Below are positions 1 through 42,685 of a stretch of 42,685 bases of DNA, in pieces; position 1 is the stretch's first letter; every line of letters starts with the position of its first letter. The notes below the pieces were generated by a model. The model was given only the letters and a program-made list of their open reading frames with translations. It was not told where the DNA came from and did not search any database. The DNA comes from an uncultured Bacteroidota bacterium (GTDB lineage Bacteria > Bacteroidota > Bacteroidia > Chitinophagales > Chitinophagaceae): contig CAIMDZ010000195.1 of assembly GCA_903839875.1 (NCBI GenBank), positions 1 through 42,685 on the forward strand, written 5' to 3'. The translations under genes and the position numbers were made by a program.

Positions 1-111
1 CTGGTACTTAACCTGGTCAAATTGGCCGGGCAAGTGCCTTTTTATCTAGTAAAACGAATTTATATATATTATACTTATATGCAAAAATTAACGTGACTTA
101 ACCAGCAGGCC

Positions 112-702
112 CTAATTACTATAATTAACTTCTGTATTTTTTTCTTTGCCAATATAAGTGAAGTTCCTGGTAGTGCGGATAAGGTACCAGGTGGCCTTAT
201 CAATGAACCATGTGGAAATATGATTGTATTTGTCAGTGCCGGTAATCTTATAACATGGAATTTCATTAATTGTTTCGATCCCTTTTAATTCCATTTTTAT
301 GCTGCCATCATTGCCGCTCATTAACAGATTGCTTTGCAAATTCAGCGCAGGCCAGTAGGAGTTTGCAGCTTCCATGCTCAATGTATCAGGGTTTTTGCCC
401 CAAAACATGAATTTCACATGCCCATCATCAACTTTCATAGCGAAATGACTTATCGTATTGGCATCCGCATCATCTATTTTCATTGCTTTACCGGGTTTAA
501 TAGTCATTGTTGCCCTGCTTTCTGACTCCACCGTTTTAGTATTAACAATTTTCTCTGTCCCATTAACCTTTGCGGTTTGATTCATATGACTTTTAGAGAT
601 TTTGAGACACTTTAATTCTATGGTCTTCAATTTATTCCAGTTTTCTATTCCTCCCATGGCTGTTTCATGCTTTGCAAGGATTTCGTTGACAATCCTGTAC
701 AT
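112..702 (-). CDS. LolA-like secreted protein, N-terminus apparently frameshifted
   Basis: This 196-residue reading frame starts with YRIVNEILAKHETAMGG, which resembles the beginning of the mature part of Bacteroidota secreted proteins with a LolA/outer-membrane-lipoprotein-sorting-like fold. The rest is rich in beta-strand patterns (DKATWYLIRTTRNF near the end), which fits that fold. No signal peptide is encoded in this frame, yet the family is normally exported. A plausible signal peptide (ATG at 763, MNIFKLILVVS...) lies directly upstream but one frame off, so the gene seems to carry a 1-nt indel around 700-720. The family assignment rests on the N-terminal motif and overall pattern only. 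It is either a recent pseudogene or a sequencing artefact. Confidence 0.6.
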   Translation of the reverse strand: MYRIVNEILAKHETAMGGIENWNKLKTIELKCLKISKSHMNQTAKVNGTEKIVNTKTVESESRATMTIKPGKAMKIDDADANTISHFAMKVDDGHVKFMFWGKNPDTLSMEAANSYWPALNLQSNLLMSGNDGSIKMELKGIETINEIPCYKITGTDKYNHISTWFIDKATWYLIRTTRNFTYIGKEKNTEVNYSN

Positions 703-1183
703 GAACGGTTGCGATGGTGGAGGAAGGTATACTAACTACGAGGATCAATTTGAAAATATTCATAGTTGTGGTTTTAATTTTTGAAAGAATAATACAAACT
801 CAAATAAGCAATAAATATTTTATAAAACGGGACTTATGTTGGTTATTCAACATTTTGGGCGGAATGAAATATACAATTATTTATAAAGCTACAAATCCGG
901 TATCATAAGGAAAAATCATTACCCCATTTTCGCATTTTTATTTGCCCATCTTACGCTTATTTAATTCATTATCAATTGATTATATTTTCATCGGTTACCT
1001 CATAGCTAATTTTTATAGAATTTTTATATTTAATGCAATTTATTGTCTGTTTTATTACGTTTTTACTGATAATCACAATCTACACATAAATTTGTTTTGC
1101 CATTTGAAATCAATCATTTTCAAAGAACCTGCAAAGGTAGGAAGGATATTTGACATTACATAATTATTTTATTTATGATAGTA

Positions 1184-1250
1184 CGGATTTTGGGGTATGA
1201 TAGAAATTTGTTTGCAGGCGGGATGGGTTTTTGGGCGGATTTTGGGGTAT
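1184..1250. repeat. 15-bp direct repeat
   Basis: CGGATTTTGGGGTAT occurs at 1184-1198 and again at 1236-1250, with 37 bases between the copies. It lies just upstream of the inverted repeat at 1277. Confidence 0.6.
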
Positions 1251-1276
1251 TAGATTTTGAAGTCCCTGACAGTTCT

Positions 1277-1410
1277 TTTCCGCGGTCAGACGGCTTTCAC
1301 TTCTAGGGGATGGAAAATTAAAGCCAATAAACAATCGTTGGTATGATTATAAGCCGGATAACTATTAAGCACCATTGCTATTCTCAACATATGCCGTCTG
1401 ACCGCGGAAA
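1277..1410. repeat. 18-bp perfect inverted repeat with 98-bp spacer
   Basis: Bases 1277-1294 (TTTCCGCGGTCAGACGGC) are the exact reverse complement of 1393-1410. The arms are GC-rich in an AT-rich context and do not extend by another base on either side. The 98-bp centre contains no ORF. This could be a remnant of a small mobile element or a recombination site; the sequence alone does not decide. Confidence 0.7.
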
Positions 1411-1542
1411 GCGATGATGACGGCAGCCGGATTCAATTCAACATTCGACACATCAAACGTAAATAATTTATTGACATGTGTTTCGGCAATTATCTTTTCC
1501 GGGTATTTGTATGTAATGTGCTTTATTTTTATGACTTTTGTC

Positions 1543-1560
1543 TTAGTATTATAATACTAA
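1543..1560. promoter_or_regulatory. Perfect 18-bp palindrome upstream of the ABC/OmpA operon
   Basis: TTAGTATTATAATACTAA is its own reverse complement and ends 15 bases before the ATG at 1576. Directly before it, 1533-1540 (GACTTTTG) is a one-mismatch match to the Bacteroidota -7 element TAnnTTTG, so the palindrome would sit at the transcription start or in the short leader. That is a classical place for a repressor operator. Operator function is inference; no regulator gene is adjacent. Confidence 0.5.
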
Positions 1561-1575
1561 ACCATTTCATTACTT

Positions 1576-2235
1576 ATGAGTGAATTGTTCAAAAAGGCGT
1601 TGGGCCTGTTTGTGGAATTTGATGATGCAAAGACGTCTGAGCAATCCTCAAATAACCCGGCACCACAGCCTCAGTCGTTTACTCCTTCTCCGCCGGTATA
1701 TAAAGGGCCGTTGTCTCAGCAGGATATTGATAAATTTTCGAAGCACTTTAATGACCTGTTTGACAAGTCGAATATACAGGGGCCTGATTACTATGAGTTC
1801 AGTAAAATGATGCATATGCTGGAAGCATCGGTGCCGGATGAAAATGTGCGGATATCTGCTGTTTATGCAACACTGAGTATTCAGGGGCTTACAAAGGACC
1901 GAATCATTGATACGGCTAAACAATATTGCTCAGTGCTTGAAAACGACAAGGCAATGTTTGAAAAAGCCGCAGCCGACAAGTCGAGCGCAGATGTGGAGGG
2001 AAGAAAAAACAAGGTTACCTCGCTGGAAAAGAAGATAGCCGACAACTCGGAAATGATACGGAAGCTGACACAAGAGATAACTGATGCTCAAACACAGATA
2101 GGGACATTGAAAAATGAGATCGTGCAGGAAGATGCAAAAATATCGGCCAACAAAGGAAGTTACGGTGTGGCCTACCAGGCAATGCTGAATAAAATAACCA
2201 GTGACATTCAAAAAATTAACACCGTACTGAAATAA
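1576..2235 (+). CDS. Cytoplasmic coiled-coil protein of the ABC/OmpA operon
   Basis: This 219-residue protein has no signal peptide and no membrane segment. Residues 1-25 form a short amphipathic head, 26-45 are a Pro/Gln/Ser-rich linker, and 46-110 form a helical domain containing IQGPDYYEFSKMM and LSIQGLTKDRIIDTA. From about 112 to the end it is a charged, heptad-like coiled coil. It opens a five-gene operon: the next start is one base beyond its stop. I do not recognise a named family. The coiled coil, and another in the next protein, suggest a cytoplasmic partner of the membrane complex, for instance an adaptor. No enzymatic motif is visible. Confidence 0.8.
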   Translation: MSELFKKALGLFVEFDDAKTSEQSSNNPAPQPQSFTPSPPVYKGPLSQQDIDKFSKHFNDLFDKSNIQGPDYYEFSKMMHMLEASVPDENVRISAVYATLSIQGLTKDRIIDTAKQYCSVLENDKAMFEKAAADKSSADVEGRKNKVTSLEKKIADNSEMIRKLTQEITDAQTQIGTLKNEIVQEDAKISANKGSYGVAYQAMLNKITSDIQKINTVLK

Positions 2236-2236
2236 T

Positions 2237-3232
2237 ATGGAAACAAACATCTTCCCTGCAGGCGGCGCCCAGGCAGACAAACTGAAATCGTACTGGAACC
2301 GGCCCGGCGGAAAATTCGGCGTTATTGCCGGCCTTGGCCTATTAGTTGTGATAGGTTACTTTGTAGTACCTATACTGACAAAAGTGGTATGGAACACCCT
2401 GAATTTCGCTATAGCTGTAACCTGCCTGGCGCTATTCCTGTATTGCATTACCAACCGCAAGCTCAGGCTTTCATTCTTCTATTTTTATGAAATACTCATG
2501 AAGAAATTAGTGGGTATTGTGATTGAGCTGGATCCGTTCATTATTGCTGAAGACTATATCAACGATATGGAGAAGCAGCGTGAAAAACTGTATAACCAAT
2601 CGGTGGAAGTGCAGGGACAGAAGGAGAAGATAGATATGAAGATAAAGGAGAAAGAAGATGAGATGCACCATCTGCTGAGCAAGGCCAAAGTAGCCAGGGA
2701 GAATAATATGCTGCCTGAACTGGGTAATGCAACCCGCCAGGTAGCGCGTCTTCAGGAATACATCAAGCAACTGGATCCTATAGCCAACAATCTGTCGAGA
2801 ATAGATGATTACCTGACCAAGATTTACAAGAACAGCGCCTACCTGATAGAAGATGCCAGGAATGAACTGGAGCTGAAGAAGGATCTGTATAATTCGGTAA
2901 CGTCGGGTAACAAAGCGCTGAACTCCGCAATGAAGATATTCAAGGGCGACCCGGAGAAGAAATTGCTGGTGGAGCAATCTATGGAGTACCTGAAGGATGA
3001 TATTGCTGACAAGCTGGGCAATATGAAGAAGGCTATCAGCTATTCTACCGACTTTATGAAGTCAATAGACCTGGACAATGCTACTTATGAGCAGCAGGGA
3101 CTGGATATGCTGGAAAACTTTAACCCGGATGAACAAATGAAACTTTCCAGTTCACAGACAAAGCCAATATCTGCAATACCAACAGAGCCTGGTAAGGTGG
3201 ATAATGATTACTATAACAATCTTTTGAACTAA
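2237..3232 (+). CDS. Two-TM membrane protein with long PspA-like coiled coil
   Basis: The 331-residue protein has two closely spaced hydrophobic helices (about 28-48 and 53-71) near the N-terminus, followed by a long alpha-helical, heptad-rich cytoplasmic region (about 100-295) containing EKQREKLYNQSVEVQGQKEK. The tail after 295 is low-complexity and polar. The long helical rod recalls PspA/IM30-type envelope-stress proteins in general shape, but I see no diagnostic motif, so that comparison is structural inference only. Its ATG follows the preceding stop by one base, implying translational coupling. It probably works at the inner membrane with the substrate-binding/OmpA protein and the ABC transporter encoded downstream. 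Confidence 0.8.
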   Translation: METNIFPAGGAQADKLKSYWNRPGGKFGVIAGLGLLVVIGYFVVPILTKVVWNTLNFAIAVTCLALFLYCITNRKLRLSFFYFYEILMKKLVGIVIELDPFIIAEDYINDMEKQREKLYNQSVEVQGQKEKIDMKIKEKEDEMHHLLSKAKVARENNMLPELGNATRQVARLQEYIKQLDPIANNLSRIDDYLTKIYKNSAYLIEDARNELELKKDLYNSVTSGNKALNSAMKIFKGDPEKKLLVEQSMEYLKDDIADKLGNMKKAISYSTDFMKSIDLDNATYEQQGLDMLENFNPDEQMKLSSSQTKPISAIPTEPGKVDNDYYNNLLN

Positions 3233-3263
3233 TCTAAATTATTTACGAAAAACACATAACAAC

Positions 3264-5030
3264 ATGTCTGTAAAAATTAAAACTTCAGGAAAGATCGTCA
3301 TTATACTGCTGGTAGTGGGTGCGATAGTAGCCGCAAAAATGTTTTGGTGGGATAAGCGCCCCAAAGCTGGTAAAGAATCAACCAACATCGGGAAGGTAAT
3401 GCTGCCCGACGCACCGGACGCTTCTTTCCAGGGCAATGCAACATTATTAGGACTGCCGACTAACGAACCATCGGTAAATGGCGGCACCAAAATATCGTGG
3501 AAGGTAATGGCATGGAATGCGCAATTCGCACTGATGTATGCAAACGGCGGTCCGCAGACAACCAAGGGTTCGCTGATGGATGCTTCGAAACTTCAGATAA
3601 CCATCGAGCGCCAGGACGACTGTAACAAAGCATGTGCGGATGTAGTGAAATTTGCACAGGAATATAAGAACAATCCAAACGCAACCGGCGTATTTGCCAC
3701 CTTTATGGGTGATGGTATGCCGGCATTCTTTGCAGCTCTTTGCAAAGAACTGGAACCATTGGGCCCGGAATTCCAGCCAATAGCGTTTTACCCCATGGGG
3801 AAATCTTACGGAGAAGACAAGGTGATGGGTCCAATCTCGTGGAAGACAAATCCGCAATCATCAATAGGTGGAACCGTAGCCTGCGTACTCAGGGACGGAG
3901 ATATGAACATTCTGCTGAAATGGGCGGGTGATAACGGTATAAAAGTTAACCCTGATGAGACCACTTATGACAGAAATGCCATCAACCTGATAGCTGCAAA
4001 TGACTTCCTGGATGCACCTACGAAGTATATAACCGGGTATAAGGAGAAGAGAAAGATCATTGTGAACGGGAAAAAATTAGCAAAAGACACGACTGTTGGC
4101 GTAGACGCAGTGGCAACATGGACACCCGGAGACGTAAACGTAGCTCAGAAAAAAGGCGGGTTGGTAACTATCGCTTCTACAAGGGAGTATGCTTCGCAGA
4201 TGCCTGCGGTTACCATTACCATTAAGAAGTTTGCCTACGACCACCGTACAGATATTGAGAACATCATTATGGCGCTGGCTCAATCCGGAGACCAGGTAAG
4301 ATCGTTTAACGACGCGAAGAAATTTGCAGCAGATGTTTCAGCGAAAGTATATAATGAGCAGAATGGTGATTACTGGTTAAAATACTATAACGGCGCAGAG
4401 GAAAAAGACATACAGGGAAATACACTTGCCCTTGGCGGATCGCTTGCCTACAACCTGGCTGACGCTGCAAACATGTTCGGACTAGGAAAGGATGGCGTGG
4501 ACAGGTACAAGATCGTGTATGGATCATTTGGCGACATTCTTACCAAAATGTATCCTGAATTATTGCCAACCTACCCGGTGTATGCTAAAGTAGTTGATAA
4601 ATCCTTCTTACAGTCTGTTATTGCTAACCACGTGGAGTTGCTCACGGGTCAGGCTATTAAAGTTAATTATACAGGAGATATTACTCACGAAGTTTCATCA
4701 AAATCGTACCAGATACAATTTGAGACAGGCAGCTCCGTAATTAAGCCTGAATCATACAATATACTGGACGAAATCATGAAGAGTTCAGTAGTAGCAGAAG
4801 GGCTGACAGTGGGAGTCTACGGGCATACAGATAACGTAGGCGTGGAAGGAGCGAACCAGAAATTATCAGAGCAAAGAGCGATATCTGTCAAGAATTACCT
4901 GATCAGCAAGGGCATTCCCGAAAATCGTATTACAGTGAAGGGATTTGGATCTGGCAAACCAATAGCAGATAACAATACCGCTGCGGGTAAGGCAACTAAC
5001 AGGAGAGTACAGATAGTGCTGGGTAAATAA
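3264..5030 (+). CDS. Membrane-anchored substrate-binding domain fused to OmpA peptidoglycan-binding domain
   Basis: This 588-residue protein has an N-terminal uncleaved-looking TM helix (about 10-27), a periplasmic-binding-protein-like region (about 70-440) and a C-terminal OmpA/MotB domain (about 480-588). The OmpA part shows FETGSSVIKPES, GHTDNVG, NQKLSEQRA and TNRRV, the peptidoglycan-binding signature. Four cysteines (120, 124, 160, 207) lie in the binding-protein part. Similar proteins are annotated in databases as phosphate ABC transporter substrate-binding/OmpA family, although the neighbouring permease is of nitrate/taurine type and no phosphate-binding motif is evident. The fusion would tether the solute receptor to both inner membrane and cell wall. 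It is third in the operon, 31 bases after its neighbour, with an intrinsic terminator behind it. Confidence 0.88.
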   Translation: MSVKIKTSGKIVIILLVVGAIVAAKMFWWDKRPKAGKESTNIGKVMLPDAPDASFQGNATLLGLPTNEPSVNGGTKISWKVMAWNAQFALMYANGGPQTTKGSLMDASKLQITIERQDDCNKACADVVKFAQEYKNNPNATGVFATFMGDGMPAFFAALCKELEPLGPEFQPIAFYPMGKSYGEDKVMGPISWKTNPQSSIGGTVACVLRDGDMNILLKWAGDNGIKVNPDETTYDRNAINLIAANDFLDAPTKYITGYKEKRKIIVNGKKLAKDTTVGVDAVATWTPGDVNVAQKKGGLVTIASTREYASQMPAVTITIKKFAYDHRTDIENIIMALAQSGDQVRSFNDAKKFAADVSAKVYNEQNGDYWLKYYNGAEEKDIQGNTLALGGSLAYNLADAANMFGLGKDGVDRYKIVYGSFGDILTKMYPELLPTYPVYAKVVDKSFLQSVIANHVELLTGQAIKVNYTGDITHEVSSKSYQIQFETGSSVIKPESYNILDEIMKSSVVAEGLTVGVYGHTDNVGVEGANQKLSEQRAISVKNYLISKGIPENRITVKGFGSGKPIADNNTAAGKATNRRVQIVLGK

Positions 5031-5058
5031 TAAAATGTCCGTTTAAAATATTAATTTC

Positions 5059-5090
5059 ACATCCTCTTAGCAGCTAAGAGGATGTTTTTT
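5059..5090 (+). terminator. Intrinsic terminator inside the ABC/OmpA operon
   Basis: A 12-bp perfect stem (5059-5070 with 5074-5085, ACATCCTCTTAG arm) and short loop is followed by a T run to 5090. It lies between the OmpA-fusion gene and the ABC permease gene. It may reduce rather than end transcription, setting a lower level for the transporter core. Confidence 0.8.
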
Positions 5091-5122
5091 ATTTAGAAAC
5101 ATTAAGTCTAAAATTGTAGGAT

Positions 5123-5920
5123 ATGCCCGCAAAAAAAAATGACCTGAAAAGTTTCTTTACACCGCTTGGTTCTATCAGCAAAACTTCTGTTTATATCCTG
5201 CTTATCGGCGAACTTATCATTGCTCTGGTAGCATGGCAGATGTCGGGGGAAGGGTTGCTGCCAAGACCTTCGAAAGTTCTTGAGTCGCTGGCCAACGTAG
5301 ATAGCAAGTACAACTTTTTTGAGAACTTCCTGAGCAGTCTCGGGTTGGTGCTGGAGGCAATGGGATTGTCTATACTGATCGCTATGGCGCTGTCGTATCT
5401 ATACCTGATACCTGTTTTGACTCCGGTTACGAAATTCATAGTGAAGTGCCGGTACCTGACATTGTCGGGCCTGGTTTTCGCCTTTAACCTTGGCAGCAGC
5501 AGCGCACACAACCTGAAGATTAACCTGCTTATTTTTGGTATTGTTCCTTTCTTTGTCACTTCCCTTGTGTCTACTATTGACAGTATTGACCGGGCGGAAT
5601 TTGACCTATGTAAATCGCTGCGTATGAGCAATCTTCAGGCGTGGTGGGAAGTGGTGATACTGGGCACGCTGGACCAGGTTTTTGAAGTAATGCGTCAGAA
5701 CTTCGCTATATCGTGGATGATGATAACGATGGTAGAGGGGTTGAACATGTCGGAAGGCGGATTGGGAGCAATAATTATCAAGGCGAACAAGTACATTGAT
5801 CTTGGGACGGTATTCGGGGTACTGGCTGTAATATTTATGGTAGGGGTTTGTTCCGATTACCTCCTGGGCCAACTCAGGAAATGGTTTTTCCCTTATACAC
5901 GATTTAACATGAGAGAGTAA
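5123..5920 (+). CDS. ABC transporter permease (nitrate/taurine-type, BPD_transp_1)
   Basis: The 265-residue protein has about six hydrophobic helices (near 22-39, 70-96, 105-123, 133-149, 190-210, 232-249). A coupling-loop-like EAA region is visible around LRMSNLQAWWEVVILG. Length and layout fit the SsuC/TauC branch of binding-protein-dependent permeases. Its TAA stop shares a base with the ATG of the ATPase gene (TAATG), so the two are translationally coupled. The substrate is unknown. The solute receptor is presumably the OmpA fusion encoded just upstream, since no separate soluble binding protein is present. The upstream terminator suggests lower expression than the first three genes, or a second promoter. 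Confidence 0.88.
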   Translation: MPAKKNDLKSFFTPLGSISKTSVYILLIGELIIALVAWQMSGEGLLPRPSKVLESLANVDSKYNFFENFLSSLGLVLEAMGLSILIAMALSYLYLIPVLTPVTKFIVKCRYLTLSGLVFAFNLGSSSAHNLKINLLIFGIVPFFVTSLVSTIDSIDRAEFDLCKSLRMSNLQAWWEVVILGTLDQVFEVMRQNFAISWMMITMVEGLNMSEGGLGAIIIKANKYIDLGTVFGVLAVIFMVGVCSDYLLGQLRKWFFPYTRFNMRE

Positions 5921-6723
5921 TGATCGAATATAAAAAAGAAGGGTTGCTTTTAAAAGCCACCGACATCAATCTGAAATATGATACCCGCCAGATTCTGAGG
6001 GATGTGAATTTCGAAATATTCGACATTCACCGTCCCGGTGTGATACAAGGGCAGGTGGTATCGCTTATTGGCCGGAGTGGTATCGGCAAAACACAGTTGT
6101 TCAGAATACTGGCAGGGCTCATTAAACCTACTTCCGGAACGGTGACGATTGGACTTGAGCAAAAACCTGTGCAGGCAGGCGAAGTGGGCGTGGTGCCGCA
6201 GAATTATATTTTGTTCAACCACCGAACCATTTATAGTAACCTGAGAATAGGGCTCAACAATTGCGGAAAGCCGGTAAGTGATAAACAGGCGAAGGACATC
6301 ATAGATGATTATGCGAAAAAGTTTGACCTCACAGACCATCTCAAGAAATTCCCGGCGCAACTATCAGGCGGGCAGCGGCAACGTGTCAGCATAATTCAGC
6401 AGGTGCTTACAGGCAATAAGTTCATACTGCTGGATGAGCCATTCTCCGGCCTTGATCCGCTGATGAAGGACAAAGTAGATGAACTGCTGATACAAATAGC
6501 CAACCTTGATGAACAAAGCACACTCATTATTGTGAGTCACGATATCATTAATACGCTCGCACTAAGTGATACGGCATTTATACTCGCTCCGCAACGAGGG
6601 AAAGAAGGCGCGACAATAACCGAGGTAATTGACCTGATGGAACTTGGCTTTGCATGGAATCCTAATATAAAAGCAGACCACGCTTTCCATGATTTGGTGC
6701 ATGATATCAAAGGGAAATTGTAG
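5920..6723 (+). CDS. ABC transporter ATP-binding protein
   Basis: This 267-residue ATPase contains all nucleotide-binding motifs: Walker A GRSGIGKT (51-58), signature LSGGQRQRVS (148-157), Walker B FILLDEP (168-174) and the switch histidine in VSHD (207). Its closest recognisable relatives are SsuB/TauB-type ATPases. A short insertion before Walker A (IHRPGVIQGQ) is not typical of the plain family. The gene overlaps the permease stop by one base and is last in the operon. It should drive transport or mechanical coupling through the permease. Only one ATPase is encoded, so a homodimer is expected. Confidence 0.92.
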   Translation: MIEYKKEGLLLKATDINLKYDTRQILRDVNFEIFDIHRPGVIQGQVVSLIGRSGIGKTQLFRILAGLIKPTSGTVTIGLEQKPVQAGEVGVVPQNYILFNHRTIYSNLRIGLNNCGKPVSDKQAKDIIDDYAKKFDLTDHLKKFPAQLSGGQRQRVSIIQQVLTGNKFILLDEPFSGLDPLMKDKVDELLIQIANLDEQSTLIIVSHDIINTLALSDTAFILAPQRGKEGATITEVIDLMELGFAWNPNIKADHAFHDLVHDIKGKL

Positions 6724-6762
6724 CCACTTCATTGTATTTTTTAACCCTCCATTGAAATAGAC

Positions 6763-7173
6763 TTGAGGTACGCTATTTTGATTTGCTTTATTTTTTTATA
6801 TCCATCGTGCGGCAATCACAGAAGTGCAACAAAAGCGATACTACCGGTGGTAGTGTTGCCAACGCATGACTGGAGGGCGGACGATTCGGTAGTAAAGAAA
6901 TACAAGTATCCTGCTAATGATACAATTTACGATCCGGAAGGATATAGGGAGCAACTGGCCGCCTATGGCGCAGCATACGAAGTTTACGCAGGGCCGAAAG
7001 GCTGGACGGGAAATGGCCGCTATGAATCAGGTTGGGGGACAACTGTCGTTCTTTACCCACCGGGTGGTTCTGACACTACAGGACCGAGTATCACTTTCAG
7101 AAAGATCAATTCAAATTGCAAAGCATGTTTATGGACAACTGCTTTACGTTATTTTCCAGAAGCCGTAAAGTAA
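6763..7173 (+). CDS. Lipoprotein, 5' part of a gene interrupted by an in-frame stop
   Basis: A TTG start at 6763 gives a 136-residue protein with a lipoprotein signal (hydrophobic stretch, lipobox YPSC, Cys 16). No ATG or GTG lies upstream before a stop at 6742. The mature part contains YEVYAGPKGWTGNGRYESGW and a two-cysteine motif CKACLW near the end. I do not recognise a family. The stop TAA at 7171-7173 is followed, in the same frame, by 87 more sense codons that read like protein, so this is probably the front half of one longer lipoprotein. See the next entry. Confidence 0.6.
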   Translation: MRYAILICFIFLYPSCGNHRSATKAILPVVVLPTHDWRADDSVVKKYKYPANDTIYDPEGYREQLAAYGAAYEVYAGPKGWTGNGRYESGWGTTVVLYPPGGSDTTGPSITFRKINSNCKACLWTTALRYFPEAVK

Positions 7174-7437
7174 TTAAACGAATGCCGCGACGAAGGTGAC
7201 GATAAATATACGTTTAACGACTACGTCATAAACATGGAGCGTAAATCACGACGGTTGATAACTTACTCAGTACCTGTTAAAAACTGCTTGGTCACCCGTG
7301 GCGTGGCCTTTTACACTACTTATGAAGACGGCGGCGACTACTATTATGAGGAAGCGAAAATCGTACTGTCTGAAAACCATAGCAAGCTGGCGGAGTACCT
7401 GGCAAATGTGTTCATCAAAGAAAGAGGGTTAAAATAA
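7174..7437 (+). pseudogene. 3' continuation of the 6763 gene after an in-frame stop
   Basis: Reading on in the frame of the lipoprotein gene after its TAA gives an uninterrupted, well-composed stretch beginning LNECRDEGDDKYTFNDY and ending FIKERGLK. The first ATG inside it (7234) would give only 67 residues without a signal peptide and would drop the conserved-looking segment before it. The simplest reading is one ~224-residue lipoprotein gene split by a nonsense mutation. Alternatives are a separate small gene starting at 7234, or a base-call error at 7171-7173. Confidence 0.5.
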
Positions 7438-7579
7438 ACCATGATCAGGAATGAGAGCGGATACTGATGCATTTGTTTATTTGTTTCAGAAAACTGAAAT
7501 GATCCAGACTCATAATTAAAGATAGTTTTATCCTTTTGAATTTATGATTACGATCATAAATCTGTAACAAGCGCTTTAT

Positions 7580-7587
7580 TAAATTTG
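7580..7587 (+). promoter_or_regulatory. Putative -7 element upstream of cysteine synthase
   Basis: TAAATTTG is an exact match to the Bacteroidota -7 consensus TAnnTTTG, 73 bases before the ATG at 7661. No good -33 TTG was found at the expected distance, so confidence is modest. Confidence 0.35.
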
Positions 7588-7660
7588 ACACGTCTATTAT
7601 TTTGCAATATTAATGCTGTGGCAGCTTTAATAACGATAAGCATCAGATAATAGTTCTATA

Positions 7661-8605
7661 ATGGTATCGAACATTACCCGGACTTCGTCCACCTACATCG
7701 GGCATACACCGCTCGTAAAAATCAGTGAGAAAATTTATGCAAAACTGGAATCGGTAAACCCGAGCGGAAGCATTAAGGACCGTATGGCATTAGCCATACT
7801 TGATGCTGCTGAAATACGTGGCGACCTGAAACCGGGCGGTACCATAATAGAAGCAACAAGTGGTAACTCAGGCATTGCCTTCTCCATGCTTGCAGCAGAA
7901 CGTGGTTACAAAATGATAGTGGTGATGCCCTCAAACATGAGCGATGAACGCAAGGAGATGATCAGGGCTTATGGTGCAAAAATAGTGGAGGTGGGCCCCG
8001 GAGACTTTGGCGGAGCTGTGGCAAAAAGAGATGAGCTAGTGAATGAAATGAATGCATTCTGTCCCAACCAGTTTGCCAACCCTGATAATGTGGAATGCCA
8101 TTATAAACATACAGGCAAAGAAATACTGCAGCAGGTTGCGAAACTGGACGGGAACCCTTCTATCAGTGCCTTTGTTTCCGGTACAGGAACAGGGGGAACA
8201 TTAATGGGAGTAAGGAAAGCGCTGGTACGCAAATTCCCGAATGTGCAGGTCGTTGCCGTAGAGCCAAGTGAGTCGGCTGTAATGAGTGGAGGAGAAGCGC
8301 ACGAGCACAGTATACAGGGTATAGGAGACGGATTTATTCCGCCGATAGTGGACATGAACTGTGTGGACGAAATAGCCGCCATTTCCTCGCAGGATGCCAT
8401 TGACCGGGCCAAACGGCTTGCCAAAGAGTTGGGATTATTTGTCGGCATCAGTTCTGGCGCCAATGTGCTTGCTGCAGAAAGATACCTGGAACATCATAAA
8501 GTGGATGGAATAGTTGTTACACTGCTGCCCGATCGTGGCGAGCGCTACCTTAGTATGGTTCATTCAGATAATGAAATAGAGTTTGAACTGGAACAGGTAA
8601 AGTAA
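7661..8605 (+). CDS. cysK: Cysteine synthase (O-acetylserine sulfhydrylase)
   Basis: This 314-residue PLP enzyme has the lysine motif NPSGSIKDR (Lys 39 forms the Schiff base), the substrate loop TSGNSG (66-71) and the phosphate-binding loop GTGTGGT (174-180). HSIQGIGDGFIP and GISSGA match CysK-type fold-II enzymes. It would convert O-acetylserine and sulfide to cysteine and acetate in the cytoplasm. CysM, the second isoform, cannot be excluded by eye. It is a stand-alone gene, convergent with the esterase gene whose stop lies four bases beyond. Confidence 0.93.
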   Translation: MVSNITRTSSTYIGHTPLVKISEKIYAKLESVNPSGSIKDRMALAILDAAEIRGDLKPGGTIIEATSGNSGIAFSMLAAERGYKMIVVMPSNMSDERKEMIRAYGAKIVEVGPGDFGGAVAKRDELVNEMNAFCPNQFANPDNVECHYKHTGKEILQQVAKLDGNPSISAFVSGTGTGGTLMGVRKALVRKFPNVQVVAVEPSESAVMSGGEAHEHSIQGIGDGFIPPIVDMNCVDEIAAISSQDAIDRAKRLAKELGLFVGISSGANVLAAERYLEHHKVDGIVVTLLPDRGERYLSMVHSDNEIEFELEQVK

Positions 8606-8609
8606 GGTG

Positions 8610-9329
8610 TTACTTCAGCCATTTAAGCAAATCAGCAATCACTTCGTTACTGATGGAATGTCCCATGCCTTTGTATTCATGAAATTCGGGTTCTATACCA
8701 TTTTTTTGTAAAAACGCAACAGCAGCTTTACCTTCTTCAAATTTGATCCGGTCATCTGCAGTACCGTGGGAGATGAAAATTCTGAGTTTTTTAGCGGCGC
8801 CATTGGCAGGTATTCCGCGTTGTACATTTGCATCTATCCTTCCACTTAGGACAGCTATTCCTTTTACTTTATCAGGAGCTGTAAGGCCGGCCTCATAACT
8901 CATTATTGCGCCCTGACTAAAGCCTACCAGGTACACCTGGCTTGCATCTGCCTTGTACTTATCTGTGATCTGTGAGATGAATTGCTGAATAGCGCTGCGG
9001 CTGGATCCAATCTGGTCTTTATGAGGGTGACTGACACCGTTGACCATATTAAATTCATACCATTGATAGCCGCCATTAGGTAGCGCCAATGGCGCCCGTG
9101 CAGCAATGACCAGGAAATTTTTCGGGAATTTAGTCCGCAATTCAAATAGATCTTTCTCATCACTGCCATAACCATGTAAAAGAATAATTACCGGAATATT
9201 TTTGGATTTTACCGCCGGAAGCTGCACGAGGTATTTTAGTGCAAGGCCTTCCTGGAGTTTCATCTCCTGTGCCGATGCGTAAAAACCGGTAAGCAATAAC
9301 AGGAGCATAATAACAGAATGTTTCATCAT
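8610..9329 (-). CDS. Secreted alpha/beta-hydrolase (carboxylesterase/phospholipase type)
   Basis: The 239-residue protein has a signal peptide (1-20, cleavage before QEM). It carries an oxyanion-loop region LLHGYGSDEKD, the nucleophile elbow GFSQG (Ser 138), an acid in HGTADD (Asp 192/193) and the histidine in GMGHS (His 224). This is the layout of the small carboxylesterase/lysophospholipase (Abhydrolase_2) family. It should hydrolyse short esters or lysophospholipids in the periplasm or outside. The ATG at 9329 is followed at once by a second ATG; either may be used. Confidence 0.88.
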   Translation of the reverse strand: MMKHSVIMLLLLLTGFYASAQEMKLQEGLALKYLVQLPAVKSKNIPVIILLHGYGSDEKDLFELRTKFPKNFLVIAARAPLALPNGGYQWYEFNMVNGVSHPHKDQIGSSRSAIQQFISQITDKYKADASQVYLVGFSQGAIMSYEAGLTAPDKVKGIAVLSGRIDANVQRGIPANGAAKKLRIFISHGTADDRIKFEEGKAAVAFLQKNGIEPEFHEYKGMGHSISNEVIADLLKWLK

Positions 9330-9466
9330 GGCGCTAAATTACCGTTTTTGTTTTGAACTATAAATGCAGATGTGTCTCATTTCTGAAATGTGGCACATCT
9401 ATGGGCACATCTATGAATTTAACCAAATAATTATGTATTTTGTTTACCGAAAATAAACAAATAAAC

Positions 9467-10000
9467 ATGAAACTACTACTAACAATATTATTGACCCTGG
9501 TAACAGGCGGAGCCTTTGCACAGGAACACGCTACACCAAAGGACAAATGGTCGAAAGATCTTTATATTTCAGATGAATTTTGTGCGACAAGAGGCCTGAA
9601 ACCTGGCCAGACCAACGACGTGCTGCGCGTATGGAACGGCGGGATGAATGCAGGAGAAAAAATAAGCAGGCTTGTAGATATCAGGTATTATTTTGCAACC
9701 CAGGAAGAAGCTGTGTCGTACCTCGAATCCAATATCGGGAGGTTGTCTGAAGGCGGAGACCCTGTTGAATCCAAAATACAGGTACCCGGCGCTGCTAACC
9801 TGAAAATATTTGACGAAGGTGCGGCTGGCAGGAAAATGAACAAGGCGCTTGGGCTGGAAAGTCATTCTTATTTTTTCCTGTTTACCGTAAAGAATTATGT
9901 CTGCAAAGTGTTTTTCATGGCAGACAAAGATATTACGCTTGGTTATGCAACAGACTTTGCTGTAGAAGCAGCAAAAAGACTGAATGCAGTATTGCGTTAA
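9467..10000 (+). CDS. Secreted protein of unknown function
   Basis: Starting at the ATG at 9467 gives 177 residues with a clear signal peptide (MKLLLTILLTLVTGGAFAQ), which decides the start; the frame is open nine codons further upstream but that extension is polar. The mature protein is mixed alpha/beta with LYISDEFCATRG and a second half ending in a helix (FAVEAAKRLNAVL). I do not recognise the family. Two cysteines are far apart. The next membrane-protein frame overlaps its 3' end. Confidence 0.75.
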   Translation: MKLLLTILLTLVTGGAFAQEHATPKDKWSKDLYISDEFCATRGLKPGQTNDVLRVWNGGMNAGEKISRLVDIRYYFATQEEAVSYLESNIGRLSEGGDPVESKIQVPGAANLKIFDEGAAGRKMNKALGLESHSYFFLFTVKNYVCKVFFMADKDITLGYATDFAVEAAKRLNAVLR

Positions 10001-10352
10001 ATATGGAGGCTACAACACACCAGTCTTTCCCGTGGTATTTGCACCATTTATTATAGGGTTTCTTTCAGGAATGATATTCTTTTGGGGCTCGTGGCGGCCA
10101 TTGGTAAAATCGCTCTTGGCAACTGGGTTTATGATCGTTAATGACCTGATAATCAGATTTATAACGAATTACAGAAGCGACAATGACGTGCTATCATGGG
10201 TTGCATTTTTCATGGTCATAGGATTGGGAATTCAGGTGATTAAACTATTGATTTTTTTATTTTTCAATCGCGATGAAATTGAACGAAAAGAAATTTTCGC
10301 ATGCGTCTCCCTGTCAACTGCTATACCAATGGTTTACCTGTATTGCATTTAG
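9984..10352 (+). CDS. Small inner-membrane protein, start uncertain
   Basis: The open frame encodes about 122 residues with roughly four hydrophobic segments (around 15-34, 43-60, 69-92, 105-121). The annotated ATG at 9984 lies inside the preceding gene and gives an odd N-terminus. An ATG at 10003 in another frame reads MEATTHQSFPWYLH before hitting a stop, which looks like a natural N-terminus for this membrane protein if one base were gained or lost near 10040. A start at 10071 (MIFFWGSW) is a third option. No family is recognised. Confidence 0.5.
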   Translation: MQYCVKYGGYNTPVFPVVFAPFIIGFLSGMIFFWGSWRPLVKSLLATGFMIVNDLIIRFITNYRSDNDVLSWVAFFMVIGLGIQVIKLLIFLFFNRDEIERKEIFACVSLSTAIPMVYLYCI

Positions 10353-10446
10353 GGCTTTTGAATTCGTCCATCATCTCTTCCCAAAGAGCCAGTGCCTCCT
10401 TCATTTTCCCAAATTTGATACGGAATTCATTGCGTTCGATAATCAA
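10321..10446 (-). pseudogene. 3'-truncated remnant of a small gene
   Basis: On the minus strand an open frame reads IIERNEFRIKFGKMKEALAL then WEEMMDEFKSPKC and soon stops. The sequence is clearly protein-like, resembling the N-terminal strand-helix of a small alpha/beta-barrel (dimeric ferredoxin-like) protein. There is only a TTG (10446) or a mutated ATG upstream (ACG, three codons earlier), and the frame ends about 40 codons in. It overlaps the opposite-strand membrane protein by 32 bases, suggesting a deletion joined the two. The family suggestion is tentative. Confidence 0.45.
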
Positions 10447-10478
10447 AGACGTAGATTTTACCGGACAAAATAAATTTT

Positions 10479-10580
10479 TTTGGGAATTGGGGATAAGTAA
10501 TTTGGATTGTTATTTGGCAATTGCCTGCGTGATTGATTATTTTCCATACACGCAGCAATCCAAATTCCCAATTCCCCAAA
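10479..10580. repeat. Long imperfect inverted repeat
   Basis: Arms around 10479-10509 (with TTTGGATTG at 10501-10509) and 10556-10580 (CAATCCAAA then TTCCCAATTCCCC) are mutually complementary with a short offset. A second stem CTGCGTG/CACGCAG (10525-10531 with 10549-10555) lies inside. The whole can fold as one ~100-nt hairpin. It sits downstream of ffh and could end its transcript, but there is no clean T run. Similar words recur near 40664-40690. Confidence 0.55.
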
Positions 10581-10598
10581 ACAAATTCCATATAGGCG

Positions 10599-11933
10599 TT
10601 AGCGCCGTCCCGGCATCATTCCCGGCATACCCATTCCCCCACCCTTCATCTTATTCATCATGCCCATCATCTGCTTCATTTGCTCAAATTGCTTCATGAA
10701 GGCATTTACTTCATTTACATCTTTACCGCTGCCTTTTGCTATGCGCTTGCGGCGGCTGCCATCTATTACATCAGGATTGCTGCGTTCATAGGGCGTCATG
10801 GAATTGATCATTGCTTCTATCCCCTTGAATGCATCATCCGAAATATCTATTTCCTTGATCGCCTTGCCTACACCGGGAATCATTGCCAGCAGGTCTTTGA
10901 TATTTCCCATCTTCTTGATCTGGCCAAGCTGCTCTTTAAAATCCTCAAAATCGAACTTATTGGCCCTTATCTTCTTCTCCAGTTTTTTAGCCTGCACCTC
11001 GTCAAACTGTGCCTGGGCGCGCTCCACTAGGGTAGTGATATCACCCATGCCCAGGATACGCTGAGCCATACGCTCGGGATAGAACACATCCAGCGCATCC
11101 AGCTTCTCTCCCATGCTCACAAACTTGATGGGCTTATCAACCGTATACTTGATTGATATTGCAGCACCACCTCTTGTATCACCATCCAGCTTGGTAAGCA
11201 CCACACCTGTAAAGTCTAGCCTGTCGTTGAACGCCTTTGCAGTATTTACTGCATCCTGGCCGGTCATCGCGTCCACCACAAACAAAATTTCCTGAGGGTT
11301 TACCGCAGCCTTAATATCGGCAACTTCCTGCATCATCACCTCATCAATAGCCAGGCGGCCTGCAGTATCTATGATCACAACACTATTGCCATTTTGTTTG
11401 GCATGTGCAATTGCGTTTAATGCGATTGAAACAGCATCTTTACTCTCCAGTTCTATGTATACAGGTACTTTTATCTGCTCACCCAGTACCCTCAATTGTT
11501 CCATCGCCGCAGGACGGTAAATATCCGCTGCAACCAGCAATGGGTTTCTTCCCTTCTTGCTTTTCAGAAAGTTTGCCAGTTTGCCCGAAAAGGTTGTTTT
11601 ACCCGAGCCCTGCAGGCCGGCTATGAGAATAACTGTAGGTTTGCCGGTGAGGTTCAGTTCTTCTTCCCTGCCGCCCATCAGTTCGGCCAGCTCATCTTTA
11701 ACTATTTTCACCATGAGCTGTCCGGGGCTTACTGCTGTAAGCACCTTTTCACCCATCGCCTTTTCCTTCACCTTATCGGTAAATTCCTTAGCTATTTTAT
11801 AGTTTACATCCGCATCAACCAGTGCACGGCGTATCTCTTTTACAGTTGCCGCAATATTGATCTCATTTATACGGCCTTCGCCTTTTAACTGCTTAAACGC
11901 GGACTCGAGCCGCTCACTAAGATTATCAAACAT
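10599..11933 (-). CDS. ffh: Signal recognition particle GTPase Ffh
   Basis: This 444-residue protein has the N domain (1-95), the G domain with P-loop GLQGSGKTT (106-114), DTAGRL, TKLDGDTRGG and the GMGD hinge, and a C-terminal Met-rich M domain ending GMGMPGMMPGRR. It binds 4.5S RNA and hydrophobic signal sequences and delivers ribosomes to FtsY at the membrane. Length and motifs are normal for the family. It stands alone; the neighbours on both sides point elsewhere. Confidence 0.98.
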   Translation of the reverse strand: MFDNLSERLESAFKQLKGEGRINEINIAATVKEIRRALVDADVNYKIAKEFTDKVKEKAMGEKVLTAVSPGQLMVKIVKDELAELMGGREEELNLTGKPTVILIAGLQGSGKTTFSGKLANFLKSKKGRNPLLVAADIYRPAAMEQLRVLGEQIKVPVYIELESKDAVSIALNAIAHAKQNGNSVVIIDTAGRLAIDEVMMQEVADIKAAVNPQEILFVVDAMTGQDAVNTAKAFNDRLDFTGVVLTKLDGDTRGGAAISIKYTVDKPIKFVSMGEKLDALDVFYPERMAQRILGMGDITTLVERAQAQFDEVQAKKLEKKIRANKFDFEDFKEQLGQIKKMGNIKDLLAMIPGVGKAIKEIDISDDAFKGIEAMINSMTPYERSNPDVIDGSRRKRIAKGSGKDVNEVNAFMKQFEQMKQMMGMMNKMKGGGMGMPGMMPGRR

Positions 11934-12254
11934 ATATCAGTAGTAGAAAGTATTTAGTAGAAAGTAGAAAGTTTTAAAATGGAGTGCAAAATTAGGAAAA
12001 TTCAGTGAGTGTAAAGGAATGAATTTTTCAATGAAAAATTGCCTCACGGTTTCTGATGTAATTGGCCTCGTTATTGCGAGTAAGCACCCTTTATTCACCT
12101 TATTTTAGCCTAAACAAGATATATGTACAAAAATGTACAATTACTTTAATTCCATAAATATTAATCCGTACTTAAAGAATAGGCATTAAATAAAGTTAAT
12201 TTTGATTTATTTGCATTTCATTCCTTAATTTTATACATAGGCAAATGTGATAAA
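11934..12254. other. Intergenic region between ffh and the NHL-repeat gene
   Basis: No gene is visible. The part next to ffh (11939-11982) is a degenerate AGTAGAAAGT word repeat. The remainder is AT-rich and must contain the divergent promoters of ffh and the surface-protein gene; I found no exact TAnnTTTG close to either start. Confidence 0.5.
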
Positions 12255-15200
12255 ATGAAAAAAATATTTATTCTTATTGCTGTTTACAATATTGTTGCGA
12301 CAGCATTGCATGCACAAAACATCAACACAATTGCAGGCGGTTTGGGTGATGGTGGTATGGCGACTGCCGCGGAACTTTATCAACCCAATGGCGTGGCAGT
12401 TGACAAATTCGGCAATGTATATGTAGCTGACCAGGGCAACCATTTAATAAGAAAAATAGAACCTTCCGGGATAATTTCCATATTCGCCGGCATTCCCGGC
12501 GCGTCGGTACCATCACCTGGCCCATTTGGCGGACTTTCAGTTAACGCGGCAATCGGAGCTCCGGTCTCAGTCGCTACAGACACTTTTGGAAATGTTTTTA
12601 TTGGTGATGCTGGTAGCGCCAAAATATATAAGGTTGATATTAATGGCGTGATTAACGTATACGCCACAGGTGTAGGAACCCAATATGGAATGGCAACAGA
12701 CAAAACCGGGAATCTCTACGTGGCTGAAAACATAAGCAGCAAAATAAAAAAAGTCAACCTCGCAGGGACTGTAACTGTAATAGCAGGTACTGGCATAGCA
12801 GGTTTCTCTGGTGACGGCGGACTTGCAACTGCGGCACTTATAGATCACCCTGTAGGCGTTTGTGCTGACGGTTCTGGTAATATTTTCTTTTCGGACAATA
12901 ACAACCGGATCAGAAAAATAGATAACTCCGGAATTATTTCCACCTACGCAGGGAATGGCGGTATCGGCTACACAGGTGATGGCGGGCCTGCAACAGCCGC
13001 AAACTTTAATATGGCTTACGGATTAAGCGTTGACACAAGTGGTAATCTATATGTAGCTGATAACAACAACAATGAAATTAGAAAAATCAGTACATCAGGC
13101 ATCATTACAAAAGTTGCAGGTATTTTTTTGAGTGGCGGCTACTCCGGCGACGGCGGACCTGCTACTGCATGTCAGTTGTACTATCCTAAGGCAACCGCTT
13201 GCGACAATTCTGGAAATGTATTTATTGCAGATTACACAAATAACAGGATACGTAAGATTGACGCATCTGGAACAATATCAACAGTCGCCGGCAGCAACTT
13301 CCATTCATCCAGCGGCCATAAAGGAGATGGAGGTCCGGAGATATCTGCGTTGTTTGCTACACCTTTTGCGCTGGCTTACGATACTGCTGGGAATATGTAC
13401 GTTGCTGACGCAGGCGGTTATAACATAAGAAAAATAAACAGCGCTGGCATTATTTCAACTATAGCCGGTGTTGATACTGCAGGCTATACCGGTGATGGCG
13501 GACCTGCCACAAGTGCTTCGTTTTATTATCCGGTGTCTCTTGCAACCGACAAGAAAGGAAATCTCTTTGTTTCAGACGAGTATAATACTGTAATAAGAAA
13601 AATTAACAGTGCAGGCATTATTACAACCTACGCCGGATACGCGGGAAGCGGAGGATTCACTGGTGATGGTCACCGTGCCGATTCCACTGTTCTTATTGAC
13701 CCCATTGGTATCGCCTGTGATAAATATGGCAATCTATACATTGCTGATAACGGTGACCATAAAATACGCAAAGTAGATACAAACCAGGTTATGACAACAG
13801 TGGCTGGAACGGGCGTGGCTGGATATTTTGGCGACGGAGGAATGGCATCTTCTGCTCAATTAACTTACCCTGAAGGAGTCTATATTGATGGCACCGGTAA
13901 TATCTACGTGGCCGACTGGGGCAATTACAGGGTCAGGAAAATCAATACTTCCGGATTAATTTCAACCATTGCTGGTACTGGTATTGGATCGTATTCCGGT
14001 GATGGCGGGCCAGCTTTACTCGCGGGTGTAATTCCCCGCAATCTTACCGGTGACAAAAACGGAAATATTTTTGTTATTGGGGGTTCGCGTGTGCGCAAAA
14101 TAAATAACTCGGGCGTTATTACTACTTATGCAGGAAATGGCTCTGGAGGATTTTCAGGTGACGGCGGGCCTGCGACAACGGCAATGATCGTGGGCAACTA
14201 TTATTATGGCATGGTAACTGATACCGCCGGGAATCTGTACATTCCTGACAATGGCCGCATACGTCAGGTTGGTACATCTGCCTTAACTATTACCACATCT
14301 AATGACACCCTATGTTCCGGGATAGGTAGTTTCACATTTTCCGCTTCTGCCACACTAATTCCCCCCGGCTTTACCCCCTACTACCATTGGCAAAAAAATT
14401 ATATCCCGGTTGGCACCAATAGCCCGACTTATGTTTCCTCCGGTTTAAACAACGGCGATCTTATTCTTTGCTACATAACCAACGGTCCTTCAGACGCTAA
14501 AATTGCAACCTCAAATGTCATAAAAATCCTCATTATAACAACACCATTGGTGCCTGCTGTTTCAATTTCGGCAACTCCTGGTAGTTTTTGTCTTGGGACA
14601 ACCACAACATGTACAGCAACCTCAGCTAACGGAGGTACGGCGCCGGTATATGATTGGTTTAAAAACGGGATTCATACCTATACCGGTAATCCTTATATCG
14701 TTGCGCCTGCATCAGGTGATGTTATTTACTGCAAACTAACGAGCAATGGCTATTGTCTTCTTCATGATACTGCCCGTAGCCCAAATCTTTCCTACTCTGT
14801 TTCTCTGCCTGCTCTGCCTACTGTTACTTATTCTGTCGGCCCAGGTACATCTCTATGTACAGGAATTCTGGCGACCTGCAATGCAACATCTACTCATGGC
14901 GGCACTCCTGTTTATCAATGGTTCAAAAACGGGGTACTTACTTTTACTGGTAATTCTCTTATTTTTTTGCCTGATAGCGGAGATGTTTTACAATGCAGAC
15001 TTACCTCAAATGCCAGTTGCATCACCACCGATACAGCATGGAGTGGCACAACGTTATTCAGTGTTTACCATCCGTCAGATCCTGTCGTAGGTATAACTAT
15101 TATGCCTGGTGATACTATTTGCCCTAAAACGCTTGTTACTGCCACAGTATCGTTATCCTTAAACGGAGGTTCTTCTCCCGTATATGTTTGGTTTTGGAAT

Positions 15201-16403
15201 AATTATAATGTTGGTACAGGACTTTCTTATTCATTCAAGCCTGGAAATGGCGACAGATTGCGTTGCCTCTTGGTAAGCAATTCTACCTGCCTCCTTTCTG
15301 TTGATACTGCCGGAAGCCCTGCAACAACATTTCATACCACCATACCCGATACTGCTTCAGTTAATATTTCTATAAGTCCGTCTGATACTTTTTGTCAGGG
15401 AACCAACGTGCTTTGTACTGCCATACCCACAAACGCAGGTCCTGATCCGGTTTACAGATGGTATAGAAATTCAACTTACCAGGATACGGGAATAACACAA
15501 TATTTATCTGCTCCCAATAACGGTGAATCTGCATTTTGTTTATTGATCAATAAATCCGGTTGCTATGCAAAGGATTCAGTATTCAGCCCTACGGTTGTAT
15601 TCCACGTTATTAATAAAGTAAACCCAACAGTTGACTTTTCTATCACCCCCGGTAATATTGTGTGCGCAGGTACCGCAATCGAATGCAATGCCACCAGCAC
15701 ATTCGGTGGTGATACGCCAATATACGATTGGTACGTAAATGGCAACCAGTTATTCACTGGCAATGTTTTTGATTATGTTCCGGCAGACAGAGATGTCATA
15801 AAATGTAACCTTACCTCAAATCAATGGTGTATTAGCACGCCTAATGCCACCAAAAGCAAAACAGTATATGTTGACACAATTCCAACTTTGACAATTACTT
15901 CAGATCCCGGCCCGGTTGTTTTCAGAGGTACTACTGTTAATTTTAGTGCTAATTTCGCCTACGGTTATGGCATAAATTGGCAGTTCCAATGGTACAAAAA
16001 CAATGTACCGGTACCAGGCGCCACTTCATACACATACGCTACCAGTGATTTCAATTACTGGGATTCCATTTATTGTGTTGCAACTTCCGATACCATCTGT
16101 CTCGGCGCCATTATCAGCAATATTCTTTATATAGATACCCACCACGGAATGAAATTATATCCTAACCCAAATAATGGAGATTTTATCATTAATGGAAATG
16201 ACGACAATGCAAACGGAGATGATGTGCACATCCGCATATACAATATACTGGGGCAATTGGTTTATGAACAGACTGCGAAATTTAATGCCATAACATTTTA
16301 TGCCGAACTGAACTTGAGGCGTCAGCTTCCCCCTGGATTGTATATGGCAAGATTACATTACAATAAAACCATAATACCTATTGAATTTTCAATAAAATAT
16401 TAG
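12255..16403 (+). CDS. T9SS-secreted surface protein with 12 NHL repeats and Ig-like modules
   Basis: The 1382-residue protein has a signal peptide (about 1-20, ending HAQ). Residues 22-690 contain 12 NHL beta-propeller blades of the form GNxYVADxxNxxIRKI, separated by TIAGTG...GYSGDGGPAT loops. Seven Ig/PKD-like modules follow, five with a paired-cysteine start such as GSFCLGTTTTC and a VYxWFKNG strand. The C-terminus (from GMKLYPNPNNGDF, ending in IEFSIKY) is a T9SS type-A sorting domain, so the mature protein should be exported through the outer membrane and anchored or released. Two six-blade propellers would account for 12 repeats. Function is probably adhesive or polymer-binding; no catalytic site is seen. 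A small secreted-protein gene follows after 18 bases. Confidence 0.92.
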   Translation: MKKIFILIAVYNIVATALHAQNINTIAGGLGDGGMATAAELYQPNGVAVDKFGNVYVADQGNHLIRKIEPSGIISIFAGIPGASVPSPGPFGGLSVNAAIGAPVSVATDTFGNVFIGDAGSAKIYKVDINGVINVYATGVGTQYGMATDKTGNLYVAENISSKIKKVNLAGTVTVIAGTGIAGFSGDGGLATAALIDHPVGVCADGSGNIFFSDNNNRIRKIDNSGIISTYAGNGGIGYTGDGGPATAANFNMAYGLSVDTSGNLYVADNNNNEIRKISTSGIITKVAGIFLSGGYSGDGGPATACQLYYPKATACDNSGNVFIADYTNNRIRKIDASGTISTVAGSNFHSSSGHKGDGGPEISALFATPFALAYDTAGNMYVADAGGYNIRKINSAGIISTIAGVDTAGYTGDGGPATSASFYYPVSLATDKKGNLFVSDEYNTVIRKINSAGIITTYAGYAGSGGFTGDGHRADSTVLIDPIGIACDKYGNLYIADNGDHKIRKVDTNQVMTTVAGTGVAGYFGDGGMASSAQLTYPEGVYIDGTGNIYVADWGNYRVRKINTSGLISTIAGTGIGSYSGDGGPALLAGVIPRNLTGDKNGNIFVIGGSRVRKINNSGVITTYAGNGSGGFSGDGGPATTAMIVGNYYYGMVTDTAGNLYIPDNGRIRQVGTSALTITTSNDTLCSGIGSFTFSASATLIPPGFTPYYHWQKNYIPVGTNSPTYVSSGLNNGDLILCYITNGPSDAKIATSNVIKILIITTPLVPAVSISATPGSFCLGTTTTCTATSANGGTAPVYDWFKNGIHTYTGNPYIVAPASGDVIYCKLTSNGYCLLHDTARSPNLSYSVSLPALPTVTYSVGPGTSLCTGILATCNATSTHGGTPVYQWFKNGVLTFTGNSLIFLPDSGDVLQCRLTSNASCITTDTAWSGTTLFSVYHPSDPVVGITIMPGDTICPKTLVTATVSLSLNGGSSPVYVWFWNNYNVGTGLSYSFKPGNGDRLRCLLVSNSTCLLSVDTAGSPATTFHTTIPDTASVNISISPSDTFCQGTNVLCTAIPTNAGPDPVYRWYRNSTYQDTGITQYLSAPNNGESAFCLLINKSGCYAKDSVFSPTVVFHVINKVNPTVDFSITPGNIVCAGTAIECNATSTFGGDTPIYDWYVNGNQLFTGNVFDYVPADRDVIKCNLTSNQWCISTPNATKSKTVYVDTIPTLTITSDPGPVVFRGTTVNFSANFAYGYGINWQFQWYKNNVPVPGATSYTYATSDFNYWDSIYCVATSDTICLGAIISNILYIDTHHGMKLYPNPNNGDFIINGNDDNANGDDVHIRIYNILGQLVYEQTAKFNAITFYAELNLRRQLPPGLYMARLHYNKTIIPIEFSIKY

Positions 16404-16421
16404 TAATTAAACTACAAAAAA

Positions 16422-16709
16422 ATGGAAAAAATATTTTTTATGTTTTTGTTCCTATTCCCATGCATTTGTTATGCTCAAAAAGCAAAAACAGACACAATTC
16501 CAGGGGTTGTAATTTATACTGCCCCTTCCGACCTCATCCATATCTCAAAGGGCAATTATCACACCTATAGTGTCGAGGCGGTTGCGATAGCAGCAGACAC
16601 CGGTATTATTTCTATTCATACAGAACTCGGATACCTCGACCTGAAAAAAAATTATCAGTTTATCCCAATGAATAAATTGCAACCTTCCAGGTTAAAGAAA
16701 AAACCTTAA
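16422..16709 (+). CDS. Small secreted protein
   Basis: This 95-residue protein has a signal peptide (1-18, cleavage after CYAQ) and a short mature part with VVIYTAPSDLIHISKGNYH and a lysine-rich end. It follows the NHL protein gene by 18 bases, so it is probably co-transcribed with it. I do not recognise a family. The frame ends just after a run of six A; in the -1 frame the reading continues with TLKSWSEDVKINPTKLD, so the C-terminus may be shortened by an indel. Confidence 0.65.
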   Translation: MEKIFFMFLFLFPCICYAQKAKTDTIPGVVIYTAPSDLIHISKGNYHTYSVEAVAIAADTGIISIHTELGYLDLKKNYQFIPMNKLQPSRLKKKP

Positions 16710-16942
16710 AATCATGGAGTGAAGATGTCAAAATAAATCCTACGAAATTGGATAGTTATTTTCTATCATCCTTGATTTTGATGTCATATTGTTATAAGAC
16801 ATACCTTAATCCATTTTTCCCATGCCGGAACATCATTTGTTTCCTCTACTAAAACTATTTCCAAAATCAACCAAAGGAAAAAAATGCTTTGATTGTCTAA
16901 AATCAAAAAAATGCCGCTTTGGGGCCAGAACTTTGCAAAATT

Positions 16943-16976
16943 TTTGCAGTTATTAAACCATTCAGACTTAACTTTG
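16943..16976 (+). promoter_or_regulatory. Putative promoter of the 16997 surface-protein gene
   Basis: TTTG at 16943-16946 and TAACTTTG at 16969-16976 match the Bacteroidota -33 and -7 elements with a 22-base spacer, slightly longer than the usual 19-21. The -7 element ends 20 bases before the ATG at 16997. Confidence 0.5.
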
Positions 16977-16996
16977 TCAAACACAAAATTTTAACT

Positions 16997-18520
16997 ATGC
17001 ATAAAAAATTATTTAGTATTATTATTATCCTGACCTCAGGTCTATTTTTCTCTTCAGCCAAGGCGCAAACCATCAGCATTGCAGCAAGTACATCCGATAC
17101 AATATGTTCAGGTACTATGGTAACCTTTTCTGCAACTGCTACCGGTGGCACCCACTACCGCTGGCTTAAAAACAGCCTCACTGTTGGTGCAGACAGTACC
17201 CATTATTCAACAGCCGGCCTCATCAATGGCGATGTGATCCAGTGCGAATTACTTAATGCACCCGCTGGAATAATCATTGCCCTCTCTGCTCCAAAAGTAA
17301 TGACCGTTCAAAGTATTCCCGTAGTTTCAGCCATTTCAGGCTCCGCTTCGGTTTGCAGGTTTTCAACTACTACCCTCACATATCCTACCTCGGGTGGTTC
17401 ATGGAACACCTCTAATGCTTTTATTGCTTCTGTAAGCTCTTCAGGGGTTGTTACAGGCATAAATACGGGTGTTGACACTATCAGTTACACGATTACCAAT
17501 ACCTGTGGAACCGGCAGTGCCATCCTTTCATTTACTGTAAACACTTTACCGTTTGTACCTCCAATTACCGGACCTAACACTATATGTATGGGTAGTACCG
17601 GAGCCTTCATAGATACAGCATTTGGGGGCACATGGAGTGTTTCAAGCACCTCGATCGCTACTATCTCATCTACAGGCGATATTACCACTGTTTCATTAGG
17701 TATAGACACAGTTTTTTATTCAGTAACCAATGGCTGTGGTACAACCACACGCAGAAGGCCGTTTGGTGTGATCACTGCTCCGGTTGCACAACCAATCTCA
17801 GGCCGTAATACAGTCTGCGAAGGAGATACAATTCACCTGAGGAACATGGTACCCGGCGGAAACTGGCATAGTTTAAATAATCCTGTTGCTGCTGTGGTTC
17901 CCGGTGGCGGCGGTGGTGGCGGCGGTTCTACCGCAGTGATTCATGGGAATGCCGGTGGTACAGCCACGATTGTTTACGTAGTTGCTAATGCCTGCGGAAT
18001 AGACTCATCTACTATTAATATTACAGTAAACCCCCTCCCGGTTATTTATCCAATTATTGGCAAAGATAGTGTGTGCCCTACCGACACTACCTCCTTATTT
18101 GAGTATGCTACAGGCGGTGCCTGGTCCTCCAAAAATGGATTGGCAACAGTTGATGCTGCCGGCAATGTAATTGGTGTTACAGCAGGTATCGACACCATTT
18201 TGTATAGCCTTACAAATAGCTGCGGTACGGTTAGCCAGGCCATTACAATGCATATATATTGTCCTGCCCGTGCAGGTGTTCCGGTAGCTCCCGTTAATAA
18301 AGAAATAGCAGTGTACCCAAATCCTGCACATACAGCTTTCAGCATTACGGGTATTGAACCTTCAAGGGTATTATTGGTAAATACCCTCGGACAAACGTTA
18401 AAAAACCTAAATAATATAAATACTGTTTCCATCAGCGATCTTCCTGATGGAGTATATTTCCTCACAGTCTTTGATGAAAATGGAAATATCGCCAAAAAGG
18501 AACGCATTGTGAAATGGTAA
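16997..18520 (+). CDS. T9SS-secreted Ig/BIG-like repeat protein
   Basis: Starting at 16997 gives about 507 residues with a signal peptide (MHKKLFSIIIILTSG to AKAQ); the frame is open further upstream but that part is not signal-like. One Ig-like module (TICSGTMVTFSATATGG) is followed by four ~85-residue repeats of the type VCxGxT...GGxWS...VSxxGxVTGxxxGxDTIxYxxTNxCGT, as in Bacteroidota Ig-like adhesins. The C-terminus (VYPNPAHTAFSI to KERIVKW) is a T9SS type-A sorting domain. The third repeat carries a run of eight glycines encoded by a duplicated 12-base unit. A surface or extracellular structural/adhesive role is likely. Confidence 0.9.
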   Translation: MHKKLFSIIIILTSGLFFSSAKAQTISIAASTSDTICSGTMVTFSATATGGTHYRWLKNSLTVGADSTHYSTAGLINGDVIQCELLNAPAGIIIALSAPKVMTVQSIPVVSAISGSASVCRFSTTTLTYPTSGGSWNTSNAFIASVSSSGVVTGINTGVDTISYTITNTCGTGSAILSFTVNTLPFVPPITGPNTICMGSTGAFIDTAFGGTWSVSSTSIATISSTGDITTVSLGIDTVFYSVTNGCGTTTRRRPFGVITAPVAQPISGRNTVCEGDTIHLRNMVPGGNWHSLNNPVAAVVPGGGGGGGGSTAVIHGNAGGTATIVYVVANACGIDSSTINITVNPLPVIYPIIGKDSVCPTDTTSLFEYATGGAWSSKNGLATVDAAGNVIGVTAGIDTILYSLTNSCGTVSQAITMHIYCPARAGVPVAPVNKEIAVYPNPAHTAFSITGIEPSRVLLVNTLGQTLKNLNNINTVSISDLPDGVYFLTVFDENGNIAKKERIVKW

Positions 18521-18548
18521 TTCCTTTTGTTTGAAAATGTGCTACCGG

Positions 18549-18585
18549 AAAAATGGTTTCAGTTCCTACAACTGGAACCATTTTT
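18549..18585. terminator. Bidirectional intrinsic terminator
   Basis: A 16-bp stem (18549-18564 with 18570-18585, one G-T pair) closes on a 5-base loop and has an A run on one side and a T run on the other. It lies between two convergent genes and can serve both. Confidence 0.85.
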
Positions 18586-18638
18586 CATTTATTACAATTG
18601 ATCCTTGAAAACCCTTTAACCAATTAACTCTTTAACGA

Positions 18639-19121
18639 TTAAGGCAGTAATTCCCAGTTATGCTCTTCTGCATCAGGGCAGTTTTCATTAACCGGCACCG
18701 TTTTTGTTTCAATAAGGGTATTGCAATTCTTACACAGGTATTTATTTGTTCCCACTTCCCCAAGCTGCGTCCAGAAATGATCTATACCCTTAAAGCAATC
18801 TGCCGTATTTGGAGGTGAATCCTTTCTAATGGTCAATTTACAGTTTTTGCATTGGTACCAGTACCTGGGTTCGTAAATGTTGTCTTTCTTACCAGCTTTT
18901 TTTGTAGCTTCATTAGGCTTTCCACCCTTCAACCTCTTTGTATACAACAACCTTACTATAACAATAAAAATGATCAGGCCGGCAACCAGTAAAACCAAAC
19001 CCAGGTTCAGCCATTCCCAGGACTCCCCCTTTATCAATGGTTTGTTTAAAGAAATTTTATACGCATAGGTGGCCTGCGATATACCCAGGCAGGCAATAAT
19101 CAATAACAGGTATTTTCTCAT
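18639..19121 (-). CDS. Membrane protein with two tandem zinc-binding modules
   Basis: The start at 19121 (MRKYLLLIIACLG) gives 160 residues with an N-terminal signal-like helix (1-20), a TM helix (about 38-60) and a cytoplasmic basic linker. Two modules of identical spacing follow: Cys91, Cys94, Cys109, His115 and Cys130, Cys133, Cys148, His154. Each reads YxCKNC...C...HxW and ends xxL. CxxC-x14-C-x5-H is a plausible zinc site, so each module should bind one metal ion. No DNA-binding or enzymatic motif is evident and I do not recognise a named family. It could be a membrane-tethered interaction platform. Confidence 0.75.
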   Translation of the reverse strand: MRKYLLLIIACLGISQATYAYKISLNKPLIKGESWEWLNLGLVLLVAGLIIFIVIVRLLYTKRLKGGKPNEATKKAGKKDNIYEPRYWYQCKNCKLTIRKDSPPNTADCFKGIDHFWTQLGEVGTNKYLCKNCNTLIETKTVPVNENCPDAEEHNWELLP

Positions 19122-19193
19122 TTTACAGGTATGAGTTAGAAATAAACTTACAAACAATTTTGCTAAAATAATAATGCCATTAGATTGAACTCT

Positions 19194-20330
19194 TTAAAAA
19201 CCTGCACCAATACCGAATTCCGCATACTCAGCAACCGCCGAATGAGTGGTAAGTATAGCTGAAATAAATAATTCCTTGAGCAATCCCTTTTCGTGCTGAA
19301 TGATGTACAGATTGCCTCCCAGCTTTTCATTGAATGGATCATTACCGTATTTGAGATAAGTTTTCCGGTAGTAGTAACCCACCTGCGTCACTATCCCTAC
19401 CCTTCCAATCAGGAATTCATTTCCCGCAAAAAAAGTACCATCCCATGCATTTGCTTTTTCATGTCCAATGTCAATTCCCCATGTTTTATAAAATGCATAT
19501 GTTGACTTATGGTAGGCATAATCCACTCCTGCGAAAACCTTATTTTTCCCTAGCCATCGCTTACTTGTATAACCTGATACAATATAATTGGGCAACTCAG
19601 GATTACCCCTGGCATTTGCTTCGTTATAACCTATACCGACCCGTACCTGAATTAGCCATCGGTTACTAAGTTTGGGCAGTTCCTTTCTAATGGGTTTTGG
19701 TTTGCAGGTAGTTGGGAAATATTGTACGCCAAAATGCAGGCCTGCCATGTTTACACCAAGGTTCGGCGCATGGTAATCAGCGTTTGAGATATGCGTGAAG
19801 TTGATGCCAGCCTGCAGGCGCCAGTGATTACTTACATGGTACCGTAAATCGGACATGAAAATCCCGAAATCATTGAGGTTGCTGCCTATCGCCGTATTCA
19901 CTGTATCTACTGGTTTTACCTGTGAATACTTCCTTGTCACGTAACCTATACCATCTCCCAGCCTCAAGGTCCATTCGAACCGCGACCTGGTGATTAATGG
20001 TATTTGCAGATTTGCATAAATACCAACGCATTGACCGAAAACTTTATTGTTCCCGTATTCAGTAAAGGTGGCGCCTAAACCGATAACCGGGTAATTGCGC
20101 CTTTGCTGCCAATCCTTCCTGCCATAGGTCTTCCAGATAAAATTCACATCCAGCGCTGCCGACAATGGAGGTATAGGTGCCGTGAATTTCGGGGTGTGTT
20201 TAATGATTCTGCCGGTAATAATATTCGTCTCTACCCCAAAGCCGTCTGACGAACCGTTTTCCTGCGCATACAATACCCTGCCGGATAGCAGCAACACACA
20301 CAACACCAACGCAATACGATAATCAACCAT
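19194..20330 (-). CDS. PagL-like acyloxyacyl hydrolase (lipid A deacylase family), copy 1
   Basis: This 378-residue outer-membrane protein has a signal peptide (ending VLYAQ) and many beta strands. FTHISNADYHAPNLGVN matches the PagL/acyloxyacyl hydrolase motif HxSN...PNxGxN, whose His and Ser are catalytic in PagL. PagL itself is about 170 residues; Bacteroidota members are longer, as here. It would remove an acyl chain from lipid A or a related lipid. The third catalytic residue is not obvious by eye. A paralogue lies immediately upstream in the same orientation. TATTTTTG, a match to the -7 consensus, ends only six bases before the start. Confidence 0.78.
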   Translation of the reverse strand: MVDYRIALVLCVLLLSGRVLYAQENGSSDGFGVETNIITGRIIKHTPKFTAPIPPLSAALDVNFIWKTYGRKDWQQRRNYPVIGLGATFTEYGNNKVFGQCVGIYANLQIPLITRSRFEWTLRLGDGIGYVTRKYSQVKPVDTVNTAIGSNLNDFGIFMSDLRYHVSNHWRLQAGINFTHISNADYHAPNLGVNMAGLHFGVQYFPTTCKPKPIRKELPKLSNRWLIQVRVGIGYNEANARGNPELPNYIVSGYTSKRWLGKNKVFAGVDYAYHKSTYAFYKTWGIDIGHEKANAWDGTFFAGNEFLIGRVGIVTQVGYYYRKTYLKYGNDPFNEKLGGNLYIIQHEKGLLKELFISAILTTHSAVAEYAEFGIGAGF

Positions 20331-20336
20331 TCACCA

Positions 20337-20344
20337 CAAAAATA
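20337..20344 (-). promoter_or_regulatory. Putative -7 element close to the start of the PagL-like gene
   Basis: On the minus strand TATTTTTG exactly matches TAnnTTTG and is separated from the ATG at 20330 by six bases, which would place transcription start at or very near the start codon. Confidence 0.45.
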
Positions 20345-20529
20345 AAATATTTGTTTATTAACTGGAACTACATTAAACAAGGGCTGCTTTGAAATCGGGA
20401 ACCGTATCCCCTAAGTGTAGTGCCATAATGTTCTTGAATTTAAGAATGTAAATTAAGTTTACTGTTCGAAAAATGGTGCAAATATGATTGTTAATATTTT
20501 GCTGAAAATCCCATCATCCTAACCTTTTT

Positions 20530-21660
20530 TTATAACCCTACCCCTACACCAAACTCCGAAAATTGCGCCGTAATTTCATGAGTCAGCAAGAGCGCTGATA
20601 AAAATAATTCTTTCACGGTGCCGGTTTCCTTTCTGATCAGGTATAAATGCACCCCGTATTTTTGGTATAAGTCATCAAACTTAAGATAGGTTTGGTGGTA
20701 ATAAACGCCCAACTGGGTAATAATGCCAACCCTGCCTACCAAAAACTCATTTCCGGCAAAAACTGCGCCATCCCATGCATAATCTCTCTGGTTATGTTCA
20801 TGAATGCCGTTGTATTTAAGGAAAGCATATACATCTCCGTGCCAGGCATAATCGGCGCCAAAAAACATTTTGTTCTTTCCCTGCCATCGCCTGCTGGCAT
20901 ATCCGGCCACAACATAAGAGGGCAACACAGGGTTCCCTTTTGCACGCGCTTCTTTAAAGGAGATGCTGTACCTCATTTCCGCCAGCCACCTGTTATTAAG
21001 TTTGGGCAGGTCTCTGATTATTGGCATCGGCTTGTAAGTCACCGGATAATATTGGACTCCTACATGCATTCCTGCCATATTTACGCCCAGATTGGGCTGG
21101 TAATAATCCCCGTTTGATATGTGCGTGAAATTGGCGCCTACCTGCAATTGCCAGTGGTCATCAACATGAAATCGCAAATCAGTCATGACAATCGCGAAAT
21201 CGTTTATCCTGGTACTGATAGCGCAATTAATAGTATCAACCGGGTATCTATGTCTCCTGGTCACATACCCAAGCCCGTCCCCCAGCCTGAGCGTCCACTC
21301 AAAATTTTTGCGCTTGATTATGTTTATCTGAAGGTTTGGATAGACCCCCATGCAACGGCCATAAACCTGGTTATTACCATAATCAGTGTAGGTAACTCCC
21401 ATACCAATAACAGGAAAATTTCTTCTTTGCTGCCATTCTTTTTTCCCATAGGTCTTCCATACAAAATTGGCATCAAGAGCCGCCGAGAACTTAGGTATGG
21501 GAGAAGTGAAATTAGCAGAATGCCTGATGATCCTGCCGGTCATTGTATTTACCTCAATACCAAAACCCGGTTTTGTTTTATTCTTAAGCTGGGCCGCTGC
21601 CGGGCTCCAGAACAGAATACTTAATACAAAAATCAATAAATGTAACGTGCTCTTATTCAT
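20530..21660 (-). CDS. PagL-like acyloxyacyl hydrolase (lipid A deacylase family), copy 2
   Basis: The start at 21660 (MNKSTLHLLIFVLSILFWS) gives 376 residues with a signal peptide ending AAAQ; eight further upstream codons are open but not needed. It is similar along its whole length to the neighbouring copy, including FTHISNGDYYQPNLGVN, the WKTYG.K.WQQRRN block and the ending EFGVGVGL. The two genes are separated by about 200 bases and probably arose by tandem duplication. They may act on different acyl positions or be expressed under different conditions. The deacylase role is inferred from the motif. Confidence 0.78.
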   Translation of the reverse strand: MNKSTLHLLIFVLSILFWSPAAAQLKNKTKPGFGIEVNTMTGRIIRHSANFTSPIPKFSAALDANFVWKTYGKKEWQQRRNFPVIGMGVTYTDYGNNQVYGRCMGVYPNLQINIIKRKNFEWTLRLGDGLGYVTRRHRYPVDTINCAISTRINDFAIVMTDLRFHVDDHWQLQVGANFTHISNGDYYQPNLGVNMAGMHVGVQYYPVTYKPMPIIRDLPKLNNRWLAEMRYSISFKEARAKGNPVLPSYVVAGYASRRWQGKNKMFFGADYAWHGDVYAFLKYNGIHEHNQRDYAWDGAVFAGNEFLVGRVGIITQLGVYYHQTYLKFDDLYQKYGVHLYLIRKETGTVKELFLSALLLTHEITAQFSEFGVGVGL

Positions 21661-21672
21661 AGACGAAGTGAA

Positions 21673-21680
21673 CAAATATA
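21673..21680 (-). promoter_or_regulatory. Putative -7 element of PagL-like copy 2
   Basis: TATATTTG on the minus strand matches TAnnTTTG exactly, 12 bases before the ATG at 21660; this spacing also supports that start. Confidence 0.45.
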
Positions 21681-21964
21681 GCATCTATTTTTCAGTTTTA
21701 AAAAAATATTTAACCTCAAAACACTAAGTGACTTTACAAGAAAATAAAACTTCAACCTGATTTTCTTTGATCTGTTATTCCAAAAATTAAACCATATTGA
21801 TCTGAAATTGATATCAGTATATCCGGAACCTTTTTCATATTCATTATGTTTCCTCTATCATTTTGTATCATTTACTGAATTTAATAATAATGTTAAAAAA
21901 TATGAAATGGTGGCATGTTATTTAACTAAGTTAAGATAACAAAATAATCATAAATACTGAAAAC

Positions 21965-22177
21965 ATGGAAAAAAGAGCAATCGGAATGATACTTACCATA
22001 CTCGGAGTTGTTGCATTAATATTTGGTGCATTTACTTTTATCAATCACACAGGAAATGTTTATAATATTAAGGTTATTGCTACCTGCGGCATCTTAGGAC
22101 TTATCTTCTTTTTGTCAGGCATCGGCCTTGTGCGCAGCACTAAAGATACTTTAAAGAATGATGAGCATGTGAGCTGA
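21965..22177 (+). CDS. Small two-TM membrane protein
   Basis: The 70-residue protein has two hydrophobic helices (about 8-27 and 37-57) separated by a short polar loop FINHTGNVYNIK, and a charged C-terminal tail. Glycine-rich helices (TCGILGLIFFLSGIGLV) resemble small conserved inner-membrane proteins of Bacteroidota. No function can be assigned. It is a single gene facing the lipoprotein gene at 22274. Confidence 0.65.
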   Translation: MEKRAIGMILTILGVVALIFGAFTFINHTGNVYNIKVIATCGILGLIFFLSGIGLVRSTKDTLKNDEHVS

Positions 22178-22273
22178 TAAATCAGACACCTTTTCAGTGT
22201 ATGACGGGGTGTATAGTGGAGGGTATTATTGTATTTTATTACCCCGTTTGTGTCGGATGAACCCAATCATCGG

Positions 22274-22843
22274 TCATTGTAACCGGTCTGCGATCTCATA
22301 TCCATTTTTAACATTAAGCCTGTTTCCCGCAATGGCATTAATTAATGATTCTTTACTTTCCAAAATATTGCCATTGCCGCCGGCAGCATAGGTTTCCATA
22401 ATTCGTCCGTCTATTGATAACAGGAAAAGGTTCACATAATAAATGGTGCCGATACCACCCTGTTCGTAAATCACAAAGTATTTCCCGGCCAGCGTATCCG
22501 CAAGGGTAAAGCATAGCTTTCTGGAAGGAGCAGTTCCTCTGTCACATCCTGCATCCCATTCCTCGCCCGGATTGGCGATTTTATAGCCGTCTTCCCATTG
22601 CGCGGCGTAGTAGTTTTTTATGGTTTCCGGTAATCGCGCTTTATCAGTTATTGTAACCTGGCTTTTGCTGTTGAGAATGGATTGCAGATTGCTGCCGAAT
22701 ACGTTTACAGGTAGTATTGGCGCAATAGCAACAGGTTCTGCGATTCTTACCTCCTTGCCCGAATTGTTGTTTTCAGATTGCGGAGATTGGCATCCAAAGC
22801 CAGTGAACACGGCAAATAAAAGGAGCAGAACAGGGCGTTTCAT
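22274..22843 (-). CDS. Lipoprotein of unknown function
   Basis: This 189-residue protein begins with a lipoprotein signal (MKRPVLLLLFAVFTGFGC, acylated Cys 18) followed by a serine/asparagine linker typical of exported lipoproteins. The globular part contains WDAGCDRGTAPSRKLCFTLAD and ends with a helix-rich segment ESLINAIAGNRL. Two further cysteines may form a disulfide. I do not recognise a family. It is a single gene, convergent with the small membrane protein. Confidence 0.75.
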   Translation of the reverse strand: MKRPVLLLLFAVFTGFGCQSPQSENNNSGKEVRIAEPVAIAPILPVNVFGSNLQSILNSKSQVTITDKARLPETIKNYYAAQWEDGYKIANPGEEWDAGCDRGTAPSRKLCFTLADTLAGKYFVIYEQGGIGTIYYVNLFLLSIDGRIMETYAAGGNGNILESKESLINAIAGNRLNVKNGYEIADRLQ

Positions 22844-22920
22844 TACATGCTTTTTTACTAAAGTAAGAAAATGATTTTGTATTTAGGAGATTTGTTGGTT
22901 ATCAGGAAGCGGTACAACTG

Positions 22921-23015
22921 CAGTTGCGGGGCAGGCTGCTACGGTATGTGTGGACACAGCAAGACGCTGCGACAAGTTTCTGGTTTTTTTGTTTTTACAA
23001 GCTTCGGCCATTGGG
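22921..23015 (+). repeat. Dispersed intergenic repeat, copy A
   Basis: Copy A shares blocks with 24621-24700 (B) and 25330-25420 (C): GTTGCGGGGCAGGC with B, CGGTATGTG and a CAGC/GCTG hairpin with C, then a T-rich TTTTTTTGTTTTT and CAAGCTTCG with C. It lies in the 320-base gap before the GH30 gene, which otherwise holds no gene. Confidence 0.65.
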
Positions 23016-23164
23016 AGAGAACTATTTTTTTATTTTTTGTTTGGGAAGTCTCCGGTAAACAAGCGCCATACGCGGCTACGACCAGTGTTATTTTTGTTGA
23101 GTACAATATTCCACCAAACGCGGGCAGGGAAAATTTTTTCTATTTTCGTGTAAAAATTCCCTTT

Positions 23165-24553
23165 ATGAAAATTGTATTATTTGTAACTTCTCTTTTTCTG
23201 ACATTTAATACTTCGTTTGCACTACCGGGTATTTCCTGGTGGCTTACCAAAGGAGATCAGTCAGTTTTGTTGCAACAACAGAAAACCGGAATCTTTTTTG
23301 ACAGTAAAGAAAATAGCGGTGTTAATATTGATGTGGATACATCAAAAAAATACCAACGTATTGATGGATTTGGTTTTACGCTGACCGGGTCGAGCGCATA
23401 CCTTATAAACCGGATAGAGCGTGCTGCAAAAATAGCGCTGCTTAACGAACTGTTTGGAAATGGAAATGGCAATAGCATTGGCGTAAGCACATTAAGAATA
23501 TCCATTGGCGCTTCTGACCTCAACCCATCTGTTTATTCTTACGACGACATGCCAAACGGGCAGGCAGACCCTGACCTGGCTCATTTCGATCTAGGCAAGG
23601 ACAAGGAACACCTCATCCCGCTTTTGCAGCAAATCGTAAAAATAGCGCCTGGAATAAAAATAATAGCTACACCGTGGTCGGCCCCGGCATGGATGAAAGA
23701 CAACAACAAAAGTACAGGCGGGTCATTAAAAACGGAATACCTGAAAGTCTATGCTGATTATTTCGTGAAATATATATTGGCAATGCAGCAGGCGGGAATA
23801 ACAATTGACGCCATAACACCGCAAAATGAGCCCCTTAACCAGCATAATAATCCAAGCATGGGGATGGCAGCCGCCCAGCAGGCTGCATTTATCAAAAGCT
23901 ACCTGTGGCCTGCCTTTAAAAATGCAGGACTTAAAACGAAGATCATAATCTATGACCACAATTGCGACAATCTTGATTATGCCTCTTCAATTCTTAAAGA
24001 CGAATCTGTGAAGTACTATATTGCAGGTACAGCTTTTCACTTGTACGCAGGCAATATCAGCGCAATGGGCGAACTGCACAAACAGTTCCCTGACAGGAAT
24101 GTTTATTTCACTGAACAATACACAGATATGAAGGGCGACTTTGGGGGAGATCTGAGATGGCACCTCAAAAACGTAATTACCGGGGCTTTGCGCAACTGGA
24201 GCCGCAATGTACTGGAATGGAACCTTGCCAACGATCAGAACTACGGCCCGCATACCGATGGTGGCTGCAATACCTGCAAAGGTGCATTGACCATTAATGG
24301 TTCGACGGTAAAAAGGAATGTTTCTTATTATATTATTGCTCACGCCTCCATGTTTGTTCCTGCCGGATCTGTCAGGGTTTGGTCGGGTACTATGGATAAC
24401 CTGAATACTGTAGCTTTTGTAACCCCTCCGGGCAAAACAGTATTGATAGTTGAAAATGAAAGCAATACTGAAACTCATTTCAACATCAGAGAGTCAGGGC
24501 AATATGCTTCCTGTCTGATACCTGCCGGCAGTGTTGCCACGTATGTATGGTAG
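23165..24553 (+). CDS. Secreted GH30-family glycosidase (glucosylceramidase-like)
   Basis: The ATG at 23165 gives 462 residues with a signal peptide (1-19, MKIVLFVTSLFLTFNTSFA); the open frame further upstream runs through a repeat element and is not coding. The (beta/alpha)8 domain shows IDGFGFTLTGSSA, TPWSAPAWMK, ITPQNEP (Glu 222, acid/base) and VYFTEQ (Glu 317, nucleophile), the GH30 signature. A short C-terminal beta domain (from about 400) ends the protein. It should hydrolyse beta-glucosides or related beta-glycans in the periplasm or outside. No SusCD pair is adjacent. Repeat copies A and B flank it. Confidence 0.92.
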   Translation: MKIVLFVTSLFLTFNTSFALPGISWWLTKGDQSVLLQQQKTGIFFDSKENSGVNIDVDTSKKYQRIDGFGFTLTGSSAYLINRIERAAKIALLNELFGNGNGNSIGVSTLRISIGASDLNPSVYSYDDMPNGQADPDLAHFDLGKDKEHLIPLLQQIVKIAPGIKIIATPWSAPAWMKDNNKSTGGSLKTEYLKVYADYFVKYILAMQQAGITIDAITPQNEPLNQHNNPSMGMAAAQQAAFIKSYLWPAFKNAGLKTKIIIYDHNCDNLDYASSILKDESVKYYIAGTAFHLYAGNISAMGELHKQFPDRNVYFTEQYTDMKGDFGGDLRWHLKNVITGALRNWSRNVLEWNLANDQNYGPHTDGGCNTCKGALTINGSTVKRNVSYYIIAHASMFVPAGSVRVWSGTMDNLNTVAFVTPPGKTVLIVENESNTETHFNIRESGQYASCLIPAGSVATYVW

Positions 24554-24620
24554 AAGAATCCGAAAAAGTTGAAGAGGTGAGTTTTTCGGAAACATGACGC
24601 TTTGGAATGCGAGGACCACC

Positions 24621-24700
24621 ATAGTTGCGGGGCAGGCAGCAGCAAGACGTTGCGAACAGTGTTTGGTTTTTTATTTGACAAACCTTGACCTGTGGGATAC
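24621..24700 (+). repeat. Dispersed intergenic repeat, copy B
   Basis: It contains GTTGCGGGGCAGGC as in copy A, followed by AGCAAGACGTTGCGA and a T-rich stretch. It is shorter than A and C, lacking the CGGTATGTG block. It lies between the GH30 gene and the DUF4160 gene. Confidence 0.6.
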
Positions 24701-24759
24701 TACCGGCAACCGGGGAATTTGCTTCAAATAAATATTATCGGTAACTTTGAAAATCCAAT

Positions 24760-25029
24760 ATGCCGGTTATTTCTTTGTTTTACGGACTGATTGTTACGAT
24801 GTACTTCTACGATAACAGAAGGCATCACCTACCTCACATTCATGTGAAGTATAACGAGGAAGAATCCGTGTTTAGCATTGAAAGCGGCGACTTGATTGAA
24901 GGAAGTTTGCCGAAGGCAAAAATAAGAATGGTGCAGGCATGGATAGAAATACATCGTGAAGATTTAATGGCCAACTGGAAACTGGCAATTATCGGTGAAA
25001 AAGTTTTTCAAATAGAACCATTAAAGTAA
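24760..25029 (+). CDS. DUF4160 domain protein
   Basis: This 89-residue protein has the DUF4160 core: MYFYDNRRHHLPHIHVKYNEE with conserved His residues, then GSLPKAKIRMVQAWIEIH and a C-terminal helix. The DUF4160 gene is commonly followed by a DUF2442 gene, as here after six bases, and the pair has been discussed as toxin-antitoxin-like; the biochemical role is not established to my knowledge. The pair is bracketed by repeat copies B and C. Confidence 0.85.
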   Translation: MPVISLFYGLIVTMYFYDNRRHHLPHIHVKYNEEESVFSIESGDLIEGSLPKAKIRMVQAWIEIHREDLMANWKLAIIGEKVFQIEPLK

Positions 25030-25035
25030 CTGAAA

Positions 25036-25275
25036 ATGAACCCAAGAGTTAAAACAGCAGAACCCATACCTGATTACAGGCTGCTACTGACGTTTAACAA
25101 TAATGAGCACAAAATATTTGATGTAAAACCCTATTTATCCAAGGGTATTTTTACGTCGTTAAAAGATATTAAACTGTTCAATAGTGTAAAGGTATTTAAT
25201 GGCTCAATTTTGTGGCCGGGTGATTTAGACCTTTGCCCGGATACGCTTTATGAAGATAGTGTAGAAGCTGAGTAG
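25036..25275 (+). CDS. DUF2442 domain protein
   Basis: The 79-residue protein shows the DUF2442 pattern: a strand YRLLLTFNNNEHKIFDVKPY, then LKDIKLFNSVKVFNGSILWP and DLCPDTLYEDS. Family members are small and often act as the partner of DUF4160. Its start lies six bases after the DUF4160 stop, so the two are co-transcribed and probably coupled. A role as antitoxin-like partner is inference from gene order. Confidence 0.85.
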   Translation: MNPRVKTAEPIPDYRLLLTFNNNEHKIFDVKPYLSKGIFTSLKDIKLFNSVKVFNGSILWPGDLDLCPDTLYEDSVEAE

Positions 25276-25329
25276 TAATTGTTTTGCCGTGTTGTTATCG
25301 TATTGAACGTACCCCAACAGTTTATTTTC

Positions 25330-25420
25330 GGAAGCGGGCGCTTCGGTATGTGAGGACGCAGCGGGATGCTGCGACCAATGTTAGTTTTTTTGTTTTTATA
25401 CAAGCTTCGACAAGTGGGGC
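25330..25420 (+). repeat. Dispersed intergenic repeat, copy C
   Basis: It contains CGGTATGTGAGGACGCAGC, a GCAGC/GCTGC hairpin, TTTTTTTGTTTTT and CAAGCTTCG, the same order as in copy A. It lies directly after the DUF2442 gene and before the T9SS sorting-domain remnant. Confidence 0.65.
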
Positions 25421-25434
25421 AACTTAACGAAGAA

Positions 25435-25671
25435 TTATCTGATCAGCGTGAAATTTCCATTGTAACTATGGCGGGCCACACCATTCATTGCCCTGTATCT
25501 GACATTGTACATATACAATCCTGTTTCAGCCTTTCTGGTATTAAATATTCCGTCTTTCCCTCTGTTAGGGTCATTTGTTGTAAACATTAAATTTCCGTAC
25601 CGGTTATAAACACTGAAAGAATAATCACTCACCATACTATTTTGTTCCATAACAGGGCGAATAATATCATT
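25435..25671 (-). pseudogene. Orphan T9SS type-B (gliding-motility-associated) C-terminal domain, 5'-truncated
   Basis: The minus-strand frame reads NDIIRPVM...YSFSVYNRYGNLMF, AETGLYMYNVRYR and ends YNGNFTLIR. This is the CHU_C/type-B sorting domain of very large secreted proteins. Only this terminal ~78 residues remain: the frame is closed by a stop just before NDII, where the full motif would normally begin. GKDG replaces the usual GWDG. An ATG at 25650 would give 71 residues with no signal peptide. It is best read as the leftover 3' end of a deleted gene. Confidence 0.75.
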
Positions 25672-25691
25672 TTAGCTATGCCAGGGAATAC

Positions 25692-25844
25692 CTATTTTTT
25701 CTTACCCGAAAAAGCCAGAAACCCCAGGAATCCCAAACACCCAAGCCAGGAATTGTCTTTTGTGAAAAAGGAAATAAATGCTAATAAACTTAACAAACTC
25801 AAATACACCAGTGGATTATTTTTTTTATTATCACGGTCTTCCAT
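25692..25844 (-). CDS. Small 50-residue membrane protein
   Basis: A short minus-strand frame (ATG at 25844, TAG at 25692-25694) encodes MEDRDNKKNNPLVYLSLL and then two hydrophobic stretches, SLLAFISFF and GCLGFLGFLAF, ending in GKKK. A charged N-terminus, a WLG turn and a lysine tail look like a genuine tiny inner-membrane protein. I do not recognise a family. It lies directly upstream of the orphan sorting domain on the same strand. Confidence 0.5.
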   Translation of the reverse strand: MEDRDNKKNNPLVYLSLLSLLAFISFFTKDNSWLGCLGFLGFLAFSGKKK

Positions 25845-26390
25845 ATAAATATTTGTTACCGCTCAGGTTCATTCATGAGCATATACAAAAATAAAAATAA
25901 TTTTCAGAAAGGTGCATTCCCGCATATGCACCTTTTGGGGCAAACATCAATAGTTTTGCTATTCACCAGGCACGAATTACCAACAAATTTATTATACTCA
26001 CCCGGTCGGCATCGGCATCGTTCCAAATTACTGAAGCGACCATATAAATCCCCACTAATATCTTCCCTAGACCCACCTACAAAACTTCAAAAACACCCGC
26101 TTTTATTTCCAGGCTCATCTATAATATATACACTAAACACCCTCAACCACTTTCAACCAGAAAAACTTTTTATTATACTCCCAAGCGTTTCTGCCCAAAA
26201 GCACTTCCTCGCACGAGCGTTCCATGTCTACTACCGCCCACATTAGCTCAAAGCCGGACAACCTCCTTCGCTCTATGAGTTATGGTGACTCCTTCGCTGA
26301 AAAAGCTATGGCGGCTGTAAGCGACCGAAGCAAAAAACAATCCATCCCGATAATTATCATGACCAAAAAGACTAATTTCATTTCATATTC
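25845..26390. other. Gene-free stretch, possibly decayed coding DNA
   Basis: No believable gene is present. The plus-strand frame at 25875-26246 is Leu/Pro/His-rich without any domain pattern. On the minus strand, around 26000-26090, pieces read like protein (ILVGIYMVASVIWNDADAD) but are broken by stops. The segment 26255-26340 contains two copies of CTCCTTCGCT. Confidence 0.4.
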
Positions 26391-26391
26391 C

Positions 26392-26399
26392 TAACTTTG
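26392..26399 (+). promoter_or_regulatory. Putative -7 element of the toxin-antitoxin operon
   Basis: TAACTTTG matches TAnnTTTG exactly and ends 15 bases before the antitoxin ATG. It is preceded by CCAAAAAGACTAATTT (26363-26378), a block shared with the rpsA upstream region. Confidence 0.5.
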
Positions 26400-26414
26400 T
26401 AAAAAGACAAAAAA

Positions 26415-26675
26415 ATGGCGACTACCGATTTGTTGCGAACACAAGTGAAGAAATACATTGATGAGGCTGACGATAAAACAGTTCAGATGGTATATGCTAT
26501 GCTAGAGGCCGAGCATCAATACGATTTCTGGGATGAACTACCGGACAATGTAAAAAAAGATATAGACGAGTCAATCAGACAGGCCGATGCCGGAGAGCTG
26601 TTCTCGCATGAGGAAGTAATGGAAAAATATAAGAAATGGCTAAGGAACGATGACAAAATAATTCATACAATCTAA
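26415..26675 (+). CDS. Antitoxin-like protein (RelE/ParE partner)
   Basis: The 86-residue acidic protein has two helical parts. The second, LPDNVKKDIDESIRQADAG then HEEVMEKYKKW, is typical of Bacteroidota antitoxin components paired with RelE/ParE toxins. The N-terminal part (TDLLRTQVKKYIDEADDKTV) is also helical and may dimerise or bind DNA, although no clear ribbon-helix-helix motif is visible. A RelE/ParE-like reading frame lies about 100 bases downstream. It would neutralise the toxin and repress its own promoter. Confidence 0.75.
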   Translation: MATTDLLRTQVKKYIDEADDKTVQMVYAMLEAEHQYDFWDELPDNVKKDIDESIRQADAGELFSHEEVMEKYKKWLRNDDKIIHTI

Positions 26676-26803
26676 CTTGTTCTTTTCCATTTTTTATGCG
26701 TTGAAAAATCTTTAAATATTGCTCATATTCGCAGCTTTTTCGCCTTTAAAAAAAGAAAAATAACTACGCCATATCATAAGAATTATTTTGTCAACGTTCC
26801 TGC

Positions 26804-27097
26804 GAAATAAAGTGGACGAGACGAGGAAGGGAATCGTATGAAGCCAATATAGCCTATCTCGAAGAAGCGTGGACAGAAAGAGAAATAAGAAATTTCGTAA
26901 ACGCAGTTGAGGAAAAAACACAGTTGATCGCCATATTCCCGGAACTATTTGTTACTACAAATAAGCGAAAACACATCCGTAAGACAATTATCAATAAACA
27001 AATTACACTTTTCTATCGCCAATATAAAGCGTTGAATCGTATCGAACTCCTGCTATTCTGGGATAGCCACCAAGACCCCGGGAAACTGAAATTGTAA
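26804..27097 (+). pseudogene. RelE/ParE-family toxin reading frame without a normal start codon
   Basis: The frame 26804-27097 reads EIKWTRRGRESYEANIAYLE, then IAIFPELF, KRKHIRKTIINKQITLFY and ends IELLLFWDSHQDPGKLKL. This is a nearly complete RelE/ParE toxin (about 97 residues) with the usual order of helices and strands and the FWD...P.KL tail. The frame is open back to a TAA at 26777-26779, yet it contains no ATG, GTG or TTG in the N-terminal part; only ATA (26807) could serve. The toxin has therefore probably lost its start, or uses a rare one. Its fold and position after the antitoxin gene make the assignment firm even though expression is doubtful. Confidence 0.65.
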
Positions 27098-27172
27098 TGA
27101 GTCTTTTCAAAAGCTCCCAAACAACTATCCAAATCCCAAATTCCAAAAAAGACTAATTCCACAAAATTCCCC

Positions 27173-27180
27173 TATCTTTG
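27173..27180 (+). promoter_or_regulatory. Putative -7 element of rpsA
   Basis: TATCTTTG matches TAnnTTTG exactly and implies a leader of about 65 bases before the rpsA start at 27252. CCAAAAAAGACTAATT (27143-27158) upstream is shared with the antitoxin promoter. Confidence 0.5.
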
Positions 27181-27215
27181 CACTCCCAAAAAAAATGGGA
27201 ATATTTTATTATTTA

Positions 27216-27246
27216 ACCTCCGGGAGGTCTTATAGGACGGGCCCGT
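27216..27246 (+). promoter_or_regulatory. rpsA leader with hairpin-embedded Shine-Dalgarno-like sequence
   Basis: ACCTCCGGGAGGT (27216-27228) can form a short hairpin that hides GGAGG and contains CCTCC, the anti-SD core. A perfect 10-bp palindrome ACGGGCCCGT follows at 27237-27246, five bases before the start codon. S1 genes are often autoregulated in other bacteria; a regulatory role here is inference. Confidence 0.4.
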
Positions 27247-27251
27247 ACAAA

Positions 27252-29342
27252 ATGAGTACAAAGTTGGAAGATCAAACAATTAATGCAGAAACTCCCGAAA
27301 CAGCATCTGCTGAATCGGTGAAAATTGAAGCTACAGCAGCAGTTGAAACAACACCAGTTGTAGAAGAAGCAGCTCCCGCAGCTACAGAAGCAGCAGCTCC
27401 CGCAGCCGAAGCTGAAAGCGTGCACCCGATGCACGATGAAGCGCAGAACCTTACAGCAGATGCAGCACATGAAGCAGCACAGCCTGAAGCAGAAGCAGCG
27501 CCGGCGCCTGAGCAGAAACGCACACGCCATTATTACTCCGAACCATCAGCAACATCGTTCGATGATTTTGACTGGAGCGTAGACAAACGTAATGTAGCAT
27601 CTTACAAAGAAGACGACCGTCAGAAGTTCGACACTTTGTATGGCAGCACATTCAAATCAATCGCAGAATCTGAATTGCTGCAGGGCGCAATTGTGGGCCT
27701 CACCAAGACGGACGCGATCATCAACATCGGCTTCAAATCGGATGGCCTCGTTTCTCTTAATGAGTTCCGCGATATGCCTGATGTAAAGATCGGCGATAAT
27801 ATTGAAGTGATGGTTGTGGAAAAAGAAGACAGGAACGGACACCTGCACCTGAGCCGCAAACTGGCACGCGCAGCACGCGCATGGCAGCAGATCGTGGACT
27901 TCTACAAGACAGGCGAAGTGGTTACAGGTACCATCACCAGCAAGACCAAGGGTGGTCTTATTGTGGATGTATATGGCCTGGAAACATTCTTACCTGGTTC
28001 TCAGATAGACGTGAAGCCCGTTACCGACTACGATCAGTATGTGGGTAAGACGATGGACTTCAAGGTGGTAAAAATCAACGAAACTATCCGAAACGCAGTT
28101 GTATCGCACAAGGCGCTTATTGAAAGCGATATTGAGCAGCAGCGCAGCGTTATCATCGGCCAGCTGGAAAAAGGACAGGTACTGGAAGGTACTGTTAAGA
28201 ACGTTACCGACTTCGGCGCGTTCATTGACCTTGGCGGTGTGGACGGATTACTGTATATCACTGACATTAGCTGGGGCCGCGTAACGCATCCGGGCGAAGT
28301 GCTGCATAACGGCCAGAAACTGAACGTGGTGGTGCTTGACTTCGATGACGAGAAGAAACGTATCAGCCTGGGTCTGAAACAACTGACTCCTCACCCATGG
28401 GATAACCTGCCTGCTGAAATAGTAGAAGGCGCCAAGGTGAAAGGCAAGGTGGTGAACATAGAAGATTACGGTGCATTCCTGGAAATTATGCCCGGCGTAG
28501 AAGGCCTGGTACACGTATCTGAGATCACATGGTCTTCTCAGCCTATCAACGCGAAGGAATTCTTCAAGTTGCAGGAAGAGCATGAAGCAGTGGTGGTAAC
28601 CCTTGATAAAGACGAGCGCAAGATGAGCCTGTCTATCAAGCAAATGACACAGGATCCATGGGATACAATCGAGAACAAATTCCCGGTTGAAAGCCGTCAC
28701 ACAGGTACTGTGAAGAACATTACTCCGTATGGCGTATTCGTAGAGCTGGAAACAGGTATCGGTGGCATGATTCACATCAGCGACCTTAGCTGGATCAAGC
28801 GTTACAATCACCCAAGTGAGTTTGTGAAAGTGGGCGACAAAATTGACGTGGCTATCCTGTCTATTGATAAGGAAAACCGCAAGCTGGCGCTCGGACACAA
28901 ACAACTGGAAGAAGATCCATGGAATACATTTGAAACAGTGTTCCCCATCGGCAGCATACACGAAGGCAGCGTAACCCGTAAGGACGACAAGGGCGCTACC
29001 GTTCAGTTGCAGTACGGCCTGGAAGCTTACTCACCTGCACGTCACCTCCGTAAGGAAGACGGCAGCAATGTGGAAGCTGAAGAAACACTGCCATTCATGA
29101 TCATCGAGTTCGATAGGAATGACAAGCGTATCATGGTTTCTCACTCGAAGGTTTGGGAGCAGGTGAAGAACGAAGAAAAAGAAGCAGCACGTAAAGAAGC
29201 AACTTCAGAAAGCGACAAGACCAAGAAAGCTGTTAAGAACATACAGGCGAAAGTAGAGAAGCCCACCCTTGGCGACCTCGGCGCACTGGCTGCTATCAAG
29301 GATAAAATGAAGAAAGCAGAAGATGATGCTGCAGCAGAGTAA
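27252..29342 (+). CDS. rpsA: 30S ribosomal protein S1
   Basis: The ATG at 27252 gives a 696-residue protein. The open frame 19 codons further upstream was rejected because it would translate the leader palindromes. An Ala/Glu-rich N-terminal extension (about 10-95) precedes six S1/OB-fold domains with patterns such as GTVKNVTDFGAFIDLGGVDG and GMIHISDLSW. The C-terminal tail is Lys/Ala-rich. It binds mRNA at the 30S subunit and assists initiation, which in Bacteroidota depends little on Shine-Dalgarno pairing. The last S1 domain is the most divergent. An intrinsic terminator follows at 29422. Confidence 0.97.
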   Translation: MSTKLEDQTINAETPETASAESVKIEATAAVETTPVVEEAAPAATEAAAPAAEAESVHPMHDEAQNLTADAAHEAAQPEAEAAPAPEQKRTRHYYSEPSATSFDDFDWSVDKRNVASYKEDDRQKFDTLYGSTFKSIAESELLQGAIVGLTKTDAIINIGFKSDGLVSLNEFRDMPDVKIGDNIEVMVVEKEDRNGHLHLSRKLARAARAWQQIVDFYKTGEVVTGTITSKTKGGLIVDVYGLETFLPGSQIDVKPVTDYDQYVGKTMDFKVVKINETIRNAVVSHKALIESDIEQQRSVIIGQLEKGQVLEGTVKNVTDFGAFIDLGGVDGLLYITDISWGRVTHPGEVLHNGQKLNVVVLDFDDEKKRISLGLKQLTPHPWDNLPAEIVEGAKVKGKVVNIEDYGAFLEIMPGVEGLVHVSEITWSSQPINAKEFFKLQEEHEAVVVTLDKDERKMSLSIKQMTQDPWDTIENKFPVESRHTGTVKNITPYGVFVELETGIGGMIHISDLSWIKRYNHPSEFVKVGDKIDVAILSIDKENRKLALGHKQLEEDPWNTFETVFPIGSIHEGSVTRKDDKGATVQLQYGLEAYSPARHLRKEDGSNVEAEETLPFMIIEFDRNDKRIMVSHSKVWEQVKNEEKEAARKEATSESDKTKKAVKNIQAKVEKPTLGDLGALAAIKDKMKKAEDDAAAE

Positions 29343-29365
29343 TGTGAAAATGTAAAAATGTGGAA

Positions 29366-29387
29366 ACCTGCCTGCCGGCAGGCAGGT
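29366..29387. repeat. 22-bp perfect palindrome, copy 1
   Basis: The sequence around the core CCTGCCTGCCGGCAGGCAGG is fully self-complementary. It interrupts a run of GTGAAAATGT-like words after rpsA. An identical copy lies at 29870-29891. Confidence 0.85.
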
Positions 29388-29421
29388 ATGAAAATTTCCG
29401 TGTTGTGCTGAATGAATAAAG

Positions 29422-29451
29422 AAACCACTCGTTAATTCGGGTGGTTTTTTT
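29422..29451 (+). terminator. rpsA intrinsic terminator
   Basis: AAACCACTCG (29422-29431) pairs with CGGGTGGTTT (29438-29447, one G-T pair) over a 6-base loop and is followed by T residues. Confidence 0.85.
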
Positions 29452-29512
29452 AATTTTACGGAGGTATCCGGAAATAAATTTAGTTGGAACTACCTTAAAC
29501 AACCAAAAGGAT

Positions 29513-29776
29513 ATGAGTGATGCAGGTCTGTTTTACGGAAGTGTAATAATAGTGCTGATAATGAATTTGGCATTGATTGGGACACAAAGAAAGAATGGAT
29601 TGCTAAGTACCGGATTACAATTGCTATATACTTCCTATTTTATTTATGGCTTGTATTTCAAGAGTCAAGGTGGATCAAGTTTGGTTTGGTGGTTTTATCT
29701 AATTATGATCAATTGTCTGCATTTTCTCTTTCTGGTTGCGTACTTGATAATTTATTTTGTTAGAAGTCGGCGCTGA
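29513..29776 (+). CDS. Small membrane protein
   Basis: The ATG at 29513 gives 87 residues (MSDAGLFYGSVIIVLIMNLA); the longer open frame would run through the rpsA terminator. Three hydrophobic helices (about 6-24, 34-50, 55-80) end with a basic tail FVRSRR, so this is an inner-membrane protein. No family or function is recognised. Confidence 0.65.
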   Translation: MSDAGLFYGSVIIVLIMNLALIGTQRKNGLLSTGLQLLYTSYFIYGLYFKSQGGSSLVWWFYLIMINCLHFLFLVAYLIIYFVRSRR

Positions 29777-29794
29777 ATGGCTCAATGTTCTATC

Positions 29795-29930
29795 TCGTAT
29801 CCCACAGCGCGGGGAACCCCGTCTGGGTTGTATCGTTTATTGTTTTTACCGTGGGTTGCACCCACGGCTACCTGCCTGCCGGCAGGCAGGTTCACGGGAA
29901 AGCCCGCTGGGCTAAAATAAGGTATATCAA
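29795..29930. repeat. REP-like hairpin cluster with nested 22-bp palindrome (copy 2 at 29870-29891)
   Basis: CCGTGGGTTGCACCCACGG forms a hairpin, followed by the 22-bp palindrome, then AAGCCCGCTGGGCT. The palindrome looks inserted between two halves of a hairpin element of the type (ACCGTGGGT...ACCCACGG...) that recurs at 30860-30890. Confidence 0.65.
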
Positions 29931-30004
29931 AACAAAAAAAAGCTGACCCATGAAGATCAGCTGAAATATTGTTCATACAGCACTCCCCTTGGGGGCTGGG
30001 GGCC

Positions 30005-30565
30005 TTACTCATCCCTGTGCCTGTTCTTAGCAAGTACCCTTGGGAAGCGGAAGTCCGCGCCTACGTGGAAAGTTCCTTTGTAGCCTACCCCAACCTCTGC
30101 AAACAGTGCAATCTGCCTGCCCAGCCTGATACCAAATGGTGTAGCCTGGAAGCCTGTAGCCCATACGCCCGACTGGTCGGCATGAGTTAGGGAGGTTTGA
30201 TTATCGTTGAAGTAAGAAATACCATAAGAAATAGACCCATACAGCCTTACCCTCACCTTGTCGTGACGGGTATCGAGGTAACATACAGTGAGTTCAGGAG
30301 AAAAAGTAGTGAAACTGCCCCAGTTCTTGATATTCTCACTTCCTATGCCCATGCCAAGCGTAACATCCTTTGTAAAATAGTAGCGGTAAGTAAGTACAGG
30401 TGTGCCTGAAGACTGATTGAATGGCGAGCCATTCACAAACGTATAAATGCTCCAGTAGCCATAACCTATTGCTATTTCGCTCCTGCCTCTCTGGGCGCGG
30501 CTTTGAAAAGAAAAACAAATCATCAACAAAGCAAAACAAAAAATGTATAGCCTTTTTTGCATCAT
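30005..30565 (-). CDS. Predicted outer-membrane beta-barrel protein
   Basis: This 186-residue protein has a signal peptide (about 1-24, ending SRAQ) and alternating hydrophobic/aromatic strands such as EIAIGYGYWSIYTFV and RVRLYGSISYGISYF, typical of an 8-stranded barrel. Unusually for this group it ends FPRVLAKNRHRDE instead of an aromatic residue, so the barrel signal is atypical. No family name is evident. Confidence 0.7.
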   Translation of the reverse strand: MMQKRLYIFCFALLMICFSFQSRAQRGRSEIAIGYGYWSIYTFVNGSPFNQSSGTPVLTYRYYFTKDVTLGMGIGSENIKNWGSFTTFSPELTVCYLDTRHDKVRVRLYGSISYGISYFNDNQTSLTHADQSGVWATGFQATPFGIRLGRQIALFAEVGVGYKGTFHVGADFRFPRVLAKNRHRDE

Positions 30566-30924
30566 AAATTCTTATTTAACAGCGTGTGTGTTAGGTTAAT
30601 AAAGCTTAAAGATATATCAAACTTTGATTTCTCCAAAGCCCCCGGCAGAGAAAGTAGCATATTAGGTGGTAAAGGTCCCGTTTTTTATACACATATTTCC
30701 AACAATGACGGCTGTTTGTATTGTTTATAAATACGTCATTTTACCAAATAGCCCTCGGTTTCAACCTTGGGATTGTGCGGTCAAAGCCAGTGGAACGGTT
30801 TTAACCGTTTATTCGTGCGACGTTACACCGTTAAATCGGTTGGCCCACATTTTTTTTGTTTCCCACGGTTGAAACCGTGGGCTATGGTTTTACTCCGGTA
30901 ATTTTGGAATACACTTATTATTTT

Positions 30925-31040
30925 CAACTTATCAACTTATCAACTTATCAACCAATCAACTTATCAACAATTCAACAATTCAACAATTCAACAATTCAAC
31001 AATTCAACAATTCAACCAATCAACCTATCAACTAAACAAC
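30925..31040 (+). repeat. Tandem array of 8-bp units upstream of lysA
   Basis: Fourteen consecutive 8-base units plus a partial one, all beginning CAAC: mostly CAACTTAT at the start, six consecutive CAACAATT in the middle, and variants (CAACCAAT, CAACCTAT, CAACTAAA) at the ends. It is directly followed by the putative lysA -7 element. Confidence 0.9.
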
Positions 31041-31048
31041 TATTTTTG
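31041..31048 (+). promoter_or_regulatory. Putative -7 element of lysA
   Basis: TATTTTTG matches TAnnTTTG exactly and is separated from the lysA ATG by only five bases; the -33 region would fall in the tandem array. Confidence 0.5.
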
Positions 31049-31053
31049 CGCTC

Positions 31054-32262
31054 ATGTACCAAACATTAAGTAATGAACAACTGATCGCCGTTGCGAATGA
31101 ATTCGGAACGCCTGTTTATGTATATCATGCCGAGAAGATCAATGAGCAATTTCAAAAGCTGACCAATGCTTTTAAAGACCATCCCACCCGGTTTTTCTAT
31201 GCCTGTAAAGCGTTGACGAATGTAAACATTCTCAAATACATGAGAAGCATAGGCGCTTACCTCGACTGTGTGAGCATCAACGAGGTAAAGCTGGGCCTGT
31301 TGGCAGGCTATAAGCCCGATCAGCTGCTGTTTACTCCAAACTGCGTTGATTTCAATGAAATTCTGAAAGGAGCAGAACTGGGTGTAAGGATCAATATTGA
31401 TAACCTATCCATATTAGAGCAATTCGGACATAAATTTGGGGGCAGTTACCCCGTGTGCATCCGCATCAATCCGCATATAGAGGCAGGTGGCAATTACAAA
31501 ATATCTACCGGGCATATAGACAGCAAGTTTGGCATCTCTATCCACCAGCAGCGGCATATAGCCCGTATCGTCAAAACTACCGGCCTCCATGTGCAGGGCC
31601 TGCACATACATACCGGCAGCGAAATAAAGGACATAGATGTGTTCCTGCAGGGGCTGGATGTGATCTTTGATATTGCTACCCACTTCCCCGGCCTCGATTT
31701 CATTGACCTAGGCAGCGGTTTCAAAGTACCCTACAAAGATGACGACCAGGAAACTGATGTAATAACATTGGGTCAAAGGGTAACAAAAGCCGTGCAGGAA
31801 TTTGAAAAAGAATACCAGCGATCTGTAGAGATATGGTTCGAGCCGGGTAAATACCTGGTGAGCGAATGTGGCTATCTGATAGTTAAGGCAAACGTCATCA
31901 AGCATACAACAGCCTCTGTTTTTGTTGGGGTTAATTCGGGTTTTAACCACCTCATACGCCCCATGTTTTATGATGCTTACCACCGTATCTCCAATATTAC
32001 AGACCCCGGTGGCGCCAAACGTATTTACACGGTGGTAGGGAATATTTGTGAGACCGATACTTTCGCATGGGACCGTGTGCTGAATGAAGTGCGGGAGGGT
32101 GATTTTCTGGTGTTTCATAATGCCGGCGCTTATGGTTTTGAAATGAGCAGCAACTTTAATTCCCGTCTGAAACCGGCAGAGGTAATGGTGCAGGATGGCA
32201 AGGCCCGCCTGATAAGGAAGGCTGATGTATTTGAAGACCTGCTGAAGAACCAGGTTTTATGA
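31054..32262 (+). CDS. lysA: Diaminopimelate decarboxylase
   Basis: The 402-residue protein is a fold-III PLP decarboxylase. FYACKALTN holds the Schiff-base lysine (Lys 52). HIHTGSEI, the glycine-rich DLGSGFKVP, GNICETDTF (catalytic Cys) and GAYGFEMSSNFNSR are family motifs. It converts meso-diaminopimelate to lysine in the cytoplasm, the last step of lysine synthesis. It is monocistronic, with an 8-bp tandem array and a promoter immediately upstream and a degenerate AGTCGTGAGTCG word repeat behind it. Confidence 0.96.
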   Translation: MYQTLSNEQLIAVANEFGTPVYVYHAEKINEQFQKLTNAFKDHPTRFFYACKALTNVNILKYMRSIGAYLDCVSINEVKLGLLAGYKPDQLLFTPNCVDFNEILKGAELGVRINIDNLSILEQFGHKFGGSYPVCIRINPHIEAGGNYKISTGHIDSKFGISIHQQRHIARIVKTTGLHVQGLHIHTGSEIKDIDVFLQGLDVIFDIATHFPGLDFIDLGSGFKVPYKDDDQETDVITLGQRVTKAVQEFEKEYQRSVEIWFEPGKYLVSECGYLIVKANVIKHTTASVFVGVNSGFNHLIRPMFYDAYHRISNITDPGGAKRIYTVVGNICETDTFAWDRVLNEVREGDFLVFHNAGAYGFEMSSNFNSRLKPAEVMVQDGKARLIRKADVFEDLLKNQVL

Positions 32263-32792
32263 GTCGAAAGTCGTGAGTCGTAAGTCTAAAGTTTGCGAGT
32301 AGTAGGTTGTGGATGTAATTTCAGCTTTCGTTCCCCGATCTGCCTGCCGGTTGCCGCCGAGGACTAAAAAGAAAGAAATGTTTTAAAAATCTTTATTGTC
32401 CGGGCTTAATTGCTACTATTTCACACTCACGGCGTTGGCACCATTCTGGGTTCGGGAATTCTATTGGGCAAAGAATGACACATGATAATTAACGCGTTCT
32501 TCCGGATGTTAGCGTTAGCGCATCCGGTAGTACAATATTACTCCATCTGCGATGGTATTCAATGAACAACCGACAAATGATAGAATTAAAGCTCTCACTC
32601 AATCACTTCCACATTTCCACTACTTAATAATACTTAATCAAATACCTATCAATCACTTACCACCAAAAAAACTTTATATCATAGCCCGAAAACTGTACTA
32701 TCATGTATATTGTATTTGGTAATTTAAAATTTGTGTCTTACATTTGTTCAGCCCACGACCAAAAAAGTCTAATGCGCAAGGATGCTGTTTAA

Positions 32793-33068
32793 GATTTATT
32801 CTCCTGTGAAGTCAGCTTATTGATTTATAGTATATATAAATGAACTTCCAGTAGTTCTTCCGCTTCCTGAAGAAACCGGAAAGAAACCGGAAATTACCTG
32901 AAACACAACTTATTGAAATTCAATGAAAAATCACTGAACCAGCAAACTATTTTTTATCCGGAAATTTGTACAAAACAACGACAGTTATGCATTATAAATA
33001 ACATAATTTGATATTTTCGTCGGTCCGGCACCGATAATTGTAGGGGCGGTACCCATGTGTCCGCCCCT
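32793..33068 (+). repeat. Direct repeat element, copy 1
   Basis: It begins GATTTATTCTCCTG, contains the doubled word GAAACCGGAAAGAAACCGGAAA, then TGAAACACAACTT and CACTGAACC, and ends in a GGGGCGG/CCGCCCC hairpin. It is highly similar to copy 2. Confidence 0.75.
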
Positions 33069-33109
33069 CTCGCGCAGGACAACGCTAAAAATAAAATACT
33101 GGCATCGAG

Positions 33110-33396
33110 GATTTATTCTCCTGCGAATTCCCGGCACAAGGTCCCGCTTTTTCAGCGGGAGGGATTTAGGGTATAAACTTCCGCCAGATCTTCCGCTTCC
33201 GGAAGAAACCGGAAAGAAACCGGAAATTGCTTGAAACACAACTTGTTGAAAATCAATGAAAAGTCACTGAACCTGCAAATTTTTTTATCCGGAAATTTTT
33301 ACAAAAGCACTACAGTTATGAATAATAAATCGAAAAATTTGATTTTTTCGTCCGGTCCCGCAGGATAATTATAGGGGCGGCCCTTGCGGTCGCCCT
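33110..33396 (+). repeat. Direct repeat element, copy 2
   Basis: It has the same block order as copy 1, with an extra TCCCGCT/AGCGGGA hairpin (33142-33160) and a terminal AGGGGCGGCC/GGTCGCCCT hairpin. Confidence 0.75.
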
Positions 33397-33901
33397 AACC
33401 TCAACCCACCACAAAATTCGGGAAAAAGAATGCGACAAAGTACGACAATGATACGACATTTGGATATTTGTAATAAGGCTGATAGTAAAGCGTTTCAACC
33501 ACATTTATAATATGAGTTATCCACAAAAAAATGTAAAAATGCGACAATGAAATATGAACAATGTCTCCATCCAGTATGTTTAGAAATGATATAAAACAAA
33601 AAATTGAACCATCCGCCATTTACGACTTATTTATCTGCCAAAGCTTTTGCGCAGGCCTTGATTGGGCGGGAGTGCATGGGTTCAATGCTGTCATGGTTCG
33701 GCGCGGCTCACCACAACAGGTTCTTTGATTGGGCAATAGCGAGATGTCGTTGACGCGTGCCATGGCCACTAAAGCAAAATAGCAGTAACCTCGCCCGGAC
33801 TATAGATCCTTTCTTTGCCAGGATGACAAAATGCTCCATTTTAACAACTCCCACCACATAAAAAGTACTGTAAACTTTGTAACTTGCATTAATTTTCAAT
33901 C

Positions 33902-35116
33902 ATGTCTTTAGAAGGTAAAAAGATCGTATTGGGTATTACCGGCAGTATCGCGGCTTATAAGACGCCGCACCTTGTGCGGCTGCTGGTGAAAGCGGGCGCG
34001 CAGGTAAGGGTACTCCTCACGGGGGCTGCGGCTACTTTTGTGAGTCCGCTGTCGCTTTCTACTGTTTCCAAAAACCCGGCTATCTCGGATATGAGCACCG
34101 GCGACAACTGGAACAACCATGTGGAAATGGGCCTGTGGGCTGATGCTATGGTGATAGCACCCTGCTCAGCCAATACTTTAGCCAAGCTTTCCAACGGCCT
34201 GTGCGACAATATCTTATCTGCCGTATACCTTTCTGCACGTTGTCCGGTTTTTATAGCCCCGGCTATGGATGAGGATATGTGGCTGCACCCTTCTACCCGT
34301 GCCAATATTGCCAGGGTACGCAGCTATGGCAACCATATTATTCCTGTGGCCCATGGCGAACTCGCCAGCGGACTTACCGGCGAAGGCAGAATGGCGGAGC
34401 CTGAAGAAATAGTACAATTCCTGGCGCAGTTTTTTTCGGAAACCAACAAGCCTTTGAAGGGAATCAGGTCGCTCGTTACCGCCGGACCAACCTATGAGCG
34501 CATAGATCCTGTGCGGTTTATTGGCAACTTCTCCAGCGGCAAAATGGGCATTGCAATAGCTGAGGCTCTTGCAGCAATGGGATCAAATGTGACACTGGTG
34601 CTTGGCCCTTCGCACGAACAAACCTTTCATCCTCTTATTACCATAGCAAGGGTGGAAAATGCACAGCAGATGTATGATGCATCGCACCGGGTATTTGGTG
34701 AGGCGGGTATTGCAGTGCTGGCCGCTGCCGTTGCCGACTTCAGGCCCGAGGAACAGTCAACCGGCAAAATAAAGAAGACAGGCAATGAATTAAACCTGAA
34801 ACTTATAAAAACCAACGATATTTTAGCAAGCCTGGGTAAAATAAAACAACCCGGACAAACGTTAGTAGGTTTTGCACTGGAGACAGATAACGAACTGGTG
34901 AACGCAACCGCTAAACTCACCGGTAAAAACGCCGATATGATAGTGCTCAACTCATTACAGGACGAAGGCGCAGGATTCGGGCATGATACCAATAAGGTAA
35001 CTTTGCTCATGCCCGGTATTGCTCCCGTTTCCTTACTACTGCAAAGTAAGGCCGATACGGCAAAGGCCATTGTAAACCATATTTTAGAATTAAGACATGC
35101 TCAAACAACTGCTTAA
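33902..35116 (+). CDS. coaBC: Bifunctional phosphopantothenoylcysteine decarboxylase/phosphopantothenate-cysteine ligase
   Basis: The 404-residue protein has the FMN-binding CoaC domain (1-185: [10 protein letters not shown], His 73 in [30 protein letters not shown]) and the CoaB ligase domain (about 190-404: [49 protein letters not shown]). It makes 4'-phosphopantetheine in coenzyme A synthesis. The usual catalytic Asn of PxMNxxMW is Asp 123 and the usual Cys of ACGxxGxGRM is Ser 156. The next gene overlaps its 3' end by 20 bases. Confidence 0.95.
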
Positions 35117-36023
35117 TATCATTTTTTTACTTTGCATCTGCGCCCTTACCGGCACTGCGCAGGAGTTTAATTGCAAGATCACGCTTCGCCATGATAAAAT
35201 AGCCGGTGTGGATCCCAAGGTTTTCAGCGGCATGGAGAAAGCCCTCAATGACTTTGTAAATTCGCATAAATGGACCACCGATGAGTTTGCCCCCACCGAA
35301 AAGATTGATTGCAATATAATGATCAACCTGATAGGCAATAATGTGAACGGAGATGTGGACGCTTACAGCGCTACCATGAGCATACAGGCTACCCGCCCGG
35401 TATACAATACCACCTACACTTCCCCGCTGATCAACTACATAGATAAAGACATCAGCTTCCACTACTCACAATTCAATACCCTGAACTTTGATGACAATTC
35501 GGTATCGGGTACTGATCCGCTTGCATCGAATATTACGGCTGTGCTGGCATATTACTGCTACCTTACATTGGGGCTAGACTACGACAGCTTTGCGCCCAAT
35601 GGCGGCACCAACTTCTTTAAGAAGGCACAGAATGTGGTCAACAACGCCCCCGACGGTAAAGGCATCACCGGATGGAAAGCGGTGGAGAGCACCCATAACC
35701 GCTACTGGATAGTGGACCAGATACTGAATAACCGTTTTGGCGATGTGCGCAACTACTGGTACCAGTTGCACCGCGAATGCCTGGACAGTATGTATGCCAA
35801 ACCCGTTGAAGCCCGCACCCGAATACTTGTAAATCTGCGGAAGCTCTTTACCGTTAGCAGGGAAAACCCCAATTCTATTATTATCCAGTTTTTCTTCAAT
35901 GCCAAAACCGACGAAATACAACACATACTCTCGCAGGCTCCCAAACAGGAACGCGGCCAGTACATAACAATGCTCACCGCCATGGATGTGCCTAATGCAC
36001 CTAAGTATAATGCGATGAGATGA
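35097..36023 (+). CDS. porD: PorD-like T9SS protein (DUF4835)
   Basis: This 308-residue protein has a signal peptide (1-21, ending GTAQ) and shows the DUF4835 pattern: EFNCKITLRHDKI with early strands, SPLINYIDKDISFHY, LAYYCYLTLGLDYDSF and a C-terminal RILVNLRKLF. Members are annotated as type IX secretion protein PorD and commonly follow coaBC, as here with a 20-base overlap. The exact function in T9SS is not known; a periplasmic role is expected. The gene fits the T9SS cargo proteins encoded at 12255-18520. Confidence 0.88.
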   Translation: MLKQLLNIIFLLCICALTGTAQEFNCKITLRHDKIAGVDPKVFSGMEKALNDFVNSHKWTTDEFAPTEKIDCNIMINLIGNNVNGDVDAYSATMSIQATRPVYNTTYTSPLINYIDKDISFHYSQFNTLNFDDNSVSGTDPLASNITAVLAYYCYLTLGLDYDSFAPNGGTNFFKKAQNVVNNAPDGKGITGWKAVESTHNRYWIVDQILNNRFGDVRNYWYQLHRECLDSMYAKPVEARTRILVNLRKLFTVSRENPNSIIIQFFFNAKTDEIQHILSQAPKQERGQYITMLTAMDVPNAPKYNAMR

Positions 36024-36112
36024 AAATGTGAAAATGTGGAAATTTGAAAATGTGAAAATGGGGAAATGTACAAATGGGGAAATTTGAAAATGGGAGAATG
36101 TGGAAATGTGGA
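36021..36112 (+). repeat. Degenerate word-repeat spacer after porD
   Basis: The spacer is built from variations on GAAAATGTGGAAATTT. Spacers of the same kind occur after rpsA (29343-29390), next to ffh (11939-11982, AGTAGAAAGT) and after lysA (32263-32305, AGTCGTGAGTCG). Confidence 0.65.
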
Positions 36113-36132
36113 TGATATAAAACACAACGAAT

Positions 36133-36492
36133 TTGAGAATTAACATACATCTTTTAACATTATTCTTTCTTCTGGCTATGGCATTTGCTGCCTGTAAACA
36201 TAAGGTCGGGCGCCTGTCTCCCAAAGAAATGAAGAAGGTACTCGTTGATATTCATCTTGCAGAATCCTATTGCACAATTGTAAGAGATAGCCTGCATAAA
36301 GACGGTGGTAAAAACTACGACTCGCTGCAGGTATATTACAAGCGGATATTCAACCATTACAAAATTACCCCTCAGCAGTTCACCGAAAGCATGGATTGGT
36401 ACAAAGCCCATCCAACCGAACTGGACAGCTTGTATGCCGACATACAGCCAGCCGTTAATTCAATGCAGCAAAGCGCTAATAAGAAAAAGTAA
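36133..36492 (+). CDS. DUF4296 lipoprotein
   Basis: A TTG start at 36133 gives 119 residues. The lipoprotein signal has lipobox AFAAC (Cys 21). SPKEMKKVLVDIHLAESYC, YYKRIFNHYKITPQQFTESM and WYKAHPTEL are DUF4296 signatures. DUF4296 proteins are small lipoproteins of Bacteroidota; function is unknown. It follows the porD-like gene after a 109-base word-repeat spacer and may be co-transcribed. Confidence 0.85.
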   Translation: MRINIHLLTLFFLLAMAFAACKHKVGRLSPKEMKKVLVDIHLAESYCTIVRDSLHKDGGKNYDSLQVYYKRIFNHYKITPQQFTESMDWYKAHPTELDSLYADIQPAVNSMQQSANKKK

Positions 36493-36531
36493 GACACTTA
36501 TAATAAGAAATCGTTATATATTATAACACCT

Positions 36532-37107
36532 TCATGCTACCTTTTTTTCCCGCATTGGTTTTAGGGCCAGCGCCCATTTGTTGAGGTCAGCAAGCATACT
36601 GTTTGCAGATTTGTCAATAAGTTCATTGGTAATGAATTTACCTTTATCATCCACCTGCTTTGCAATAAACGGGATATTTACATTGTCGGAAAGAGCGACC
36701 ATATTTAATGCATTCACAACAAGTTTCAGCGATTGGACCGACCGTGTACCAGCCGCAATACCGCCATAGCTCACAAATCCTACCGGTTTATAATTCCATT
36801 CCCGGTACAGAAAGTCAAGGGCATTTTTTATGGAAGCGGGGTAACCATAGTTGTACTCCGGAGTAACGATCACAAAAGCATCAGCAGCCTCTATGATTGC
36901 GCTCCAGTCTTTGGTATGCTGGTGGATATATCTTTGAAACCTCGGGTGTTCAGGTTCATCCAGGAACGGCAGGTTTATCTTTGCCAGGTCCAGCAGTTCG
37001 GTGCTGAATTCAGGGAGCTTAGCGGCAAGGTTATAAAACCATTCAGCTACCGGAGCGCCCTTCCTGCCGGGACGAGTGCTTGCGAGTATTATTTTCAGGT
37101 TGAGCAT
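36532..37107 (-). CDS. NADPH-dependent FMN reductase
   Basis: The ATG at 37107 gives 191 residues (MLNLKIILASTRPGRKG), with no sense in extending 17 codons upstream. The flavodoxin-like domain shows the FMN phosphate loop STRPGRKG, the ribityl motif TPEYNYGYPASIKNALDFLY and SYGGIAAGTRS, as in ArsH/SsuE/azoreductase-type FMN reductases. It should reduce FMN or quinone-like compounds with NAD(P)H in the cytoplasm. Confidence 0.92.
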   Translation of the reverse strand: MLNLKIILASTRPGRKGAPVAEWFYNLAAKLPEFSTELLDLAKINLPFLDEPEHPRFQRYIHQHTKDWSAIIEAADAFVIVTPEYNYGYPASIKNALDFLYREWNYKPVGFVSYGGIAAGTRSVQSLKLVVNALNMVALSDNVNIPFIAKQVDDKGKFITNELIDKSANSMLADLNKWALALKPMREKKVA

Positions 37108-37156
37108 GAGTGAGAAAGGGTGTTTGTTGGAAAAAATACAAAAACGATGCCACACC

Positions 37157-37184
37157 AAAAAAAAACCGGTTCATAAAGAACCGG
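37157..37184 (-). terminator. Intrinsic terminator behind the BI-1 gene
   Basis: On the minus strand CCGGTTC/GAACCGG (37166-37172 with 37178-37184) closes a 5-base loop and is followed by nine T. Confidence 0.85.
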
Positions 37185-37213
37185 CCCAATCAAAATAATC
37201 CAGGCAATTAAAA

Positions 37214-37981
37214 TTAATCTTTTCTGCCTCCAAAAAGCCTTAACAACATCAGGAAGAGGTTCAGGAAATCGAGGTACAGGTTGAGCGCACCCATAATAGC
37301 CAGCTTCTTTGTATCGTTTGCGCTGGTACCTTCATATTCAATACCTGCGCCTATGCGTTTGATCTTCTGTGTATCGTAAGCGGTAAGACCTGTAAATACA
37401 GCCACGCCTATAATACTGATCAGGTAGTCCAGCCCGCTGCTCCTCATGAACATATTGATGACCATGGCAATAACAATACCAATAAGGCCCATCATTAAAA
37501 TACGTCCGAATGAAGTAAGGTCTTTATCTGTAGTGTAACCCAGAACAGCCATCACCCCGAACATTGCAGCAGCGGCGCCAAAACAGCCAACTACTGAACC
37601 TGCCGTGTACACCATCAATATAATACTAAGACTTGCCCCAACAGTAGCAGCATAAAGAATGAAGAATAGTGTAAGCAAGGGCGCGGAGAGCCTGGTAAAA
37701 GCAAAAGACATAACCAATACAAAAATGAGGGGTGCAAACGACAAGAACATGCCTAATCCTGACATAGCCATACCTTTTGTTGTTTCTACATAAAGCAGTG
37801 ACCTGAATGATTCAACATTAGCAAATAGCAACGACATGAGCGTGGAAATACCAATGGCAATAAACATCCATGCAAAGACGTTGGCCATAAATTTTTTAGC
37901 TACCGTACCTGTTGCCGCGGCTGTAGTCTGCTGGCTGTCAAGTACTGTGTAATTCGTGAATTCCTGTTTGTAATTATCCAT
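37214..37981 (-). CDS. Bax inhibitor-1/YccA family membrane protein
   Basis: The 255-residue protein has a cytoplasmic N-terminus (1-28) and seven TM helices, with the family ending DTQKIK and LNLYLDFLNLFLMLLRLFG. Bacterial BI-1 proteins (YetJ type) conduct or sense Ca2+ at the inner membrane; YccA-like members modulate FtsH. A single gene with its own terminator. Confidence 0.93.
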   Translation of the reverse strand: MDNYKQEFTNYTVLDSQQTTAAATGTVAKKFMANVFAWMFIAIGISTLMSLLFANVESFRSLLYVETTKGMAMSGLGMFLSFAPLIFVLVMSFAFTRLSAPLLTLFFILYAATVGASLSIILMVYTAGSVVGCFGAAAAMFGVMAVLGYTTDKDLTSFGRILMMGLIGIVIAMVINMFMRSSGLDYLISIIGVAVFTGLTAYDTQKIKRIGAGIEYEGTSANDTKKLAIMGALNLYLDFLNLFLMLLRLFGGRKD

Positions 37982-38098
37982 ATAGTTTAGTGAATGTGAT
38001 GTAAAGTTAGTGATATAATTGTAAATATTTTGTGAATGAACAAGGTTTTTAGATAGTTTTTAACACTAAAATCACCCGGTCAATGAGGTTACAAATTG

Positions 38099-38106
38099 TA
38101 TATTTG
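38099..38106 (+). promoter_or_regulatory. Putative -7 element of the DUF1569 gene
   Basis: TATATTTG matches TAnnTTTG exactly, 19 bases before the ATG at 38126. No clear -33 element is present. Confidence 0.4.
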
Positions 38107-38125
38107 ACCCTTCAAAAAAATAATA

Positions 38126-38575
38126 ATGAAAAGTTTACAAGACACAGCTACGATAGAGGAATTCAGGACGAGGATTGACAAACTACGCCCGGACAGCCAA
38201 CGCCAATGGGGAAAAATGACCGTAAGCCAGATGATGGCCCATTGTTCCAATGCACTGGAAATAAACTTTAGCCATCAAACGGGCAAGCAGTCATTCATGG
38301 GGAAAATTTTCGGCAAGATGGCGTTGAATTCCGTTCTGTCTGATAAGCCGTTTAAAAAAGACCTGCCAACTGCGCCGGGTTTTAAGGTTGTGGATGCAAA
38401 GGAATTTAATACAGAAAAGCAACGCATACTTGGTTTACTCCAAAAACTATCCGTGGCAGACATGAATGAACTGGCAGAAAAAAAGCACCCGTTTTTTGGA
38501 ATGATGACCGCAGATGATTGGAATTCACTTATTTCCAAACACCTGGATCATCACCTCAGGCAGTTCGGTGCATGA
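38126..38575 (+). CDS. DUF1569 (DinB-like) protein
   Basis: The 149-residue soluble protein shows the DUF1569 pattern: RIDKLRPDSQRQWGKMTVSQMMAHCSNAL, a central LSDKPFKKDLPTAPGFK and the end SKHLDHHLRQFG. The histidines in MMAHC and HLDHHLRQF suggest a metal site of the DinB/YfiT fold. The enzymatic role is unknown, possibly a thiol-dependent transferase. No signal peptide. Confidence 0.85.
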   Translation: MKSLQDTATIEEFRTRIDKLRPDSQRQWGKMTVSQMMAHCSNALEINFSHQTGKQSFMGKIFGKMALNSVLSDKPFKKDLPTAPGFKVVDAKEFNTEKQRILGLLQKLSVADMNELAEKKHPFFGMMTADDWNSLISKHLDHHLRQFGA

Positions 38576-38594
38576 TAAAGACCGGAGAAACATA

Positions 38595-39527
38595 TCAATA
38601 TGTAACCTCAATTGTAAACTTAACCCGTTCCCGTTTTTTGGTAAAAATGTGCCAGTTGCCATCATAGCTGATATAGGTTGGATATAGTTTGCCTCCCGTC
38701 TCTATTGTGCGCACCCGCATACGCACATCGAAGTCATAAACCAGTGTTGCATAAGACAAGGAGTAGTTTCGGGCAACAATACTAAAATCGCTTTTCCTGA
38801 ACCATGTAGTCAATTCGTTGTACATGGTTTTGCGTTCATAACCCGGCTTGGGCAAAATGCTGAAAACAAAACAATCCATCCCCTCATAAACTTCCTGCTT
38901 TACTTTGAAGTCATATTTCTCAGACTCACCTTCATCAAAAATGGACTCTCTTGCAGCCATAAACGGGATACCAACCACCTTCGACCCCGGATTAAATATG
39001 AGTTGTTTCAACTGGAATTCACTTTTCTCCATTTGTCCTTTAGTAGCCACATCCATTGTACCGGCAACAATATCGGTTTCATTGCACACCGGTTCTTTAG
39101 TCAAAAACAGGAAGGCAAACAGCTCTGAAGTATAGTATCTGTAATCGCCGTTGTGCCTGTAAAAATCACCGGTTGTTTGTTCTTCGGTTATAGTAGTACT
39201 CCTGCACCTGTTGGCAATATTTTGTTTTGTTCTGCTTTTCAGGGAGGCTATAACATTGTTGTGTTTACCGAAGACCTCAATATTGTTTTTCGCAGTATAA
39301 GGCACGAAGCGCATACTTTTGAAAGCCTTATAAAAGGTGGTATCTGCCCTTACCCTCCTGATAAAAGCATTAATATCAAAGCCGCTTCTTACAACAAAAG
39401 AATCAAGCTGAACCGGTAATCTGAAGATGTTGGCCGTATCAGGTTGTTGTGCAAAAATCTTACTGCCGGATAACAGCAGAACCAGAACAAAGAAACCAGA
39501 ATGTAATTTTAGTATTTGAGTCTTCAC
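38595..39527 (-). CDS. Secreted protein of unknown function
   Basis: The GTG at 39527 was chosen as start: it gives a classical signal peptide (K, hydrophobic FFVLVLLL, ending FAQ) and avoids overlap with ispD, whereas the ATG at 39572 would add 15 non-signal residues overlapping ispD by 26 bases. The ~310-residue protein has a helical N-terminal part (INAFIRRVRADTTFYKAFKS) and a beta-rich C-terminal part with VYEGMDCFVFSILPK. It belongs to a common Bacteroidota secreted type I cannot name. It lies 19 bases after ispD. Confidence 0.7.
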   Translation of the reverse strand: MKTQILKLHSGFFVLVLLLSGSKIFAQQPDTANIFRLPVQLDSFVVRSGFDINAFIRRVRADTTFYKAFKSMRFVPYTAKNNIEVFGKHNNVIASLKSRTKQNIANRCRSTTITEEQTTGDFYRHNGDYRYYTSELFAFLFLTKEPVCNETDIVAGTMDVATKGQMEKSEFQLKQLIFNPGSKVVGIPFMAARESIFDEGESEKYDFKVKQEVYEGMDCFVFSILPKPGYERKTMYNELTTWFRKSDFSIVARNYSLSYATLVYDFDVRMRVRTIETGGKLYPTYISYDGNWHIFTKKRERVKFTIEVTY

Positions 39528-39546
39528 ACCGGCAAAACTACCATAA

Positions 39547-40233
39547 TTATACGGTGTAGGCTGCATGATCATGCTCTTTGAGGAGCGCCTCGGCTATTAC
39601 CATATCATAGGGGGTTGTCACCTTAATATTATCAGGCATTCCTTCAATAAGGTGCACCTTTGTTCCAAAGGCTTCAACAACAGTGGCCTCATCTGTAAAT
39701 GATGGCGAATACTCTTGTTTAAAAGCAGGCAAAATAATTTCTGTTCTGAAAGTCTGGGGTGTCTGAATTATACGTAACTGATCCCTGTTTAAAGGAGATG
39801 AATCGTCACCATCAACAATGCGCATACTTTCCGTTATCGGAACAGCAGGAATAGCACTGCCTTTTTCAATTGCCTGTTCATAACAATTCAGAATAAAGGA
39901 TTCGGAAATTATAGGCCGTGCACCATCATGAATAAAAACCACCCCATCATTTTTTATTTCCTTTAATCCGTTCTGAACACTTTGATACCTGGTTTCGCCA
40001 CCTGCAACAGTTATTACTTTGATGCCCCCAAGGTAGGACCGCAATACTGTCTGAGCGCTGCCTACCTGGTCTTTAGGTAAAACCAATATAAGGCGTATGC
40101 CGGGAATAGCATTAGCAAATGCCTCGATAGGATGACACAATAATGGTTTACCTAATAATGGAAGAAATTGTTTTGGAACACTGGAACCCATACGTAATCC
40201 TTTACCACCTGCAACAATTACTGCATATTTCAT
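39547..40233 (-). CDS. ispD: 2-C-methyl-D-erythritol 4-phosphate cytidylyltransferase
   Basis: The ATG at 40233 gives 228 residues, the family's usual length; the 14 codons upstream were discarded. VIVAGGKGLRMG and PKQFLPLLGKP are the nucleotide-binding motif, IHDGARP carries the metal/active-site Asp, and AVPITESM and DEATVVEAFG are family motifs. It makes CDP-methylerythritol in the non-mevalonate isoprenoid pathway. A secreted-protein gene follows in the same direction. Confidence 0.95.
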   Translation of the reverse strand: MKYAVIVAGGKGLRMGSSVPKQFLPLLGKPLLCHPIEAFANAIPGIRLILVLPKDQVGSAQTVLRSYLGGIKVITVAGGETRYQSVQNGLKEIKNDGVVFIHDGARPIISESFILNCYEQAIEKGSAIPAVPITESMRIVDGDDSSPLNRDQLRIIQTPQTFRTEIILPAFKQEYSPSFTDEATVVEAFGTKVHLIEGMPDNIKVTTPYDMVIAEALLKEHDHAAYTV

Positions 40234-40301
40234 ACATTCGCTCATAAACATTTTTTTATCTGGCAATAGGGCCAATTTAACTGCAAAAAAACATCTTTAT
40301 T

Positions 40302-40658
40302 ATGGCACTACAAAAGAAGTTGTTTTTAATTATAGCTGTAGCGCTGATTAACGTTTGCATAACATCTTTATCCAATGCGCAAGTGGTCTATTCAACTAAG
40401 TACGCCAGCGACGCAAATATTAAGATATACGTATCAAAATACAAGAGCGATGCTGACCTGGTGGTTTACACAACAAAATACAAAAGCGATGCCGGCGATA
40501 ACAATGGCGTCTGGTACTTCACTGAATATTCCAGCGACGCTAAAAAGAAGATATACTTTACCGACTACAAAAGTGATGCTAATCTTGTCATCTACTTTAC
40601 AGATTACAAAAGCGATGCCGGCTGGACAAACAGCAGCAAGAAGCAGTTGATGTATTAG
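40302..40658 (+). CDS. Small secreted repeat protein (DUF6150-like)
   Basis: The 118-residue protein has a signal peptide (about 1-26, ending NAQ) and then six repeats of roughly 12-16 residues with consensus (I/V)YxxxYxSDA: STKYASDA, SKYKSDA, TTKYKSDA, TEYSSDA, TDYKSDA and TDYKSDA. Each unit alternates a beta strand with a polar turn, so a small beta sheet or solenoid is likely. DUF6150 proteins of Bacteroidota look like this. Function is unknown. Confidence 0.75.
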   Translation: MALQKKLFLIIAVALINVCITSLSNAQVVYSTKYASDANIKIYVSKYKSDADLVVYTTKYKSDAGDNNGVWYFTEYSSDAKKKIYFTDYKSDANLVIYFTDYKSDAGWTNSSKKQLMY

Positions 40659-40724
40659 TTTCGGATTTGGGAATTTGGATTGGATTCCCATTACAGATTA
40701 TTTCATTTTTTTAGTCGCTTTTTT

Positions 40725-41144
40725 TCAAAACAGCAGCCCTTCTTTTGCGCGTTGTTCTTTCACAAATCCGGTACCGAAAGTCAGTTTCTTTGCTGCTGGG
40801 CTTTTACTGTCTATCATCCGCCAGAACGGGGTGATCTTTTTTATTGGTTTGCCTGCAATGTACTCCTCATAGGCTGCCTCCGCCACTATCCGTAAAAATA
40901 TACCGGATGTTACCGGACAGCTATATTCCGCATTATGTTCTGCCGCAAGGTCTTTTCGCATTTGCTGCAGGCTTGTATGCGTGCCTGCGGGTATATGCCT
41001 GATATAGGCATCCACGATTTCGGGAGTGGCAATGTACATTGATGCCCCGGCCGGTATATCTGCAAATTGCTTATCCACCACCTCTATCTTTTCCGGATGG
41101 TTGTTGTGCATCTTTTCCTGCCATGTTTTTCTTTTGTATGCCAT
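40725..41144 (-). CDS. MGMT-like (alkyltransferase-related) protein
   Basis: This 139-residue protein resembles the small MGMT family: WQEKM at the start, IPAGTHTSLQQMRKDLA, YSCPVTSGIF with Cys 76, and ITPFWRMID. The fold suggests the winged DNA-binding domain of O6-alkylguanine transferases. The PCHRV active-site motif is replaced by SCPVT, so repair activity is uncertain; a regulatory or base-flipping role like alkyltransferase-like proteins is possible. No signal peptide. Confidence 0.75.
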   Translation of the reverse strand: MAYKRKTWQEKMHNNHPEKIEVVDKQFADIPAGASMYIATPEIVDAYIRHIPAGTHTSLQQMRKDLAAEHNAEYSCPVTSGIFLRIVAEAAYEEYIAGKPIKKITPFWRMIDSKSPAAKKLTFGTGFVKEQRAKEGLLF

Positions 41145-41196
41145 TGCAATTTCGCTGCTGTAAAATTATTGGCAATCCATTGAAGGCACACTGACG

Positions 41197-41496
41197 TTGG
41201 TCATATTACCTCATACTTCCGACCCACGCTCTGGCAGCAAACATTTCAGTGAAAGCATAACTGCATGTACCATTGCAAATGATTCACTTAAGCCATACCT
41301 GTTTTTCGGAGATCACAGCTCAGTCAGCTATGAGCAGGGAGTGCGGGCAAAAGAAATCGGGGACCCCGGGGTGCATTTCAGCGCCGACAAAAAAACACTA
41401 TACATTCCACGCACCGATGAAAACAACACTCTCAGCGGCCAATACCGTAGCTATAAATACAATGGGGAAAAGTTTGTAAAGGTTAATCAGGATTAA
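41197..41496 (+). pseudogene. Probable 5'-truncated gene fragment
   Basis: A TTG at 41197 would start a 99-residue protein, but the frame is open another dozen codons upstream without any ATG, and there is no signal. The text (YLFFGDHSSVSYEQGVRAKE, GVHFSADKKTLYIPRTDE) is well-composed and looks like the C-terminal end of a longer secreted or beta-rich protein. It is either a fragment or a small gene with a TTG start. The MBL hydrolase gene starts 28 bases later in the same direction. Confidence 0.45.
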
Positions 41497-41524
41497 TTGC
41501 GCTAAATCCGGTTATTTTGCACCC

Positions 41525-42364
41525 ATGTCTCTTTTCATCGCATCACTTAATTCCGGCAGTAATGGCAATTGCTATTATGCAGGCAACCAGCAAGGGGCCG
41601 TACTTATTGATGCCGGCATATCGTGCCGTGAAACGGAGAAGCGGATGAAACGGCTTGGGTTATCTATCCAAAATGTAAAGGCGATATTTATTTCCCATGA
41701 GCACATAGACCACATACGTGGTATGCAAGGTATCGCCACTAAACATAATATACCGGTTTATATTACCGCAGGTACTCTGAAGCGCAGCGGTATAGTGATG
41801 GGCAACCACCTGATCAAAATCTTTAAAGCCGGCGAAGATGTGCAAATAGGCACCATGAAAGTAAATGCATTTCTAAAACTTCATGATGCCGCTGACCCGC
41901 ATAGCTTCACAGTATCCGGCAATGGCGTAACTATTGGTGTATTCACCGACATAGGCACTCCCTGCGATCAGTTGATCAGTAACTTCAAAAAATGCCATGC
42001 CGCATTCCTCGAATCGAACTATGACGAAACCATGCTCGACCAGGGTTCCTACCCTATTTATCTGAAGAACCGAATCCGTGGCGGTCAAGGTCACTTATCT
42101 AACCGACAGGCGCTTGAATTATTTATGACTCATCGCCCTGCCCACATGACACACTTACTGCTCTCCCACCTGTCGCAAAACAACAATACCCCCGAACTCG
42201 TGAATGCCACTTTCAGCCCCCATGCCCGGGAAATGAATATCATTATCGCATCCCGCTATAATGAAACAGAACTATACGAGGTACACGGCAGCAAAGCCAT
42301 AACTCCTGCAAAAGTGATAGTGAAATCAACACAACCCAAAGCCGTACAGGCAACCTTGTTTTGA
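41525..42364 (+). CDS. MBL-fold metallo-hydrolase (YycJ/WalJ type)
   Basis: The 279-residue cytoplasmic protein has the N-terminal motif SLNSGSNGNC, the metal site HEHIDH (58-63), later His and Asp ligands (KLHDAADPHSF, FTDIG) and LLSHLSQNNN. This is the YycJ/WalJ subfamily of metallo-beta-lactamase-fold hydrolases, implicated in nucleic-acid metabolism and cell-wall homeostasis in other bacteria. Length is normal. The exact substrate is not known. Confidence 0.92.
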   Translation: MSLFIASLNSGSNGNCYYAGNQQGAVLIDAGISCRETEKRMKRLGLSIQNVKAIFISHEHIDHIRGMQGIATKHNIPVYITAGTLKRSGIVMGNHLIKIFKAGEDVQIGTMKVNAFLKLHDAADPHSFTVSGNGVTIGVFTDIGTPCDQLISNFKKCHAAFLESNYDETMLDQGSYPIYLKNRIRGGQGHLSNRQALELFMTHRPAHMTHLLLSHLSQNNNTPELVNATFSPHAREMNIIIASRYNETELYEVHGSKAITPAKVIVKSTQPKAVQATLF

Positions 42365-42685
42365 TTATTCCCGGATGTTGCCAACAAAAAAAAACGGGGG
42401 CATAATTGAGTCCGGTAATAACAAAATTATTATTACGCCCTTTGCGCCGCTAAAGCTAAGGCGGCCTGTATTTTGTATGTTTTTGTACCGGGAGCTTCAC
42501 CCTGCTATAATTTCCCAGAGCATAAGGCAACGCCCTATGAAACAACACGGGTAATTGTTCACATGGTCCCATTTTTCCACCTCCCGGAAAACTACTCCGC
42601 CCCGCGGAAAAAATCACCACCATGCCAAAAATCAACTAATTGATTATCAATTAATTACAACTTTGGCACGCCGTTGGTAATATAC
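42365..42685. other. Intergenic end of window with sigma-54-like promoter
   Basis: No gene. GTAATAA/TTATTAC (42415-42421 with 42430-42436) can form a hairpin behind the hydrolase gene. Near the end TTGGCACGCCGTTGGTA (42663-42679) resembles a -24/-12 promoter. The gene it would drive lies outside the window. Confidence 0.4.

Follow-up and report, generated by a model that had tools for sequence, protein, structure and literature searches.

The five-gene set at positions 1576 to 6723 of the window (the whole 42,685-nt stretch of DNA analysed here, from an uncultured member of the Chitinophagaceae) may encode a wall-anchored importer of the NitT/TauT type that works with its own membrane-anchored PspA-like scaffold, a reading to which, taken as a whole, we give a probability of about one half. 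That is, the products would form a complex that includes an SsuABC/TauABC/NrtABC-type importer of a small solute; the binding protein (the receptor) would be fixed to the inner membrane by its N-terminal helix and to peptidoglycan by its OmpA domain. With a receptor anchored in both membrane and wall, the transporter units would be located at wall-attached sites. The second coiled-coil protein (cc2) would line the cytoplasmic face at these sites, with the first (cc1) as its cytoplasmic partner, and would stabilise or organise the membrane surrounding the transporter. If it is a real unit, such a system would join ABC import, wall anchoring and PspA/ESCRT-III-type membrane remodelling, which are usually studied separately.

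All five ORFs lie on the forward strand, in the order cc1 (1576-2235, 219 aa), cc2 (2237-3232, 331 aa), receptor (3264-5030, 588 aa), probable ABC permease of the NitT/TauT/SsuC type (5123-5920, 265 aa) and ABC ATPase with Walker A, Walker B and signature motifs (5920-6723, 267 aa). A first reading, made from the sequence only, had described a tight operon, and the ORF coordinates, the 1-base gap between cc1 and cc2 (2235/2237) and the 1-base overlap between permease and ATPase (TAATG at 5918-5922) that it gave are correct; the remaining junctions measure 31 nt (cc2-receptor) and 92 nt (receptor-permease). However, the 92-nt gap contains a terminator-like hairpin on the forward strand (5059-5093; a 12-bp stem, then a T-run), so that two blocks, cc1-cc2-receptor and permease-ATPase, look likely instead. 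The hairpin may act as an expression step-down between receptor and permease. Terminator-like sites were found in 13 of 53 bacterial receptor-permease gaps of at least 30 nt, compared with 1.6 by shuffling, and in 2 of 66 cc2-receptor gaps, compared with 1.0 by shuffling. Relatives were found at 109 loci, 88 of which have at least 3 kb on each side of the receptor. Chitinophaga pinensis carries one related locus, L047. The five genes keep one order on one strand in 84 of these 88 loci, and cc1 is 5′ of cc2 likewise in 84; the exceptions (L060, L081, L116 and L119) have cc2 elsewhere in their genomes, and the L060 genome possesses a second, complete locus (L072). Conservation of the gene order extends beyond close relatives, to several families of Bacteroidota and to giant phages, as expected of the joint system that had been proposed. 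A cysteine synthase gene adjoining the window operon was rejected as a clue to the substrate, since it was found beside no other locus compared. Similarly, a palindrome, TTAGTATTATAATACTAA (1543-1560), was dropped as a candidate operator, being absent from the relatives' upstream stretches examined.

The receptor consists of an N-terminal membrane helix, a NitT/TauT-type (TauA/NrtA-like) substrate-binding domain and a C-terminal OmpA-like domain. Its earlier description as a hydrophobic N-terminal helix joined to a wall-binding domain is borne out by the match to PF00691 (1.3e-24, 86.8 bits against a cut-off of 27.2) and by an AF2 model (pLDDT 87), which matches TauA (6ssy, E 2.9e-9), CmpA (2i48, 1.2e-7) and NrtA (2g29, 1.3e-7) as well as OmpA domains, structures 3td4 and 3td5 being among the matches. 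Asp523 and Arg538 are invariant across 49 aligned sequences, and correspond to the Asp and Arg of OmpA-like domains that we take to hold diaminopimelate. By a strict pattern, the wall-binding Asp and Arg are present in 112 of 123 cases (in 6 that escape the pattern, TDN and R can still be read), and the domain would bind the wall in the cell; the Asp is lost in gp249 and gp250 of phage G and in MT835556. Among binding-protein models, the phage receptors come nearest to SsuA_fam (1.5e-27 for phage G and 9e-19 for Lak, both under the cut-off). The permease remains below the cut-off for BPD_transp_1 (7e-5, 23.1 bits against 26.4) and for the TauC model (5.2e-8), and its relative in phage G, gp243, reaches 83.4 bits with BPD_transp_1. 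The related permease was present in 14 of 15 genomes searched, the sole miss being an 87%-complete genome. The ATPase matches PF00005 (ABC_tran; 1.4e-27, 97.4 bits), and its motifs are conserved among 102 relatives, with Walker A in 102, Walker B in 101 and the signature in 99, while crude patterns recover the Q-loop in 74 and the H-loop in 92.

As read from its sequence, cc1 is a cytoplasmic protein made up of a short N-terminal motif, a Pro-rich linker, a small domain and a C-terminal coiled coil. In cc2, an N-terminal hydrophobic anchor of two stretches is followed by an amphipathic helix and what is probably a PspA/Vipp1-like helical hairpin. The PspA-like character previously suggested for cc2 is supported by Foldseek, in which the best 7 rows obtained with the AF2 model (pLDDT 72) were all Vipp1, and by structure alignments, Pfam matches of relatives and helix moments. 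Several Vipp1/PspA rows have their first residue aligned to model residue 76, and helix 74-98 aligns with Vipp1/PspA residues 1-24 in several rows; window residue 99 pairs with Vipp1/PspA residue 24 in the structure alignments and with PspA profile position 23 in the Pfam trace, that is, in the same register. PspA_IM30 (PF04012) matches the window cc2 below the cut-off (15.4 bits against 33.9, E 0.015), is the most frequent Pfam match among cc2 relatives (9 of 57 reach E 0.01, the best at 1.8e-6) and scores 42.4 bits with the positional counterpart in MT835556. Pro100 is invariant in all 57 relatives, and the helix preceding it is amphipathic, with a mean moment of 0.41 against 0.26 in shuffled sequences (57 members). 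Hydrophobic 17-mers N-terminal to Pro100 number two in 44 of the 57 members, three in 12 and one in 1. The membrane anchor of cc2 is an addition to the PspA-type amphipathic helix and not its replacement. Top matches of a PDB profile search with cc2 were other coiled coils and designed proteins.

Like the TauABC, SsuABC, NrtABC and CmpABC importers, the set combines this binding-protein fold with what is probably this type of permease and with this type of ATPase. It departs from them in a binding protein anchored in the membrane and equipped with a domain for wall binding, and in two coiled-coil partner genes. Likewise, cc2 shares with PspA/Vipp1 (IM30, bacterial ESCRT-III-like) the helix order and register from model residue 76 and the amphipathic helix ahead of the putative hairpin, but differs from these peripheral proteins, which have no transmembrane anchor, by its extra N-terminal hydrophobic anchor and by a window sequence below the Pfam cut-off. 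An OmpA-like domain is also found in MotB/PomB, Pal and other wall anchors, none of which, to our knowledge, has a substrate-binding domain. A cluster on Vibrio plasmid pSEA1 encodes TelA, a VWA protein, two OmpA-bearing binding proteins, a TIGR03427 urea-type binding protein and a permease. Here too, binding proteins with OmpA-like domains lie near an ABC ATPase and a permease, but TelA and another coiled-coil gene take the place of cc1 and cc2; that coiled-coil gene was rejected as a cc2 relative (comparison prob 0.9%). In only one of the two OmpA-bearing proteins is the OmpA-motif Asp clearly missing; the other, L156a, reads GHSD. In the consulted parts of Ravi et al. 2024 (PMC11237479), operons of bacteria are described in which TM-bearing PspA/Snf7 homologues occur together with an AAA+ ATPase, an ABC ATPase, a permease and a PBPB-OmpA protein. 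They resemble the window set in the TM-bearing PspA/Snf7 homologue, the ABC ATPase, the permease and the solute- and wall-binding protein, and a link between membrane remodelling and solute transport is suggested there as well; they differ in the AAA+ ATPase, none of which was seen, by eye among the ORFs, between or directly beside the five window genes. The combined function, which the sequence-only reading had called not established, concerns a combination that is partly in print already. In the same parts of that paper cc1 is not spelled out as a fixed partner, and the words viruses, bacteriophage, megaphage and phage G are absent from its main text.

The five-gene set was also found in 15 Lak records (540-552 kb) and in huge phages of 735 kb and 462 kb. 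Bacillus phage G, a cultured phage whose Gram-positive laboratory host is Bacillus megaterium, carries a rearranged set (block gp243-gp250) with counterparts of both coiled-coil families, that of cc1 being gp246 (hhalign prob 66%, E 5.5e-5; crossed controls prob 0.9%). A scan with Lak-type receptors returned five loci, four with all five genes and one truncated; the receptor of the 735-kb phage gave no match when scanned against viral contigs. Of 12 large phage records, 4 have the permease, and all 8 that were included as controls lack it; the set was accordingly rejected as a hallmark of all giant phages. In the permease tree the phage copies occupy three positions, one group adjoining a lone bacterial locus (G084). 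Many IMG/VR contigs among the related loci are unproven as viral; in a hallmark search of 22 records, the terminase model matched 8 (7 over the cut-off) and gp23 matched 7. The tree label 'phage_proven' includes rows outside the hallmark search, namely the named phage genomes Lak-B5 (L006) and phage G (L154), a record named Bacteriophage sp. (L155) and IMG/VR contigs resembling Lak (L149, L151 and L152), and L127 and L147 are labelled unproven though their terminase match is over the cut-off. Strong purifying selection acts on most of the Lak genes compared (dN/dS between Lak-A1 and Lak-B5 of 0.06 for cc2, 0.07 for the permease and 0.13 for the receptor). The Lak cassettes contain no recoded TAG, which is present in several neighbouring genes.

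The locus could instead hold an ordinary importer and a separable PspA-like housekeeping pair, cc1-cc2, devoted to general membrane maintenance and merely sharing a promoter, with no joint complex. In one draw of 198 genomes, 20 had cc2 (E < 1e-9) and neither receptor type, which suggests that the pair is able to stand alone. Moreover, receptor-less cc2, with or without cc1, adjoins unrelated genes at five loci in four genomes, and the transporter genes are apart from the pair in several genomes. We nevertheless find a separable pair rather unlikely, since all 43 receptor-positive genomes of the draw (14 window-type, E < 1e-20, and 29 second-type, E < 1e-30) carry cc2, which argues that the coiled-coil genes are more than passengers, as the sequence-only reading had supposed. 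The fact that cc1-cc2-receptor stay together in giant phages, and the position of the hairpin 3′ of the receptor rather than of cc2, point the same way. The double anchoring of the receptor, predicted by sequence and model, and its PspA-like partner would also fit an envelope sensor, in which the ABC part, instead of importing, would signal via cc1-cc2 what the tethered receptor reports, be it tension, distance or a wall fragment. No PF04012 match was found in the window's own genome, which would leave cc2 as a candidate for its stress effector. This is improbable, however, as the conserved ATPase motifs and the binding-protein fold favour transport, and the flanks compared show no sixth gene family, regulator or other, that accompanies the set across bacterial lineages.

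The presence of the set in giant phages suggests that, on infection, these viruses equip the host envelope with it. The Lak set can be read by the standard code and so could be made ahead of genes with recoded TAG; it would act while the infected cell is still alive, not at lysis. A bolder reading, which we hold to be less likely than not, is that several giant-phage lineages independently acquired such a wall-anchored transporter together with its own ESCRT-III-like membrane scaffold, and that they install it early in the host envelope, where it would feed or preserve the cell long enough for giant-virion assembly. The lineages concerned are Lak, phage G and the huge phages of 735 kb and 462 kb, with Gram-negative and Gram-positive hosts. 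Alternatively, the phage set could serve host-envelope protection or superinfection exclusion, bacterial copies being phage-derived or acting in phage-related conflict. The three tree positions, with one phage group beside G084, the purifying selection and the TAG-free Lak set would agree with this; as context, host pspA transcripts drop in AR9-infected Bacillus subtilis, according to the part of that study consulted (PMC5312081). But 13 Chitinophaga loci lie in one common chromosomal neighbourhood that is neither a defence nor a mobile context, and the eight permease-free controls speak against a general giant-phage need, leaving only a slim chance for a phage device of this kind.

For the importer with its PspA-like scaffold, the kind of operon is itself partly in print, and the giant-phage occurrence is the part not met with in the literature consulted. 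The terms 'ABC' and 'OmpA' are absent from the full texts of Al-Shayeb 2020, Crisci 2021 and Devoto 2019 (Crisci 2021 has a single mention of 'magnesium transporter'), and none of the matches listed in literature searches (e.g. the best 20 of 958) describes the set in phages. A Jug-phage preprint reports a pspA-like gene adjoining terD and does not contain 'ABC transporter', 'OmpA' or 'permease', and the Borg paper, in the part consulted, mentions ESCRT-III-like proteins in some Borgs. The phage G genes of the set are annotated just as 'OmpA/MotB domain' or 'ABC-like transporter permease', and the Lak megaphage records are unannotated in the collection used; the proposal would offer a role for these phage G genes and for a block of the Lak genomes. 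The giant-phage copies make the proposal testable, and the gp243-gp250 block of phage G is a ready target.

The five ORFs found at window 1576-6723 (+) agreed exactly in their coordinates with those of the sequence-only reading, which had described them as a tight operon. They encode a cytoplasmic coiled-coil protein (cc1), an N-terminally membrane-anchored PspA/Vipp1-like protein (cc2), a membrane-anchored NitT/TauT-type binding protein with an OmpA wall-binding domain (the receptor), a permease and an ATPase. Pfam matches were strong for the OmpA domain of the receptor (1.3e-24) and for ABC_tran in the ATPase (1.4e-27), slightly below the cut-off for the permease (7e-5; 23.1 bits against 26.4) and faint for PspA_IM30 in cc2 (0.015). 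Among NCBIfam models, the permease was closest to TauC and SaoP and the ATPase to PhnT2 and NtrCD, all below their cut-offs. Two junctions are tight: 1 nt separates cc1 from cc2, and permease and ATPase overlap by 1 nt. Receptor and permease, by contrast, are split by 92 nt containing a 12-bp hairpin with a T-run behind it. Of the bacterial receptor-permease gaps of 30 nt or longer, 13 of 53 carried a site of this type, where shuffling predicted 1.6; for cc2-receptor gaps the figures were 2 of 66 and 1.0. Because of the position of the hairpin, the operon is best seen as two blocks, cc1-cc2-receptor and permease-ATPase, the second of which is probably expressed at a lower level. Lower expression of the permease and ATPase genes is usual in binding-protein operons. 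Upstream of cc1 lies a perfect 18-bp inverted repeat (1277-1294 and 1393-1410, arms 98 nt apart; none expected by chance), which may represent a small mobile element or a regulatory one. In addition, an 18-bp palindrome, TTAGTATTATAATACTAA (1543-1560), immediately 5' of the cc1 start, was not seen in the upstream stretches of relatives examined.

Conserved co-occurrence of the five families was borne out. A scan of genome contigs for relatives of the receptor domain yielded 277 stretches. The top 80 were retained, and their record titles name 78 Bacteroidota, one Chlorobiota and one Williamsia; a scan of viral contigs added 29 loci, giving 109. In 84 of the 88 loci with at least 3 kb on either side of the receptor, the five genes were in order on one strand; for the four exceptions (L060, L081, L116 and L119), cc2 was present elsewhere in the genome. 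Among 198 genomes drawn from the order, 14 carried the window-type receptor (E below 1e-20) and 29 a second type (E below 1e-30), and all 43 receptor-positive genomes had cc2. At E below 1e-9, cc2 was found in 63 of the 198, 20 of which lacked both receptor types; five cc2 loci from four of these 20 genomes had unrelated genes alongside, with cc1 present in three. All five second-type loci read had cc1-cc2-receptor, with a permease alongside in two, and a related permease was found somewhere in the genome in 14 of 15 genomes searched, including the window's own. Across the phylum the distribution of the full receptor is patchy (4 of 198 genomes drawn, the window's own counted). No sixth gene family common to the bacterial lineages was found in the flanks of the loci. 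Thirteen Chitinophaga loci share a neighbourhood that includes an enolase-like gene (named by eye), and therefore the block has long been resident there.

Operons of this kind have been described by Ravi et al. 2024 (PMC11237479), who list TM-bearing PspA/Snf7 homologues along with an AAA+ ATPase, an ABC ATPase, a permease and a PBPB-OmpA protein; they suggest that membrane remodelling is linked with solute transport. Unlike in those operons as described there, no AAA+ gene was seen by eye between the five genes of the window or directly beside them, and cc1 is a constant partner. The observation made by the sequence-only reading was confirmed, and its interpretation was supported in part, the mechanism being deduced from the anatomy of the operon. 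The terms 'bacteriophage', 'viruses' and 'megaphage' are absent from the main text of Ravi et al. 2024, and the matches listed in our literature searches held no account of the set in phages. Its occurrence in giant phages, unreported in the literature searched, is the most interesting part of the analysis.

In huge phages, tblastn found receptor, permease and cc2 together. With the receptor of a 735-kb phage as query, 20 phage records matched at 80% coverage or more, namely the 735-kb genome (two copies), Lak (15), phage G (two copies) and an unverified 38-kb fecal clone; the 462-kb LR756500 is one phage record beyond these. All five genes were in order in LR756500, Lak-A1, Lak-B5 and LR756501, with extra small ORFs between receptor and permease in Lak-A1 (one) and Lak-B5 (three). 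In LR756500, cc1 and cc2 matched weakly in single-sequence searches and strongly in profile searches; the LR756501 receptor was found by single sequence and missed by the window-type profile. Terminase and gp23 capsid models confirmed Lak-A1, LR756500 and LR756501 as phages, and matched some IMG/VR records, the viral origin of many others being unproven. The set is not a general feature of large phages, since none of eight others (317-642 kb) had the permease. In two Lak phages a class II aldolase-like gene (PF00596) immediately precedes cc1 (L004 7913-9049; L006 7910-9064), and in LR756500 a PF00596-matching gene is located some 5.6 kb 5' of cc1 (L003 1148-2287).

Between Lak-A1 and Lak-B5, dN/dS was 0.06 for cc2, 0.07 for the permease, 0.13 for the receptor and 0.30 for cc1, and in two further phage pairs the values with unsaturated dS reached 0.26 at most; by these ratios the phage copies are under constraint. 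The ATPase value was 0.48, for two versions that share 44% identity and may be non-orthologous; in Lak-B5 (ATPase region L006 15427-17865) the ATPase gene is followed by another ATPase-like ORF (17560-17865). Lak phages are described by Devoto (2019) as reading TAG as Gln mainly in structural-protein regions. No in-frame TAG occurred in the cassette regions of Lak-A1 (1856 codons) and Lak-B5 (2178 codons), which can thus be translated with the standard code; the other ORFs of at least 120 codons in the same loci had 41 (3911 codons) and 57 (2985 codons), respectively. Since several other genes near the cassettes are also TAG-free, this is compatible with early synthesis, not proof of it.

On a midpoint-rooted permease tree of 59 rows, one a very long outgroup, phage rows occupied three positions. 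One comprises phage G and the fecal clone; a second, adjoining two second-type bacterial loci, comprises Lak and the 735-kb phage; and the third, adjoining a single bacterial locus (G084), comprises LR756500 and gp23-bearing IMG/VR phages. The phage/bacterial label needed five changes, at least four of them forced by well-supported branches, where rows without a hallmark search (Lak-B5, L006; phage G, L154; L155, titled Bacteriophage sp.; and the Lak-like IMG/VR contigs L149, L151 and L152) also bear the phage label, and L127 and L147 are labelled unproven despite a terminase match over the cut-off. Phage G has a gene order unlike that of the other five-gene loci: permease (gp243), ATPase (gp245), gp246, gp247 and a tandem pair of receptors (gp249, gp250). 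Neither gp246 nor gp247 was convincingly matched by the cc1 and cc2 profile HMMs, but profile-profile comparison, with phage-side profiles built from two sequences, paired gp246 with cc1 (probability 66%, E 5.5e-5) and gp247 with cc2 (72%, 3.4e-5), against 0.9% for the crossed control pairs.

A second binding protein of 381 aa (L157 6441-7586), lipoprotein-like by eye and without an OmpA domain, adjoins a wall-tethered one. In one second-type locus the permease and ATPase genes are separated by a TenA/PqqC-like gene (L161 4463-5146; named by eye). Receptor-less cc1-cc2 pairs (L163 7377-8949; L166 6239-7813) stand beside a GpsA-like gene and apparent Na/Pi and SLC13-type anion transporter genes, likewise named by eye. 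The Vibrio plasmid pSEA1 (L156 8444-18543) encodes a related system with an ABC ATPase, two OmpA-bearing binding proteins and a permease, and additionally a VWA protein, TelA and a urea-type binding protein.
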